Shown here: one piece after another, positions 1 to 64,000 of the stretch | Layout of the letters: each line of letters starts with the position of its first letter | Position numbering within the stretch: the first letter of the stretch is position 1 | From: Nitrososphaeraceae archaeon | Lineage (GTDB): Archaea; Thermoproteota; Nitrososphaeria; Nitrososphaerales; Nitrososphaeraceae | Assembly (NCBI GenBank): GCA_009377575.1 | Contig: WHTU01000012.1 | Span: 1 to 64,000, forward strand | Direction of reading: 5' to 3' | DNA: 64,000 nucleotides | Position numbers and translations under genes: made by a program | The notes under the pieces: model-generated | What the model was told of the DNA's origin: nothing | What the model saw: the letters and a program-made list of their open reading frames with translations, nothing else | The model's database searches: none

Positions 1-950
1 GTTTTGGTTTCAAGATGGGTCTGGTACCCTTTCATATGTGGCTTCCAGATACGTATGAAGGATCCCCGACTACTATCAGTGCTCTGTTAGCAGCTGGAAC
101 AAAGAAGGCGGGATTTGCTGCTGCCATTCGCGTCGTTATTCTTGGGATGTTTGCTCTGAATACCGACTGGACTTTAACGTTGGCAATATTGGCGGTATTC
201 ACGCTGACACTGGCCAATCTAGCTGCGCTTATGCAAAAGAGTGTCACCAGGATGCTCGCATATTCAAGTATTGCTCAGGCTGGCTACATACTCATAGGCA
301 TGGCTTTGGCTCCTTACTCTCAAGAGGCCCTTACTGGATCGCTCTTTCACATTTTTAACCATGCTGTAATGAAATCTACTGCGTTTATTGCCGCCGCCTG
401 TGTAGCAGTGGTTCTGGCCAGCTATAGCTTGGAAAAGTACAGGGGCCTTGGCAGGAGAATGCCGATCACTGCTATTTGCCTGTCCATCTCGTTGTTAGCA
501 TTGGCCGGTCTTCCTCCTCTAAATGGCTTCTGGAGCAAGCTCGTATTATTTGGCGCCGCAATAGAGAGCGGTCCATTGGTTGAATGGGGGCCGTATCTTG
601 CTATAGCTGGTGTTCTCAATAGTGCGTTGTCTCTTGGCTATTATGCATGGATTATGCGCAAGATGTACATGGAAGAATCCCCTGACATGAGTCGCGTCAA
701 AGAGCCAAGGGCAATGATGGCAGTTCTTATTTTTGGGGTCGTTTTCATGGTTGGGTTTGGGATTTGGCACGCCCCAATCCTTGAATTTGCATCAGAAGCT
801 CTCCCCAATCTAACGGAGACAATGTCACTACTATCTGCAAATTCGACAGGTATGGATGGCGCTGGTGGTGTTGGCGGTTCCATTGGAGTTCTACCTCCAA
901 TATCATCATCATTTATGCTTGAACATTCAATCGGGACCAATACCAACTAG
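1..950 (+). CDS. nuoN: NADH-quinone oxidoreductase subunit N (5' partial)
   Basis: Proton-pumping membrane subunit of complex I (antiporter-like NuoN). The frame is open from the window edge, so the true start lies upstream. Seen: the family signature PFHMWLPDTYEGSPT near the left edge, a lysine in GTKKAGFAA, a second in NHAVMKS and a third in LNGFWSKLVLF, matching the conserved channel lysines of the family, with hydrophobic helices throughout. The visible 311+ residues are roughly the C-terminal two thirds of a ~480-residue protein. The last ~45 residues are polar and Gly/Ser-rich, an unusual tail. It is probably the last gene of a nuo operon, because the next gene is convergent. Archaeal complex I of this type often lacks a recognisable NADH module, so the electron donor is uncertain. 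Confidence 0.95.
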   Translation, partial: FGFKMGLVPFHMWLPDTYEGSPTTISALLAAGTKKAGFAAAIRVVILGMFALNTDWTLTLAILAVFTLTLANLAALMQKSVTRMLAYSSIAQAGYILIGMALAPYSQEALTGSLFHIFNHAVMKSTAFIAAACVAVVLASYSLEKYRGLGRRMPITAICLSISLLALAGLPPLNGFWSKLVLFGAAIESGPLVEWGPYLAIAGVLNSALSLGYYAWIMRKMYMEESPDMSRVKEPRAMMAVLIFGVVFMVGFGIWHAPILEFASEALPNLTETMSLLSANSTGMDGAGGVGGSIGVLPPISSSFMLEHSIGTNTN

Positions 951-1097
951 ATGAATACACTTAGAAATTCATTCACTAAGAAGATTTGACTGCTCTCGTT
1001 ATCTATACTTGATCAAATCATGCCAAAAGTCATTGGCATTAATATTTTTATACTAAATCAAAACAGTACAAAAAAAAGACGAACCAAAATACTTGGA

Positions 1098-1967
1098 CTA
1101 GAAGACGACGCTCATATTAGATAACCTTTCTAAATAGCTTTTAGGAAGACTGTTGTCTAACTTTCCGAGCTCATCTTTTGCTCTAGTAGAGTAATTCAAG
1201 TATAGATCTTCCATCTCAGTAACGATATCTGACGAGGTATTGTTCTTTCTTATTAATGCATTAAAAAGTCTGTCTTCATTGTTCCAATCAACCAGATCGT
1301 CATGTATTTGATATGCGATTCCAAGCAAATGTCCGAAAGCTGCCATCGAATGAATCTCCTCATCTGTTCCTCCTCCGAGTATGGCCCCTATCTTGGAAGA
1401 CGCTTCAAACAATGAAGCCGTCTTGTTCTCCAATACCTGTATGTAGTCACGTATACTTATATCCGGATTTTTTCCCATTTGTATCTCCATCATTTCACCC
1501 TCTGACATCTTTATCGCAGCTTTAGACAGTTCACTTGAAACTGTTGGATCATTGACTTTTGATCCAATGTTAAGTATTATACCCAATACGAAATCTGCGG
1601 TCAAAATGCTGCTGTTATACCCATACTTTACATGGAAAGATGGTTTGCCTCTGCGCAAATTCTCCTGATCTATTATATCGTCGTGGATAACTGATTCTGT
1701 GTGCAATAGCTCAATTGCTGAAGCAGCCAAAAAAGTATCATCGGTTAAATTTGAATTATCGCGGTTTGAAATCTTTATGCTTTCAGCAGCCAATAAAAGG
1801 ATTAAGGGCCTAATTCTCTTACCTCCTTCACAAGCATAAATTAATGGCCCATAGAACTCTGACCATGAGTATCTGCCCAGCTCGCTCATTAGCGAATTGT
1901 CGATTTTTGACAGGTAATCTCCGACCAACGCTAGAACCGGATCTGCTCCTTGATTTCTCTTACTCAA
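1098..1967 (-). CDS. Polyprenyl diphosphate synthase (GGPP synthase type)
   Basis: Trans-prenyltransferase that condenses isopentenyl diphosphate with allylic diphosphates. In archaea this supplies geranylgeranyl chains for ether lipids. Seen: GGKRIRP near residue 48, the first aspartate-rich motif HDDIID (D96, D97, D100), and the second, IHDDLVD (D223, D224, D227). An isoleucine/serine stretch ahead of the first motif sets chain length, but product length cannot be read reliably. At 289 residues it is slightly shorter than typical (about 320). The gene is convergent with nuoN, and tRNA-Glu lies upstream on the same strand. Confidence 0.92.
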   Translation of the reverse strand: MSKRNQGADPVLALVGDYLSKIDNSLMSELGRYSWSEFYGPLIYACEGGKRIRPLILLLAAESIKISNRDNSNLTDDTFLAASAIELLHTESVIHDDIIDQENLRRGKPSFHVKYGYNSSILTADFVLGIILNIGSKVNDPTVSSELSKAAIKMSEGEMMEIQMGKNPDISIRDYIQVLENKTASLFEASSKIGAILGGGTDEEIHSMAAFGHLLGIAYQIHDDLVDWNNEDRLFNALIRKNNTSSDIVTEMEDLYLNYSTRAKDELGKLDNSLPKSYLERLSNMSVVF

Positions 1968-2048
1968 GTCTAAATCAGTGCCTTAGGTATCCAATGCATA
2001 GGTTCGGTTATTAATGCTTTTTACATATTTCTAATCTTTGGAGGGGTG

Positions 2049-2159
2049 TGCTCCGGCCGGGATTTGAACCCGGGATCTGCGACTCGAAAGGCCGCAATGC
2101 TTGACCGGATTGTGCACTGGCTCTAATACTGCAAAAGCCAATTTCTACACCACCGGAGC
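2049..2159 (-). tRNA. tRNA-Glu (UUC) with a non-canonical D-loop intron
   Basis: Read on the minus strand, acceptor strand GCTCCGG pairs with CCGGAGC followed by discriminator A. The T-arm is CCCGG-GTTCAAAT-CCCGG. The anticodon stem GCGGC/GTCGC closes a 7-nt loop CTTTCGA, giving anticodon TTC. The cloverleaf is only normal if about 35 nt are removed from the D-loop. The extra segment folds as TTGGCT paired with AGCCAG (one G-U), as expected for a splicing-endonuclease bulge-helix-bulge substrate. The exact splice positions are inferred. CCA is not encoded. Confidence 0.93.
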
Positions 2160-2314
2160 ACGTATGAGTTGATTTTTGATTTCCCATAAAATCCTTTCCT
2201 GAGAAAGCAACTACTCAACGAAGAAAGAGATGAGGATCTACTCACGGACTAGTAGGAATATAATGCGGGAAATAAAGATAGGTTTTTCTATAGGTTCCTA
2301 AGTATTCATTTAAT

Positions 2315-3004
2315 GTGTCACTTCTAATACACTCCGTGGATGATAACATTGAGCAGAAGAGTTTGTTGAAACACAGGTTCTATCAGTTGTGGTCGGCAGG
2401 ATCACTTTCTATGGAGGAGTTACGGGGCTATTCTAAGGAATATTTTCAATTGGTCAAAGCTGTCCCTAATCTGGTTGGCAATGTGCTTGCGCAAGTAACA
2501 CCCGAACTTGAGCAAAATTGTGAAGCAAGTAATACAATGAAGCGTAACCTTGAGGAAGAAAAGCAACATGTAGCTCCTTGGGTTTCATTTGCAGAATCGA
2601 TAGGGGTAACACGAAATGACCTGTATGAGTATGAGTGCTCCAGGAAGACTCAAGATGCAGTTTACAGTATGAATGAGCTGACACGAGAATCCTTCGCTGC
2701 AGGAGTATCGGCGCTTTACGCTTATGAGAAACAGCTGCCAGATATAAGCACAAAAAAGATTGAAGGCTTGGTGAATTTCTATGGTGTTAGAAATGAAAAG
2801 GCATTAAATTATTTCAGAATTCACAAGAAAGTCGATATTGAGCATGCAGAACTTTGGCGTTCTCTAATTGAACATCTGCCTGTATCACTACACGAAACGA
2901 TAGTAGATTCTGCCTCAAAGTCATTAATGTATCAGAACATGATATTGGACGGTGTGTGTGATATCTACTTAGCGGAAAGAGAATATCGTGGTCGACCCTG
3001 CTGA
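2315..3004 (+). CDS. TenA/PqqC/CADD-like haem-oxygenase-fold protein
   Basis: An all-helical protein of the TenA/THI-4/PqqC superfamily, closest in look to CADD-type members that use a dinuclear metal site. Seen: a Glu/His helix LEEEKQHVAPW (about residues 80-90), YAYEKQLP near 150, and HKKVDIEHAELW near 180. These are spaced like the metal ligands of CADD/PqqC-like proteins. Length (229 residues) fits the family. The start is a GTG: an ATG two bases upstream is out of frame. The substrate is not evident from context. Roles known for the family (pABA synthesis, PQQ or thiamin salvage) are candidates only. Confidence 0.8.
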   Translation: MSLLIHSVDDNIEQKSLLKHRFYQLWSAGSLSMEELRGYSKEYFQLVKAVPNLVGNVLAQVTPELEQNCEASNTMKRNLEEEKQHVAPWVSFAESIGVTRNDLYEYECSRKTQDAVYSMNELTRESFAAGVSALYAYEKQLPDISTKKIEGLVNFYGVRNEKALNYFRIHKKVDIEHAELWRSLIEHLPVSLHETIVDSASKSLMYQNMILDGVCDIYLAEREYRGRPC

Positions 3005-3457
3005 TTAATAAGGAGAAGCAGAGACAGTCATTCTACAACAAAGATCTACCACGGGTTTTTTCCAGTCCAACTCAAATCTGAGAATGAATAGTGATACGTT
3101 AAACCTTGAATGAGTACACTAAAAGAAAGCAACAAATTATTTTGTTAAATCCGCCACAAATACGGTTTGTAGTTCCAGCTTTGTCAGCCACCTCATTTCT
3201 AGCAAAAAGACTATATTATAATATCAACAGAAGGATAAGAAAAAGTGGTGTCGGCTATCGTCCAATTGATCTTCTCTGCCAAGGCCTTGTCTGATTTCGG
3301 TCAAGTGATGGTCAATGGAAAGTCGAATTCTCGCCATACATTCGTCATTTACCCGTCATTTACCCGTCATTTTGTTAATTACTCTCTTACGACACCCCCT
3401 AAAATCAAAAAGGTGAGCGCCACTTCTTTTTTATTTCTGCTTCTTTAATAGAGCTTG
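3005..3457. other. Intergenic region, no convincing gene
   Basis: Short open frames here lack recognisable protein character. The only structure seen is a tandem 11-bp repeat (3343-3373) shortly upstream of the HTH gene. Confidence 0.5.
3343..3373 (+). repeat. 11-bp tandem repeat, 2.8 copies
   Basis: The unit CGTCATTTACC occurs twice in full and a third time as CGTCATTTT, head to tail, about 85 bp upstream of the HTH/coiled-coil gene. This could be an operator for that regulator, which is an inference from position alone. Confidence 0.7.
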
Positions 3458-4156
3458 ATGGGAGGAAAGATTCCTCGACCATTATGGTTGGAGGTAATCA
3501 GAAAGTGGTTGCAAGGATACTCAAGAGATGAAATCGTCAGGGATACCAGTATTGGTGCAGGAACTGTCAGCGGGATAATAAAGCAATGCAGACAGGATGA
3601 TGCTGAATTTGACCTATTACGGGGAGTCGCCGTAGAACTTAGGGATAGGGGCATGCGAGTGGAAGATTTTGCACCCTTGCTCAGACTGAAAAGTCTACTT
3701 AAAGAAAAGGAAGTGCTATTAGAAATATCGGAGAATGACAATCTATTCACTGAATATAAAAAATTTGAAGCAATCATAATTTCTCTAGAAGTACTGTGTT
3801 TCAAACATGATATGCCAATGGATCAATTTTTTGAACGCGTCCGGGATCAGTCATCATTAGCTGATAACCTCGGCATCTCAATAGGAGCACTGCCGAGTTA
3901 TCTTGCGCAGCTCAAGCGTAATATTGAGAATCAAAAAGAGGAGATCCATCGTCTGCAACTTGAAACTGAAAATGAAGTACAACGTAAAGGAGCAACAATG
4001 AATCTATTGCGGGAGTACCAAGCTGATATGCCAATATATAGATCTAAAATGAATGAGTTAGATAAGGTGACCAAAGAGAGAGATTCATGCCAAAGAGAAC
4101 TTAAACATGTAAGACAACTTTATCAACAAAAAGTTTGGAAGCAGAAAGAAGAATAA
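3458..4156 (+). CDS. HTH-domain protein with C-terminal coiled coil
   Basis: Predicted DNA-binding protein. Residues 1-50 contain a helix-turn-helix resembling a resolvase or transposase-type domain (WLQGYSRDEIVRDTSIGAGT...), with the phrase GAGTVSGIIKQ as recognition helix. The middle is helical, and the last ~90 residues form a charged coiled coil (QLKRNIENQKEEIHRLQ and on). A TTG immediately precedes the chosen ATG and is the alternative start. Proteins of this build are frequent in thaumarchaeal genomes, but no target is known to me. It lies just outside the integrated element. Confidence 0.7.
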   Translation: MGGKIPRPLWLEVIRKWLQGYSRDEIVRDTSIGAGTVSGIIKQCRQDDAEFDLLRGVAVELRDRGMRVEDFAPLLRLKSLLKEKEVLLEISENDNLFTEYKKFEAIIISLEVLCFKHDMPMDQFFERVRDQSSLADNLGISIGALPSYLAQLKRNIENQKEEIHRLQLETENEVQRKGATMNLLREYQADMPIYRSKMNELDKVTKERDSCQRELKHVRQLYQQKVWKQKEE

Positions 4157-4527
4157 TACTAATGATATGCTGATCTGGGGAGTTAAGGTATGCCGAAATA
4201 GAACTTTGTTCTGGTATAGGCGGTAATATGTTGAATCAATTAGAAAAGTTATTTGCTATCTATGATTTTTCACACAGATAGTAGTTAAATGATTATGATG
4301 GTGAGAATCAATTTAGGCCTCGACATACGGAATATCTTTGGGGCACGGTGCATAATTGTTACATTCTGTGGCGCAAGTAGGTAGTATCCTTATTCTAGGC
4401 CATGATTCTCGAGGATAAGGAATCAAAATGGATATAGCGGATTACAACTCGATCGCTTAGTCTTTAGGAAAAAACTTTCAATGAAAGTCAAACCTTTTAA
4501 TATCGAACTACTTAAGGGAATTTTTGC
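4157..4527. other. Intergenic region upstream of tRNA-Met
   Basis: No gene seen. An A/T-rich stretch (TTTTAATATCG) about 35 bp before the tRNA is a possible promoter for it. Confidence 0.4.
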
Positions 4528-4601
4528 GGGCCCATAGCTCAGCCTGGTAGAGCGACCGGCTCATAACCGGTCGGCCAGGGGTTCAAACCCCCTTGGGCCC
4601 A
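4528..4601 (+). tRNA. tRNA-Met (CAU)
   Basis: Acceptor GGGCCCA pairs with the 3' TTGGGCCC end. The D-arm is AGCTCAGCCTGGTAGAGC, the anticodon stem ACCGG/CCGGT encloses loop CTCATAA (anticodon CAT), and the T-arm is CAGGGG-TTCAAAC-CCCC. No intron. Strong GGG acceptor pairing and overall form suggest elongator tRNA-Met; CAU-tRNA-Ile2 cannot be excluded. Its 3' end is the integration site of the adjoining element, and the tRNA stays intact after integration. Confidence 0.95.
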
Positions 4602-4602
4602 C
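4586..4602 (+). repeat. attL: tRNA-Met 3' end, 17-bp integration core
   Basis: The 17 bases AACCCCCTTGGGCCCAC, from the T-arm through the acceptor 3' strand, recur perfectly at 39518-39534 in the same orientation. An integrase gene starts just downstream of each copy. This is the standard layout of a tyrosine-recombinase element integrated at a tRNA 3' end. Confidence 0.88.
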
Positions 4603-4690
4603 CCACTACGTGGGTTCATATACTTCTGGATATCTTAGAAGTGTTGATAGAATATCTGATGAACAATCGCCAGGAAGGGAGGTGGCACTG

Positions 4691-6067
4691 ATGCCAACTA
4701 CACTTTCCACAACAGTCAGACATATTTACGACAGAGTACCAAATTCAGTGAATTCAAAGTTAATAGAAGATTTTCACTCTTATATGAAAGACAACGGTAC
4801 CTCTGAACGACATCAGAATAATAATCTGAAGGCTGTTATCGCATTTGCTGAGTTCCTAGGATCCGACGACGCAAGTTTCTATCAAATATCTGCAAAAGAC
4901 CAGGTGACTAAATTTCTTGATACGAAAATCAAGGCTGATCATGAAGATCCTGAAAAACGATGGATTACGACATGGAATGACTATCTTGTTCGCATCAAGC
5001 ATTTCTTTAGATGGTTACATAATTACAAAACTAGATTAGGCCAGAAGCCAGATTATGTGTCGTCCTCGTCTGATTGGTGTACGCCAGAGTTCGTGAATAT
5101 CAAAAAGAAGAGAACAAAGAGATTAAGCCCCTATGGAGAGCATGAGATCTGGGATATCGAGGAACTTAAGACAGCGATTAAATACGAACCCCACAAGCGG
5201 AATAAAGCTATATTATCGCTACTTTGGGATCTGAATGGAAGAAACCATGAGATTACGTTATTGCGAATAAAGCATATTAGATTAAGAGAGCGATATGGGG
5301 AAGGAGAAATTCCTCATCAGGCAAAAACAGGATCTGGCCCAATTCTTCTGACCTTTTCATTTCCTTATGTCAGAGATTGGTTGAATGAACATCCATTTCG
5401 GAATACTCCGGAAGCACGACTGATGTGTAGCCTCAACAACGGTGCACCAATCAAACCTGAAGCGCTCTGGACAATGATGAATCAACTACGACTGCGAATA
5501 AGCCGGTTGATCGAAACAGGTTCACTAACTGATGAGATTGAAAAGGAAAGACTACTAGTCTTGATAAATACTAAACGCTTCAATCCGTACTGCCTTAGAC
5601 ATTCCTCTATCTCGCACGACTCGGATTACCTTCCTGATTATGCTCTTAAGAAGAAAGTTAGATGGTCTATGAACTCAAAGCAGCCTTCAAGATATATCAA
5701 GGCAAGAATGGGAAACAACCTGAAGGAAAAGATTCTCTTAGAAAATGGAATAATTTCAGATTTAGGATCACAAAAGAGTCCTTCAGTCATTTCATGTCCT
5801 AGATGTAATTTCGTAAATGCGGCGGATTGTAAATACTGTTCTAGGTGCAGCTATCCGTTAACGGCCGAAGGATATGAAGAGATAAAGGAGCAGGAAAACT
5901 TAAAGTTCAGATTACTTGAGCAAAGATTTACTGCTATGCAGTCAGTTATAGAGAATCTAGTCACAGGCCTATCTAAAATGACTGATCAGAAGCAACTTAA
6001 CACCTTAGCTCAATCAATGTTCTCTTCTGGAATATTAAAAACTAGATTTCTTCCTAAAGAGGAATGA
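4691..6067 (+). CDS. Tyrosine recombinase/integrase with C-terminal zinc ribbon
   Basis: Integrase expected to recombine the tRNA-Met att sites. An N-terminal SAM-like core-binding region is followed by the catalytic domain with the first arginine in LNGRNHEITLL, the box-II segment NPYCLRHSS and the nucleophile tyrosine in SKQPSRYIKAR. The usual His before LRH is Tyr here. Then comes a four-cysteine zinc ribbon (CPRC...CKYCSRC) and a coiled tail with MQSVIENLVTGLSKM, also present in the second integrase at 39.6 kb. The ATG at 4691 follows a good ribosome site (GGGAGGTGG). A GTG at 4610 would add 27 residues and start 8 bp after the tRNA. Confidence 0.9.
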   Translation: MPTTLSTTVRHIYDRVPNSVNSKLIEDFHSYMKDNGTSERHQNNNLKAVIAFAEFLGSDDASFYQISAKDQVTKFLDTKIKADHEDPEKRWITTWNDYLVRIKHFFRWLHNYKTRLGQKPDYVSSSSDWCTPEFVNIKKKRTKRLSPYGEHEIWDIEELKTAIKYEPHKRNKAILSLLWDLNGRNHEITLLRIKHIRLRERYGEGEIPHQAKTGSGPILLTFSFPYVRDWLNEHPFRNTPEARLMCSLNNGAPIKPEALWTMMNQLRLRISRLIETGSLTDEIEKERLLVLINTKRFNPYCLRHSSISHDSDYLPDYALKKKVRWSMNSKQPSRYIKARMGNNLKEKILLENGIISDLGSQKSPSVISCPRCNFVNAADCKYCSRCSYPLTAEGYEEIKEQENLKFRLLEQRFTAMQSVIENLVTGLSKMTDQKQLNTLAQSMFSSGILKTRFLPKEE

Positions 6068-6102
6068 TGTACCTAGCGTAATATTGTTGCAAATTGATTT
6101 CA

Positions 6103-7296
6103 TTATAGACTATCCACGCGTTTGATAAAGTCATTAAGAAATCCTGGATTAATGCACATGGTAACAAAGTTGTTAATTAGAGGTAAGTCAAATTTAATTA
6201 AAGTCTTTTTATACTTCACTTCTTTCAAATGATGAACTTGTTCTTTATACCACTTTAACATATCTTCAGTAGGCTTTTTCATTTCTTTTGCTCGTGTCTC
6301 CCTATAAAGCGAATTTTCTTTGCATTCTCTACGACAATATTCTATGAATGCAGCTGCATTCTCATCGAATATTCGAAGCCAATCCCTTTCGTCGGGATCT
6401 GGTAGATCTATATTTTTCCACCACTCCTTCATGATTTTTTTCAACTCCTCCTTTAACAAAAGACAATCAGTTACGAGACTATAGATACTACCACGAATTC
6501 CATAAATCGGCTCAGAGTTGAAGAAACCCTTCTTCATTATGATTCCTTTTTCTTCGAAGATAGAAAATGCTTTTCTAACTCTTCCCTCATCTAATTTCAT
6601 GTTCTTTGATTCGGATAATGATATGATATCATCTTTAGAGAAACCAATTATTCTATAGGAAAAATGGGATTCCCTTGCGATTACCTCTTTATCCATAATT
6701 CTTTCATACTCCTCCAAATTAGTATCATGCGCGTCTTCAAGCCTATCAGCCATTTCTCGATCTAGTATTTTCATTATATTATGTTCGACCTCTATCACTT
6801 GAATCCCATTTATAGGTCTGTAAAGAGTATATTCTGGAGTTACCTGCAGTTTTTCGAGCTTATCGGGCAAGAGATCGATGCCCATGGCAGTTTTGTAAGA
6901 CCTTATTACATCATCTGTAAGTGGATACTGCTCATATGGGTAGACTCTTATTAGATAAAGAAGAGTCAACAAGAAGGGCCTTGCATTCTTCTCGTACTCT
7001 ATCTCTCTTTCCTTTCTTGCCGCCTCCGTAAGAGAATAACATACCCTTCTCTTTAGAGAAGGGTGTTTGCACAGATATTTTTGTATGTGTCCATATTCTT
7101 CTAGCCATTTCAAATGGTTTCCAAGAGTGTCATGTGATAACTCTTTACCTTTACTTTTTAAATCCAGATATTTTTCCCCTTCAAGAATATTTTTTATTTC
7201 CAGATAGGCAAGCTCAACGTTTGTATACAAGGCATCTTCTATGCAACGATCATAATATTGTATCCGCTTTTTGCCCTTTGTTTGTAGATAACTCAA
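6103..7296 (-). CDS. Element-encoded winged-helix-like regulator (unrecognised family)
   Basis: 397 residues, leftward, convergent with the integrase. The N-terminal ~110 residues (HDTLGNHLKWLEEYGHIQKYL, then RRVCYSLTEAARKE) read like a winged helix in which a Ser/Thr-Leu-Thr wing strand follows the recognition helix. The rest is helical and charged, with no named domain. A leftward gene of almost the same length (402 residues) occupies the same place in the second element, with little obvious sequence identity. A role in controlling the adjacent integrase or early genes is an inference from this position. Confidence 0.6.
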   Translation of the reverse strand: MSYLQTKGKKRIQYYDRCIEDALYTNVELAYLEIKNILEGEKYLDLKSKGKELSHDTLGNHLKWLEEYGHIQKYLCKHPSLKRRVCYSLTEAARKEREIEYEKNARPFLLTLLYLIRVYPYEQYPLTDDVIRSYKTAMGIDLLPDKLEKLQVTPEYTLYRPINGIQVIEVEHNIMKILDREMADRLEDAHDTNLEEYERIMDKEVIARESHFSYRIIGFSKDDIISLSESKNMKLDEGRVRKAFSIFEEKGIIMKKGFFNSEPIYGIRGSIYSLVTDCLLLKEELKKIMKEWWKNIDLPDPDERDWLRIFDENAAAFIEYCRRECKENSLYRETRAKEMKKPTEDMLKWYKEQVHHLKEVKYKKTLIKFDLPLINNFVTMCINPGFLNDFIKRVDSL

Positions 7297-7348
7297 AAGC
7301 GTAGTAACTACGGATAATAATATTTATAACTTTTTCAGATCTTTCAGC

Positions 7349-7504
7349 ATGAAGTACACAACAAAGGTCCTTGGATTCTCACTTCCGGAGAGCATTATAG
7401 ATAAGATTGACAAAGACAGAGGCGACATTCCGAGAAGCAGGTACGTTCTGCGACTATTGGAGATGGGTACCAAAATAAAGGATCAGAAAAATACTAGGAG
7501 CTGA
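7349..7504 (+). CDS. Ribbon-helix-helix (CopG/Arc-like) protein, 51 aa
   Basis: A short DNA-binding protein. An N-terminal beta strand (TKVLGFSLPESI) is followed by two helices (KIDKDRGDIPRSRYVLRLLE). The segment KID-DRGDI-RSRY-LRLLE is nearly identical in the counterpart at 42226-42453 of the second element, which supports this short gene and its ATG start. It is divergent from the leftward regulator, across a ~50 bp gap that probably holds the promoters. Expected to be an autoregulatory or copy-control repressor. Confidence 0.82.
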   Translation: MKYTTKVLGFSLPESIIDKIDKDRGDIPRSRYVLRLLEMGTKIKDQKNTRS

Positions 7505-7509
7505 CCGAC

Positions 7510-7749
7510 GTGGCAGACAAAGTGGCTACCGCTATATCAGATATGTCAACAACTAGAAATCTGAATGATATAGTAAAAGAAAGGGTCGAAACGGAACAAC
7601 AAAATCGCAATTATATAGTTATTACGAGATGCCTAACTATTCCATGTCCAGGCATTTATACAGATACAATATCGGAAAGATTGTTGATCTTATGCAAGGA
7701 TCCTAGACACAACCATTCACGCATTGATCATCAAGGAGGAGGACAATAA
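7510..7749 (+). CDS. Small Cys/His protein of the element's early operon
   Basis: 79 residues with a GTG start 5 bp after the RHH gene. The C-terminal half, RCLTIPCPGIYTDT...LLILCKDPRHNH, has a Cys/His pattern that matches KCLSPNHNECSGTYVDS...IKCCCPCH in the protein following the RHH gene in element 2. The two are probably divergent copies of one family, possibly a small zinc-binding protein. Function unknown. Confidence 0.6.
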   Translation: MADKVATAISDMSTTRNLNDIVKERVETEQQNRNYIVITRCLTIPCPGIYTDTISERLLILCKDPRHNHSRIDHQGGGQ

Positions 7750-7753
7750 TATA

Positions 7754-8008
7754 ATGTTCTGTCGCAACGGTTGCGAAACAAATCTACACTTCGAAACTTC
7801 CATTAGGAGTGAATCAGGAAAGTTGATACCTCTTGAGGATGATGGGAGCCCTCACAATTGTCCGAATAGACGGAGATATGACCCAGGAAACGAAAACGGA
7901 ATTGAGAAAAAGATTGAAAAGATGGACAAGAATTTGTTGAAAATAATGCTCGACGTTCAGTTTATCAGGATGAATTTGGAAGGACAGAAAACCCTTGATC
8001 AGACATGA
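7754..8008 (+). CDS. Small zinc-site protein
   Basis: 84 residues. The chosen ATG follows a strong GGAGGAGG ribosome site that overlaps the end of the preceding gene. N-terminal MFCRNGC with a later PHNCPNR suggests one zinc site (C-x3-C...H-x-C). The stretch SESGKLIPLEDDGSPHNC looks like a small beta domain common in thaumarchaeal accessory proteins, and the C-terminal ~35 residues are helical. Function unknown. Confidence 0.65.
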   Translation: MFCRNGCETNLHFETSIRSESGKLIPLEDDGSPHNCPNRRRYDPGNENGIEKKIEKMDKNLLKIMLDVQFIRMNLEGQKTLDQT

Positions 8009-8177
8009 TAATCTATACGTTGGACAAAATCAGACTCGGCCTGATACTGGCAGGTTTTCAAGATTTCAAATCGGTCCTTACAAGAAAATAATGGGCTCAA
8101 AAGTTGTCGAAGTATCTCCTATTCATGTGGATGAGCTCATTGCACTATTCGGAATTAAACCCAGCTTGAAATGCTAG
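7995..8177 (+). CDS. Possible small ORF
   Basis: 60 residues from a TTG that overlaps the preceding gene by 14 bp. A stronger-looking part is GSKVVEVSPIHVDELIALFG at the C-terminus. No family recognised, and it may not be translated. Confidence 0.3.
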   Translation: MIRHDNLYVGQNQTRPDTGRFSRFQIGPYKKIMGSKVVEVSPIHVDELIALFGIKPSLKC

Positions 8178-8217
8178 ACGTCTAGGATTCGAAGATTCTT
8201 GAAGGATATATAGTAGA

Positions 8218-9210
8218 ATGGCTTCTACAAGAGGTTCGAAGAACAACTCAGGCGGACCAAGGGCTCCTAGATGGCCCAATGGTAATATTGATTGGGAACG
8301 AGTCTCACATGAATACCTTAAACCAATAATTTCATCGCAGATCGCACCAAATACGAATAGAGGCTTTATGTATATCTTGGATTCAAAACAGATTCTTAAG
8401 AAGTCAGATTATGACGGACTAACTGATCACTTGGTGCAATGGCGTATGAATGGAGAGATCGATTGGAACACTGTTGCAGATGGAAGCGGCAGAGGAATTA
8501 TCAATGATTTCGATGGCTATGAAGATTGTAACGCCTTCGTAAACGATCAAATTGGCTTTCTACTAAAATGTGGAGAACAATATGAAATACGCCTTAAAGG
8601 TGAATGGAGATGGCATGGTCAACCTGAATATGTTATGAATATGGTGGAAAAGCATGCAGTAGCTGGGACAGTAGCCGCTCATACTATGGAAAATTACGTT
8701 AAGGTTGCATACAATCGAGGAGATTCCGGATGGGGTTATATGGAAAAACTTTGTCGTGAATTGGATAAGGAACGATACTATACAGATCTTGATACTGGTA
8801 ACGAAATGGAAAGGGATGCTATCCATCTAAACTATCTTGGCGACGATGATAAATATGGTCGTCATATGGATGACCTCATCAAAGAGCAACTGGAGTTTTT
8901 TGGATTATCAGATATCGTAGAATTCAAGAGAATAGCAGTAGTACCGTCACAAATACAAGAATATGGTTTACCAGTTGATTTTGAGACTGGTAAAGGCTAT
9001 GAAATAGATGCGTTAAATGCTTTCAACCCAGAGAAGTTTAGAAAGTTACTGCTAGACAATATTACTCCATATTTTGACAGGGATATTCATGATCAATTAT
9101 TGAAGCAGAATCCTGCCAGAGTGATTGATGGTTTGGTCCGAAAGCGTGTCAAATTCTTATCTGAGCGTTCCGGCAAGCCCAAGTCCTCCACGAGGAGGAG
9201 AAGATTATGA
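8218..9210 (+). CDS. Topoisomerase VI A/Spo11-like TOPRIM protein
   Basis: 330 residues with the order seen in Spo11/TopoVI-A relatives. A winged-helix-like segment has NTNRGFMYILDS, where Tyr52 sits in the place of the DNA-cleaving tyrosine, followed by LVQWRMNGEIDW. A TOPRIM-like domain has MVEKHAVAG (Glu144) and YLGDDDKYG (Asp209, Asp211). Then comes IAVVPSQIQEYGLP with YEIDAL, a phrase typical of plasmid and phage members of this family. No ATPase (B) subunit is nearby, so it may act alone, like the single-subunit Mini-A group, in element replication or resolution. Family assignment rests on motif order; activity is inferred. Confidence 0.78.
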   Translation: MASTRGSKNNSGGPRAPRWPNGNIDWERVSHEYLKPIISSQIAPNTNRGFMYILDSKQILKKSDYDGLTDHLVQWRMNGEIDWNTVADGSGRGIINDFDGYEDCNAFVNDQIGFLLKCGEQYEIRLKGEWRWHGQPEYVMNMVEKHAVAGTVAAHTMENYVKVAYNRGDSGWGYMEKLCRELDKERYYTDLDTGNEMERDAIHLNYLGDDDKYGRHMDDLIKEQLEFFGLSDIVEFKRIAVVPSQIQEYGLPVDFETGKGYEIDALNAFNPEKFRKLLLDNITPYFDRDIHDQLLKQNPARVIDGLVRKRVKFLSERSGKPKSSTRRRRL

Positions 9211-9232
9211 TACGAGGGATTAGACATTCGGA

Positions 9233-9820
9233 TTGGTAAAGAAATACGGCGTTGACATGGACGAGTTTGACAATGAGTCACGGAATGAGGCCGAAGCTTA
9301 CGTCAAACAAGAGATTGCCAGAGACTGGAGTTATGAAGAATTACAGAGAAGTTACAAGAACCTCAAAAAAGTAACGCTAAAGAACTTACCTAACCTGTGG
9401 ATGGGTTTAGAATTTGCCCTTTCTGTTAAGAGTGTGCTTAATATCAAAGGGAATACTCTTCCATTCATAGGCCCACGCTCTGACGAGGATAAAGTACAAA
9501 ATAAGGAATTATCTTTAGAACGAAATGCGGGATTATCTTTGGATAATAACCAGAATATGGAATGTAACACTGATATGCGTGGGGGGGAAATTTCTTTATG
9601 CGCCCCTAACGAAGAAATGAAAGGGTCTGCTAAAGATAACAATATTGACGGCCCGTATTCTTGTCCTTATTGTGATAGTCGTTTAGCACCAGACGACCTC
9701 TATCGAGGACATGTTAAAAGTCACAAAGGTTCGACTCCATATGCTGGCTCAGCAGACTCGGAACAATATACCAACGAACAAGATTGTATTAGAGCGCAAA
9801 AGAGTGAGGGGTTAACGTAG
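9233..9820 (+). CDS. C2H2 zinc-finger protein
   Basis: 195 residues from TTG (an ATG nine codons in is possible). The N-terminal ~60 residues are helical and charged, the middle is low complexity, and a C-terminal classical C2H2 finger reads YSCPYCDSRL...YRGHVKSH. It follows the topoisomerase-like gene closely and precedes the next gene by 2 bp, so all are likely one transcript. Probably DNA- or protein-binding; role unknown. Confidence 0.65.
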   Translation: MVKKYGVDMDEFDNESRNEAEAYVKQEIARDWSYEELQRSYKNLKKVTLKNLPNLWMGLEFALSVKSVLNIKGNTLPFIGPRSDEDKVQNKELSLERNAGLSLDNNQNMECNTDMRGGEISLCAPNEEMKGSAKDNNIDGPYSCPYCDSRLAPDDLYRGHVKSHKGSTPYAGSADSEQYTNEQDCIRAQKSEGLT

Positions 9821-9822
9821 TC

Positions 9823-10233
9823 ATGACAGATTTAGATAATATATGCGAGTATTACATATGGTGGCCTGATAAGGATAAAGAACCAAACAAACAAGCCTGT
9901 CCTAACTGGGCTTCAAGTGGGAGATGGATGTTTGATGATGAGGATGATGAGGATAATAAAATCTTCATAAGACTTTGTCCAGAGCATTTGACAGAAATAC
10001 TTCGGAGGAGTAAGCCAAGGCCAAGGCCTAAAGCAGATAAGCTCAAGTATTATCGAGTAACGAAATATACGGTTGACCAGGATGTGGATGGTACGGGAGA
10101 GATAGTAAAAGAAGGGTATGATTATCGTGGGGATGGATACATCAATGAATCTATGTCAGTACGTTCTAACGAGAAAGAGCCTCACAAATATCGTTACCTC
10201 ATCAAGGAAGTACAGCCACCAGAGAAGAAATAA
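9823..10233 (+). CDS. Hypothetical acidic protein
   Basis: 136 residues, ATG start 2 bp after the zinc-finger gene. The N-terminus holds CEYYIWWP...ACPNW...RLCPEHL, a Cys/His set that could bind zinc, interrupted by an acidic DDEDDEDN run. After a proline/lysine linker (KPRPRPK) the C-terminal half is beta-like and polar. No family recognised. Confidence 0.55.
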   Translation: MTDLDNICEYYIWWPDKDKEPNKQACPNWASSGRWMFDDEDDEDNKIFIRLCPEHLTEILRRSKPRPRPKADKLKYYRVTKYTVDQDVDGTGEIVKEGYDYRGDGYINESMSVRSNEKEPHKYRYLIKEVQPPEKK

Positions 10234-10308
10234 TCACGGACCAGAACATGTTTGTTAATGTATGATAATAGGTTGCAATAGTGAGAATGAGAATATCAAA
10301 TAATCTTG

Positions 10309-11112
10309 ATGGTCGTGGAATCAATGGATATTACGATTGAAGTTAGTGATACCCTAGCCAGAATTTGCAGGGATGCAAATCTGACCCCTAAGGAATTGAT
10401 TGAAGGTTATATAGCTTCTTTAACACTTTTGCATTCTACCTACGAGCGGATAAAAAATGAAGGTACAGAAAGAAGATCTTTTAGTGAAATTCTTTCTAAA
10501 CTGTATCAGCAAATACTGGGTTGTACTCCCAGCAATCTGGATGTAGCACCGTCGTTAATCGAGCAAACGAATAAACTTGTTGGAATAAATCAATCCATTG
10601 GTGCCAGTATAATCAATCTTTTAATCGATTACGATAATCGTACTGTTTCCTATAACCTACACTATACACTCTGTTCTGACGCAGCACAATTATTTGCATA
10701 CCGTAACCTTGCACTTGGTATTCGTATAACCCCAAAATATGTGCAGGTTTCGCATCTTGACTACATTCCCTTGCTTGATGACATTAATATATACAATGCA
10801 GATTTAGAAATTCTAAATGACTTTGTAAATCAGAGGTTACTAAGAGGGTATAACGATACTGGAAAAGAAGATACAAAGATAGTATCTGATCCTAATGAAC
10901 CTTTTATCCAAGTCACTTGCACCTTGAGCTTGGTGGGGTCAAATCCTTATCAAGCATGGAACAAGACTAGGTCGCAATCTCATGAATTTTTCCTAATAAA
11001 GATCGATGTGAGAGCAGATAAAGTCACACAACTTCTTCCTATAGTAGAATTGGCATCCATTAATAGAGATATTCGAGGGTTAGCAGTTTCGGAATTTGGC
11101 ATGAATATCTGA
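10309..11112 (+). CDS. Hypothetical protein
   Basis: About 268 residues; TTG, ATG and a later in-frame ATG (10324) are all candidate starts. The N-terminus MDITIEVSDTLARICRDANLTPKELIEGYI resembles a ribbon-helix-helix-like strand plus helix pair, and the rest looks like a mixed alpha/beta domain. No motifs identify a function. It is the last rightward gene of the element's left block. Confidence 0.55.
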   Translation: MVVESMDITIEVSDTLARICRDANLTPKELIEGYIASLTLLHSTYERIKNEGTERRSFSEILSKLYQQILGCTPSNLDVAPSLIEQTNKLVGINQSIGASIINLLIDYDNRTVSYNLHYTLCSDAAQLFAYRNLALGIRITPKYVQVSHLDYIPLLDDINIYNADLEILNDFVNQRLLRGYNDTGKEDTKIVSDPNEPFIQVTCTLSLVGSNPYQAWNKTRSQSHEFFLIKIDVRADKVTQLLPIVELASINRDIRGLAVSEFGMNI

Positions 11113-11500
11113 CTACTGCATTCTCGCGCGGCGTGAAATTGGTGCAAAGACAACCGGTAGATTATCATAATAAAGGACAGAACCCACAAGGGGATTTGAA
11201 CTCATTGTGAAATAATGAAGTCTGAATTATCTTCTGTCGGTAATCTCATCTCACTGTAAAGTTCCATGACGACGACGAATAGCTCTCGGCAGTCTTAAAT
11301 CTGATTTCAGCCATCCACTGAATTACGACAATTAAGAAGAGCACAGTAGAAACAGACGAAAAAACAATCGACGAGGACGCTGAAGAAGGGGATCCGGACT
11401 ACAATAATGAATCAAATCTGTCATAGGCATAGGAGCCAAGCTAGAACTGTAAGAAAAGACAAGCGATAATCGAAGACTTGCAGATTGTAAGATTTCAATA
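11113..11500. other. Intergenic region
   Basis: No convincing gene. It lies between the rightward block and the leftward methylase relic. Confidence 0.4.
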
Positions 11501-12154
11501 CTAAAGGTGCAAGGTATCCGCATAGTTGTAAAAAATATGCAGTGCTCTCAGTTCATTATTGGGAACAAAGCTCATGGCAATCCAACCGATCCTTTAGACT
11601 CCTGGAGGGCACATCTGATAGTTTTGTTGACCTAGTAATAGAAACATGAGTGATCCAACCTTACACACTCGAGCATCAGCCTTCAATAATTTTTGTGTAT
11701 TTGGCAATTTAGTCCTATACATTTTTTCTGCCGTATTGACATTATATGGTGGATCACATCGCCAACGACAGAATATATCATTGGGGATTTCGTAAAGTTC
11801 CTGTCCATCTGTTACGAGATCTGGCTTAGTGTCTGGGTTAATGTCTACAGTAAAGCTATTCCCTTTAACACTTCCGCTGCAGACTTCTATGGTATTATCT
11901 TCCTTCCCAAAGATAGTATCGATCATTTCTAAATAGTTAAAGGGATATCTGCCATTATCTCTGCCTCTGAATCGTAAATGACCAGATATAAAGTATGGAC
12001 TGTTTGTAGTTGAATACAACAATCCGCATGCTGGACTTGCACTAATGAACCTCAAACCATAAATTGACAAGTATTCAGTTCTTAATAAATCTGTAATGTT
12101 ACTTATTTTTTCTACATATTTCAATAATAAAGGCATGTTATTAGTCGTTTCCAT
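11501..12154 (-). pseudogene. DNA methylase (DPPYN type), broken by one in-frame stop
   Basis: Amino-methyltransferase-like protein. The catalytic motif IV DPPYN lies at about residue 140, and a SAM-region phrase EVCSGSVKGN...VDINPDTKPDLV stands ahead of it. The frame stops with TAA at 11594-11596, but the same frame continues for 30 codons with sense sequence fitting the family's C-terminus (RIGWIAMSFVPNNELRAL) to a TAG at 11501. One base change (AAA to TAA) would explain it. Function is presumably lost or reduced; readthrough is unlikely but untested. Confidence 0.75.
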
Positions 12155-12326
12155 ATCCAGTAGCGTTCATAGCAATATATGTAATCAGCTTCTCCAAGGA
12201 ACACTACTATCGAATAGTAACGAATAAATAAGTACAACAGAAGTATTGTAGACATGCAACTACATTAACTGGTAACTCTATGGGAGAGCAGTTTGTCCAC
12301 TTACCAGTTGGGGTGGTAGTTGGAGA

Positions 12327-13307
12327 TTAAACAGCCGAAGCTTTTACCCTCTGCATCCAGTCACGGGGTTCCTCTGCTATGTGAGCCAAATCGTAAAAGT
12401 CAAGTGGTTCTCCCTTCTTTTTCAGTATATTTTCAATCTCCCACAGCGGACTGCCAATTGCCTCAATGGTTTTTCTTGGAAGCATAAGCCCAAAGTAGTC
12501 TGATGAGCCGCCACTACTTTCTATAATGAGAACTACGGAGTCTTCTCCGGAGCGAGATAGTGCAAGTGCGTCGTCCAGTGCTTTCTTGAGTTCAAACTTT
12601 CTATCGTTCGCATAAGAATGCGCTGCTAATATAAGACCGTACTCGCTGTGTGATAAGTTTACCAAGGCTATGTTCGTTTTTTGCTCGCTAAAGGCTCTTT
12701 CCAAAAGTGGAAACGAATCTCGACATAATAGCGAAAATATTCCCCTCTCTGTTAACTTAGCTGATTTACTGCTCATACCTCCGAAGTGTTTGCGATTGAA
12801 CCTGGACTTCGCTTCTAGCAACACAATCTGCTCACTTCCGATGATAAAGTCAGGACCTTTCCTATTCCTAAATTCAAGAGGATAACCCATCTTTGAAATC
12901 ATGTATGCGATGCGTAATTCGTCAGTGGCAGTTGATAACGCAAGTAGAACACATTCTTTCTTCTTTTTTGTTGTCGAGTTATTCTGTTTGACAATGCTAG
13001 ACAGTTTTTTCTTCAAATCTATATATCGTCCTTCAAACCCTTTTATGAAGCGACAAGACTCCAATGCATCTATGGTCCGAGCAATCTCTATTGGTTCATC
13101 AGCAGTGTTAAGCAAAATTAGAACCTCTCCAAGTGGAAATTTGTTTGCAACAAGTTTTTTCCAGATAGTTACTAAGTCATTAGCACTGTGAATCAACCCA
13201 TATGCATTAGTGCTAAATGAACAGGATGGAAAGCGAAGACACTTATCAGGATCTACTGTCGGGGCACTTGCATTCATATTTACCAAAGGTGTATCCTTTA
13301 GGAACAC
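12327..13307 (-). CDS. PD-(D/E)XK nuclease-like protein
   Basis: 326 residues. The central segment KGPDFIIGSEQIVLLEAKSR carries Asp153 and Glu165-x-Lys167, the catalytic triad pattern of restriction-endonuclease-fold nucleases. A helical region with TATDELRIAYMISKMGYPL upstream is usual for this fold (active-site beta strands after a glutamate helix). The N-terminal ~100 residues and the C-terminal ~120 are unassigned. It sits between a dead methylase and a dead flavin oxidase, in a defence-like neighbourhood. Target unknown. Confidence 0.7.
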   Translation of the reverse strand: MFLKDTPLVNMNASAPTVDPDKCLRFPSCSFSTNAYGLIHSANDLVTIWKKLVANKFPLGEVLILLNTADEPIEIARTIDALESCRFIKGFEGRYIDLKKKLSSIVKQNNSTTKKKKECVLLALSTATDELRIAYMISKMGYPLEFRNRKGPDFIIGSEQIVLLEAKSRFNRKHFGGMSSKSAKLTERGIFSLLCRDSFPLLERAFSEQKTNIALVNLSHSEYGLILAAHSYANDRKFELKKALDDALALSRSGEDSVVLIIESSGGSSDYFGLMLPRKTIEAIGSPLWEIENILKKKGEPLDFYDLAHIAEEPRDWMQRVKASAV

Positions 13308-13336
13308 TTATGGATTTGCATTAGCGGAAATTAGGT

Positions 13337-13786
13337 TATTATTGAGATTCCCGGCATTAATAGCATAGAAGAGGTTGAAAGTATACTTGATAGCAAGCTG
13401 AATCTGCAACTAGCAACCATCGATGAATCAGATTACCCCAATATTCAGCCTGTGTGGTTTTACTATGATAAGGACAAAAGTGGAATATTCATTCTAACAA
13501 GTATCAATGCAAAAAAGACTTTGAACATTAAACGCAATCCTAAAGTCTATTTTTCAGTGGATGACTGCAATATTCCCTATAGAGGAGTTAAAGGCAGAGG
13601 TGTTGCAATCATACTTGAAAATCGGACTATGCTCACTGAGATAGCCGAGAAGATAAGTTTGAAGTATTATATTGACTTAATCATCCGGGAGCAAAAGCCC
13701 TAGTTGACCGTTCAAAGCAGAAAGATGCAATAGTTTTTGAAATCAATCCCAAGTTCTTTTCTACATGGGATTTCGGTAAAAGGTAA
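13337..13786 (+). pseudogene. Pyridoxamine 5'-phosphate oxidase-like FMN protein, frameshifted
   Basis: Protein similarity runs from IEIPGINSIEEVESIL through LATIDESDYPNIQPVWFYYD and KTLNIKRNPKVYFSVDD, the flavin-binding split-barrel pattern. No start codon lies between the upstream in-frame stop and the first homologous residues. Near 13677 the frame shifts by one base: the following bases resume as NHPGAKALVDRSKQKD, ending with FFSTWDFGKR and a stop at 13784-13786. The gene is therefore dead at both ends. Confidence 0.75.
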
Positions 13787-13987
13787 AGCGTAATCATAAT
13801 CATAGTGCTTGGAGGCATGGGCCTAAAGTACAGTGTGTTTCCATAGCAATCACGAAGGAATGACACAGTTAAAGTATCTATGAAAGCGCTCGTCTGATCT
13901 AAGACTTACTAAGCAATAATGACTGAATATAGATATCGATCTAACAAATTATAAACCTCCTAGTGATGTATGCGATTCTAAAGTCCC

Positions 13988-15505
13988 ATGATCGAAGATG
14001 ATGTAAAAGCTACTTCAAAGTTTAGGTCAGAAATCGTTCAGGAAGAAAATCTATGGAAATACTTTGAAATCAGAACTTGTCTACTAAAATATTCAGACGA
14101 TGATGAAACTTGGAAAGTTGGTTTCCTATTTATCAGACTTCTAGATCATAAAATCCCTATTCAATCTTTTCTTCCGGACCTTAAACGACTGAAGATGTTG
14201 CATGAAGTTCTTCCTATCAAAGACCTAAAAGATCTTCTTGATCTGGTATCGACTAAACAAAAAGTGAGACTTGGAGGAGTTGAAGCTTCATTGGAACTAG
14301 TTACTCGCCCCTATACGGAACTATTTGGAGTTGAGGATCCCTGCTATGGTTTAAACGCAACAGGCAATTATTCATCTAAATTAGATGATACGTATGAATC
14401 AGTTCGGTCAGAGCTTCCTTTGCTTTCCATTCCATTTCAAGACTTAAAGGACGTATGTAATGCACTGTTCAGGCTAGATTTCGGAACCCGGGCCTATTCT
14501 CATTTTGTCGTGGCTCTTGCACCATTTGCTGCCTCAATTGGAAATGTTGACTTTGATAGAAAGAAAATTGCAGTTAGTCTTAGAATATCTCCAGAAATTG
14601 ATCTTAACAAAATATCGCTGAATTTGTACGGAAATAACAAAACAGGGGAACCCACCAGTTTAAGAAAATCTATAATTCAATTCGACAGGGCAAAGGATAG
14701 TGATATGGTAATAGCTCCAATCATAGCACCAGATTCGGATTCTGTCTATGTGAAATTGGAGCTTTATTTCAAGAAGGAACTAGTTGAAACGAAATCTGTT
14801 GGTGTTGAAACTAGGATGCCAGTGAGCGCATCGATGACATTTTCATATGAAATCGAAGGCGCGAAGAAAGAGAAGGACATCAAGCTTACAAAAGAAAGAA
14901 TCAAGAAACTGTTCGAAGAAGTCAGAAACGAATCCAATCAAGCAAAGAGAGGATACAAGTTTGAACAAGTTATAAGAGCAGTTTTTTTATTAGTACCCCG
15001 TCTAAAAATCACTTCAAACAACATTAATGACCGTATAGAAGAAATAGATATTCAAGTAAGAAATCATAATAGAAAACATGTATGGGCGGATTTTGATGAC
15101 GTTGTTTTCATCGAGTGTAAATATTTAAAACAAAAAGCAACGGCGGCTGATGTTAGAAACTTTCTGGGAAAATTGAGAAAAAATAGAAGAAAGACAGGTA
15201 TCTTTGTGAGTGTGACAGGGTTTACTGGTAGAGACGAAATGGAAGGAGCACGGGGAGAGGTAAAGACTTCTTTTGTTCGTGACGGCACCCATGTTGTAAT
15301 CTTGGATGAAGCAGATCTAGACGACATATTTCGATGTCGAGACGTGTCAGAGCTAATAGATGACAGGTACACTGATATTTTCAAATGGAAATTTAAGCCC
15401 GATTCAGAAGTAAAAGATCCATTACACATCATCAAGTTAAGGTATGCAAATGGAGAGATTGATCATGATCAGTATCAGAAAATGTATACAGCGCTGAATT
15501 TATGA
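13988..15505 (+). CDS. Restriction-endonuclease-fold protein with SHOCT tail
   Basis: 505 residues. Residues 1-~300 are an unrecognised mixed domain with a beta-rich middle. Residues ~325-460 form a Mrr-like nuclease domain: FEQVIRAVF, then EEIDIQV (Asp354), VVFIECKYLK (Glu376-x-Lys378) and DVRNFLGKL...TGIFVSVTGFTG. The last ~27 residues (IIKLRYANGEIDHDQYQKM) are a SHOCT short helix pair, found at the ends of many enzyme and membrane proteins. No methylase partner is present. Nuclease activity is inferred from motifs. The long N-terminal domain may sense the target. Confidence 0.75.
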   Translation: MIEDDVKATSKFRSEIVQEENLWKYFEIRTCLLKYSDDDETWKVGFLFIRLLDHKIPIQSFLPDLKRLKMLHEVLPIKDLKDLLDLVSTKQKVRLGGVEASLELVTRPYTELFGVEDPCYGLNATGNYSSKLDDTYESVRSELPLLSIPFQDLKDVCNALFRLDFGTRAYSHFVVALAPFAASIGNVDFDRKKIAVSLRISPEIDLNKISLNLYGNNKTGEPTSLRKSIIQFDRAKDSDMVIAPIIAPDSDSVYVKLELYFKKELVETKSVGVETRMPVSASMTFSYEIEGAKKEKDIKLTKERIKKLFEEVRNESNQAKRGYKFEQVIRAVFLLVPRLKITSNNINDRIEEIDIQVRNHNRKHVWADFDDVVFIECKYLKQKATAADVRNFLGKLRKNRRKTGIFVSVTGFTGRDEMEGARGEVKTSFVRDGTHVVILDEADLDDIFRCRDVSELIDDRYTDIFKWKFKPDSEVKDPLHIIKLRYANGEIDHDQYQKMYTALNL

Positions 15506-15973
15506 CTCGGTCTTTGCCAGCTAATCGTAGTATTCCACGCTTCTCGTCCTCAGGAAGATATGACCCGATACACCTTTACTTTAACTTCCAAATGGTTGTG
15601 GTGCTGCCTTTGTTGCTAGAAATTTTCTCCTTCCAATATGCATAGAAGTACTTACCATGATGCAATTTGCAACTATCTCTTCCATATTTGCCATTCTCCT
15701 TCCTAATGGTAGCGTTACATAGTTGGGTTTCCGATGTATTGCCTGCGAGCTCCTGAGCGATAATTATAGAAAACCTCAATGAACAAAATAGCGAGGTTAG
15801 CTGTCCCTATTCTCGAAGACCTGAATGTGAGTTGTATGAAGCAGGTGATCAGATCGCTCTCAAACTATGCACACTCAATCGCTTAACTGCCAAATTTGAG
15901 AAGATCTATACGACTAGGACCGAATTCATTTCCGACATTCATGCGTCGTGATAAGATGGCTTTGGCTTACAAC
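15506..15973. other. Intergenic region
   Basis: No convincing gene on either strand; short leftward frames lack protein character. Confidence 0.4.
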
Positions 15974-16816
15974 TTAGTCACTTTTCAATTCCTGTAGTTC
16001 TTTCATCAAATTCTTTATTTCTAACGGAATATCTATGTCTTGCATCAGAATATTACGCAGCAGTTCATCGGCGCCAATAAGGCTATCCTTATTTGGGATA
16101 GAATCCCATTCTATTTGTTGCATATTCTTTTCTATCATATACTTTCGTACAGTATCCATTTCATTTCTCAGATTCTTCAAAGCAATTTGGCTGTTATGGG
16201 AAAGAACTAGGCCACCCTTGTCATAATACCACCCTCTAACCTGATTTACCATCTTAGTGAAGTGATCTTGAGTATATGTATTATCTGAAGTCCTCAACCC
16301 CTTGAGTGTTGAAAGCAAGTTTCCGTAATAAGCCATTCTTATATTTCTCAAACTTTCGCTATACTTAGACCTAAGCTCCAACGTGTTTTTCAGAATTTCA
16401 AGTTTTGCGTTTTCCTTAGTTTGATGGACTGCAACCGCTTTATCTTTTCTTCCACCTAAGAAGCCTACAAATCCAGTTGCACCAGCAGTGATTACTGTGG
16501 TAATGATCTCGACCGGTATTGCGGAAGTGGCAGTTGGTGTTGCTTGTTGTCCTGAGTTAACAGTATTATTTCCTGTATTATTTCCAGCTGCTTGTTGTCC
16601 TGATTGAGACAGTAGTGGAATCTGATCAGTAAAATTATTCAATTCAGGCGTCAAGCCGCTCATCTCATCCAATGACATTGTGCCGTCTGTTTGGCCTAAC
16701 GAAGATTGAAAACCATAGGCGAATGAAATAGCTGTTACTATAACTGGAATTATGAACACTCTATTCTCTAATATGAGATATTCTCCTCCTATGGCACTCA
16801 AATATAATACTAACAT
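15974..16816 (-). CDS. Membrane protein with coiled cytoplasmic domain
   Basis: 280 residues. A hydrophobic segment at ~17-36 (FIIPVIVTAISFAYGF) looks like a signal anchor. A Ser/Asn/Gln-rich extracellular linker with NNTGNNT glycosylation-like sites follows, then a second membrane helix near 100-122 (IITTVITAGATGFVGFLGG) and a basic stop-transfer RKDK. The remaining ~155 residues are helical and charged. No enzyme motif. It could be an anchored sensor or scaffold of the element; function unknown. Confidence 0.65.
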   Translation of the reverse strand: MLVLYLSAIGGEYLILENRVFIIPVIVTAISFAYGFQSSLGQTDGTMSLDEMSGLTPELNNFTDQIPLLSQSGQQAAGNNTGNNTVNSGQQATPTATSAIPVEIITTVITAGATGFVGFLGGRKDKAVAVHQTKENAKLEILKNTLELRSKYSESLRNIRMAYYGNLLSTLKGLRTSDNTYTQDHFTKMVNQVRGWYYDKGGLVLSHNSQIALKNLRNEMDTVRKYMIEKNMQQIEWDSIPNKDSLIGADELLRNILMQDIDIPLEIKNLMKELQELKSD

Positions 16817-16956
16817 ATATTATTTTCTGCTATTGGCGAAACATTTCTAGTTCGTCCTCATTCCGCCATTAAGTTCGTGACGAGATGGATGAGAATAAGG
16901 ATATTTATTCTTAATTTATATTTTGAATAAATATTAGATTCACGGTAGGACGACCA

Positions 16957-17100
16957 ATGAAGGAAGCTGTTGCTAACAGCAATGTCAATAACAAGAATAA
17001 GGAGCAGATAATGCTGTTCCAACACCAAAGACAGCTGATGGTTCGGGTAGGGGGAGTCAGTCCATTATTAGACTACTGGTCCGGTACCTTCTGGGAATGA
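16957..17100 (+). CDS. Possible small protein (47 aa)
   Basis: An ATG with an A/T-rich TTTATATTTT element about 40 bp upstream opens a 47-codon frame (KEQIMLFQHQRQLMVRVGG in the middle). It overlaps the 3' end of the convergent gene by 33 bp. No family; existence is uncertain. Confidence 0.25.
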   Translation: MKEAVANSNVNNKNKEQIMLFQHQRQLMVRVGGVSPLLDYWSGTFWE

Positions 17101-17592
17101 TCTTGATCCTGATGACGACTCCTTGCGACTGTCTGCTTCCAAGAACTCTGAAAAACTATTCTCGCCATTGTAATCATGTAAGAAAGACAATCCAGTAAGT
17201 TGGGGTAACGCGTCATACATATTTGCTAGCGTTATTGTTAGCTGATGCAGTTCACGGAGACAATCTTTTTGTAAATAGGGATTGTCTGTATTATCATTAT
17301 ATAAACGCCATTGTTCTTTCTGAAGCTTTTCTAACTCACTTACCCGTCTAAAGAAAATCTCAGCTATGAACGCTGTTCGGTCCTTGCGAAGATAGCTAAG
17401 CTTAGTACCTAGATTCTTTTTAATCTGTCTTTTCAGGTAATAGAAATGCTCTACGGAGATTTCATCTTTTAATCTCTCTTTAATGTAAGCCATGCTCTCC
17501 TCGACGGTGAAACGTTGCACTTCACATTCCACAATTAGTTGTTTAAGGTAGTCTTTCTGGAACTGAGAAAATCGTCCACCGGAGCTTGGCAT
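17068..17592 (-). CDS. HTH-like helical protein
   Basis: 174 residues, wholly helical. The start FSQFQKDYLKQLIVECEVQRFTVEESMAYI resembles an HTH region of terminase-small-subunit-like or transposition regulators. A later helix pair has ELEKLQKEQWRLYNDN and LRELHQLTITLANMYDALPQLTG. This two-part plan (HTH then a Trp-containing helix pair ending in a short LTG-like phrase) is shared with the protein at 52075-52713. Function unknown, probably DNA binding. Confidence 0.5.
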   Translation of the reverse strand: MPSSGGRFSQFQKDYLKQLIVECEVQRFTVEESMAYIKERLKDEISVEHFYYLKRQIKKNLGTKLSYLRKDRTAFIAEIFFRRVSELEKLQKEQWRLYNDNTDNPYLQKDCLRELHQLTITLANMYDALPQLTGLSFLHDYNGENSFSEFLEADSRKESSSGSRSFPEGTGPVV

Positions 17593-18298
17593 TGCAATTA
17601 CTACTATTATTGAATACTCCTACTAATATTCTATTGCTTTCAGCGTAGTGGAAGTAGCTTCGAGGACCTTCATCGATAATATAACGTCTGAGAGGCTAGC
17701 TCCAAATATGTGTGCTATGAAATTAGTCCCTAGCCAATCACCCGCTCCCTTCCAATTCTTTTTGTATGTTTTCCTGGGTTCAAATAATTCTATTCTTTTT
17801 AGAATTCATTTTGGGCTCGACATTTTATATTTAATCAAATTAGTAAACAATATACTAAGCAGAATACTTAGAGTACAGTATGAATAGCGACAATAGCACT
17901 TTTCTTTGAATAGATAATGCCTTAGCATTTTCCATACTCTTGAGAAACCTTCTATGGTGCTCCAGCCTTCTATATCAGCTTCCACTAACGCTCTAGCAAT
18001 GATTCGTGACGTAAGAGGTGCTATTTTCTTGTGTGCTTTCACATAATCGCTATAATTGAATGGCAAGGTTACTGTTGATAGTATTATTGTAAATGTTGGA
18101 AGAAAAAGATTTGGGTTACTTGATCGCTTTTCCACAATATGATAACGCCTCAGGATAGATTATGTATTAAATGTTAATTTAGGCTATATACTGAATGTTC
18201 CTTCTTGAAAATCGATTAGATGTTTCGTCTTTTCATTTGGCTGCGCCCCCTCTGCGATGTTATTTTACAATAGAAGGATTCTATATTTGCCTGTTTTA
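17593..18298. other. Region with degraded or uncertain coding potential
   Basis: A leftward frame at 17806-18135 (109 codons; phrase SRIIARALVEADIEGWSTIEGF) has some protein character but changes composition toward the end and could be a fragment. A rightward frame at 17648-17887 is not convincing. No family recognised. Confidence 0.35.
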
Positions 18299-18484
18299 CT
18301 ATATTGAAGCGTAAGGAGTCAACTGACATGAGTATATTTCTTCCCAACCGTTAATATTCAGCTTTCCTGTTTTGATACTTGAATCCCACGTCATTGGGTC
18401 AAGATGCATGAATCGATTTTCATCAGGATCAGTTATCAACAGTTCAAGAAAAGCATCTTTTAAGATTCCTTCTACCTTCGCCAT
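18299..18484 (-). CDS. Small hypothetical protein
   Basis: 61 residues, ATG start, phrase DAFLELLITDPDENRFMHLDP. Balanced composition suggests a real gene, but there is no family or neighbour in operon. Confidence 0.4.
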   Translation of the reverse strand: MAKVEGILKDAFLELLITDPDENRFMHLDPMTWDSSIKTGKLNINGWEEIYSCQLTPYASI

Positions 18485-18741
18485 TTCACGCCTCTAAACG
18501 AGTGCATTCGTGCTAGGTAAGCAATGACGTTAAGTGTGGTTCCACTGTACGCCTTACTCGCTTATAATATCGAATAACTGCATTTTTGCCTACCATTCGC
18601 GTCCATACTTCTGGGCATCTTAATCCCCACGAAGCGGATCACTCTAAATAGCATTTCGTTTAAATATACTCGTTAGATAATTTCGAATTTACAATAAAAT
18701 TGAAGAACTTTGCACTTTTAAACAAATTATTTAAAATTCAA

Positions 18742-19089
18742 ATGAGCAAAGATGGTGATATTTATCTTTTTCCTTCTCTACCATTTACATCGCCTTTAGC
18801 CCATACTGGTCTTCATACCTCCTTTCATGCCTCTGGACAGTCACGCTTATGGCTTAATTATCCACTATCCTGTCTACATGTGGGTCCAAAAATAACAGCG
18901 CCTTTCAGCAGAACTCAATTTGTACAGGATATTATTGCCAAGAAAATATCGCTATTCACCGAAATAGATATCAGCAATGAACATAAAGCAGGGATGATTG
19001 CAGTTTTCAAAATTGAGTCAGCGACGGTGAATTTTCTTAATTCGCAGTATATAAACTACAAAAGTGTGTCTGCTACTGAGGCGATATAA
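18742..19089 (+). CDS. Hypothetical protein
   Basis: 115 residues from this ATG; an in-frame TTG at 18700 gives 129. It begins DIYLFPSLPFTSPLAHTGLH, then SFHASGQSRLWLNYP, a compact beta-rich start with conserved-looking His and Pro. Convergent with the ParB-like gene. Function unknown. Confidence 0.5.
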   Translation: MSKDGDIYLFPSLPFTSPLAHTGLHTSFHASGQSRLWLNYPLSCLHVGPKITAPFSRTQFVQDIIAKKISLFTEIDISNEHKAGMIAVFKIESATVNFLNSQYINYKSVSATEAI

Positions 19090-19113
19090 ATTTAGGGTAT
19101 AATGACTAATCCT

Positions 19114-19998
19114 TCAGTGGAGCCTTTTCTTTTCTCTGATCATGATATCGATCTGCGAATTTAGCATATTCTTATGCTGCAAGAGTGTTTCGTAAACGAC
19201 CCAGTTATCTTCGACAGAATTAATAATAGCTGCAATTCTATTCATTGCGACTTTTAATGCAGTAATCGATTTATCAAAAGAACGCTGTGCCTTCAAATCG
19301 ATGTCAACAATGCTTTCATGATTGTGAAAAGAATCCTGAAATGATGATTTGGCCGTTGTTTCGGTATTGGAATTCAAACTCGCTCTCACCAAGCTCCTAG
19401 TCTGCCTAGAGGTATAAGCATTATAAACGACAATGTCAGCTATCCGATCTGCTTCAACAGGATCCTTGACAGAGATCAATTCTTCGGCAGCACTTACCCC
19501 TAAAGTGTGACTCTGGATACAAGTAAGTAAGTGTGTCGGCAGATTCAGAAGGGACAATCGTTTACAAACATATGCACTGCTTTTTGATATTTTAGATGCC
19601 AAATCTGTTATACCACCCCACCCAAAATCATCTACATATGCTTTGAACGCGTTTGCCTCTTCTATCGGATCAAGATTCTTTCTTTGAATGTTTTCTATTA
19701 ATGATATTTCAAACGCGGCCTTATCATCCAATTCAACAATATGACAGATGATTTTTCTAAGTCCAAGTGATTTACAAGCATTATATCGTCTACGCCCTGA
19801 GACGACCTCAAAAAAGTTCTCTTTTGTTCTCACAATAATAGGTTGCAAAAGACCGTGCTGCTTAATGGAGGCGATAAGTTCATCATTCGCAGAGCGCTCA
19901 TTTCCATAAAATGTGATACTGGGTTCGTTTATCTTATAGAGGTCGATCTCCTCTATCAGACCCATTAGGAGACTTGAGGCAGAAAATATACGATGCAC
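19114..19998 (-). CDS. ParB/Noc-like nuclease-domain DNA-binding protein
   Basis: 294 residues. The N-terminal ParB domain has ERSANDELIASIKQHGLLQP, then VVSGRRRYNACKSLG (box II arginines) and ENIQRKNLDPIEEA. A central HTH follows (LASKISKSSAYVCKRLSLL), and the C-terminal ~80 residues are helical. No ParA is seen nearby. Orphan ParB-like proteins are common in thaumarchaea. In the element it could act in partition or transcription. An internal ATG at codon 12 (MGLIEEIDLYKI) is a plausible alternative start. Confidence 0.85.
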   Translation of the reverse strand: MHRIFSASSLLMGLIEEIDLYKINEPSITFYGNERSANDELIASIKQHGLLQPIIVRTKENFFEVVSGRRRYNACKSLGLRKIICHIVELDDKAAFEISLIENIQRKNLDPIEEANAFKAYVDDFGWGGITDLASKISKSSAYVCKRLSLLNLPTHLLTCIQSHTLGVSAAEELISVKDPVEADRIADIVVYNAYTSRQTRSLVRASLNSNTETTAKSSFQDSFHNHESIVDIDLKAQRSFDKSITALKVAMNRIAAIINSVEDNWVVYETLLQHKNMLNSQIDIMIREKKRLH

Positions 19999-20107
19999 AA
20001 ATTCCCTTAAACGCGGAAGTATATAACATTATTGCCAGAAGGAGAAATCTTGCATTGATTTGGTGATTAATCAGAATAATTCCCTTTGCATATTTGGAAA
20101 CTTTAAT

Positions 20108-20512
20108 TTAACTTTGTTCCAGTTCTCTGTTCACGACTTGAAGCAATCTCTCTTTTGTAACTGGTTTTTGAATGAAGCAGCTGGCATCCAGATCTGGAAA
20201 AAATTCTTTAAGAGATCGATAATAAACTTCAAATGCCGTAATGAAACATACTCTACATGTATAGTCGATTTTCTTGATTGCATAGTATAGCTCAAATCCA
20301 TTCATATTTTGCATTCTCACATCAAGAATGATTAAATCGTAATGCCCAGCTTTAAAGTCTGATAACGCTTTAAAGGGATCGGTAAATTTGTCAACGGTGT
20401 AACCAGCGCTCTCCAAAAGCGTTTTAATTGAGGGGGCCATGTCCGGTTCATCATTTACTACCATGATTAGGCGTGAATCAATTTTTTTCTTACCTTCATG
20501 AAAATCTTTCAT
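20108..20512 (-). CDS. Single-domain response regulator with altered acidic pocket
   Basis: 134 residues, receiver domain only. The phosphoacceptor Asp lies in LIILDVRM, the conserved Thr in FITAFEV and the Lys in FIQKPVTKE. The first acidic pair, usually DD, is ND here (MVVNDEPD), which may weaken metal binding. It closely resembles the receiver half of the HTH-receiver protein at 61685-62461 (TAFEV.Y, F(I)KKPVT). Likely part of a phosphorelay; partner unknown. Confidence 0.85.
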   Translation of the reverse strand: MKDFHEGKKKIDSRLIMVVNDEPDMAPSIKTLLESAGYTVDKFTDPFKALSDFKAGHYDLIILDVRMQNMNGFELYYAIKKIDYTCRVCFITAFEVYYRSLKEFFPDLDASCFIQKPVTKERLLQVVNRELEQS

Positions 20513-20621
20513 ACTTTCAATTAAATCTTAGATGGTGAACCATGAAAGCGATTGTCATATTTATTTCCATAAAAGGTAAACATCTAGACAAAGCAATATA
20601 CGCATGCATAATTGACATATA

Positions 20622-20954
20622 TTAATTGGTCAAAATCCTCTTTATTTTCAACGCATTTCCAGCCAGTTGGAACTGAAATTTTAAGGATTCCTTTTTGGGG
20701 GTCTTAATTGAAACTATTAGTTTATTAGGTTCCTTAAATCGCCAATTTCCTTCGAACCTAACTGGTCGATCTGCCGCATCTGTTTTTGATAATGTAAACT
20801 CTCTATTTCGCTTGATTATGAAAGTTTCTCTTGGCCTGGTAAGTCCGAATTCGGCACGTGGTTTATAGATTTCTATCCCACTTTCAGGACTTTCTAAATT
20901 AGAATATGCCCACTCTTTAAAAATTGCGTTAGGTGGTAGCGAGTACGTATTCAT
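20622..20954 (-). CDS. Small beta-rich protein coupled to the M43 protease
   Basis: 110 residues. The start ATG overlaps the stop of the M43 gene by 4 bp (ATGA), so the two are translationally coupled. From residue ~45 the protein reads as alternating strands (TFIIKRNREFTLSK, RFEGNWRFKEPNKLIVSI, LKFQFQLAGNALKIKRI), the G-x-W and strand pattern of lipocalin-like barrels. No signal peptide seen. A role as inhibitor or chaperone of the protease is an inference from coupling and fold style. Confidence 0.6.
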   Translation of the reverse strand: MNTYSLPPNAIFKEWAYSNLESPESGIEIYKPRAEFGLTRPRETFIIKRNREFTLSKTDAADRPVRFEGNWRFKEPNKLIVSIKTPKKESLKFQFQLAGNALKIKRILTN

Positions 20955-21796
20955 TTAGACCGAAACAGTTGGTTTCTATATATTGTAATCATTTCCTTTG
21001 CGCGGACAGCTTGACCTTTAGTAAACTTTGTCATACAAGCATCTTCTGTATAATTCATGAAGTTTTCTACAGGAGAGCTACCGCTTCCGCAAGCAGTATT
21101 GCTATCACAATCATAATCAGGCGCGCGATGAGGCTGCGTATCAGCTACTTCATCGCCTTCGGAGGGGGGACAACCATCTTGAAAGGTATGGTAAAGTCCC
21201 AACCAGTGGCCGATTTCATGGGTGCCAGTAGCTCCTTCATCATATGGTGCCGCACCTCCACCAGGCAAGGTGGAATAAAGAATGACAACCCCATCCATAT
21301 CAGGATGTCCCCCTAGTTCCCAGGGAAATGTAGCCCAACCGAGAAGATCATCTTCTAAATTTGCTGTATAAAAATTTAGGTACTTTTTGGGGTCGGCGTG
21401 TAACTTCCTTTTTGCCTGACGTTCGGCAGCGCTACCATACCCCATATTAAACCAATTGGCATTCTTTTTCTCTACTACTTGCTCTTCATTATAAGAAAAT
21501 TTTATGTTATGAGAGCCGAATGAATCGTTCAATTCCTTTATCTGTTTCTGACGCATATCTTGAGTGATCTTTCCATCTGTCCCATCTGTGATATGTATGA
21601 ATTTAACTTTGATCGTTGCAGATACTATTCTATTATTCTTCAGAAGAGTTTTATCTTGAGCATCACGCGCCTTCTTCGTAACTTGTCTCATCCACTTATT
21701 TGGAACTGGTGTACCACACTTGGGACCCTCTCTAACCTTCCTCCTCATCTCTTTGACCTCCCTACTGCTAGGTGCATCAGAATCTTTACTTGCCAT
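20951..21796 (-). CDS. M43 (pappalysin-like) zinc metallopeptidase
   Basis: 281 residues. Zinc site THEIGHWLGLYH (His193, Glu194, His197, His203) is the HExxHxxGxxH metzincin motif. Then CPPSEGDEVADTQPH and a Met-turn-like NFMNYTEDACMTKFTKGQ, both typical of M43B peptidases, with paired cysteines. The region LLGWATFPWELGG before the motif matches this family. It starts with polar MASKDSDAPSSREV and has no signal peptide, whereas relatives are usually secreted. Coupled to the small beta-rich gene downstream. Confidence 0.9.
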   Translation of the reverse strand: MASKDSDAPSSREVKEMRRKVREGPKCGTPVPNKWMRQVTKKARDAQDKTLLKNNRIVSATIKVKFIHITDGTDGKITQDMRQKQIKELNDSFGSHNIKFSYNEEQVVEKKNANWFNMGYGSAAERQAKRKLHADPKKYLNFYTANLEDDLLGWATFPWELGGHPDMDGVVILYSTLPGGGAAPYDEGATGTHEIGHWLGLYHTFQDGCPPSEGDEVADTQPHRAPDYDCDSNTACGSGSSPVENFMNYTEDACMTKFTKGQAVRAKEMITIYRNQLFRSK

Positions 21797-22442
21797 TCTG
21801 TAGGTTAAGATTTAGATTTTCTTAAACTTTTTGATTGGTGGTATGTTGAGATGATGTTACTTTTATATTACTTATTTCCAGAACGTTCCTGAACTAATTG
21901 ATGACTGTAGTAAATGAAAGGTGTAGTAACTAATGCATTTGATCAAAACTGAGATGATGAATCAATTTGTTCCTTAGGTTTGCTTAAATTCGACGAAAGT
22001 TAGAACAGGCAGAGGATCAATTATGCCATTAAATATATCCTTATATTACAAAAATGAAAATTCTTTTGTCTAATGAACAACGATAAGCACGTTAAGACAT
22101 TAGAAGCATGAGGCTAATTTTTACTATATACACCTATGATCCAAGCCTTACTTGGAAGTAAGATGTCCAATTTTAAGATCATAGAACAAAATTTACCTAA
22201 TTTTTAGGCGCCGAAATAAAACGGGCTATAAGTGAGTCATTCCCAAAGTATTATTGTTGCCATAATATTCAACTTTAAAAAACATTGCAGTCAGATTTGG
22301 TTTAATTTACGATAGAGCTGATGATCGAATTACCTGTCCATATCTATGTCTGGTCTTGCTAAGACCTGTCCCTCATAAATTATACAAAAAATAATGGTAG
22401 GCTGATGTTATGTTTCCATATCAACAATCCTATTTTTAGCAC
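21797..22442. other. Intergenic region
   Basis: No convincing gene. A/T-rich with no clear repeats. Confidence 0.4.
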
Positions 22443-23258
22443 TTATCCTACTACCATAACGGCAATTTGCGCAAGTGCTGCTGCCCATTGTAATATTTTA
22501 GTTCCCCAACTTATTAGATTATTAATTCTCGATTGGAGGCCATCTGGATCCCAAGAATGTATAATATCTACTCTGTCAGCAATAGCCGCTATGTCACGTG
22601 GAACTTGAAAGGTCCAATTATCATACCTGATGCCTGAGCCGAAGGCAGTACCATCAATACCATACCTAACTTTAGGGCTTACCCATAGGACTGCTCCATT
22701 TTTAGACAGAACAAGACGCACTGAACCATGATAACCGCCGAACCATGTAACAGTTTGGGTCTTAGTCCAGCCAGTTAAAATGCCGGTAGCCTGATTTAGA
22801 CCGCCTCGAGTTTCCATCCAGTGTCCTGCACCAAGAAATGTGTCTGCGTAAAAACCTACTAGACTATCTTCGTACCCCTTTAATTGAAGAGGAGCATCTT
22901 CAATCTTGAGACTGTTAAATTCATCATCTGTGAGCAATGGAAAGTCTTCGAGTGCTGTCGGACGGGATTTACCTACGATTTCTACAGGTACGTCATATAA
23001 GCCATTAAAAAACCAGTCTATGTTGGGTATCAGTCTAATGCTGTTGCCGCTTTTTAGATAGAAATTAGTGAAGCCTAGTTTTTTGCCGCTTTTTGCGAAA
23101 TTAGTGAAGCCTGGCTTTTTGTCATCAATTTTTACGGTGTCGAAACCAGAATCAGCACGTCTTGCTTGATATCTAACTACTGGTGAATCTTTTTTTATTA
23201 CAAACGGTGGTCGCTGTGGGGTTAACCATTCTGGGGGAATAGGAGATTGTGATTCCAT
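22443..23258 (-). CDS. Hypothetical protein with hydrophobic C-terminus (family A)
   Basis: 271 residues. Near residue 45-75 a short internal duplication occurs (KPGFTNFAKSGKK, then KLGFTNFYLKSG). The middle holds GWTKTQTVTWFGGYHGSVRLVL and YDNWTFQVP, and the C-terminus holds the hydrophobic LQWAAALAQIAVMVVG. A broken relative lies nearby on the other strand (24010-24744) with matching TxTxT..GGYxG and HCW/HSWxPxxL phrases. Function unknown; the C-terminal helix could insert in a membrane. Confidence 0.6.
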   Translation of the reverse strand: MESQSPIPPEWLTPQRPPFVIKKDSPVVRYQARRADSGFDTVKIDDKKPGFTNFAKSGKKLGFTNFYLKSGNSIRLIPNIDWFFNGLYDVPVEIVGKSRPTALEDFPLLTDDEFNSLKIEDAPLQLKGYEDSLVGFYADTFLGAGHWMETRGGLNQATGILTGWTKTQTVTWFGGYHGSVRLVLSKNGAVLWVSPKVRYGIDGTAFGSGIRYDNWTFQVPRDIAAIADRVDIIHSWDPDGLQSRINNLISWGTKILQWAAALAQIAVMVVG

Positions 23259-24009
23259 AAACCATAGTCATATCTGTATTATTTAAGGATACTCTCATCT
23301 GTTCATGAATAGAAGAATTCCCTTCTGCAATTTGTTTAATACTTATATTTAGTAACATATAACTATAATTTAATAGGCATCCCTTTTAGTTTTAATTATT
23401 GTGACCACTGTGTTAAGCTTGGGAACAAATTGTAAACTAGTTTCATTAAATATACCTCAGATATGACAGTTCGGAACACAGTAGGACTTTTTTTGTTAGA
23501 ATTAGATCACAAACAGGTTATAGAAAGCTATTAAGGAAGGCAGCATGATAGAAAGTATTGAATACTAGTCTTCAATTTATAGTCGAGGGATATGAATAAA
23601 ATATATTTCTAGAATCTCTAGTTGGCTTCTATTTTTCGCCAGAAAGTTTAACTATACTAATCATTGCTTTACGTTCAATATGTGTGGCAAGGAATCAGAA
23701 GACTCATTTTCATGGGGTCCGCCTGATATAACAAAAAGTCCATCTCTCTCAGTAGAGATCGCTAAGGAATTACGATCAAAAAGCGCTCGACCCCAACTTG
23801 TACGTGACGGATCAATTGCTTCCAATGTTTCAAAGGTACAGGCCTCCCTAAACGGAATTTCATTTCTAATACAATAATTATTCCTGGCTTCAAAGATGAA
23901 AGCAACATTTACTGCTTTTTAGTTACGATTAATTAAAAATCATATACAACTGCAATAAGCTTAAATAGATGCAATATATGTCAAACTTATTACATCTAAT
24001 AAAATAGAG
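23259..24009. other. Intergenic region with one possible small ORF
   Basis: A rightward 65-codon frame at 23680-23877 (phrase FSWGPPDITKSPSLSVEIAKEL) could encode a small protein; nothing else convincing. Confidence 0.35.
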
Positions 24010-24744
24010 ATGACATTAGATGAAGGACGACTCGAAGAAATAGAAGGTTTGGGGGTTTTTTATGTAATTGGAATGAAACGGTACAAAATTGACTATCCTA
24101 ATCAATTATCTCATGACTGGTTCAGTCATTTGACAAATGGTAGAAAGCAGGGAGAGCCGAAAGCCAAAGAAGAATTCATATCCATCAAGCAATTGCTCTC
24201 TCAGGAATCAACAGGCAGCAGTATCTTAAACTCCATCAACACAGCAGAAACCATTGAAATAGATACTACTAAAAGTGTTGTCGGGTTTAACTGCGAAAGT
24301 CAAGTAGGAGATGCACCTAGTCATAGAATGCACACTAGAGACCAATTCAATAATCAGGATGGCTGGATTTATGCATATACTAGGACACGCACAATGACGG
24401 CATTAGGAGGTTATAGAGGGGGTGTTTCTTTCTTAATTGCCGATGAAAATAATAAAACATTATTCACTAGTGATCCGAGAGAACACAGTTAGGGAGTGGA
24501 TGGGTATTGGATCGGCGATAATGATAGGGATGAACCATGGCGGCACCAGGTACCAGAAATGTTTGCTAGACGAGCCAAATATATTACCTTCCAGCATTGT
24601 TGGACACCGAATAATCTTTTGACCCTGCTTCAAAGAGCAGTGAATATTGCCATGGCATTACCGCAATTTTTCAATGAAGTCAAGAGATTTGCTAGCGAAG
24701 TCACACCCAGTATCCTGTTCATTTTAGCTCTAGTAGGAGCATAA
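24010..24744 (+). pseudogene. Broken paralogue of family A protein (in-frame TAG)
   Basis: The frame reads well to a TAG at 24490-24492 and continues in the same frame as GVDGYWIGDNDRDEPW...to a stop at 24742-24744. Both parts match the intact protein at 22443-23258: TRTRTMTALGGYRGGVSFLI against TKTQTVTWFGGYHGSVRLVL, and FQHCWTPNNLLTLLQ against IHSWDPDGLQSRINN. One substitution would restore a 244-residue protein. Confidence 0.72.
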
Positions 24745-25211
24745 AATGGACCTCTAATAAAAAATTCTTTCTAATGGCACTTGGTGGGTTTAACACATAC
24801 TTCTGAAACTCAGTCCTAGAAAGTATAAGTACGATGTATACTTGATTAGTTCTGCTCTGCGGATACTCTCCTCCGTTAAAAGGGTAATACATACAATATA
24901 AGAGTCATTCATAGCTTAGCTGCATGGGCGCCAACTTAATAGCGCATTCATGAATCGAAAAATCCTTAGTGAACAAAAACCTATCTAGATCCATCGAAGT
25001 CTCTGGGGGATTACACTTAAGGAATACATTACATATGCAATGAATTGATTTACCTTTTATATCGTAAGATGTTAAATGCAAAAATGCATTGACTTGATCA
25101 TTCTTTCAATATTTTTTGTCATCATCAAAATACCTCGCTCTTTCATTTAGCCATATCATAAATATGTTTTTCGCAGAAATCCTTAATTTAAAGTAGATTT
25201 TATAACAACTT
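24745..25211. other. Intergenic region
   Basis: No gene seen. A/T-rich sequence (TTTTATATCG) and an A-rich run shortly before the next gene may hold promoter elements. Confidence 0.35.
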
Positions 25212-26309
25212 ATGGGAACGAAGAATCATGATATAAAACTCTTAGGTAGTTTAGATTATAAGGAAGACTGTTCTGATATCTGGGGATATAAATCAGATGA
25301 CGGAATAGAATATGCGTTGATGGGTGTTTACGATGGAACTGCCATTATTGATACAAGTACAAATCCATCAAATCCTAAAGAAGTAGCCTTTGTCAGAGGG
25401 CCTAGGTCTATTTGGCGAGATATTAAGACTTACTCAGATTATGCTTATATTGTTCATGACGGTACCGATGGTGATACTCCGATAGGGATGCAAATAGTAA
25501 ACATCAAAAATCCTGAAAACCCCATTGTTGAAACATATAAAGAGGGATTTAATAGAGCGCATAATCTTTGGTTAGCTGACAATTATCTATACATATGCGG
25601 AGCGTTTAATGTTTCTCCAAACCGATCATATGCAGAAAAGAATAGACTCATGTACCTTCATCCTGAACCTCAAGCCGATGATCAAGATGTTGGTACTATC
25701 ATATTGGACTTACATTCTAACCCAAGAAATCCAAAAGAAGTAGGAAGATTTACAAAATATTATGTCCATGATATATACGTTAGAAACAATATCGGATATG
25801 CAGGTTGTATAGAAGGAGGGAGACCACCATCTCATGAACCATCACCTGGATTTATGATTCTTGACTTGACTGACAAAGCACACCCAACTGAGTTGATCTA
25901 TCATTCCTATCCTAAATCTATGACACATAATACATGGCTGACGGAAGATGGAGAATATCTGTTAACTACAGATGAAAGAGATCCAGGTGGCAATCTTAAG
26001 ATATGGAATATATCAAAGCTAGACAGTATTTCTCTGGCTAGCGAATATGAAGCGAAGCCAAATATAGTAATACATAATGTGTTAGTAAAATCTCATTTCG
26101 CCTATATTTCTTATTATGTGGAGGGCTTAGTTATTCTAGATATATCTAATCCTGCCAAGCCCTTAGAAGTTGGAAGATATGATACATATGATGATACTGG
26201 GAGGGGGGATAACTTCCATGGAGCTTGGGGTGTTTATCCTTTCAACCCTAGTGACAAGATATTTGTGTCAGATATTGAAAGTGGATTTCTCTTATTTGAA
26301 AGGACATAA
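25212..26309 (+). CDS. LVIVD-repeat beta-propeller (choice-of-anchor-B-like)
   Basis: 365 residues. At least five blade-like repeats carry phrases such as TAIIDTSTNPSNPKEVAFV, MQIVNIKNPENPIVE, IILDLHSNPRNPKEVGRF, FMILDLTDKAHPTELIY and LVILDISNPAKPLEVGRYD. HNLWL/HNTWL/HDIY histidines near each blade are usual in this family, and FHGAWGVYPF near the end is diagnostic. Family members are mostly surface proteins, but here there is no signal peptide and no anchor domain. Confidence 0.85.
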   Translation: MGTKNHDIKLLGSLDYKEDCSDIWGYKSDDGIEYALMGVYDGTAIIDTSTNPSNPKEVAFVRGPRSIWRDIKTYSDYAYIVHDGTDGDTPIGMQIVNIKNPENPIVETYKEGFNRAHNLWLADNYLYICGAFNVSPNRSYAEKNRLMYLHPEPQADDQDVGTIILDLHSNPRNPKEVGRFTKYYVHDIYVRNNIGYAGCIEGGRPPSHEPSPGFMILDLTDKAHPTELIYHSYPKSMTHNTWLTEDGEYLLTTDERDPGGNLKIWNISKLDSISLASEYEAKPNIVIHNVLVKSHFAYISYYVEGLVILDISNPAKPLEVGRYDTYDDTGRGDNFHGAWGVYPFNPSDKIFVSDIESGFLLFERT

Positions 26310-26426
26310 TAGCATTAATTAAGTATTAGGGCCAGTATTTGTGTACAATTGATGATTGCCAATATTAAATAAATGATCAATTCCATACTAGACAGTTTCT
26401 TCGGCTTATAATGACTTGAATTATAA

Positions 26427-27254
26427 TTATCGTATAATAACATTATTTACCGCTGCTATATCGCCTTCACTAAGTCCGATACGTTGTCCTATGTCATAAC
26501 AGTCTCCAAAAATAGGATACAAGGGAACAATTGTATCTTTTCCATTTACCGAAAAAGCTGTTCTAGGATAATGCATTATTGAGCAATAATCATAATTTCC
26601 TATGTCGTCGCCATCAGTAATGTGTTGATCAAAATTGTGAAGTGAATCAGGATCAATATTTTCCCAGATTATTTGTACTGACTCATCCCTCCTCTCGGCA
26701 CTTTGTTCGTGCCAAAGACCGATTGCATGGCCTATCTCATGAGTAACGTTACCTTTTGTACATCTGTCGCTTAAGGTGATATTTTGACTGCCTCTTCGTC
26801 TTCCAACGTAAGAAGAACAACCTTGTCCCGGAACGAATACAACATAATCAGAATGCGATGAAGTACGCGGAACAAATTTAAAATCGGTTTCTTGTTTCCA
26901 ATGATCAATAGCACCAGTCACTCGTGCCCTATTACCTAAATTGGAGTCTATCTCGTATGGTATGGTATTGTTTGGCCATCTACGTCCTGTAGTCGTAACA
27001 ACAACGGCACGTTCTGGCACTCCTTTATTTGCTTTCTTTCGTTGTTGTTTTTTAAGTCTTGTGTTGAAATTCTCGATAGAATCTATTATTATATCACCTT
27101 CGAATACATAATATTCCTGATCTCCGATTAATTTAATTCTGGACGTGTTTATTTCTTTAATCCCAAATTTGTTACCACTAATTCTCAACCTTTTTGAGGG
27201 GTTCTTGCTTGCCTGTAATTCACAATTCCCTTCCTTAGATTGATTTGAAGACAT
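26427..27254 (-). CDS. Astacin-family (M12A) zinc metallopeptidase
   Basis: 275 residues. RRWPNNTIPYEID marks the start of an astacin catalytic domain (~residue 91). The zinc site THEIGHAIGLWHEQSAERRD follows (His172, Glu173, His176, His182), and the Met-turn is CSIMHYPRTAFS. Cysteines at CSSYVG and RCTKGN fit the family. The N-terminal ~85 residues resemble a pro-region that could keep the enzyme latent. There is no signal peptide, which is unusual for a normally secreted enzyme. Confidence 0.9.
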   Translation of the reverse strand: MSSNQSKEGNCELQASKNPSKRLRISGNKFGIKEINTSRIKLIGDQEYYVFEGDIIIDSIENFNTRLKKQQRKKANKGVPERAVVVTTTGRRWPNNTIPYEIDSNLGNRARVTGAIDHWKQETDFKFVPRTSSHSDYVVFVPGQGCSSYVGRRRGSQNITLSDRCTKGNVTHEIGHAIGLWHEQSAERRDESVQIIWENIDPDSLHNFDQHITDGDDIGNYDYCSIMHYPRTAFSVNGKDTIVPLYPIFGDCYDIGQRIGLSEGDIAAVNNVIIR

Positions 27255-27567
27255 TTTTCAATAATATCATAGTTTTCCTATATAGAGTACTATTTAAATT
27301 ATTTCTATAGAATCTGTTTTCAAATGTAGTTGTGATACAAATGATTTAAAAGCTAGACATAAATTAGTACATTAATTGAAGAAGTAGAGTCTGCGAATTC
27401 CTCTGATTGGGCTTGGAAAGAGTACAAGTAATATGCCTAGGTGCAAGTTATATCTCCAAAGGCAGAACCACCGGCTCGGTATCACCTTGGACCTAGCCTT
27501 TATCTAGATACCATTAAATTAGAATTGTAGAATTGAGGAACTACTTGGGATTATTAGCCTTAAGAAG

Positions 27568-28529
27568 TTACATTAGAAGAAAGCAAATTGGATATAATTT
27601 TATTCTCTCCAATCCTGTACTACTACGTACCATCGCCATTGGGAAGCAGTTTTCCTGAGATCGGATTTCTGAAGCCCATATACCCACAATGATTAACTGT
27701 GAAGGCGGAAAGGTCCAGATGCACCCTAGGTTAATGATCCCATCGCCATCTGCATCACCAGAAGCCAGTATCCTATTTTTTACATTATGCTGGTAGTTGA
27801 GTTCCATTAGTTACTTTCTCTAATCCGAGTGGCACATGATGTTCAGTACGTATGTAACTTTTTTGTAGCATATCATCCTCGGGATTGGTATAGATTATGA
27901 AACTTGCTTACTGTATCACCTAAGGCAATACCAAAAGGAGTGTCTCTGGATACTGATTCCCTATTAATAGCCGGGCCCATCAGGTGGATAGAACCAATCT
28001 GATGACTTCCGTTCTTCCAAGTGGGATTCGAGTCTAGACTTATTAGTGTACTATTGATAACGGCCGCACCTAATGAGTAAGACATAGTCCTTATACTTTT
28101 ATTAGGACAGCTGTTTTTTAAATCAGAGATAAATTGGGCTAACTTTGGTCCATTTTGATAGGCTATACTCTTTGCAGTTTTCCAACCATAGGATTGGTTG
28201 AGGTATTTGAATCCCAGCTATAACCAATAAGGAGTATAGGATACTTGTTTGCTTCCAATCCTAATCGTACTCTGTCTACCTGTTCCTTCGCTGATATTTC
28301 ATTAGCCCAGACCCCATGAACATAAATTGCAATTTTCCTTGTAGTTTGTAGGACATTGAGATATATCATTCGAACATAAATAGTCTGTTTCATTATGCAT
28401 TGCGCTATTCAAAAGTCCTCTACCAAGATTAAAATGATTACGTATTGAAACTTCTGGTAGATTAGGAATTGGAAGCTGATCGAGTTGTGCTTTGGCTACT
28501 TGATGCGATAAGTATATTATTATTACCAA
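27568..28529 (-). pseudogene. Alpha/beta hydrolase relic (at least three frameshifts)
   Basis: Consecutive leftward frames together spell one hydrolase. Order: N-terminal hydrophobic start and SAMHNETDYLCSNDIS; RKIAIYVHGVWANE (oxyanion strand) and YPILLIGYSWDSNTSTNP; KTAKSIAYQNGPKLAQF; TMSYSLGAAVINS (nucleophile elbow); then NPEDDMLQKSYIRTEHHVPLGL and GDADGDGIIN, a calcium-loop-like end. Frame changes occur near 28.3 kb, near 28.17 kb and near 27.88 kb, with a stop near 27.8 kb. The gene cannot yield the full protein. Confidence 0.7.
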
Positions 28530-29499
28530 TGAAAAAAAGTAAAACGCAAATAAGGCAATTTTTTATAATTCAAAAGTAATAAAATTCCGAAAGTTGTGAT
28601 AGAATAAATCATATTTGTAGTTTGGAGTATTTCCCGCTGATGGAGTCTCATAAAGAAGATTGAAATGGGCTTTTTTTATAAAGGATTTCCAAAGGCCGCC
28701 TTAAGTGATAATCAAGTCCGGTTTGTTCCGTAAGAGGAACTCACTAGCACAGATCCGACGGTAACAACGCGAAATCCGGGGGCTAATGCGCTGATCATCC
28801 GCGCTATCGATCTCCATTAGTATACTGACAAATATTCTCTGAACCATCATAGATTAAGGATAACTGAATCATATCCCATTGTTCAAGACATCAGCTTTTT
28901 TTCATAGAGATTCTAATTGCCATTGATGCAAAAACTAGTCTTAATACAAGAAATTGATATTGTGCCCCTAACTTCTTTCAAACTCAACTCATTATTTACT
29001 AACAGGGCCAAAGCATCTATCCTCGCTGCACTGGTTCTAGCATATTGTTCCTCTTTCGAGCTCAACTGGCTTCATACATGGGCCTAGATTACAATATACC
29101 TGCTGCCGTTTTAGGGTTGAGTTCTCATTTTGAAAATAATTTTGACATCATATACAGTATCTCTGGCAATACCATCCTCTGATCCAAAAGAAGCTTCATC
29201 ACTACGCATACACCCAGGGGAGTCAATCTCGTTATGATAAACATCGCGCGCGCATCCGAGTTGGGTGGTATCAGTCAATGGATTTAATACTACACAACAA
29301 AATGTTTCGACTAATTATTCGGCGGCTGGCATTGCCAAAGTTCGTCAGCAATAGGGTGGTACTAGTAGAAGAAGTGATACTCCTTCTCATGTTCATTTCG
29401 AGTCTATATGAGCACTCGGGTTAGGTATAATTCTATTGTTATGTACAAAATCATAATTTCTTACAAAAAAATTTGAATATTTATTAACTAGACTATTTT
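28530..29499. other. Gene-poor region with one relic
   Basis: No intact gene. A leftward fragment at 29111-29314 is described separately. The region 28620-29000 shows no convincing frame. Confidence 0.45.
29111..29314 (-). pseudogene. C-terminal fragment of an unknown protein
   Basis: 67 codons without a start codon: LNPLTDTTQLGCARDVY, then SPGCMRSDEASFGSED and VYDVKIIFKMRTQP before a TAA. The composition is protein-like, with two cysteines. The source family is not recognised. Confidence 0.4.
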
Positions 29500-30435
29500 A
29501 TGAGGATTATGAGTGGCTCCTTCTCAAAGGAAGAACCCGAACGCTCTAATCTTGGTCCAAGAGCCGATCCTTCTCTAAATGTATATCCACAGGAGAACAA
29601 TAATAGTAAGTCTAGTGGATGTGCCTGCAAACAAGAGAAGGTTTTGGAGAGCTCTAATCGCAGTTCATTTATCTACTCTATCGGAAGGATAGAACCAATA
29701 TTTCCGTCGCCTGGTCTGCGCAAAGAATATCTTCAGGTGCTAGCTAGAACCGACACACGAGGACAATCTGATTACGAGGCTAAGAGAACAGTGTTGTCAC
29801 AGAAAGAGAATCGATATTTGGTACGACAGATGTGTTGGGTGCTAAAGATAGAGGGGCTAGAGACCTACATTCTTAAACCAAGGGACGTAGCAGATTTTGA
29901 CGTGTTAATAAACACTATTCGAGTACCCCCTAGAGGAACAGATATAGATGTTGTTGTAGGCGTAAGAGGTCCAATAGCCAGTGCGGAAATGTGTAATGGC
30001 CTGATGTTGCCTATCGTAATATTCGATCAGATTTACTCTTTTGATATTGATACCTTAATTAGGGCTATACCTAGACCTCAAAAAACTGATGCGAGAAAAT
30101 TCAGTGTGACTGCTGAGGAGCTTTTTAACACCGTAGTAAAAATCGCTGATAACGTAGGTGGAACTGACGAGCACCGAGCACTAAATTACTTATCTATGCG
30201 AAACAAAGATATATACAAACATGCAGCGTTGATGAACCAGCATAACTTTTCAATGGACTCAGTCGAAGTTCGTCCCTCCGAACTTAGCGAGACACGTAAG
30301 GTAATGGATGTTGTGATCACTTTTAAAAAGCGCGATTCAGGCGCGAGCGCAAAATCTGTCATTCGTGTAGATGTAACGGAAGAATTTCCATATGAGGTTA
30401 CCGAATTGGAACAATACGTTCCCGTCTTTATATGA
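29500..30435 (+). CDS. PatG C-terminal-domain protein
   Basis: 311 residues. After a ~55-residue polar start with a CACKQ cluster, the protein matches the accessory domain found at the C-terminus of cyanobactin maturation protease PatG: FIYSIGRIEPIFPSPGLRKE, YLVRQMCWVLKIEGLETYIL, a VVVGVRGPIA strand, EHRALNYLSMRN and a closing VIRVDVTEEFPYEVTELEQY. Here the domain is a separate gene just upstream of a subtilase (11 bp gap), as if the PatG fusion had been split. Its biochemical role is unknown even in cyanobactin clusters. Confidence 0.72.
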   Translation: MRIMSGSFSKEEPERSNLGPRADPSLNVYPQENNNSKSSGCACKQEKVLESSNRSSFIYSIGRIEPIFPSPGLRKEYLQVLARTDTRGQSDYEAKRTVLSQKENRYLVRQMCWVLKIEGLETYILKPRDVADFDVLINTIRVPPRGTDIDVVVGVRGPIASAEMCNGLMLPIVIFDQIYSFDIDTLIRAIPRPQKTDARKFSVTAEELFNTVVKIADNVGGTDEHRALNYLSMRNKDIYKHAALMNQHNFSMDSVEVRPSELSETRKVMDVVITFKKRDSGASAKSVIRVDVTEEFPYEVTELEQYVPVFI

Positions 30436-30446
30436 AATAAAAATGC

Positions 30447-31346
30447 ATGGACCCGCTTGCACTAACAAAACTTCAAGGACTGATGAATTTATCAAGAGGT
30501 ATTCCTGAAGTATCAGTAGGTGTAATAGATGGACCGCTGGACTTAAATCACCCAACACTTCATAATTCAAAAATAAGGACTACGAAAGAATCAGGATATT
30601 TTGACTGCAAGAAGGCAAGCTCAATGTCATGTATGCATGGAACATTTATCGCAGGTATGTTAGTTTCAGAACGAGGTCCATATACCCTTGGAATCTGTCC
30701 TAATTGTGAAATAATTATTCGGCCAGTTTTTAAGGAAGTACTTGATGGTTCTAACATATATTATCCTAGTGTAAGCACACAAGATTTAGCTCGAGCAATA
30801 GTTGAAGTAGTAGACTCGGGCGCTAAAATAATCAATCTCAGTCTTGGGCTAACTGGTTCGTCCTTGATTAAGTTTCAAGAACTAGAAGAAGCCTATGATT
30901 ACGCCTTTAGAAAAAGGGTGTTAGTTATCGCTGCCGCTGGAAATCAAGGATCGATTGGGCATGTATCTCTCATAGACCATCCGTGGGTTATTCCAGTTGC
31001 CTCTTGTGACGCAAATGGGAACTTAGATCCAACATCGAATATCGGTCCGTCGATAGCGAAAAGAGGACTGATGGCACCTGGCAAGGACATCACAAGTTCT
31101 CAAGCTGGAGGGACATATATGAAGTTGAGTGGGACAAGTGTAGCGGCACCATTTATTACAGGAACAATTGCGTTGCTGTATTCAATCTTTTATGAGACAA
31201 CTACTCCCCAAGATTTAGTTATGGCCATTCGGCGTGATATTAGAAGGCGAACTCTGTTACCTCCATTATTGAATGCAGAACGATCAATACAAGTCATGGA
31301 GGATTTATTTTCCAGACGTCGTGATTATGTTACAACAGTAACATAA
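30447..31346 (+). CDS. Subtilase (S8) of PatA/PatG type
   Basis: 299 residues with a complete triad: Asp28 in VGVIDGPLDLNHP, His64 in MHGTFIAGM, Ser231 in LSGTSVAAPF, oxyanion Asn166 in AAAGNQG. There is no signal peptide and no prodomain, which fits the intracellular PatA/PatG proteases that trim RiPP precursors. ICPNCEIIIRPVF and the following insert also resemble that group. Co-directional and 11 bp from the PatG-domain gene, so almost certainly co-expressed. Confidence 0.9.
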   Translation: MDPLALTKLQGLMNLSRGIPEVSVGVIDGPLDLNHPTLHNSKIRTTKESGYFDCKKASSMSCMHGTFIAGMLVSERGPYTLGICPNCEIIIRPVFKEVLDGSNIYYPSVSTQDLARAIVEVVDSGAKIINLSLGLTGSSLIKFQELEEAYDYAFRKRVLVIAAAGNQGSIGHVSLIDHPWVIPVASCDANGNLDPTSNIGPSIAKRGLMAPGKDITSSQAGGTYMKLSGTSVAAPFITGTIALLYSIFYETTTPQDLVMAIRRDIRRRTLLPPLLNAERSIQVMEDLFSRRRDYVTTVT

Positions 31347-31676
31347 GTGCTTCCTCTTTTTAGTGAGTATTCCTGCAGTTTAATTATTAATATTCTGATA
31401 GTATTCTACACCGCTGATTTATTGAAAAACCGACAAGCATTCCACCTAAAAGCAAAATGTTTGGAATAATGACCATACGATGATGATGTCAATATATAAT
31501 TGAGAATAAGTTCGTCAGGTTGATGATACCTTTAGGACAATTATCACTCTTATTTTATGACCAGTTTTATTTCTTTAGCAGCTTACGATAGGAACACGAA
31601 ATCCGCAGTAGTAACACATGGCTCCACAAGGCTCATTTCAATAAACTTTTTAATTAACCTAAACATTTGGTTTAAT

Positions 31677-32144
31677 ATGACATTGCCTGGTTTCACTTCG
31701 AATGCATCCCTTGTAGATGATAGTTACGAGAATTTTGACTCTACCCCATCTACCGGTAAGAAAAGGCAAAGGATAATACCTGCAGCCCCTTATTGGGGCG
31801 ACTTCAGACGAGAGGATGTATGTACTGGCGGGAAAAGGAAATACTCATCAATTCTTTGGGGAGCAGGAGCTTCTTGGGAACGTGACTGCAGTACCACTCC
31901 TGCATATATTAGAAATGCTGATGGAGTAACAGGTACATACTATGCAACTGAGTGTGACAATCAAACGTTTAACATTTGGGGGATATTTTATGTGCCAGAA
32001 TCTCCTTGCAACGTGCCACCACCCTCTCCTACACGTTGTCTCTGCTCTGATTCACAATTTACAACCATGCATGAATGTCATGACAACGGAGGAACCTGGT
32101 GCTGCCGAATAGGAGGAGAATGGAGTTGCACTTATCCACCATAG
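31677..32144 (+). CDS. Cys-rich protein next to the subtilase
   Basis: 155 residues from this ATG (a start at 31557 would add 40 atypical residues). The middle has IIPAAPYWGDFRREDVCTGG and WGAGASWERDCS. A proline linker PPPSPTRC then leads to a ~40-residue tail with seven cysteines (CLCSDSQ, HECHDNGGTWCC, GEWSC) ending YPP. The tail looks like a small disulfide- or metal-stabilised module. No signal peptide seen. It could be a substrate of the neighbouring PatG/subtilase pair, which is an inference from position only. Confidence 0.5.
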   Translation: MTLPGFTSNASLVDDSYENFDSTPSTGKKRQRIIPAAPYWGDFRREDVCTGGKRKYSSILWGAGASWERDCSTTPAYIRNADGVTGTYYATECDNQTFNIWGIFYVPESPCNVPPPSPTRCLCSDSQFTTMHECHDNGGTWCCRIGGEWSCTYPP

Positions 32145-33252
32145 CGGGAACATTTCTAGTACGGGTACCTATTGGTAGTATGGGCTAACAAGCTCTCTTC
32201 TATGGCTTGGACCGTATTGATATAATTCAACATCATTAAGATCTGCTTGTCCAAGGTCCTCGAGAACGACTCTATTGCACTTTTTATCCAATTAGAAAAT
32301 TTGCGGATATTTAGGTTATTGCTTGGGATCTGGTATATTGGTATGTGCCAAGCCACAAGGAAAATGCTAGTTAACGAAAGAAATATGGGATAATCATTCC
32401 ATAAAATGCCTATTTTTACGGCTACCATGTGGGGAGCTTGAGTATGTAAAGCTTTTTGCCCAGGGTTACAAGCCTGAAGACAAATCCGGAGAACCTTAAC
32501 AAATGTGGTTCCCATCATTCTTCTTCTTAGACTTTTACTCTTTAGATAGTCTGCCAACTGCCCAAATAAGATTGTAAATCTAAACAATGAATCTGCTATT
32601 ATTTATCTCATAATGAGTTCAGATGGCGGAAAGACATTTTCTAGAGGGCTGATTAAGCTATATACTCCTACTACTACTACCATTGATACAGAATTATGGC
32701 CGAGGTCTATGCCTCATATGTAACCAAAGTATAATGCTATTTGGACTGAGGCACGCACTAATCCAAAACTGGTTGATGTATATATTATACAATGAGGTTC
32801 AAACCGTGGGATTACATTTGATGTTATAATAAATCTGACCAGTAGCAATAAGATAAACTCGTACAGCAGATGGATTACAGTCAAATAATGGCACTATTTT
32901 AGTTTATGGATTGTATCCTATCCGCCTTAAATGTCATTGAACTGGGATGAATTAGACACTAATACAAGCATTTTACAAATAGGTGGACAGAAGAAGGCAA
33001 TTAGTATGGCAAATATCTTTATCCTTAGCTGTCGAAATAAAGAACTTTGACAAATTAGTTGTCGGAAGACAGTCATATCATCATCTTTTCGGCGTCGAAA
33101 AATTCTTAGACTATGTATCCTGTTCGAACACGTCAATAGAACACTAGGAGTAGTAGTATTCAATTGATGTTCCGCGCTGCGTATTAAATGTTATAAATGA
33201 TATGATGAAGAAATAATAAATGCTTGAATGTTGAAATAAGGTAAATTACGGT
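32145..33252. other. Gene-poor region with a propeller relic
   Basis: A leftward 143-codon frame at 32156-32587 is of doubtful coding value. The rightward sialidase-like relic at 32613-32925 is listed separately; otherwise nothing convincing. Confidence 0.4.
32613..32925 (+). pseudogene. Sialidase-like (Asp-box) propeller relic
   Basis: Reads MSSDGGKTFSRGLIKLYTP, then after stops NAIWTEARTNPKLVDVYII and SNRGITFDVIINLTSS across changed frames. SSDGGKTFS and NRGITFD are Asp-box/BNR blade phrases. It is a damaged relative of the leftward propeller at 35135-36013. Confidence 0.6.
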
Positions 33253-33744
33253 ATGTTTCGATACTCACGTAGTGAACTATTAGAACTCTTTTCTTCTAAA
33301 TATTGCTCATGTAGTAAAGTAAGTAAGGAAGTGGCAGAAATCAAATTAGATAATGGCACTACTGCTGGCACTATACAGTCTGGTATTTCGGCTATTACTC
33401 CTATCTGGAATGCTGGACTACATGGGGAGAATCAAATTATAGGTATAGTCGATTCCACAATAGATATCAGTCATTGCTTTTTTTGCGACGATCCTAACAA
33501 TACCATACCCCAAGATCATCGCAAAATTATAGGACTGCGGAATTCTTCTGGTGTAAACCCAGAATCTCACGGAACCTTCGTTGCAGGCATAGTTGTAGGC
33601 GATGATTTAGACGGACCAAGTACTCATGTCAATAAAGGAATTGCCTGGGCTGCCTGCTTGACTTTTGGTAATAGTAGCGACTTAGTCGTCCACAAGCATG
33701 TTAAGCACAATCTCATACTCGGTACTTACGCAAAGATCCTCTGA
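33253..33744 (+). pseudogene. Subtilase (S8) N-terminal fragment
   Basis: 163 residues containing only the first half of an S8 catalytic domain: GENQIIGIVDSTIDISHCFF (Asp), HRKIIGLRNSSG, ESHGTFVAGIVVGDD (His) and NKGIAWAACLTFGN. The frame ends before the oxyanion Asn and the Ser. Its type (DSTIDISHCFF insert) differs from the PatG-associated subtilase upstream. Presumed dead. Confidence 0.75.
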
Positions 33745-35134
33745 CAATGTGTTAATACATATTAGACGTATTGACTAATTCTCCTTCCAAAGCTACTCCA
33801 GTCAGTTGGTTGGTGTATACGAAAAATGGGATTCAGGTCCATATTCTGCTCTCGCCAACCACAAGGTTCATCGCTTGAGATAGGAGATTTATCTGATAAC
33901 GAAGGTTCAATAACTTTGATACCAAATAAATTCATATTCCTCTATTATAAACACATTTACTCTCCTTTTAGTCTTAAATTGAAATAATTCGTATCTCACC
34001 GTATATTAGGCATCGTTCTCATTCCATATTATATAACTTGTTTCAAGAGTAGGTTCTATGTCCTCATCTAAATTATTTTAATCACAGGATAACGAGTGCA
34101 GCAATTTTGTCATTTGTAATTTGTAATTTACCCAATCTATCCCAATGCCTCATACGTCAACAGATCGAGGACTATCTTATGGACTATTTCCGCTGAAATT
34201 TAGAGAACCTTCATTTCAGTGGTCTCCACAACTCCCTCTAGAAATTCGCTAAGGTTTTCGCGACCTCTGCTGATAGCATATCGAATGTACTCTTCAGAAT
34301 AGAGTAAGTCTATTATCACCTCTTGAAACGGTGCTCCATTTTGTATTTTTCTTACAAAACTCTTTGTAGTCCATGAAGATGGAAGCTTAATGGAACGATA
34401 TTGGGATCAAAGTAAAAGTACCTGGTTTTGGAATGATCACGGCACTCCCAACTAAATTCAAAACATACACCGAGGTTATCTCCGCCATTCCATCAATGGT
34501 TTTTGTTTTAACGAGCTCGTCTTTTGTAATAATTCAATCTCACATGGAAATAACGCCGTATATTTTCGGATTAATTGTGCAGTGTTATCAAATATAAAAC
34601 GGTATTTACCAAAAAAAAGATTGATATCTAAGGAAGCGTACTTACATTAAGGTAAATGATATTATTTTGCACTATTTATGCGTTGGGAACTGTACTTGCT
34701 TACCACAGAATACTACAGCTTGAGGGATATAGGCATAGATTGTTCATATCTATCCAGATTTTAAGAGTTTACTAATTAAGGGATTTGAGGAGTTTGGTGT
34801 GGCATTCGATAAGATGGGGATAAAAACCCTCAAGCACTCTGAAGTGTAAAATTCTTTCGATATGGTAGGATGGCTTTAGGGGGGGGTGCAATTACGGAGA
34901 GGGAGAATATTGTGCCTAGACTGAGTTCTTATCTTAAGTTTACGAATATGTACGGAACCGACGATAACTTTAGATCTGGCTTAGAACCTGCGTCCAAATT
35001 TGCTCAGAACTTGGCATTTGCCCCCCACGGCAGATTTGGAAAAATTGATCAATAGCCTACATTACATATAAAGAGGACCATAGGTATTACCAAATTTTAT
35101 ATCCTAAACAAGAATCCAGAAAAAAAGAGCAACA
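33745..35134. other. Gene-poor region with an unidentified relic
   Basis: Apart from the leftward relic at 34200-34570, only a short rightward frame at 34870-35055 (phrase TNMYGTDDNFRSGLEPASKFAQ) has some protein character. No intact gene. Confidence 0.4.
34200..34570 (-). pseudogene. Relic of an unidentified gene in two frames
   Basis: A first frame reads DELVKTKTIDGMAEITSVYV, then NLVGSAVIIPKPGTFTLIPI and stops. A second continues SFVRKIQNGAPFQEVIIDLL, then YSEEYIRYAISRGRENLSEF to a TAA. The sequence is clearly protein-derived but the family is not recognised. Confidence 0.4.
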
Positions 35135-36013
35135 TTATCTTATTCTTTTCGGCTTCGAATAGCTGATACCTTGGTTATCGCTCCACGAATATAATTTACT
35201 AATGGATTCATGTAAAGGATATTCGTTCCACACGATTGAAATCGCTTTGGACAGTACTACAAAATCTGTCACTGAAGTCTCTACGTCATCAGTGGTACTT
35301 ACTTCAACGGCCTTACTAAATTTACCGTCATCTTTGCTATACATAGAAAATACATGTCCCGCGAATGTTTTCGGATCCATATCTTCGTACACTAAATATA
35401 ACCTGTCAGGGGAGGAAAATACCCCACTTGCAAACGTATTTGGTAGTTTATCTAGGATTTGGAACGTGTTTCCGGAATCACGGCTATTTGATAAGCATAA
35501 ATTCACTGTATCATGACTCCAGTCAATTTCATACCAGATAACAAAAATGGTATTTTGTGAGTAGCTAATAGAAATACCATAATTCTCGGTATCAGGCTGG
35601 ACACTTAGTTTCATAGGTTTTTTCAAGATCTGACCATTATCGATGCTTTGACTAAAATATAGTTCGGATTTCTCCATCGTATCATCTAGATATCCTGCGA
35701 ACATAAACAATAAGTTATCACCATTTTTCCTAAATTTCAGTTCTCTATAAAGACGATCACCGACTGAAATATCTGTATCTGAAATCTTTTTGGGTCCAGC
35801 AAAATTTACACCACTATCATAGCTTTGTGACATGAAAATATCGCTGCGGGTTTTTGAAAGTTTTTCATACCAAAACAAATAGATCTCATTCTCAAATGCA
35901 ATCTCTTTCGGTCTTTCAATCTCTCTTGCGATGTCACGGACCGGCTTCATTTTGAAAAATTCGGACTTTCTCTTATTTAGTAATAAATTATTGAACACTA
36001 TCAGAGGGATCAA
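35135..36013 (-). CDS. Sialidase-like beta-propeller protein
   Basis: 292 residues built of repeated blades with Asp-box-like phrases: SQSYDSGVNFAGPKKI, SQSIDNGQILKKPMKL, SNSRDSGNTFQILDKL, SKDDGKFSKAVEVS and SDNQGISYSKPKRI, each preceded by a hydrophobic strand with W(Y/N)E. Catalytic residues of true sialidases were not identified, so exo-glycosidase activity is not claimed. The N-terminus begins abruptly and lacks a signal peptide; relatives usually have one, so it may be truncated. Confidence 0.65.
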   Translation of the reverse strand: MIPLIVFNNLLLNKRKSEFFKMKPVRDIAREIERPKEIAFENEIYLFWYEKLSKTRSDIFMSQSYDSGVNFAGPKKISDTDISVGDRLYRELKFRKNGDNLLFMFAGYLDDTMEKSELYFSQSIDNGQILKKPMKLSVQPDTENYGISISYSQNTIFVIWYEIDWSHDTVNLCLSNSRDSGNTFQILDKLPNTFASGVFSSPDRLYLVYEDMDPKTFAGHVFSMYSKDDGKFSKAVEVSTTDDVETSVTDFVVLSKAISIVWNEYPLHESISKLYSWSDNQGISYSKPKRIR

Positions 36014-37093
36014 CTTAAGGTTAATAAAGTTATATCTGGTTTATAGAATCTGACGATATGTTCTCACTTGCGGCTAAAGGCCCCACAATATTCAGTAAAT
36101 ATTTGAATTTTCGATATTACGTTTTCTATTGCATTTGTAGTAATATAGTCAATTATTTTGATACTTGTTAGGAGGAATGAATGCCAATAATGGCTTGATA
36201 CTACTAGTTATCATACAATCATCGGGGGAGCTCCCATCTATGCTGAAACCATCAAATGCAATTAGGAACTTATTTGAAATCGGTAATAGTCCACCTGAAG
36301 ATTGGGGGAAACCAAATTTCAGTCCTCATTAAGATTCATCGAACAATAGTATAGGCCAGTCAAAGAAAAATTACGGATTGGGCAACCATTACTTTTGTTA
36401 TCGGCCATTATTAAGGGATAAACGATATATGGGGTTCAAACGCAATTGACTCATAGGTAAGAAAGTCGATTCCTAGTAGTAAAGTGGATAGGTTCAACCT
36501 GTTCAAGTCAGAAGACAAATATATGCAGGCTCATTGCGGTGGGTTCTATCTTGTTTAAATTGATGCAACTCGAACTGTTTCTTAAAACCTCTCCGTCAAC
36601 TGACCAAAGAGCTGCAGCTATCCTTAGGTTAGAAAGTGATGTTTTAATGAAACACTTAAGAAGAATTAGGAGGAGGACCAAAAACATACTAAAGTAGTTT
36701 GAATTGAGCGTTAAATCAGCCAATGTACTACTAGACACACCTCAATCATTATTTCCACCGTTAGCTTTCGTTAAGGAATTTAAGGGGCAGATAGGAAACC
36801 TTATGTCTGAAGCGGAGGTCAATGAGAAGACTGGAACAAAATTGTTTGAGCTGGCTCCTGAGAAGACACGTAGATCCAGAATTAGGACAATGACTGTAAT
36901 GAAGTCAAAACCGCAAACCAAAAATAAGAGAATACCTCTTGTGTCATGATGTGTACGCTTTAACAAAAGTATTAGACTAAAGACACGAATGAATTTTCAT
37001 ACGAATCCCTCTGCATCCATGCATTGGTTTTTTTTGTTATTGAATATCAAAGTATTAATTACAAGACAAAGATGAACATGAACCCATTTGATT
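36014..37093. other. Gene-poor region
   Basis: Fragments only: short rightward stretches such as GGAPIYAETIKCN near 36.22 kb, and a 36704-36949 frame (FPPLAFVKEFKGQIGNLMSE) with a TTG start. Neither is identifiable. This is likely decayed cargo. Confidence 0.4.
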
Positions 37094-38947
37094 TCAATAA
37101 AGGGTATCAACCGACTCTAAAAGGTCAAATTTCTCTGATTTATACTTAGAATCAATTTTTGTTTCTTTTTCTAACTCACTAAAGCTTCCTCTTACTTCAT
37201 CGCTCGACTCGCCTTTAATTATTTTTATACATACCTTAGCCGTAGACCTTACTTCGCTGTTTGGATCTTCTTTTGCCATTTTTTCTAGTTCTTCTAATGC
37301 TGCAGAATCAGCTGTCCCTTCCAATGCATTTGCTAGTGCTACACACGCAGTATTTCTAACATAGAATGAATCATCTTGTAAAAAGGATTTCAGCTGTTCT
37401 ATGATCTTTGTTTTATTTTCTGCATACCTCCCTAGATATCCTAGAGCAGAAGTTGCAGTGCGTCGGAGCCGCGATTCTTCGGTATTCTTTGCTTTTTCTA
37501 TAATAAAGATTTCAATATCTTTCCTTATGACTTCATTTGAGTTAATGGCAATGATTTTTAAACTATCTATAGCTCCTCTTGCTACAAGGTTATGAAAAGA
37601 TGTGGTGTTAGCTAAGCTTTTCAATAGAGGAATTGATTCTTCATGGCCTGTATTTGATATTGCTATTGCAGCTGAATATCTTTCATATGGATTGGCTTTC
37701 TCATTTTCTGCAATTTCTTTTAGCAAATCAAATGAATCTATTTTTTTGAAATTTCCAATTGAGCCTATTATTTCTTTTCTAACCTCGGGATCATTTGTCT
37801 CTTTAATGGCTTGTTTTAGATATTCATAAGCTTCATCATCAGTATTTCCAGTTATAATGGAGGAGTCAAGTACTTTTATTGCTTCGATACGCACAGACGA
37901 CGACAGATACTTCTTCGATAGTACTGTTTTCATAATTTCTAAGGCAATTTTGCTAAAAGGTGGATTCTCTATTAGAAATTGAGCGGCTGCAAGTCTTTCA
38001 AATATTGTCTTACCATTCCTAAGCTGATTGGAAATAAACTCTTGAGGAATATTAGATGATAAAACTTCCTTTAATATTTTGAATTCTGGATCTATTGCAA
38101 TATAGCCTACTTTGTTCATTGGAATATCAAAAGTTTTTGAAAAATCTTTTTCTGATATTTGAACTTTTTCAATTCTTTCCTTTTGTACGTTGTCGCTCTT
38201 ATCATCTGTATCAGGTAAGAAAAATTTTACATCTAACGGGAATACGAAGGCGTCACCTTCTTGTACTTGTGTTATTGCCAGTCTTACTTTACCGTTGTCG
38301 TCAGAACTTTGTATATTAAGCCTAGGATGACCTTCTCTGTAGATCCACTGATCAAAAAACAGTTGTAAATTTATACCTGATACGTCTTCAAAAATTTGAC
38401 GCAAATCATCTGTTTCTGCAGTCTTGTGTTTGAATCGCTCAAGGTAAGTGTTTATTGAATTTCTAAAATCTTCATCTCCTATATTTTTTCTAAGCATATG
38501 AAGAACAATTCCTCCCTTAGCATAGGTATTGTGATCAAAAAGATCGTCCGGATGCTCATATTTATTTGTGACAATGGCCCTAATAGGTGTCTTGGAGCGC
38601 GGGTTTCTTGTTCCTCTAAGGTAACTTTTTGCCATTTGAATTATGTAATTCTGGTACTCTTCTTCATTTTTGCTTTTTTCAAAGTAAAGTGCTTCACAGA
38701 AAGCTGCAAAGCCTTCATTTAACCAAATATCTTGCCAATCTTTACATGTTACCAAATCGCCAAACCATTGATGGGCAAGCTCATGAGCAATTACGTCATC
38801 AGTACTAACATCTGCTGGAGCTGTACTTTCAACCAAGACATCATCTACATCAAGAGTGGTACACGTTGTATGTTCCATTCCAGCTATTCCTGCATCTACT
38901 AATCCCTTTGCTACTACTTGTGAATATTTATTATATTGGAATCGCAT
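37094..38947 (-). pseudogene. M1 aminopeptidase lacking its N-terminal domain
   Basis: 617 residues of a gluzincin M1 aminopeptidase (tricorn-interacting-factor-like). The frame starts at NKYSQVVAKGLVDAGIAGMEHT, where GxMEN normally lies (GMEH here). It has the zinc site VIAHELAHQWFGDL and the downstream ligand Glu in WLNEGFAAF, then the catalytic domain and a long HEAT-like C-terminal domain (ALEELEKMAKEDPNSEVRS). The ~240-residue N-terminal beta domain is absent: the sequence switches at 38947 to unrelated protein sequence on the opposite strand. The active site is present, but stability without domain I is doubtful. Confidence 0.82.
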
Positions 38948-38952
38948 AACTA

Positions 38953-39125
38953 ACGGAATCGGTTACGGAATAACAAAGGATAGAATAGAAGAGATTTATG
39001 ACAACATCTCATACCTACGGAACAACTGCAAGGACGCAATTAGTAAGCACATCAAGTATCTTCAGAAAGAAGATAATCATATTGAAGTGAAGAAGGAAGT
39101 TTTACGTTATCTTATCAGCAGTTGA
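38953..39125 (+). pseudogene. C-terminal fragment of an unknown helical protein
   Basis: Reads TNGIGYGITKDRIEEIYDNI, then CKDAISKHIKYLQKEDNHIE and ends VLRYLISS. There is no start codon of its own. It begins within ~6 bp of where the M1 gene is cut, so the point marks a rearrangement joining two gene pieces. Family not recognised. Confidence 0.45.
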
Positions 39126-39517
39126 AAGAGTATTTACTTAGAGAACTAACATTCTTTTAAAAAATGATTTACGCGACTTTGATCGGTAATTCTTGCAGCT
39201 GAAAAGAATGCGTCGAGATTAATGGCATTTACGGTCTGGAGATGGGATAAGAAGGAAATAGACTAAGACACCGGTCCGAGTCGCATTTAATTTATGTAAA
39301 CATATCCTAGGCCAAAGATTTTAGGTTTCAGCAGAAAATATCAGGATCCTTTTTTTTGTCGACTTCATGAAGCACATTCGCAGCAAACCCTCTAGACTGC
39401 TCTGTCCCTCACGAGGGAGAGAAATATTAGTCTAAATACCTCTTAGAGAATGGACTTTTAAGCCTCGACCTCTACATCTCTAGCAATGGCGATGAACCCC
39501 TTTACCTACGGGACTCT
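39126..39517. other. Intergenic region before the second att site
   Basis: No gene seen. A short hairpin (TCCCTC-AC-GAGGGA, near 39.41 kb) lies about 110 bp before the att copy. Confidence 0.4.
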
Positions 39518-39534
39518 AACCCCCTTGGGCCCAC
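39518..39534 (+). repeat. Second att copy (attR of element 1/attL of element 2)
   Basis: A perfect 17-bp copy of the tRNA-Met 3' end. Flanking bases on both sides differ from the tRNA, so only the core was copied. The second integrase starts 59 bp downstream, mirroring the first element. Confidence 0.88.
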
Positions 39535-39592
39535 GTCAATCTTGTCCCTTTATTTAGGCCCACCTCCTATAATATATCGTAAAATAAAACAG

Positions 39593-40861
39593 ATGGCAGT
39601 CATAGAACAAATAGCGAATCCGGTGTCGCAATTCCTATACGCTTTGAAGGCCCCTGAAACTAAAAGGCAATGGCCAAACAGACTAAAAATTGTCTTTAAT
39701 TTTTTAGGTTTAAATGGCGATCTTGATGAACAGGCTAAACAATTCATGAATTTGTGCAAAGAAGAAGGCATGACAACGACTCAGAACAGATTAATCGAGT
39801 TCATTTCCTACCAGGTACAAAGATCTCAGAAAGGAGAAATTTCTCTGGCAATCATTCCGAATTACCTGAAAGCAATAAAGTTATTTTGTGAAATGAATGA
39901 TATCCAAGTGAGCTGGAAAAAAATCTCTCGTGGTGTTCCTCGAGGACGACAGGCGGCTAACGATAGAGCACCAACACAAGAAGAAATTCTAAAACTGATA
40001 CAATATCCAGACAGACGAATAAAACCGATTGTCTATATAATGGCATCCTCGGGCATAAGATTAGGAGCATGGGATTTTCTGCAATGGAAACACGTTAATC
40101 CAATGTGTGATGAAAAGGGAAATCTACTTGCGGCCAAGTTAATCGTTTATGCTGGAGAGCCGGACGAATATTATACCTTCGTTACACCTGAAGCATATTA
40201 TACGCTAAAAGAATGGATGAATTTTAGATCTTCGTACGGCGAACAGGTTACAGGAACTTCTTGGCTAATGAGGGATATATGGCAAACTACTAACATAAAT
40301 TATGGAGCTAAGTTGGGTCTTGCAACAGCCCCAAAGAAACTAAAGAGTAGTGGCATAAAACGCCTTTTGGAGAGAGCATTGTGGGAACAAGGTATTCGTC
40401 AATCACTAGCAGATGGAGTCAGAAGACATGAATGGAAAGCTGCTCATGGTTTTAGGAAGTTTTACAAGACGCATGCCGAACAAGTGATGAAACCAATTAA
40501 TGTGGAAATAACATTAGGCCATAATATCGGAATTTCAGCTTCATATTACAAACCTAGAGAAAGTGAGGTATTAGAAGATTATCTTAAGGCAGTAGAATCA
40601 CTAACTATAAGCAACGAAAAAACTAAACTGACAAAACAAGTCGCCGAACTAAAACAGAAAAGCAAAAATAGTGAATATATCATTAGAGGAAAACTTCAGG
40701 AAAAAGACGAACAGATAAACGCTCTTACGCAGCAATTTTCTATTATGCAATCACAAATACAGTCCTTGATTGCCACCCTCTCAGAGACTAAAGACCAGAG
40801 TCAACTAAATCAGACTGCTCAAATGCTATATAAATCTGGAATAATTAGTCCGACACAATAA
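39593..40861 (+). CDS. Tyrosine recombinase/integrase (element 2)
   Basis: 422 residues from this ATG; an upstream in-frame start (39542) adds 17 residues of non-family sequence. Catalytic features: first arginine in MASSGIRLGAWDFLQW, box II AAHGFRKFYKTH, then LGHNIGISASYYKPRESE with the nucleophile tyrosine. A coiled C-terminal tail ends QFSIMQSQIQSLIATLSE, then QLNQTAQMLYKSGI, matching the tail of the first integrase (QRFTAMQSVIENL, QLNTLAQSMFSSGI). The catalytic domains differ more, and the zinc ribbon is absent here. It probably uses the same tRNA-Met core. Confidence 0.92.
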   Translation: MAVIEQIANPVSQFLYALKAPETKRQWPNRLKIVFNFLGLNGDLDEQAKQFMNLCKEEGMTTTQNRLIEFISYQVQRSQKGEISLAIIPNYLKAIKLFCEMNDIQVSWKKISRGVPRGRQAANDRAPTQEEILKLIQYPDRRIKPIVYIMASSGIRLGAWDFLQWKHVNPMCDEKGNLLAAKLIVYAGEPDEYYTFVTPEAYYTLKEWMNFRSSYGEQVTGTSWLMRDIWQTTNINYGAKLGLATAPKKLKSSGIKRLLERALWEQGIRQSLADGVRRHEWKAAHGFRKFYKTHAEQVMKPINVEITLGHNIGISASYYKPRESEVLEDYLKAVESLTISNEKTKLTKQVAELKQKSKNSEYIIRGKLQEKDEQINALTQQFSIMQSQIQSLIATLSETKDQSQLNQTAQMLYKSGIISPTQ

Positions 40862-40910
40862 TAGTTTTCTTACATCATGAAAAATATAAGTTTGGTTAGA
40901 GTCTATTCTT

Positions 40911-42119
40911 CTACGCTAACAACGATAATTTTTCTTCGATTGCAGACACCTTTTGATCTAGGTAATGTTTTTGTTTATTTAATATCTCTAATAGGTATCT
41001 CTTGCGGATGTTTTCGATATCTAAGTCCTTGTACTTCTTATATAGACTGATATTTGCAGGAAACGAGTACATATGAACGAATGTTAAGTATTGTTCTAGC
41101 AGGTCGGAATATCTTTCTGTTATCATATAAACAAGGTCTTCGTCTGAAAAATCTTTTAAATATATGTGATTCTCAAAATCTCTACCGATATTCCTAAGTG
41201 TGTTTATTACGTCAAATCCTATTTGTTCAAAGATATCCCAATATTTGAGAAAGGGAGCCATCTTTAGTGTTTCATGATTAGACAATACATCTCTAATTCG
41301 CTTTTCACCTTTCTTGTTTACAGATTTGACTTTAGATTCACCAATAAGAAATAATATGAAACCTCTAGGATTCAAACTGTACTTCCAGTATCTAGAATCA
41401 TTGATTATTTTCATGCACTCTGGATTATTGTTTATTTCATATGATATTTCTACAGGGATTTTCATAAAGGAATCTCTATTATGAAAATTCTTTACATAAT
41501 CCCAATATCGATCGAGGAGAGGGTTTAATTTCCTTGCATTTTGACTTAATGTAATGTTAAGATACCAAATTCTGTCTTTTACTTCATTTTCTATGTAGAC
41601 CCGATTAATGCCATCCTTATTTACCACTATAAGTGTCTCTTCATGCACTATCTTATTTTCCCTCAGATGAAGAACAAGGCCCCTCGTTTCATACTTCAAT
41701 TCGTTAGGAATACCTATAACAATATTCTCAGATCCATATTCGAGAATCATGATGAGCTCTTTATCATTCTGAGTGATACTTAGATCATTTTTCAGACGAT
41801 TTTCTACTAAGCCTATATCCCATTCTAACTCGAAAATTCTACTAATTTTTCTAAAAATATTGCAAATGAAAGCCTCGTTATCTTTAATTGAATATAACTT
41901 CTTCAAATCGATTAGATATGTCGATTTATTTAGCTCGAATGGAAAAGGATTTAACGATTTTAGTTTTCTAATCACATCTTTATTTCCAGGCGGTTCTAAC
42001 AATCCTTTTTCTACCATTTTGAGAATTAGCTCGTGTGAAGACAATGCCTCTCTGCTTGTTCCGATCGTCGCAAGGATTCTTACATACTCCATTTTGGTTA
42101 GACATTTTTTTCCTCTCAA
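40911..42119 (-). CDS. Leftward regulator-like gene (element 2 counterpart)
   Basis: 402 residues, convergent with the integrase and divergent from the RHH gene, exactly as in element 1. The N-terminus (TKMEYVRILATIGTSREALS, SHELILKMVEKGLLEPPGNK) reads as a winged-helix fold. A helical mid-region and a C-terminal coiled helix (QKHYLDQKVSAIEEKL) follow. Sequence identity with the element-1 gene is weak by eye. Function unknown. Confidence 0.6.
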   Translation of the reverse strand: MRGKKCLTKMEYVRILATIGTSREALSSHELILKMVEKGLLEPPGNKDVIRKLKSLNPFPFELNKSTYLIDLKKLYSIKDNEAFICNIFRKISRIFELEWDIGLVENRLKNDLSITQNDKELIMILEYGSENIVIGIPNELKYETRGLVLHLRENKIVHEETLIVVNKDGINRVYIENEVKDRIWYLNITLSQNARKLNPLLDRYWDYVKNFHNRDSFMKIPVEISYEINNNPECMKIINDSRYWKYSLNPRGFILFLIGESKVKSVNKKGEKRIRDVLSNHETLKMAPFLKYWDIFEQIGFDVINTLRNIGRDFENHIYLKDFSDEDLVYMITERYSDLLEQYLTFVHMYSFPANISLYKKYKDLDIENIRKRYLLEILNKQKHYLDQKVSAIEEKLSLLA

Positions 42120-42225
42120 TCAAGAATCACCCTTAAATGGCTTATTTTACGCTCATCTCGGCGAATGTTAAGCACAAATTGTGGTTAGGAGTAAGGATCA
42201 ACATAATGTTATCCCTAGTAATAAT

Positions 42226-42453
42226 ATGAAATCTCATATAAGTATCACGATACCTGAAAGGGTCATCAAAAAGATAGATAGAGATCGCGGAGACATAAAC
42301 AGAAGCCGATATATTCTTAGGTTGCTAGAAAGAGCGTACGACAACCTAGGAGCAAAGAAAATGCATCTGCATGCTATGCCTGAAATACTTGCTGATTCGC
42401 AGCAAACTTCGCATTCAAAATTTGACGTCAAGAGTACAAGCAAGGCGCAATAG
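42226..42453 (+). CDS. Ribbon-helix-helix protein (element 2)
   Basis: 75 residues. HISITIPERVIKKIDRDRGD, then INRSRYILRLLERAYDN is a full RHH domain, nearly the same as in the 51-residue element-1 protein. The remaining ~30 residues are His- and Ser-rich. A GTG at 42181 would add 15 residues, but the element-1 counterpart supports the ATG. Likely repressor of the element's early promoters. Confidence 0.82.
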   Translation: MKSHISITIPERVIKKIDRDRGDINRSRYILRLLERAYDNLGAKKMHLHAMPEILADSQQTSHSKFDVKSTSKAQ

Positions 42454-42455
42454 CC

Positions 42456-42680
42456 ATGAATGACTTGTTTATTACGAATCATCAGGTTTCCAGTGAACCT
42501 ATACAGATAAGATCGAAAACAATCATTTTTAAGGTAACAAAATGTCTTTCCCCCAATCATAACGAATGCAGCGGCACATATGTTGATTCGACCCAAACAT
42601 ATCACATCAAATGCTGCTGTCCTTGCCATATTAAGGAGACAATCGAAGTTAACGAGGTTGATCAACAGCGTAGGTTGTAG
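42456..42680 (+). CDS. Small Cys/His-rich protein (element 2)
   Basis: 74 residues, 2 bp after the RHH gene. KVTKCLSPNHNECSGTYVDS, then HIKCCCPCHIKE is a likely zinc site. It corresponds in position and pattern to the protein at 7510-7749 in element 1. Function unknown. Confidence 0.65.
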   Translation: MNDLFITNHQVSSEPIQIRSKTIIFKVTKCLSPNHNECSGTYVDSTQTYHIKCCCPCHIKETIEVNEVDQQRRL

Positions 42681-42689
42681 AGGATAGAA

Positions 42690-43088
42690 ATGACCTACAT
42701 AGAGCACTTAGTAACAGAAAACTACAAGATTCAAGATACTGTATGCCAGGTAAATTGCCTGCTAATAGAGATACGAGAATTTCTAAGTGGATTAACACTG
42801 GAAAAACTAGACCATAAAGACGTTAAAGACGTTAAAGAAACTGATGAGTACAGATTAAAAATCGTAAAGGGATTGTCAAATCGAGAACTTGACATTCATA
42901 TATTCGAAGTATTGCGAACCTACGCTTTTCTTTCTGATCATTTAGACAAATTATATTTTGAAAAAGATAAGAGAGTAAAGTATGGTCTAATGCCAATAGA
43001 TGGCGGTGATTGGGAAGCTGCTAGTAACGGACGGCCTAGCATTGGTCCCAGAATCGATATGAAAGTGGAAGAGACTGGGTATGAATAG
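42690..43088 (+). CDS. Hypothetical helical protein
   Basis: 132 residues, 9 bp after the previous gene. Helical with a KDVKDVKETDEY repeat-like stretch and a C-terminal GGDWEAASNGRPSIGPRIDM tail. No family recognised. In the same early operon. Confidence 0.5.
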   Translation: MTYIEHLVTENYKIQDTVCQVNCLLIEIREFLSGLTLEKLDHKDVKDVKETDEYRLKIVKGLSNRELDIHIFEVLRTYAFLSDHLDKLYFEKDKRVKYGLMPIDGGDWEAASNGRPSIGPRIDMKVEETGYE

Positions 43089-43210
43089 ACACCAGAAGGA
43101 TAGAGAATTATATTCCATGTTCATTCGTAATAAAGTACATCAAGGTATTCGTAGACCATATCGCCAATCTGGTAAATGAACATCCCCCATGGAACTAGGA
43201 TTTCGTAGAT

Positions 43211-45541
43211 ATGACATCAACAACATCACCATCCGACGAACTAATTCTAACAAACTCAATAAAAGAGTACGGCATTTCTAAGATCACCAGGCATGGTTCC
43301 ACTAGAGAAGGATTTGCAATTCGTGTGACAATTAGAGATAAGCCATTAGTATTTGCTGTTAGTAACAATTGGAGTAGTGCATTAACAAATCTAAAAAAGG
43401 CATGTGAGCGATTTGATTATGGTAACGGTAATGCGCATGATAATAAAAGAACAACTCGAGAGCTGCTATGTATTCTTGAGTCTACTTTAGTTCAAAATCA
43501 TTCATGGGTGATGGGTTACGACCTTAAAGCAGCTGAAAATGGATTTACTGGAAGACCAAATAGTAGTGTTAATGATGATGGGGACGAATCGGCTGCAATA
43601 CCTAAACTACTTAGCATACCAGAAGCGATACGCACACATTCAGGAACAATCCTCATTAATGGTATAATAATTGCAATATCTGATATTTATCAGCTAATCA
43701 AGAAAGCACAATGGAAGTGTTATAAATGTAAGGAGACCATTGAAAGAGAAGTCGTCAATATCTTAGATATCCCGACAAAACCCAAAGAATGCATGAAGTG
43801 TGAAAGTAAACTTGGTTTCTCTGATAGTCATGAATATATCAATGCAGTATCTATAAGAGTACACCAGGAAGATAACAGAATAGATAATAACTTAGACAGT
43901 TTACGTGTAATCGTATTTGGTGAAGATACCTATAATATCCAGGTTGGGGAACGTACTAATATTTTAGGTGAGGTTGTAAAGCAACAAGACTATAGAACCA
44001 AACGATTCCATACAGTTCTACTTGCAAAGAGAATTCAATACGATGGTAGGAGGAAAATTGAGATAACGCCTGTTGACGTATGTGCAATTAAGAAGTTTAG
44101 GACATTTGTTAGTTATGAAAAAAGATTGGTCAGTATGTTTGCACCTAATGTTATCGGTCATTATGACGATAAAATTACTTTATTACTCGCAGCCATAGGA
44201 GCACCTGAATATTACGATAAGCGAACTAAGCACCAGTTAGTAAGGGGTAGAATCAATGTACTTTTGATAGGTCCTCCCGGCGAAGCAAAAACCGTATTAG
44301 GAAAGGAGGCTCTGAAACTGCGTATAAATAGCAGATATGTTTCTGGCAAAAATACCACTGGTGGCAGTTTAACAGCAATGATTTTATCAGATGACAATCA
44401 GCTAACATTACATTTAGGAGCAGCAGCACTTGCAAAGAATGCTTTTCTCTTCATAAACGAATTTGACAAGCTACATGATGAGAGCAAAGATAACCTTTTA
44501 GAAGTAATGGAGGAAGGTGAAATAATCGTAAACAAATTTGCACAATTGCGTGAGATAAGCTCTCCAACTTCTATAATTGCCAGTTCTAATCCAAGAAATG
44601 AAATCTGGATGTATCCAGATGAAATTGGACTTGAGGAATTACCATTCTCTCGGAGAATATTGAGCAGATTTGATGCGATCCGAGTCTTTAGAGATGCAAA
44701 TACCGAACACTCAGATATTGAATATGCTTATGCCAAAACAAGTGATATTGAGAAACATTTAGAATTCAATTATAACTTTCTCCAAAAAGTAATAGAGTAT
44801 GCAAGGACTATTGAACCAAGTCTTACCCCGCAAGCGGAAGGGATATTAAATCAATATTGGATTGAACTAAGAAAAAATGGGAATGCTACATATGACACAA
44901 CCAAAAGAACTTTAGAAGTTGTTCATAGATTTGCCAAAGCCTTTGCACGAATGAATCTATCAGAAACGGTAGATGCAGAAATAGCATACCAAACGATTGA
45001 TTTTATGAATAAGATGTTCAGAAATTTCAATCTAGATATTACAAATAAAATAGATCCGTTTATGAATGTATATTATAAAGTAATAGAATTTCTTAAAACT
45101 AAAACTGATATAGAAAAACCAATAGAGCTCGTTTCTGCCATTCAACGTGTCTGCCTACAATATGAAGATATTGCTGCCTATATAGGTGATATATTCAAAC
45201 AAAATCAGAATAGGAAGCTACGAGACCTTTGTACTAAGTTATTAGAAAACAGACATATAGTACGAGTTGGTGAGCATCCAACCAAAGTATATTGGAAACC
45301 CGATCCTCAAATCCTTGGTGACGTTGGTGACGTTGGTGACAGCCAAAAGTCACCCCCTGCATTTGAAAACGGACTTCAATGTAGCTATTTCGATCAAAAA
45401 AACAGTACGAGACAGAGTGGAGGTTATTCTCTTCAGAAAAACAGTGTGGGGTGTCAAAATATCGTGTCACCAACGTCACCAACGTCACCTAGTAATCAAG
45501 GAATGGATCCAACTGGTACAACAAAAAGGAGAAATGAATAG
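43211..45541 (+). CDS. MCM-like replicative helicase
   Basis: 776 residues. Order: N-terminal domain with a zinc finger (CYKCKET...CMKCESK, ~170-200) and OB-like strands, then the AAA+ module. Walker A is GPPGEAKT (354-361), and sensor/loop sequence follows. The Walker B region reads FLFINEFDKL, with Asn416 where MCMs have Asp. The arginine-finger region is ILSRFDAI, and the C-terminus is a winged helix. The C-terminal ~90 residues are low complexity with GDVGDVGD and SPTSPTSP segments, encoded by a 24-bp inverted repeat. Presumably unwinds DNA for element replication with the downstream polymerase and primase. Overlaps the polymerase gene by 8 bp. Confidence 0.9.
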   Translation: MTSTTSPSDELILTNSIKEYGISKITRHGSTREGFAIRVTIRDKPLVFAVSNNWSSALTNLKKACERFDYGNGNAHDNKRTTRELLCILESTLVQNHSWVMGYDLKAAENGFTGRPNSSVNDDGDESAAIPKLLSIPEAIRTHSGTILINGIIIAISDIYQLIKKAQWKCYKCKETIEREVVNILDIPTKPKECMKCESKLGFSDSHEYINAVSIRVHQEDNRIDNNLDSLRVIVFGEDTYNIQVGERTNILGEVVKQQDYRTKRFHTVLLAKRIQYDGRRKIEITPVDVCAIKKFRTFVSYEKRLVSMFAPNVIGHYDDKITLLLAAIGAPEYYDKRTKHQLVRGRINVLLIGPPGEAKTVLGKEALKLRINSRYVSGKNTTGGSLTAMILSDDNQLTLHLGAAALAKNAFLFINEFDKLHDESKDNLLEVMEEGEIIVNKFAQLREISSPTSIIASSNPRNEIWMYPDEIGLEELPFSRRILSRFDAIRVFRDANTEHSDIEYAYAKTSDIEKHLEFNYNFLQKVIEYARTIEPSLTPQAEGILNQYWIELRKNGNATYDTTKRTLEVVHRFAKAFARMNLSETVDAEIAYQTIDFMNKMFRNFNLDITNKIDPFMNVYYKVIEFLKTKTDIEKPIELVSAIQRVCLQYEDIAAYIGDIFKQNQNRKLRDLCTKLLENRHIVRVGEHPTKVYWKPDPQILGDVGDVGDSQKSPPAFENGLQCSYFDQKNSTRQSGGYSLQKNSVGCQNIVSPTSPTSPSNQGMDPTGTTKRRNE
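45317..45489. repeat. Perfect 24-bp inverted repeat in the 3' part of the MCM gene
   Basis: Arms 45317-45340 and 45466-45489 are exact reverse complements, each made of tandem GGTGAC(GTT) units (three on each arm). The loop is 125 nt. They end about 45 bp before the polymerase start. Could be a replication-origin iteron/hairpin or an RNA structure between the two genes; interpretation is inference. Confidence 0.85.
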
Positions 45542-47786
45542 GTTGCAAAGAACTAATGGATTTCGAGATCTGGATGTCTCATATTCTTCTTCAATGGGTT
45601 CACTAGTTCCTATCAGACCTAAACCAATAAAGAAAATTTTGTCATTTGATCTAGAATGGTCACTAGACAAGGACGAATATGGTGAAAATCCTATATTGGC
45701 TGTAGGATTTTCTGATAGTCAAGGATATAATCAGGCTTTCCTGTTGGAAGATTTTCTTGGAAGCAGAAATAATAGAAAAGCTGCTGAAAAATCACTCCTT
45801 TTTAGGATAGTTAGTATTATCAACAGATATGATTGGTCAATGGGATTCTACTCAACTGGGATTAGAGCGTACAATCCTCTGAAAGGGAAAGTAATAGGTC
45901 GTAATTCTGACCTAATTCAACTGCACAGACGATTAGTAAGATATAGTCTAGAATCACCTATTTACATCAGTGACCATACCAATTCACCATATCTTGTAGG
46001 TGAAAATAGAAATCATGTCCACTTGGATGCATATAAATTATTTAGCAATCAAGTAATCAAGACATCCGTCTATAATGGTGCATACAATTCCAATGATTTA
46101 GATACCATTAGCCGAGTAATTCTGGGTAGTGAAAGAGGAGGTAAGCACGAGGGTTTGCGTGGATCGACATTTGAAACCATTATGGATCTTGCGGAGAAAC
46201 GAAACTATGTTCTTCAAGATGCCAAGTTACTGATGGATTGTGTATCTAAAAATAACTATGAATTATTAAAAGTAATGAATTTACTTTCACTACTCACAGA
46301 TATCCCGTTCAAAACAATCTGTAATTCAAAAGGTGTAACGAAGATATGGACTAGCATACTTGACGATCTAGTTAAGAAAGGGCTTACTAATATTGATGGT
46401 GTAAATGGTAGTGACAATGAAGTGTTACGTTATGAAGTTTTATCTGAGTATTATATCGGACAATACCATCGACAGAATTATGTAGATGGGGTAGAAGTTA
46501 TTGAAAATCTAAGTAAAGAACAACATGACGGTCCACGTTATATAGGCGGGTGGGTTTTCGATCCTGTTCCTGGAGAGTATAATAATGTTCACGTATTTGA
46601 CATAACCAGTCTTTATCCTACTATGATTGTAAATAACAATATTAGCTTTGAAACTGTAGATTGTTCATGTTGTACTAATAATCCCCTGGCAAAAATTCCT
46701 AATCAGATATTTGAAGGCAATAATAATGTTGAAGAACATGTATGTTTAGAGTACCACGGTATTCTGACCACACAAATTGCAGATTACATGAATAAACGAA
46801 TTGGATATAAAAAAAGATCTAAAGAAGTAGAAAATAATGAGCAGGCCAGAGAATACGAGATAATCTCAAATGCTTATAAAATTCTAATCAATAGTGCCTA
46901 CGGACAATTGGGACATACATATTCTAAATATGAGAATGTTAGAGCTGCTGAATTAGTAACTAGATATGGACGATATACAATCAAACAATGCATAAAAATT
47001 GCAGAAGACATGTTTAGTTGGAACATTATTTATGGTGACACAGACAGCATATTTGTTAGCAGTGTTGTTAGTGAGGTTGATAGACAGTTATTCACAGATA
47101 TCTGCTATCTGCAACTAAATGTAAACATGGATCTGGATAAGGTTTATGATAAATTATTGGTAGTTGGCAAGAAGAATTATGTTGGTATTTCTGATAGAAA
47201 TTTTGTAATCAAGGGTTTAGCAGGCAAGAAGTCTGATAGATGCTCATGGGTCAAAAATGTGTTCAATCAGATGCTTAATGATTATAAGAATGATATTAAT
47301 CCATGTTTCATGCTACGAGATGAGATAAGAAAACTTGAAACGGGTAAATTAGAAAACTTAGAGCAGCAATTATTGATTGTTAAAAACTTGAACAAAGATG
47401 TAGATGAATATAAAGTCAATGTAGTTCAAAAATTAATTGGTACTGACAAGAATTTAGAAGATGGTGATACTGTTCGTTATTATTTAGCTGACAGTACCAA
47501 GGAAAATAACAACAAAAAGTATACAGAAAATGTTGCTGAAGCAAGTATGAAGGAATATAAAAAACAGTTAATCAATACAGTCAAACCTATCCTAAAGTTA
47601 CTAGGTTATGATATTCAAAAAGAATTAGATTTCACCACATCATATATTACTACAAGGACAGAACAGCAGTCACCTCTTACTGTAAATGGACAACAATCAC
47701 AAGTGAGAATGGTGTCATTAAAGAAAAAAGTGAAAAATATGAGAGCAAGAACTGGGATTGAGAAGTATCAGCTGATTCAAATTTAG
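45534..47786 (+). CDS. Family B DNA polymerase
   Basis: 750 residues from ATG 45534 (upstream in-frame codons lie within the MCM gene and are not family sequence). Exo I is SFDLEWS (Asp39, Glu41), a YVLQDAKLLMD segment fits exo III, polymerase motif A is FDITSLYPTMI (~356), motif B KILINSAYGQLG (~449), and motif C YGDTDS (~500). Exonuclease and polymerase centres are both complete. There is no clear TPR1/TPR2 signature of protein-primed enzymes, which fits the primase downstream. Translationally linked to the MCM gene. Confidence 0.93.
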   Translation: MNRLQRTNGFRDLDVSYSSSMGSLVPIRPKPIKKILSFDLEWSLDKDEYGENPILAVGFSDSQGYNQAFLLEDFLGSRNNRKAAEKSLLFRIVSIINRYDWSMGFYSTGIRAYNPLKGKVIGRNSDLIQLHRRLVRYSLESPIYISDHTNSPYLVGENRNHVHLDAYKLFSNQVIKTSVYNGAYNSNDLDTISRVILGSERGGKHEGLRGSTFETIMDLAEKRNYVLQDAKLLMDCVSKNNYELLKVMNLLSLLTDIPFKTICNSKGVTKIWTSILDDLVKKGLTNIDGVNGSDNEVLRYEVLSEYYIGQYHRQNYVDGVEVIENLSKEQHDGPRYIGGWVFDPVPGEYNNVHVFDITSLYPTMIVNNNISFETVDCSCCTNNPLAKIPNQIFEGNNNVEEHVCLEYHGILTTQIADYMNKRIGYKKRSKEVENNEQAREYEIISNAYKILINSAYGQLGHTYSKYENVRAAELVTRYGRYTIKQCIKIAEDMFSWNIIYGDTDSIFVSSVVSEVDRQLFTDICYLQLNVNMDLDKVYDKLLVVGKKNYVGISDRNFVIKGLAGKKSDRCSWVKNVFNQMLNDYKNDINPCFMLRDEIRKLETGKLENLEQQLLIVKNLNKDVDEYKVNVVQKLIGTDKNLEDGDTVRYYLADSTKENNNKKYTENVAEASMKEYKKQLINTVKPILKLLGYDIQKELDFTTSYITTRTEQQSPLTVNGQQSQVRMVSLKKKVKNMRARTGIEKYQLIQI

Positions 47787-47793
47787 GAAGAAA

Positions 47794-48990
47794 ATGAATA
47801 TTACAAATATTGATCCAGCTGACACAATACACATAGATAAGGACAAAGCGATTGATGGTATTAATTCACTTATATCAATGTTTGAGATTATAGGTCAGCC
47901 AATTTTCCCTAGAAATATCATGACAGCTGAATATAGTGGCTTTTTCACAGTCCATGATATAGGTCAGTTATTTGATGCATTCGAGAGGGCAAGTTTCAAA
48001 GATTGTAGGATTTCAGCATATCCTCAGGCCAAAGAAAATAACATGTTAATCCCAAATCTCCTACTACTAGATCTGGATTATGATCATCGTTTGATAACTG
48101 ATAATAGTAAAGAATATGCAGATCAGATACTAAGGACTAAAGTAAACAAGATTCTGAAAAGACTGCAGCTAACCTACCACATAAGTAACTTTATGGTTAT
48201 GCGCACAGGAAATGGCAGACATATTTTACTACCTTTTCTATTTGACACACCTTTTGAGTATGTAGAAGAATTTTCAATGTATTTGCCGCTAATGAGATCT
48301 AAAAGTAAAAAGAATGTCAGTAACATTATAAGTGAGGAATTCCTGCCATTTGCAAAAAAGTATCTTTCTAACAATCAAGCTGATTTAGGCAATCATCCAA
48401 ATTTCGCATCCTTGTTCTTACGAGTGCCAGGTACAATAAACATGAAAATGAAGTACGGTACAATTGAGATTGTTAAAATTGAACACGAATGGAGCTATGA
48501 AAGTGATACCATTCCTGGTTTTGGCGATTTACATCCAGATACTGATATATTCTATGATTTTATGCACCATCTTGCATTAGCTGCAGGAAATTATCAGACC
48601 AAGAACAGGTTTGGTGGAGCTACCAATAGTACAACAAGAAAGAAGAACACAAGTAGATCTTATAATTGGGTTGAAGTATTATGGGATACTGGAGTATCTG
48701 ATTGCAGAAAAAGAATCCTCTGGTTGATCCTTACTCCATACGCAATTAATGTAAAGAAAATGTTGCATCAGGATGCTTTTATATGGGTAAAGCAATGGGC
48801 CGATCGTTGTGATTCTATCACTAAATTCGATCCTAATTATAACATTGAAGAAAAAATAGATTATTATCTTAATGTTGCCAAGGATACAGGATATCTCCCA
48901 CCTTCACTTGAAAAACTAGCAACATACCAATGGAAATTGACTGATGGTATTGATCTGTATGATTTAATCAAAAATAAAATGAATAGTTAA
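47794..48990 (+). CDS. Archaeo-eukaryotic-type primase
   Basis: 398 residues, starting 8 bp after the polymerase. The DxD motif is LLLLDLDYD (Asp93, Asp95), the conserved histidine is in MRTGNGRHILLP (His143), and LFLRVPGTINMKMKYG is typical of the primase-polymerase (AEP) domains of plasmids and viruses. The C-terminal ~130 residues (ILWLILTPYAINVKKM) resemble a PriCT-like helical domain. Expected to make primers, possibly with some polymerase activity. Confidence 0.88.
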   Translation: MNITNIDPADTIHIDKDKAIDGINSLISMFEIIGQPIFPRNIMTAEYSGFFTVHDIGQLFDAFERASFKDCRISAYPQAKENNMLIPNLLLLDLDYDHRLITDNSKEYADQILRTKVNKILKRLQLTYHISNFMVMRTGNGRHILLPFLFDTPFEYVEEFSMYLPLMRSKSKKNVSNIISEEFLPFAKKYLSNNQADLGNHPNFASLFLRVPGTINMKMKYGTIEIVKIEHEWSYESDTIPGFGDLHPDTDIFYDFMHHLALAAGNYQTKNRFGGATNSTTRKKNTSRSYNWVEVLWDTGVSDCRKRILWLILTPYAINVKKMLHQDAFIWVKQWADRCDSITKFDPNYNIEEKIDYYLNVAKDTGYLPPSLEKLATYQWKLTDGIDLYDLIKNKMNS

Positions 48991-48996
48991 GAGATC

Positions 48997-49218
48997 TTAT
49001 TTCTTCTTTGATTGATAAATAGTTTCTGTGGCAGTAGCTCTTACCTCACTATTTCTAATTCTACTTTTTTCATTGGTCTTATCATAATCAGGTGATTTAC
49101 ATACTGGGCACATACGTGGCTTCTTTTTATACTCCTGCTTGAAAATTCTGGGTACCCATTTATAACCACATTGTTCGCACATGTATCCTTTTTCTGTCTT
49201 AGTAATATCAATTTGCAT
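48997..49218 (-). CDS. Zinc-ribbon protein
   Basis: 73 residues, leftward at the end of the replication block. YMCEQCGYKWVPRIF, then PRMCPVCKSPDY are two CxxC knuckles, rubredoxin-like or C4 ribbon. The C-terminal helix is charged. Divergent from the next gene, with a 190-bp regulatory gap. Probable nucleic-acid-binding or adaptor protein. Confidence 0.75.
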   Translation of the reverse strand: MQIDITKTEKGYMCEQCGYKWVPRIFKQEYKKKPRMCPVCKSPDYDKTNEKSRIRNSEVRATATETIYQSKKK

Positions 49219-49269
49219 ACTGGTACTTTCTCCTTTATCTATTATTGACCATTGAGCTATAAAATCATT

Positions 49270-49371
49270 GCTACGTCAACCACGTAACTAACGTAGCTAA
49301 GTAAAGGTTTAAATTTGAGGGGATATATAACTAGAGTATGTTCAAAAAAGACATATTCTCTATAAGAGAAT
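49270..49371 (+). promoter_or_regulatory. Divergent promoter region with two inverted repeats
   Basis: GCTACGT (49270-49276) pairs with ACGTAGC (49291-49297), with a third ACGT between. A TATA-like ATATATA follows at 49323-49329. About 27 bp further on is ATTCTCT-ATA-AGAGAAT (49355-49371), a near-perfect palindrome at the expected start of transcription of the rightward gene. These look like operators or a leader hairpin. Confidence 0.5.
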
Positions 49372-49408
49372 CAAAAAATAGGAACATAGTGGGTCTAATT
49401 TTTTAAAG

Positions 49409-49987
49409 ATGACTCTAGAAGAAGTCAGAAAACGTAATGCAGAACGAAAACAAATAATGCAGTCCAGAAGTGCAGGAAGATTCCTGAAATTCGTAGACGA
49501 TCAAGATGCAATGGTCATAAAGATCGTAGCACCATTTGAGGGATTTGATCGTGAAGTCAAGGACATGCAGGGTAAAAAGAGATTAAAACCTCATTACCGT
49601 GCACACATCTTAAGTGACTGGAATTATGACACTGGACAGCCAATCACTCATCCCAGAATAGAACTAACTGCAAACGACATTCGCGCATTGAAGATTGAAG
49701 ACACAAAGATATGGTCAACTCCCCAATCTGCAGTACAAGGAATTCTAAGGGAAATTGATAAGGGCCATTCGATTTTGCTGGTAAGAAGAGATGGGCAAGC
49801 AAAGAGCACTACTACAACGTACAATGTGCTGTACGCACTTCAAATGGATGAACAAGATATGCAAAACCTATTACCGAAGCTGACGAAAGATGAACTAGCA
49901 AAACTTCAAGAGGAAGAGAAATTCGATAAGATTTCTGAAAAGGAAATAGAGGTACTTCAAAATTTCGGAAGCGATAAAGAGAATTAA
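49409..49987 (+). CDS. Possible ssDNA-binding protein (OB-like)
   Basis: 192 residues. The core from ~25 to ~130 is strand-rich and ordered like an OB fold (RFLKFVDDQDAMVIKIVAPF, YRAHILSDWNYDTGQPITHP, HSILLVRRDGQAKST), and the last ~50 residues are acidic (LTKDELAKLQEEEKF), a common feature of single-strand-binding proteins. Position in the replication block supports the idea. No exact family match recognised. Confidence 0.5.
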   Translation: MTLEEVRKRNAERKQIMQSRSAGRFLKFVDDQDAMVIKIVAPFEGFDREVKDMQGKKRLKPHYRAHILSDWNYDTGQPITHPRIELTANDIRALKIEDTKIWSTPQSAVQGILREIDKGHSILLVRRDGQAKSTTTTYNVLYALQMDEQDMQNLLPKLTKDELAKLQEEEKFDKISEKEIEVLQNFGSDKEN

Positions 49988-50446
49988 TTTCTCTATCTTT
50001 CTTTTTTAAATTTCTCTATCTTTTCTCACAATTTAAGGATCTATTGGTTTATTGGTGTTATCAACATTCTCATGTCCGTAACAACTTCATTTCACTGAAG
50101 CAACTTCTCATAAGCTATCTCCAACTCAGACTTACTAAAACTACATGCCGACGCTTCAAATCCGTGAGGCTGGATCTCATACACAAATCTAACTCGACCA
50201 TGTGAACCAGAGCGGAAAGTAAAATCGCGATCTATGGAAGGCTGATCAAATATTCATCAAGAAGGTCAGTATAACAGAACGTCTTCTTGGCGCCACTGGA
50301 TGTGCCACTTCTGGTTGTCAACGACAATTAAGTACGATTCGGGACCACTTTAATGATGCGTCCTGAAGTCGAGCTAGTTAACGTCAGAACTGCAAAGATA
50401 GCAGAAGACGAAAGCGTTAAAGAGGACTATTTCAAAGAATAGGCAT
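49988..50446. other. Region with relics, end of replication block
   Basis: Starts with a repeated ATTTCTCTATCTTT (two copies, 49.99-50.02 kb). A leftward relic (50092-50253) and a rightward stretch near 50.27-50.44 kb (ITERLLGATGCATSGCQRQ, then RTAKIAEDESVKEDYF) look like gene remnants. No intact gene. Confidence 0.4.
50092..50253 (-). pseudogene. C-terminal fragment of an unknown protein
   Basis: Reads FDQPSIDRDFTFRSGSHGRV, then YEIQPHGFEASACSFSKSEL and ends YEKLLQ. An upstream stop and no start codon indicate a truncated remnant. Family not recognised. Confidence 0.4.
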
Positions 50447-51142
50447 ATGGTGACCGAAGGAATACCAATATCTGCGATGACGGTACAAGAACTTCTAGGT
50501 CGCCCTCTAAACGATGTTGAGGATAAGCTTGCTCCTGAAACGCTCTTTATTAGGGGGACTATAAGGCCACCATTGCCAGGACCTAGAGTATCAATAGTGG
50601 GATCTAGGAAACCCTCATCAGAGGGTCTTTCCGACGCAAGAGATATCTCAAAAATACTTGCCGAAAAAGAAGTTATAATTGTTAGCGGACTAGCGGAAGG
50701 GATTGATACGTCTGCTCATGAGGCAGCAATGAAAGCTGGCGGCAAGACCATTGCAGTGCTTGGAACGCCACTGGACAAAACCTATCCAAAAAAGAACCAT
50801 TGGCTTCAGCAAGAAATTATGAATCACTATCTTGCCATCTCACAGTTTCAAATAGGACACCAGACAACCCCAAAGGATTTTGTTGCTAGGAATAGAACAA
50901 TGGCGCTAATCTCTGACGCCACAATAATCGTTGAAGCTGGAGAACTCAGTGGTTCGCGTCATCAGGGATGGGAGGCTATTAGGCTCGGTCGCCCTCTCTT
51001 CATATGGAAATCTATCTTGAATAATACTCAACTCAAATGGCCTGAAGAGATGCTCCAATACGGTGCAATCGAACTTTATGATCCAGCAGATGTACTTGAA
51101 TCAATACCTTCCTCTCTCGAAATGTTACGTATACTCTCATGA
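50447..51142 (+). CDS. DprA/Smf-like Rossmann protein
   Basis: 231 residues. SIVGSRKPSSEGLSDARDIS, GLAEGIDTSAHEAAMKAGG, TIAVLGTPLDKTYPKKN and TIIVEAGELSGSRHQGWEA form the Rossmann-type core of DprA, which loads RecA onto single-stranded DNA during bacterial transformation. The stop overlaps the start of the next gene (ATGA). A shorter family of DprA-like proteins is common in accessory and defence regions; function here is not established. Confidence 0.88.
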   Translation: MVTEGIPISAMTVQELLGRPLNDVEDKLAPETLFIRGTIRPPLPGPRVSIVGSRKPSSEGLSDARDISKILAEKEVIIVSGLAEGIDTSAHEAAMKAGGKTIAVLGTPLDKTYPKKNHWLQQEIMNHYLAISQFQIGHQTTPKDFVARNRTMALISDATIIVEAGELSGSRHQGWEAIRLGRPLFIWKSILNNTQLKWPEEMLQYGAIELYDPADVLESIPSSLEMLRILS

Positions 51143-51804
51143 GCGGGGACTACCCGCATCTCTCCAATTTAGTATTTGGTTCCCTTCTATCGTATTCACC
51201 AGTTGTTAGGACGGAAGCTGAACAGCAGGCTAAAGATGTAATGCTACATCTAAAATTTGACCGGCCTATTCTAAACCCGCCTATTTTTATGTCGGAACTC
51301 ATTTCAAGAATCATTAGAGAGAAGATTGCGGAACTATCCTTCGCTGATTTCTTTAATAAGAATCCAATCCTAGTACCAGTACCAAACAGCTCCTTGATGA
51401 AAGCGGGAACCCTTTGGGTTCCTCAACGTATAGCAAACGCAGTGGTTCAAAATGGATTTGGAAAAGCTGTCGTTGAATGTCTAGAGCGTATTCACCGCCT
51501 ACCTAAGTCCGCTACAAGTAAGGCTAGTGATAGACCAAAAGCGATTGACCATTATAACTCATTTGGGATTCAAAAGATTCTGTCGGAAGAGCCAAAAGAA
51601 ATCCTTCTTGTAGACGATGTGATTACACGTGGCGCCACGATGCTTGGTGCAGCAAATAGGTTGAAAGCTGAATATCCGAAAGCTCATATCCGCGCATTTG
51701 CGGCAATGCGGGCATTGAGTCCTCCCGACTTCTTTAGTAGAATCTATGATCCACGTGATGGTACAATCATACTAAGCGGTCAGGATACTTACAGGAGACC
51801 ATGA
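51139..51804 (+). CDS. ComFC-like phosphoribosyltransferase-domain protein
   Basis: 221 residues. PRPP loop EILLVDDVITRGATMLGAANRL (~153-174), preceded by PVPNSSLMKAGTLWVPQRIA and ERIHRLPKSATSKASDRPKA. This is the pattern of ComFC/type I PRTases, without the N-terminal zinc finger. Translationally coupled to the DprA-like gene; both counterparts belong to DNA-uptake functions in bacteria. No pili or uptake genes are in the window. Confidence 0.82.
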   Translation: MSGDYPHLSNLVFGSLLSYSPVVRTEAEQQAKDVMLHLKFDRPILNPPIFMSELISRIIREKIAELSFADFFNKNPILVPVPNSSLMKAGTLWVPQRIANAVVQNGFGKAVVECLERIHRLPKSATSKASDRPKAIDHYNSFGIQKILSEEPKEILLVDDVITRGATMLGAANRLKAEYPKAHIRAFAAMRALSPPDFFSRIYDPRDGTIILSGQDTYRRP

Positions 51805-52074
51805 TAAAAAGTGATCCTATTTGATATGTAATTATTATCCTATTGACAAAACTGAAGAGACATCCTAAACGCATCGAACAAATCATTATGGCTAGTTGCT
51901 TATTTATCTAATGTCCCATCCCCCTTCTCTACCGCAGTCCTTAATGAAGTAATTAACTTTGTGCACTTGGGATTGATTATTCAATGACTATGGATATGGA
52001 TCTGATGATTATGGATTTTATTCATGTGATACAAATACATAAAGCTGGCTTATGCGAAGAATTTGTTGCATAAA

Positions 52075-52713
52075 ATGAGCTTGACTGTGCATAAAAAGAG
52101 ACCCTTAAAAATGATTGCATCACCAGAAGAACAAGGTCTTCTACTAGAGAAGAATGAGAAAAATTCAGTATCACCTATATCAATAGAAAAAGCTAACGAT
52201 ATCAACGCCTCTTCTATAAGTCAGTTAGGAAACATTGAAAGAGAAAATAGATTATCAGCAATTCTTAGACTGCATACTAGAGGTCTTAACCAAGAACAAA
52301 TAGCTCAAGAGCTTCATATAGATCAGTCTACAGTAAGTCGAGATCTACACCTTGTTCAGCAAGAATCAAAGAAGCACGTAGAGAAATATATGAGAGAAGA
52401 CATACTGCTAGAATACTTACGATATCTAGTAGGCTCTAATGAGATAACTAGAACGCTATGGGAAATGGTTCAAAGCAAAGATGCCACTAGAAAAGAAAAG
52501 ATGAATGCTATATCACTTTTAATGCAGATGTATGACAGCCGCCTTCAAAGGTTGACTGCTGGGCCAGAATCATTTTTGAATGTAAAGAAAAGCTTATCCG
52601 AGATTGAACTTCGTAAGATGGCCGAAGTCAATCCAATGCTGCAAGCACGACTTAACAATAAAATCTTATTTGGAAAAGATTTTTCATTATTTAAGGGTCT
52701 GAAAAAAGAGTAG
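52075..52713 (+). CDS. HTH DNA-binding protein
   Basis: 212 residues from this ATG (TTG at 52063 alternative). After a polar ~65-residue start, RLHTRGLNQEQIAQELHIDQ, then STVSRDLHLVQQES is a clear HTH. A helical region with TRTLWEMVQSKDATRKEKMN and LQRLTAGPESFLN follows. It shares this plan with the protein at 17068-17592. Likely a transcription or transposition-related regulator. Confidence 0.7.
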   Translation: MSLTVHKKRPLKMIASPEEQGLLLEKNEKNSVSPISIEKANDINASSISQLGNIERENRLSAILRLHTRGLNQEQIAQELHIDQSTVSRDLHLVQQESKKHVEKYMREDILLEYLRYLVGSNEITRTLWEMVQSKDATRKEKMNAISLLMQMYDSRLQRLTAGPESFLNVKKSLSEIELRKMAEVNPMLQARLNNKILFGKDFSLFKGLKKE

Positions 52714-52799
52714 GCATAGTCTTCATCAGGCGGAGGTAGTTTAGGACAAGTAGGAAACTCCTTGGAGGAAGTGAATTCACAGGTTAAAGGAAATTATAA

Positions 52800-53081
52800 C
52801 AAAGAACAAATGCTAGGAGCTTCACAACATTCAGCCGCGCACATTTATTACATGAAAGCGAAAATTTTCGTGTTGGAACTACCCGGAAGCTCATATTCAA
52901 GAAGAAGATTTCGACACGCATAAACCTGCATGACACAGAGCAAATTGTAATAGGGTCCTTGTGGGAATTTTCGTTCGACCATGAACTTAACATTGAATTG
53001 ATTCAGTTTGGACTTGACTGCGGCTTTGGGGAAAGGAATTCGATGGGATTTGGCTTTGTGAACGTAAAGAAGATGCCATAA
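52800..53081 (+). pseudogene. cas6: Cas6 C-terminal relic
   Basis: 93 codons with no start. FRVGTTRKLIFKKKI, then IVIGSLWEFSFDHELNIELI and FGLDCGFGERNSMGFGFVNV. The last phrase is the glycine-rich loop (GxGxRxSxGFGxV) that marks the Cas6 crRNA-processing endoribonuclease. The N-terminal ferredoxin-like domain with the catalytic region is missing, and an in-frame TAA precedes the first codon. It ends 84 bp before the first CRISPR repeat, in the same orientation. Confidence 0.72.
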
Positions 53082-53164
53082 TGTTTGGGCATTTATAAAT
53101 AGATAACATGACTTGCCATAACCAACTTATGATTCATTATGGGTTTTGAGTGTGGAACGTCGGG

Positions 53165-53418
53165 GTTTAAATCGAACTATGCTAGGATTGAAAGATATCT
53201 ATTACAGCTGCGCTAATGCCAGCGATACTCAGTTTAAATCGAACTATGATAGGATTGAAAGTGGATCCAAGACAACACGGTCGGTATTCAAACTCCGGAT
53301 TTAAACCGAACTATGCTAGGATTAACACTAGAAGACATCACACAAATGCTGTCAAGTTGACTTCAGTCCGCTGCCTATTTGTGTCCCAAGTTGAATCGAA
53401 CAATATTAGGATTGAAAC
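53165..53418 (+). CRISPR. Short degenerate CRISPR array (4 repeats)
   Basis: 30-bp repeats at 53165-53194, 53232-53261, 53299-53328 and 53389-53418. Shared core is ATCGAACTATGCTAGGATTG, with a 3' end ATTGAAAG or ATTGAAAC typical of archaeal CRISPRs. Repeats 1 and 2 differ at one base; 3 and 4 carry several changes. Spacers are 37, 37 and 60 nt and unrelated. Degeneracy at the right end puts the leader on the left, next to the Cas6 relic. No other cas gene seen in the window. Confidence 0.75.
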
Positions 53419-53835
53419 TACCGAGTATCGAGTTGATAAGAACTCGACCACACACAGGAGACTGAGAAGAAGATAAGTAACCCATGTATAAGTCAGATGT
53501 TGGCAGATGGAAAAAAAGGCAAAGGACAAAGACAAACATAGTACTAGGTATGAAGGAAAAATGATTAAGAGTTGAAAAACCGTAGGAAACTAGTATCAAG
53601 ATTTGGTAATAAGTATCCTAGGATTTGTTTTCCGCGGAATTAAGCGTAAGTCCTGAGGTGGCGTGACATTAACAATTTGACCAGTGGAATGAATGGTTGC
53701 AAGATAAGACTAATATCAGCTCTCTGCCAGAAGTAATCCACGGCTACAAAAGCATCAATTTCCAGGGTAAATAGAAAAACATTATCTGACCCTATCGTAA
53801 AAAAGCTTTTTGCTCTAAGCGGAAATAGATGCGCA
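53419..53835. other. Intergenic region
   Basis: No separate gene seen. The last ~100 bp form the open upstream part of the HNH gene's frame. Confidence 0.4.
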
Positions 53836-54726
53836 ATGCCTAATTGTGGTATCAAATTGGTGTATGCAGAAACCAATGAGGTCAAAGGGATAATATGCCA
53901 CATTGAGGCCTATAACGAAGGAGGCCCACGATATAATCTCCGACAGGATAAAAAAGAAAGGAATGATTACCGTAATCTCATACTATTGTGTCCTAATTGT
54001 CATACCGATATTGATAAAAATCCAGGGAAATATTCAGTCGCTTATCTTCAAAAGGTAAAACGAGACCATGAATCAAGATTCATGAATAATCCTTATGAGG
54101 TTCCGGGGAATATTACACAGATATTGAGGATATCGATCAACCAAGACGAGTTTTCCCTTAATAAGATCGTTTCATTATTTAAAATTTATTTTGAACTAAC
54201 AGATTCCAATGTTAAAGGGTGTTTTTATCGTGACAGGCTCGGTTATTCATTAAGGAACATAAAACTAACTACTCTTGAGACTGATTCAGCAACAAGATTA
54301 CAACTAGATGAGATCTTTAAGTTAATTTGCAGACTGCCAGACAATGAGTTTATAGACTCTTTTCTTACGTTACATGACAAGGTTCCATGTCAGATCTTTA
54401 AAGAATATGCAGAACAGTACCTGGTTCGGCTTAAAAAAAGCCTAGACAAATCAATGGACAAAAACTTCTCGAGTCTGTATTGGATAGTTCACAAAAAAGA
54501 TCTGACATCACTTCTTAATTTGATCAAAGAAGCTGGCCTCTATAGTCCGGGAAGTTTCAGCGATTTGATCAAGGATTTCGACTACGGCCAATTAGATGAG
54601 AATACTAAGTTTGAAATTGAACTAAACCTATGGAAAAAGTTAGATAGAGAAAAAGATAGAGAAAGCAATCTCTACAAGAATTTGTATCAGTTGGATAACA
54701 TTATATTCAATTCACTTCAGACCTAA
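53836..54726 (+). CDS. HNH endonuclease-domain protein
   Basis: 296 residues from the first ATG. The HNH core is split by that ATG: the frame is open from 53737 and upstream codons encode IVKKLFALSGNRCA, so the first zinc cysteine lies before it. The core then runs MPNCGIKLVYAETNEVKGII, CHIEAYNEGGPRYN, ILLCPNCHTDIDKNPGKYS, with HRN-like residues and CPNC. The C-terminal ~200 residues are helical and unrecognised. No ATG, GTG or TTG exists upstream in frame, so the native start is either non-canonical or the gene has lost its 5' end. Confidence 0.72.
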   Translation: MPNCGIKLVYAETNEVKGIICHIEAYNEGGPRYNLRQDKKERNDYRNLILLCPNCHTDIDKNPGKYSVAYLQKVKRDHESRFMNNPYEVPGNITQILRISINQDEFSLNKIVSLFKIYFELTDSNVKGCFYRDRLGYSLRNIKLTTLETDSATRLQLDEIFKLICRLPDNEFIDSFLTLHDKVPCQIFKEYAEQYLVRLKKSLDKSMDKNFSSLYWIVHKKDLTSLLNLIKEAGLYSPGSFSDLIKDFDYGQLDENTKFEIELNLWKKLDREKDRESNLYKNLYQLDNIIFNSLQT

Positions 54727-55350
54727 AATGATGAAATGCTCTAAAAGAAGCTTAGAGAAATTTATTGCTGTACTAATCTAGTTGAATCGTCGGCGTGGTA
54801 CAAGCATAGATCAGATTATTATTGTCGGTTGCTCATGATTCTATTTATCTCAGTAATTATGACGGAACATTTTGCATGTGCCGGAACGCCTGATACGACA
54901 CTCCCGAATAATGCCTCCTGGCTATCCTTCCCAGCTGCTGACGACGAGTAACGATATGTTGAATATAATAGGGTTGACTCCACTGCTATCCCCAGCAATA
55001 GCCACTCATCCCCATCCCACATTCTCAATTGTACTCTGGTCATCAATTGTCATTTCTACTGTTGTAGGGGATGATAATGGTGATGGATGATCGTAGCTCT
55101 CCTCACTCTGAGGCTTGAGGACAATTCTCTATATCTTCTGAATCCACTAGCATATCACCATCAGAAGAAGAGCCATTCCCTCTACCGTGGCAGCAACGTG
55201 TAGTACGAGTGGTGTAGTACGAGTCGTCGGTGGGGGAATAACGGAAATAAGGACAGCCACGATTAGGCAAGCGGCGGGATTAACGTCCATATCTCCACAC
55301 AATCCTAAATGTTTTTCAAATATCATGAGTATGATACAAAGGGCTATCGC
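54727..55350. other. Gene-poor region
   Basis: No identifiable gene. Leftward stretches rich in small residues (GDSSGVNPIIFNISLVV) suggest remains of a surface protein, in several frames. Confidence 0.35.
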
Positions 55351-56052
55351 ATGGACAGGGACTATCCAATTATGATAAATCGGTTTTATAACAATGCGGA
55401 TATGAATAATGCTACTGGCTTTCTTTATCATGACAAAGATGGAAATAAATGGTTAATTACTGCAAAACATATTCTATTCTCTTGCATGAATAATGGACTC
55501 CCTTTCACAAGGGTTAATGTGATGTTCAGCAAGATTAACTCGTCAACTTACTTGCCAATAGGGTTAAGCGACATCCTCAAACATGGAAAAATTCACGCTA
55601 ATGAAGATGTAGATATTGCCATGATCGAGATTTCACAGTTGCTTGAGGGCAGGTATCTTGTGAGTAAAGTATATTCCAACTTCGGATTTTTTACCGATTC
55701 GACTGTCATTAAACAAAAGCTCCGAGAAGGAGCATCAGTTTGTGTAACGGGGTATCCGGAGAAGGACCTCGACTATAATACAACTTCTCTAAGAATATTA
55801 TGCGGGAAGGTAATACCCTGCCCACCTGAAGAACTTTCTCCAACTCTAAGATATTGCTTCTGTATTGACCAGCCGATAGAAAAAGGAATGTCTGGAAGCC
55901 CAGCCATTACTTCAAATGTGGAGGACTCTGATTCCATGCTTGCTGGAGTATGTGTAACCAGATTACAAAATGGTAAGATTGCAGGAGGCATCCAACCATC
56001 ATACCTCCTTAGAGACATCATTGACGAGGGTATAAGTCTGAGGACTAAGTAA
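55351..56052 (+). CDS. Trypsin-like (S1 fold) serine protease
   Basis: 233 residues from ATG 55351 (a start at 55309 would add 14 residues). Catalytic triad: His in LITAKHILFSC, Asp in NEDVDIAMIEI, Ser in IEKGMSGSPAITS. CVTGYPEKDL also fits intracellular trypsin-like domains. No signal peptide. Such proteases occur as effectors in bacterial and archaeal defence modules, but no partner gene is adjacent. Confidence 0.85.
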   Translation: MDRDYPIMINRFYNNADMNNATGFLYHDKDGNKWLITAKHILFSCMNNGLPFTRVNVMFSKINSSTYLPIGLSDILKHGKIHANEDVDIAMIEISQLLEGRYLVSKVYSNFGFFTDSTVIKQKLREGASVCVTGYPEKDLDYNTTSLRILCGKVIPCPPEELSPTLRYCFCIDQPIEKGMSGSPAITSNVEDSDSMLAGVCVTRLQNGKIAGGIQPSYLLRDIIDEGISLRTK

Positions 56053-56517
56053 AAGAAAAGAGATTATGGCATTACGTGGGTTCCTTTAAGCATATTTTTC
56101 TATAGTCCTTTCAGCGATCAATTTGGATATGTCACCTTGTCAATCTAGTCATGTGTTACGTGGATAGGCGTCTATTCAAACTAAGGAGGCTACGGAAGCC
56201 GTGTCATGCCTTAACTTTGATCTTGGCCTGAAAAGATATCACCACATTGGATATGTCCATCATAGAAAAATCTCTTGCTAGTTTAGAGTGAATATGCTAT
56301 TACCGCATATAGTAATATTAATAGAAATCATGATATCACTGATAACTAGACTCCCTAATGTATATAGACTGTAAATCAGAAGGGGGATTTACTACTGGTC
56401 ATAAAAGGACTGAAGAGAATCGAGGACAGTTTGGAAACCTAAAGGCATATCATTTTGTCCGAATACGGCCTTTACAAAGATGATAATGCAAGAGTCACTC
56501 TGTTTTATAAGGTGATA
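56053..56517. other. Intergenic region
   Basis: Nothing convincing seen. Confidence 0.4.
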
Positions 56518-56790
56518 TTATGTCTCTTGCCTTTTTCTTTCTTTTGTTATGTCAATGTCTGCTGCCTCAGCTATATCCACGCACTCTTTTTCTACTTGGA
56601 TGGTTGAAAAATAGAAATCAAATTCTTCCTTTAACATCTTGGTTGCTTTCTGCAAAATATCATCAGTTTTAGACAAATCATCTGTATGAACATGTGTTGA
56701 AAAAATGTTTACACCCGGCGTTATGCTCCAAGCATGTATATGGTGAACGTTCATAATAACGGAAATATCAGCTATATGTCTGCAGGACAC
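56518..56790 (-). pseudogene. Cation diffusion facilitator C-terminal fragment
   Basis: 90 residues equal to the cytoplasmic C-terminal domain of a CDF metal transporter: NVHHIHAWSITPGVNIFSTH, VHTDDLSKTDDILQKATKML. All six transmembrane helices are missing. The apparent N-terminus MSCRHIADISVIM is the remainder of the preceding sequence. Presumed non-functional. Confidence 0.75.
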
Positions 56791-56827
56791 AAATGGGGAT
56801 ATTTGAGCCTAAGAAATAGATATTTAT

Positions 56828-57151
56828 CTGAAGGCCAATTTTGCAACATAGTTCAACATCCACATCCTTCGACGTAAGGAGGTCGCTTTACATGACAACC
56901 GTATCGAAAAGATATTTGCAAATGTCATAAGATATAGAACTGATACAGAACCAGGATCTTCTGGTTCACCTGTCTTTGATAATGAATGGGAACTAATAGC
57001 TCTTCACCATGCAGGAGGAGATTATGACACTAAACACGACATATGGCTAAACAATGAGGGAATTAGAATAGATTCAATTGTTTCAGATTTAAAAAATCAT
57101 TTCAGTGGAAGATGCGAAGGCACTACCATACTAAATGAACTAAAGATATAA
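56828..57151 (+). pseudogene. Second trypsin-like protease, frameshifted C-terminal relic
   Basis: EGQFCNIVQHPHPST in one frame, then after a shift near 56.87 kb KEVALHDNRIEKIFANVIRY and RTDTEPGSSGSPVFDNEWEL, IALHHAGGDYD. The catalytic serine loop (GSSGSPV) and the IxQHP strand are S1-family. The His/Asp half is missing. It is not a copy of the protease at 55351-56052 but the same superfamily. Confidence 0.75.
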
Positions 57152-57724
57152 TATAAAGAAAAGATAAGGAGCTCCTCCAATTTTCGCTTTTTTTTAGTAT
57201 GACTCCCGATAGCGGCAGTATATATTATGATAACAAGTACCACAATGTATTTGTTTTAACTTTCTCAACATATTAACCCAAGAGGATCCGTCAATAACAC
57301 AGAATCAAATTCGTTGAGCATTAGATCGCAATTCAACCTGATTTAGAAACGATCCTGACTAATAAGAGCTACGTAAGTAATAACATTGCAAGTGATGATG
57401 TATATAGATTTGTTATCTAACTGACTGACCCGAGATTGATGATATAGGCTTGAACATAATGTAGTATTTGAGAGGATATTTTTCGTATTTAATCCTTTTT
57501 GAATAACAAACCAAATTGACAATCAGGATTGGATAGATTATATTATAGTGTATTAGGCTCAGGACTGTAGGTGGTTAGGAAGCAGACAAGTTGGGTTTTC
57601 TATTCTCTCTGTTGGCAGACAGCCAAAGAGTAGTGTGACAAGTATGACGGTATGACAGGATATTAGCGGTGTACAGTATAAAAATAATTAAGACTGAGGG
57701 AACAAGAATGATGATCTAAGTACC
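57152..57724. other. Intergenic region
   Basis: No gene recognised; A/T-rich. Confidence 0.4.
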
Positions 57725-58177
57725 ATGTGTTCACCAAAATTCCATGGTAAGCTGATCATAGTAGGAGATTTGATTAGAGAGGCTATAGCTCATGAAGTTG
57801 CCCTCAAGATATCTGAGATTTCGTATTTACCCGTAAGGAGTTATGGAATAGAACAGATTCTTCATGGTCCAAGAGTTACCTTAGATAAAGAAACAAGCAT
57901 CATAGCATTTACTTCCACATCTCAAGATAGACAGGGCAGTCTAATTAAATACGCAAATGCAGTAGGCGCAGAATTGATTGAGATAAATGACGAATGGCCG
58001 CAGCAGCAGTAGCAGCAACCATTCACAACTATATATAAAGAGTTTAACTGGTTAGCACAACTTGTGTGGGGGCAACAACTGGCCTTAGAACTTGCAAAGA
58101 AGTTAGGTACAAATCCAGATACTGTGAGAAAGGATCAAAGTGTTTACGCTGAAGCAGGCAAAGATATATCCCTATAG
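57725..58177 (+). pseudogene. SIS-domain sugar-phosphate isomerase fragment with in-frame TAG
   Basis: EVALKISEISYLPVRSYGIE, QILHGPRVTLDKETSIIAFT match the second SIS domain of GlmS/AgaS-like proteins; the first domain is absent. The frame meets TAG at 58010-58012 inside a CAG-CAG-CAG-TAG-CAG run, then continues in frame as FNWLAQLVWGQQLALELAKK, LGTNPDTVRKDQSVYAEAGK to a TAG at 58175-58177. So the fragment carries both a truncation and a nonsense change. Confidence 0.72.
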
Positions 58178-58240
58178 ATTTATTTCAGCACTAGCCTCAT
58201 AAACAGGGATTCATAATAGCAATAAAAATATACTTTTAGT

Positions 58241-58369
58241 CTATTCTAATTCTGCTCTTATACGTCTTACTAATACATCTGTAGCAATTGGTTTCTTGAT
58301 GAAGCACCCTATGCTCTTAATTAGATGCACCTCCCTTACAGCATCCATATTTATTTCTCCAGAAGAAAT
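58241..58369 (-). pseudogene. Response-regulator receiver C-terminal relic
   Basis: Reads SSGEINMDAVREVHLIKSIG, then CFIKKPIATDVLVRRIRAEL to a TAG. FIKKPI is the conserved Lys-Pro of receiver domains. The phosphoacceptor part is missing. Confidence 0.6.
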
Positions 58370-58447
58370 CTAGAACATATATATAATTATACCTATAGTA
58401 TTATGGCTCCTAACTTAGAAAAACAATATATTCAATAGCTTACAAGA

Positions 58448-58678
58448 ATGAAGCTAATTACTTCTATTGTTGTAGCATCGTCCATTCTCCTATTTTCAGC
58501 TGTTGTCTTTCCGGTCAGCGCTGATAATAGTCGTGACTGGAGATTTGAGGCTCACAGCAGAAGTATTGATATCGATATTTGTGTTAGATGTACGTCAACT
58601 ATCCCCGGACCTCAAGGCATGCAAAATACTTTCAAACAAGAAGGAGAACTTTTTCTGATGTATAGTATCATCAAATGA
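58448..58678 (+). CDS. Short secreted protein, possibly truncated
   Basis: 76 residues. A good signal peptide (LITSIVVASSILLFSAVVFP, cleavage near VSA) precedes RDWRFEAHSRSIDIDI and CTSTIPGPQG. The last ~25 residues overlap the 3' end of the leftward YaaC-like gene and may not belong, so the original gene is probably cut near 58.6 kb. Thaumarchaeal surface proteins often continue with Gly-Pro-Gln repeats at such a point. Confidence 0.4.
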   Translation: MKLITSIVVASSILLFSAVVFPVSADNSRDWRFEAHSRSIDIDICVRCTSTIPGPQGMQNTFKQEGELFLMYSIIK

Positions 58679-59326
58679 AATACAGTCATGCAGTAAAGGA
58701 AATAGACCGCAAGACCATACTTGTATTGGTGATTCTGGATAAAATGAGAGACCATGAGTAAACCTTGCTCTGCGTTTATTCTGCGAAACGTCCATTCTAG
58801 CTTTTTGAAAGGTAAGGGATGTTACCATCATTGCCAGCTTTTCAAATGAATAAAAAAGCATAACAGGCTTGGAAAGTAAAGAAAGCTGCTTCGACATAAA
58901 GAAAAAATCTCTTGCCTGTTTTGCTGTATTGCTGACCTCTATAGCAATGCTGTCACTATCATTTTCTCTAATGAGTTCATGCTTAGTATGATTTTTCATA
59001 TAATTAAGAGTATTAACTCTCTTCGGAATGTAGTTTTGAATGAACTGTTTACTCTCAAAGTCCGTTATAAAGTCCCACATTTCATTTTCCGGGTTATCTG
59101 TATAAACCGGTATACATTTGGAGGATTTAATACCTGTTGGCATCGCTAAAAGGTTCCCAAACTCAAATTGGATGATAATATTATGACAATTAATCTTGTC
59201 TTGATAGATATAGAATTCAGAATGTGCCACTCTTGACACAAATCGTATGATGATAAATGGATCATACTCTAATCGTAGCTCTCTTGAAATATTCCAAGTC
59301 CTTGATGAAGGCATCTCTTGGATCAA
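58595..59326 (-). CDS. YaaC-like protein
   Basis: 243 residues. NTAKQARDFFFMSKQLSLLS, then KPVMLFYSFEKLAMMVTSLT and RRARFTHGLSFYP resemble the YaaC family (helical; ARxaxxFf, xPlLxYYxxxxLa, HGL). The C-terminus ends abruptly at HALRSGDS where it overlaps the rightward gene, so it may be truncated. It overlaps the next leftward gene by 65 bp. The biochemical function of the family is unknown. Confidence 0.5.
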   Translation of the reverse strand: MIQEMPSSRTWNISRELRLEYDPFIIIRFVSRVAHSEFYIYQDKINCHNIIIQFEFGNLLAMPTGIKSSKCIPVYTDNPENEMWDFITDFESKQFIQNYIPKRVNTLNYMKNHTKHELIRENDSDSIAIEVSNTAKQARDFFFMSKQLSLLSKPVMLFYSFEKLAMMVTSLTFQKARMDVSQNKRRARFTHGLSFYPESPIQVWSCGLFPLLHDCISFDDTIHQKKFSFLFESILHALRSGDS

Positions 59327-59921
59327 TATTATTCAAAAATGTGTTATACCCTAATAATTGAAGATATCTATCAGCAAATCTAATCAGGTTATTCACGACA
59401 TTTTTAGCGAAGTAGAAAGGATCTAAATCGATCCGTCCATCTCTATCTATTACTCCCCATTCAGATATTATCTTGTATGGACTTGGTTTATCGCTGCATT
59501 GCTTTACGTAATCTTTTATCTGATGATTTATAACAATCAAATTAGACCAATGTGATGCAATTGGAGAAATAATTCTTTCAAATCCTTCCCTATGAATAAC
59601 TTTATCTCTAAATTCATATATCAAATTAATGAATGGCCTGTTAACGTCTATATGTTTTTTCAAGACTGGATCCCTGTTATTCACTTCTTTCAGAAAATCA
59701 TTGCCTGAACTCTTAGATAATGAAATTCTGTTAGGTTGAATGCTACTAATATTATAATGACTGGCTGTTTCATTTGCCAGGTTGTCAAAGATACCTGTAA
59801 TCATGGAAATTAGATATTCAATATGATAAAAGATTACTAATAAATCATCAAGATCTACGAAGACTCCCAGACCCTCAGGGTATGGAGACCCTCTTTTTAA
59901 TTCGGCTAGTCCATTGTTCAT
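59262..59921 (-). CDS. Hypothetical protein upstream of the YaaC-like gene
   Basis: 219 residues. All-helical look with NRPFINLIYEFRDKVIHREG, FERIISPIASHWSNL and a C-terminal LLGYNTFLNNIDPRDAFIKD. The R-D-K-V-x-H phrase resembles RNA-binding/HEPN-type or Cthe-like helical proteins, too weak for an assignment. Probably co-transcribed with the YaaC-like gene, which starts inside its 3' end. Confidence 0.55.
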   Translation of the reverse strand: MNNGLAELKRGSPYPEGLGVFVDLDDLLVIFYHIEYLISMITGIFDNLANETASHYNISSIQPNRISLSKSSGNDFLKEVNNRDPVLKKHIDVNRPFINLIYEFRDKVIHREGFERIISPIASHWSNLIVINHQIKDYVKQCSDKPSPYKIISEWGVIDRDGRIDLDPFYFAKNVVNNLIRFADRYLQLLGYNTFLNNIDPRDAFIKDLEYFKRATIRV

Positions 59922-59930
59922 ACTTGAAAG

Positions 59931-60278
59931 TTAAATAGTTGCTTTTCTAGAATAGCCAAAATAATGCTGAACGCCTAAATAATCCACACAAAAAAAGGCT
60001 TTTAGAAATCTAAAAATCAATGCTTGAATTGTTTGAGACGGTCTCTTCGGCGGAAATCTAAATGCATTTTTGTAAACGACTGGCAAATAGTTTGATTTGG
60101 TGTAAAGGTAGATCTGATACCAAGATGTCAGAGCCCCTCTAGATCTAGTACCAAAATACAAACCTTTTGACTTGGCAAATATGTCAAGAACTTCGCACGC
60201 ATGTTCTGTATTTGCTACTCTTAGATAAGGAAAAAAACTGTGTACTATTGTATAAAGTTTCATATTTAACTTCCCCAA
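59931..60278 (-). CDS. Hypothetical protein
   Basis: 115 residues. NTEHACEVLDIFAKSKGLYF, then GTRSRGALTSWYQIYLYTKS. Plausible composition but no family, 9 bp upstream of the previous leftward gene. A rightward frame (60277-60406) overlaps its start and looks partly protein-like, so one of the two ends is a junction of fragments. Confidence 0.35.
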   Translation of the reverse strand: MGKLNMKLYTIVHSFFPYLRVANTEHACEVLDIFAKSKGLYFGTRSRGALTSWYQIYLYTKSNYLPVVYKNAFRFPPKRPSQTIQALIFRFLKAFFCVDYLGVQHYFGYSRKATI

Positions 60279-60406
60279 AAAGGATCGCCATCAAACGTAT
60301 CTTTTCATATCTATATGCAGCTTTAGCTGAAAAGTACGACGATAACGGCTTAATTTATGCATATGCAAGCGCACATAGGTGTTATGAAGAGGATTTATTA
60401 TCTTAA
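60277..60406 (+). pseudogene. Short C-terminal fragment
   Basis: Protein-like end RIAIKRIFSYLYAALAEKYD, then DNGLIYAYASAHRCYEEDLL with a stop. Upstream codons of the same frame lack protein character. Probably a remnant. Confidence 0.3.
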
Positions 60407-60577
60407 AACCGTTCAGATCTTATAAAATTAGACCCCTAGAGGGTCCTTTCTATCGAATCGATCAATAGTGACAGATAGCAAAAAAGCGAATATACTTCCC
60501 CATTTACCTTAGGATGTACTTTTATATCATGAGAATTAACAATACTTATCCAATGCGATAAAATTACTTAATATGAG

Positions 60578-61501
60578 ATGATCATTTTGATGGATAAAAA
60601 TACAAATAGGAATGTTAAATGCAGCAGCAACGATGACAATGACCTTATTAAAGTCCAAAAACCTATTTTTGTTACCGGAGCTCCTCGGTCGGGTTTAGGG
60701 ATAATTCATCAGATACTGACTTCTCATCACCAGGTAACGTCTATTATATCAAACTCGATGCAGAGGATAATTCCTCATTCTAGACAAAGAAATCACATAC
60801 AAGAATTTCATTCATTATTAGAGACTTCTTCATTATCCTTATTCTTGTCGAGGCTCGGCAATCTCATACGTTCTGCAACCAGAAATCGTATCCAATATAA
60901 TGATAGGCAGTTTTGGAATGAATATTTTGAACCTTATGTTCATGTCACGAATTCAGATGTCACCGACGAGATCGCGAATTATTACAGATCCATAGTTGCT
61001 CAAATACAGCATGTCAATAATAGGCCAAGATTTGTTAGTACTTTGTCTGAACATTCTTTCAGAGTCCTTGCACTAAGTGCGATATTTCCTGATGCCAAAT
61101 TTATTCATATCATTAGAAACCAAAGGATAGTTTCATGTTCTATGTTCGTTAAATCCATGGATGAAAAATCCATATCAAATGATGATCCTTATTTCCAGAG
61201 CCTTGACAGAATACTTGGGGGCATTCGTTATAGTGAATCTTCAGAATCTTCAGAACTAGTTAATTATGAGCTTGCTGTACAAATCATAATTAGTAGAGCT
61301 AGAGAAGCAATTTCACTTAGGGGCCAAAGATACCTGGAACTACATTACGAAGACCTGGTATCTGATCCAAGACAATCGCTAGTAAGAATTCTTTCTTTCT
61401 GTGAGTTAAGTCAGAATCCTGATTTTGTTCGCAATAGCTGTACGAACATTCGTAACGAGAACGAAAAATGGTATTCGTATTTGAATCCGCAGAACTTGTA
61501 A
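60578..61501 (+). CDS. Sulfotransferase-family protein
   Basis: 307 residues. The PAPS 5'-phosphosulfate loop is PIFVTGAPRSGLGIIHQIL (~30), DAKFIHIIRNQRIVSCSMF carries the 3'-phosphate-site Arg/Ser region (~170), and YLELHYEDLVSDPRQSLVRI (~255) is the conserved C-terminal phrase. Target could be a surface glycan or lipid; not determinable. An ATG four codons in is an alternative start. Single gene with a promoter-like A/T-rich leader. Confidence 0.88.
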   Translation: MIILMDKNTNRNVKCSSNDDNDLIKVQKPIFVTGAPRSGLGIIHQILTSHHQVTSIISNSMQRIIPHSRQRNHIQEFHSLLETSSLSLFLSRLGNLIRSATRNRIQYNDRQFWNEYFEPYVHVTNSDVTDEIANYYRSIVAQIQHVNNRPRFVSTLSEHSFRVLALSAIFPDAKFIHIIRNQRIVSCSMFVKSMDEKSISNDDPYFQSLDRILGGIRYSESSESSELVNYELAVQIIISRAREAISLRGQRYLELHYEDLVSDPRQSLVRILSFCELSQNPDFVRNSCTNIRNENEKWYSYLNPQNL

Positions 61502-61684
61502 GTTTCGTTTACCTTCATTTCGTTGTGAATATAGGCCTTAGCTTTTTCCCTATTAAGTTTGGGGAATATTATTTTGTTCTATTCTAACTACAATTGTCAA
61601 TTATATTTATACAACTCATAGATAAAATAAGAAGACTAAAACTATTATTATTAGTATCTCGGTCATTAATTAAATAATATACAT

Positions 61685-62461
61685 ATGTCATCAGCACGTA
61701 TAGAAATTACTGAGCTGGAAACTGATAATATAGGAGGACAAAGGTCTAAATTTGATGTCATAGCGACCATCTTGTATATATGCATCGATGGCAGTTTGAA
61801 AAATCATATAGTCGGTAAAGGTAATTTTAGTGATTCTATGACAAATCACTACATCTCCATTTTGTTGTACAATGATTTACTTTCTACATATATCGACAAT
61901 GAAAACAACCGGAGAACATATTATAGAACTACTGATAAAGGAAAAGAAGTGATCCACTTCTACAATCAAATCCAGAGGTTATTTAAAATAGCCACACCAT
62001 CAAGTAAGAATAATAATATCAGTGGGGTCCAGGCTAGATCCCTAGGCAATACAATATCAAGTTCTGCAGCTCAGATAGTAACCAAGAGGATACTTATTGT
62101 AGATGATGAAGCAGATATAACATCAGCTTTAAAGCGAGGACTAGAAAAATATGGATTTACAGTAGAAGTTAACAATAATCCGCTATCAATGTTATCTGGT
62201 TACGAAGCAGGTTACTATGATCTTTTGATAATAGATATCAAAATGCCAGAGATGGATGGATTTGAGTTGTACCAAGTTATAAGAAAACTAGACAACAGAA
62301 CAAAGGTCTGTTTCTGGACTGCTTTTGAAGTTGCGTACGAACAGTTTGTAAAGAGATTTCCATCAATGAATGAAAAGTTCTTTATCAAGAAGCCTGTAAC
62401 TCTTGAGGATTTAGTCGATAAAATAAATAGGATAACTGAAGATGAAAAAGGATCTTCATAA
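61685..62461 (+). CDS. Winged-helix/receiver response regulator
   Basis: 258 residues with an unusual order: DNA-binding first. Residues ~15-95 are a winged helix (KFDVIATILYICIDGSLKNH, MTNHYISILLYNDLLSTYID, RRTYYRTTDKGKEVIHFYNQ). From ~135, a receiver domain: IVDDEADITSA, phosphoacceptor Asp in LLIIDIKMPEMDG, Thr in CFWTAFEV, Lys in FFIKKPVT. Followed 102 bp later by a histidine kinase in the same direction, probably its cognate partner. Confidence 0.88.
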   Translation: MSSARIEITELETDNIGGQRSKFDVIATILYICIDGSLKNHIVGKGNFSDSMTNHYISILLYNDLLSTYIDNENNRRTYYRTTDKGKEVIHFYNQIQRLFKIATPSSKNNNISGVQARSLGNTISSSAAQIVTKRILIVDDEADITSALKRGLEKYGFTVEVNNNPLSMLSGYEAGYYDLLIIDIKMPEMDGFELYQVIRKLDNRTKVCFWTAFEVAYEQFVKRFPSMNEKFFIKKPVTLEDLVDKINRITEDEKGSS

Positions 62462-62563
62462 TCCCCATCAGTATCATCAACATCACATATCTTTTCTCCC
62501 TCTCCAGAATTTCCTACACTTGAGTAAGCTCCTAATTATAGTCGATGATTATTAACTTAGCAT

Positions 62564-64000
62564 ATGAGAAAAGTATTCTTGGGATTTTCCAGGAGAAGTT
62601 ACATACTTCTTGCTGTTCTTGTGGTCTGTTCCAGTTTACTGTCATTGTTGTCATATTACTACTCCTCCTCTGCTGCCCGGCAGATTTTGGAATTAGCATC
62701 AGAGGATATAAGATCTAATGCGAAAATTCAGGCGCATGATCTACGATCTATGTTGTCTAATGCATTAACTTCAGTTTCTTCCAATTTAGATATTCTTTCT
62801 ACCTCTCAGGAGGTGATTGATCCGGATGAAAATGGTAATCCGCTTTTTAATATTGTCCGAACTTCATCTGCCGGTTTATCAGTAGAGTACATGTGGCTAG
62901 ATCAGAATGGAAGGATACTTTGGCCTAAGAGAAGCTCTAATGACTATACTGATTCTATGTCTAATCTCTTAAGGGTGCAATTTTTTGGTTTCAGTAATGA
63001 AAGTGGTGGTCACGACGATGACGTCTCTCATCAAAGAGGTGCCCCTTTTTTTAACAACGGAACCTTAGATCCTATGTCTGGGAAAATGTATAGCTTGATG
63101 GCGTATCCCATAATCAATAAATCCACCTTGGCATTCGGTTCTCCTCCACCTAATTTACATGGAGGAGCCGTCGTTGCAGCTATACAATTCGAAAACAATA
63201 CCAGCAATAAAGCAAGTCTCCTAAGAACACAATCTTCTGATGAGGTTAAGCAGAATATAGTTTTAGTTGTAGACAAGAGAGGTGTTGTTTTAGAATCCAA
63301 CAATAATTCTTTAATAGGCAGACCAGTTTCTCAATATTTTAAACAGATCGAAGTGCCAGAGCCTGCTCCAGAAGGAGCTAGTTTAGGATCTGATTCACTG
63401 ATAGAGGAAACATTATTCAACATATCACAACCTGCATCTCTGAATGTTTCATTCCGTGACCAGACCATGACCATGATATCTGAGCCTGTATATTTAGATG
63501 GCAATCAAGTGTGGACATTATATGTCTTGGCTCCTCATCTGCTTACGCATGATGTAAACACTCTCCTTGGGCTCCAAAATAATTTTAGCAGTATAATGAT
63601 CATTATCATCGGTATAGTCGCATTCGTGGTAGCTATGATAATTCTATTTTGGAATAAAGGTCTTGAGGATGTTGTTTATCAGAGAACTGGAGATCTAAGA
63701 AGAATTAATAGTTATTTGATAGCTGCCAATGAACAACTTAAAGTCCATGATTTAATGCAAAAAGAATTTCTTAATATCGCCAGTCATGAAATGAAGACAC
63801 CTACGCAGACCATATTGTTGCATTCCAATCTTTTATCCGTTGATCCTACTTCAGGACATGATTCCATAGACGCAATCACACGTAATGCCATAAGGCTTCA
63901 GAAACTAGTTAATGAGATTCTTGATATTACCAGAATAGAGAGCAAGTCTTTGAAGCTAACCACAGAAAGACTAAACCTCAATCAGATTATAGCATCGATA
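62564..64000 (+). CDS. Membrane sensor histidine kinase (3' partial)
   Basis: 479 residues visible; the gene runs off the window end. Signal-anchor helix at ~13-35 (YILLAVLVVCSSLLSLLSYY), a ~300-residue extracellular sensor region (NIVLVVDKRGVVLESNNNSL fits a Cache-type domain), a second membrane helix at ~343-365 (SSIMIIIIGIVAFVVAMIIL), then the dimerisation domain with phospho-acceptor His408 in FLNIASHEMKTPTQ. The ATPase domain is cut off. The receiver-domain regulator immediately upstream is the likely partner. Confidence 0.92.
   Translation, partial: MRKVFLGFSRRSYILLAVLVVCSSLLSLLSYYYSSSAARQILELASEDIRSNAKIQAHDLRSMLSNALTSVSSNLDILSTSQEVIDPDENGNPLFNIVRTSSAGLSVEYMWLDQNGRILWPKRSSNDYTDSMSNLLRVQFFGFSNESGGHDDDVSHQRGAPFFNNGTLDPMSGKMYSLMAYPIINKSTLAFGSPPPNLHGGAVVAAIQFENNTSNKASLLRTQSSDEVKQNIVLVVDKRGVVLESNNNSLIGRPVSQYFKQIEVPEPAPEGASLGSDSLIEETLFNISQPASLNVSFRDQTMTMISEPVYLDGNQVWTLYVLAPHLLTHDVNTLLGLQNNFSSIMIIIIGIVAFVVAMIILFWNKGLEDVVYQRTGDLRRINSYLIAANEQLKVHDLMQKEFLNIASHEMKTPTQTILLHSNLLSVDPTSGHDSIDAITRNAIRLQKLVNEILDITRIESKSLKLTTERLNLNQIIASI

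Follow-up and report, generated by a model that had tools for sequence, protein, structure and literature searches.

The stretch of DNA analysed here (hereafter the window) comprises 64,000 nt of contig WHTU01000012.1 from a soil-type Nitrososphaeraceae archaeon and carries, between positions 52,800 and 53,418, a cas6-like frame followed by a short series of direct repeats. The question raised by this locus is whether it still functions or is what remains of a system that has been lost. In our judgement it is very likely the remnant of a lost type I-B CRISPR-Cas system and inactive; we infer both its present inactivity and the order of losses proposed below. The sequence-only reading had also taken it for a relic, and this is borne out by a Cas6 fragment, genuine repeats, the failure to find other cas genes in the genome, the same decayed cas6-leader-array unit in the congener TH526, and related genera whose intact loci carry this repeat.

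The stop-to-stop frame covers positions 52800-53078, with its stop codon at 53079-53081, and comprises 93 codons. Residues 20-88 of the translated frame match positions 65-125 of 125 of the Pfam family PF01881 (Cas_Cas6_C) with 45.3 bits and an E value of 1.9e-11 (cut-off 23 bits), and the PADLOC Cas6 and Cas6b models also match. The frame had been read earlier as a Cas6 C-terminus, a claim to be given up if it failed a Cas6 profile search, and it has come through that search. Positions 141-200 of 200 of TIGR01877 are matched with 42.5 bits, which lies below the whole-protein cut-off of 58.65 as is expected for a fragment. The frame holds the C-terminal ~65 residues of Cas6. A scan for ATG, GTG and TTG codons found no start in the frame 52800-53081 before its last 40 codons, which marks the frame as a piece of a gene and not as a small gene of its own. 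Alignment showed that the N-terminal half of Cas6 is absent, including the histidine of the LH[DN] motif that is invariant in ten of ten intact relatives. In place of the complete Cas6 with catalytic residue of a functional I-B system, the locus therefore has the C-terminal part only, with neither a start nor the catalytic histidine region. An insertion splitting cas6, with the N-terminal half lying beyond it, was considered and rejected because tblastn of the window gave no cas6 N-terminal half.

Table 1. Features of the cas6-array remnant and the att site to its left (window positions; repeat scores are matches to the I-B consensus)
Feature	Position	Strand	Description	Support
cas6 3' remnant	52871..53081	+	C-terminal part of type I-B cas6, Gly-rich loop GFGERNSMGFGF	PF01881 E 1.9e-11; TH526 DNA homology from ~52871; start-codon scan; alignment
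Leader remnant	53082..53164	+	cas6-repeat 1 interval	TH526 homology (blastn 74% identity across 52908-53249); leader comparison, modest support
Repeat 1	53165..53194	+	29/30, 5' handle ATTGAAAG intact	
Spacer 1	53195..53231	+	37 nt, protospacer not found	
Repeat 2	53232..53261	+	30/30	
Spacer 2	53262..53298	+	37 nt, protospacer not found	
Repeat 3	53299..53328	+	Degenerate, 24/30, handle lost (ATTAACAC)	
Third interval	53329..53388	+	60 nt, inner repeat remnant absent (best 12/30), protospacer not found	
Repeat 4 (last)	53389..53418	+	Degenerate, 23/30, handle ATTGAAAC intact	
tRNA-Met 3'-end copy (att site)	39520..39534	+	Left edge of second integrated element	

Four 30-nt repeats matching the I-B consensus GTTTAAATCGAACTATGATAGGATTGAAAG of related Nitrososphaerales follow the fragment at periods of 67, 67 and 90 nt (Table 1), the best scores in five shuffles of the window being 19-20 of 30. 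The 37, 37 and 60 nt between them are dissimilar in sequence, so that the locus has the direct repeats and unique spacers of a CRISPR array, with constant spacing up to an irregular third interval. The repeat and spacer lengths given in the sequence-only reading hold, the distance from the cas6 stop to repeat 1 being 83 nt; its description of four decaying repeats is right for repeats 3 and 4 and not for repeats 1 and 2, which are essentially at consensus. No hairpin better than those of shuffled sequences was found in the repeat. The leader-like sequence 5' of repeat 1 is common to TH526 and in part to related arrays, and its ungapped leader profile score is just 2.7 SD above background, a level reached by 0.3% of window positions. 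The relic is oriented from leader to trailer on the + strand. It had been proposed to match the spacers to elements of the window and to viruses; no target beyond noise was found in the window, the fetched loci, 101 relatives, viral contigs (searched with exact 19-21-mers) or phage and plasmid records. A virus-borne mini-CRISPR was also considered and was rejected since the repeat core has no exact match in the viral contigs and the other copies of the repeat sit in genomic contigs.

The remainder of the system was sought in the genome assembly (3.89 Mb in 380 contigs, 99% complete). The fragment at 52800-53081 is the single Cas6_C match, neither PF10040 Cas6 nor RAMP proteins were found, and Cas1 was found in none of the genomes G000 to G004, G000 being the genome studied here. 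A query of I-B Cas7, Cas5 and Cas3 against this genome gave as its sole match a 938-aa helicase (E 5e-4) that was taken as unrelated background; helicase matches of a similar kind were obtained in most genomes tested. The cas-gene searches covered Cas6_C, PF10040, Cas1, Cas3/Cas5/Cas7 and RAMP proteins. With this scope, the Cas8/Cas7/Cas5 and Cas3 set of a functional I-B system is missing as judged by Cas7, Cas5 and Cas3, and the adaptation pair Cas1/Cas2 as judged by Cas1. With an assembly in 380 contigs, a missing piece is possible.

A scan of the genome for the repeat with at most three mismatches identified three places, namely the window array and copies on contigs C377 and C11. The first of these copies consists of two good repeats and a broken third (at 7329, 7395 and ~7461). 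The second is a single repeat with the leader-like motif CGGAGGTTGAC and GGGG in front of it, and it lies directly behind a fragment from the N-terminal part of a tyrosine recombinase. No recognised cas genes lie beside either copy in the stretches read, and both look like shrunken arrays. The search for further repeat copies and a full Cas6 that the sequence-only reading had called for thus returned copies, themselves decayed, and no full Cas6. The homology of the tyrosine recombinase fragment (L010 9528-9890; G000:C11:61528-61890) stops shortly before the leader-like sequence and single repeat, and a comparable leader-plus-single-repeat locus is present at G066:C4. The short array of C377 (L009 7321-7487) lies between two copies of the 8-bp direct repeat TCACGGCC, which may represent a target-site duplication. 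Orthology of this array with a mini-array in the genome G003 was considered and rejected, as the flanks are 92-97% identical but rearranged and the arrays are not orthologous; compared with G000:C377 1613-4122, the relative (L080, G003:C163) has an inversion and an unrelated 4.1-kb stretch with its own two-repeat array.

Evidence for the kind of system from which the locus derives came from a comparison set of 101 genomes of the same order, our own included, in which the repeat is present at two or fewer mismatches in 35 and a match to the Cas6 fragment in 15. Gene names in the operons of these relatives were assigned by position and by matches from one locus to another; for Cas1 and Cas6 the names were confirmed with family models. 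On these assignments cas6, cas3, cas4 and cas1 precede a large array with closely similar repeats in four genomes (G007, G027, G045 and G061), the first of which also has cas8, cas7 and cas5. The order in G043 and G016 is array, cas6, cas8, cas7, cas5, cas3, and no Cas1 was found in G016. The window locus resembles the Nitrososphaerales I-B locus on contig C29 of G007 (L086; cas6-cas8-cas7-cas5-cas3-cas4-cas1, then array) in having a nearly identical repeat (29/30), 30-nt repeats, spacers of ~36-37 nt and a Cas6 of the same family, but it has kept the 3' part of cas6 alone of all these genes and its array is down to four repeats.

A similarly decayed unit is seen in TH526, a member of the same genus (JAATVR010000365.1, L071), in which a near full-length cas6 with one frameshift and the catalytic histidine lost is followed after ~90 nt by one good and one broken repeat. 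DNA homology to the window extends over 52871-53249 at 74% identity and takes in the cas6 end, the leader stretch and repeat 1. Both loci have cas6, ~90 nt and the start of an array in direct succession; in TH526, unlike the window, cas6 is almost full-length, only one repeat is good, and cas3 fragments remain on two other contigs. G030 and G008 also have cas6 pseudogenes, near which no further cas gene of the I-B set lies. This I-B system has thus decayed more than once in the family.

Comparison of the window with TH526 over 65 shared codons showed 53 base differences, of which 32 fall at third positions (P 6e-5 for an expectation of one third), and a dN/dS of ~0.07 to 0.17 by three methods. 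The low dN/dS and the third-position excess show that selection acted on the protein encoded by the cas6 end during much of the period after the two lineages separated. As the cas6-leader-array junction is common to both congeners, loss or displacement of the neighbouring genes probably preceded the split. The simplest reading of these sequences is that a cas6-array unit would have been served by effector genes in trans, and that both lineages subsequently lost these genes or had them broken. Selection of this kind might instead mean that, once the remainder of the system had gone, the C-terminal piece was retained as a protein that binds RNA without catalysis. In agreement with this, the mean identity of the C-terminal part to intact Cas6 (window 0.51, TH526 0.49, G008 0.48) is as high as that among intact proteins (0.49), while in TH526 Cas6 the N-terminal and middle regions have diverged further (0.32 and 0.34, compared with 0.49 and 0.51 among intact Cas6), and dN/dS is about 0.1. 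Such retention is nonetheless extremely unlikely: the frame lacks a start before its last 40 codons, the intact Cas6 proteins of G043 and G016 also have diverged N-terminal parts, just four relics are known and one of these (G030) keeps both halves, and the dN/dS is explained by purifying selection before a recent loss. Just as improbable is the wider proposal that, following loss of the I-B effector, selection in several Nitrososphaeraceae has preserved the RNA-binding C-terminal half, leader and a few intact repeats as a regulator that binds RNA without catalysis.

Two further readings would have the array itself alive. The sequence-only reading had allowed for an orphan mini-array in which a Cas6 encoded elsewhere still matures crRNAs from the intact first repeats for use in trans. 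Repeats 1 and 2 are all but perfect, and integrated elements of thaumarchaea are known to carry cas-less arrays in hosts that possess a matching cas operon (PMC6563490). Since no second Cas6_C, PF10040 Cas6, Cas1, I-B Cas3/Cas5/Cas7 or RAMP protein was found in the genome, and repeat 3 has lost its handle, we regard this as very improbable. The second reading is a toxin-antitoxin RNA module like creTA, in which a cas6-adjacent mini-array would use a spacer and Cascade to keep a small toxic RNA repressed. In Haloarcula hispanica creTA lies between cas6 and cas8, and creA consists of degenerate repeats (PMC8501985). The window likewise has repeat-like units beside cas6, starting 83 nt after it, and the genome G076 has a lone repeat between cas6 and cas8. 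However, in creA genes the repeats, one or two in number, are highly divergent and a leader is lacking (PMC8501985), whereas the window locus has four units, two of them near-perfect, three array-spaced intervals and a leader-like sequence before repeat 1. No Cascade was found, so that a live creT would be de-repressed, and the chance that the locus is such a module appears minimal. The G076 locus is in its own right a candidate creTA-like module: its lone repeat (26/30, G076:C8:26613; L105 10614) lies in a gap of ~1.6 kb that holds no long ORF and separates cas6 from the following cas gene, while the I-B operon is otherwise well preserved.

The surroundings of the relic are those of integrated elements. 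A tRNA-Met at 4528-4603 is followed by two integrases, and immediately before each of them stands the sequence of the tRNA 3' end (CCCCCTTGGGCCCAC, at 4588-4602 and 39520-39534; 0.01 expected by chance). This tRNA-Met carries two integrated elements in tandem. The right att of the second element was not found up to contig position 66460. On contig C37 of TH526 the same tRNA is present with an integrase directly after it, and window 42747-43829 and 48290-49963 have homologues there. From the second att copy it is 13 kb to the relic, which belongs to the second tRNA-Met element or its degenerate tail, or lies beside it. Integrated elements of thaumarchaea are known to carry I-B loci and also cas-less arrays, the latter explained by cas loss (PMC6563490). 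NCAV2-E1 and NitIsl-E1 are examples, with an array near or on the element and no cas genes, there read as I-B cas loss, but their arrays have 69-96 spacers and their hosts a matching cas operon (PMC6563490); no such operon was found in the genome studied here. Right after the array remnant, window 53836-54726 and 55309-56052 encode an HNH-domain protein and a trypsin-like protein, possibly defence genes, the former matching PADLOC HNH effectors (CBASS, SduA, PDC-M68A). Two families of ~120-bp intergenic repeats occur at window 51840-51978 and 58239-58365, with many copies, ~71-89% identical, in four congeneric genomes.

CRISPR loci are often gained and lost. In type I-B systems an array is not matured without a catalytic Cas6, and without Cascade and Cas3 a crRNA has nothing to load into. 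On the relic reading, the ancestral cas6 would have made crRNAs for an I-B Cascade/Cas3 system using the GTTTAAATCGAACTATGATAGGATTGAAAG repeat. Loss of the effector and adaptation genes would then have left cas6 directly before the leader and a short array, and later, in the lineage of the window itself, the N-terminal half of cas6 would have been lost and the array reduced to four repeats, with degeneration of the two distal ones. With the rest of the system not found in the genome, the locus should give no mature crRNA and no immunity. The nearly perfect state of repeats 1 and 2 and of the copies on C377 and C11 counts against a relic, as does the strong purifying selection on the cas6 C-terminal part between this genome and TH526; together they suggest that the decay is recent or that part of the locus mattered for long. 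As an object the relic is ordinary. It places a CRISPR remnant beside tRNA-integrated mobile elements, and it is mildly useful in illustrating how such a locus decays step by step in a single archaeal family, whose genomes show cas6 accompanied by leader and short array, cas6 with a frameshift, the tail of cas6 alone, and a leader with a single repeat.
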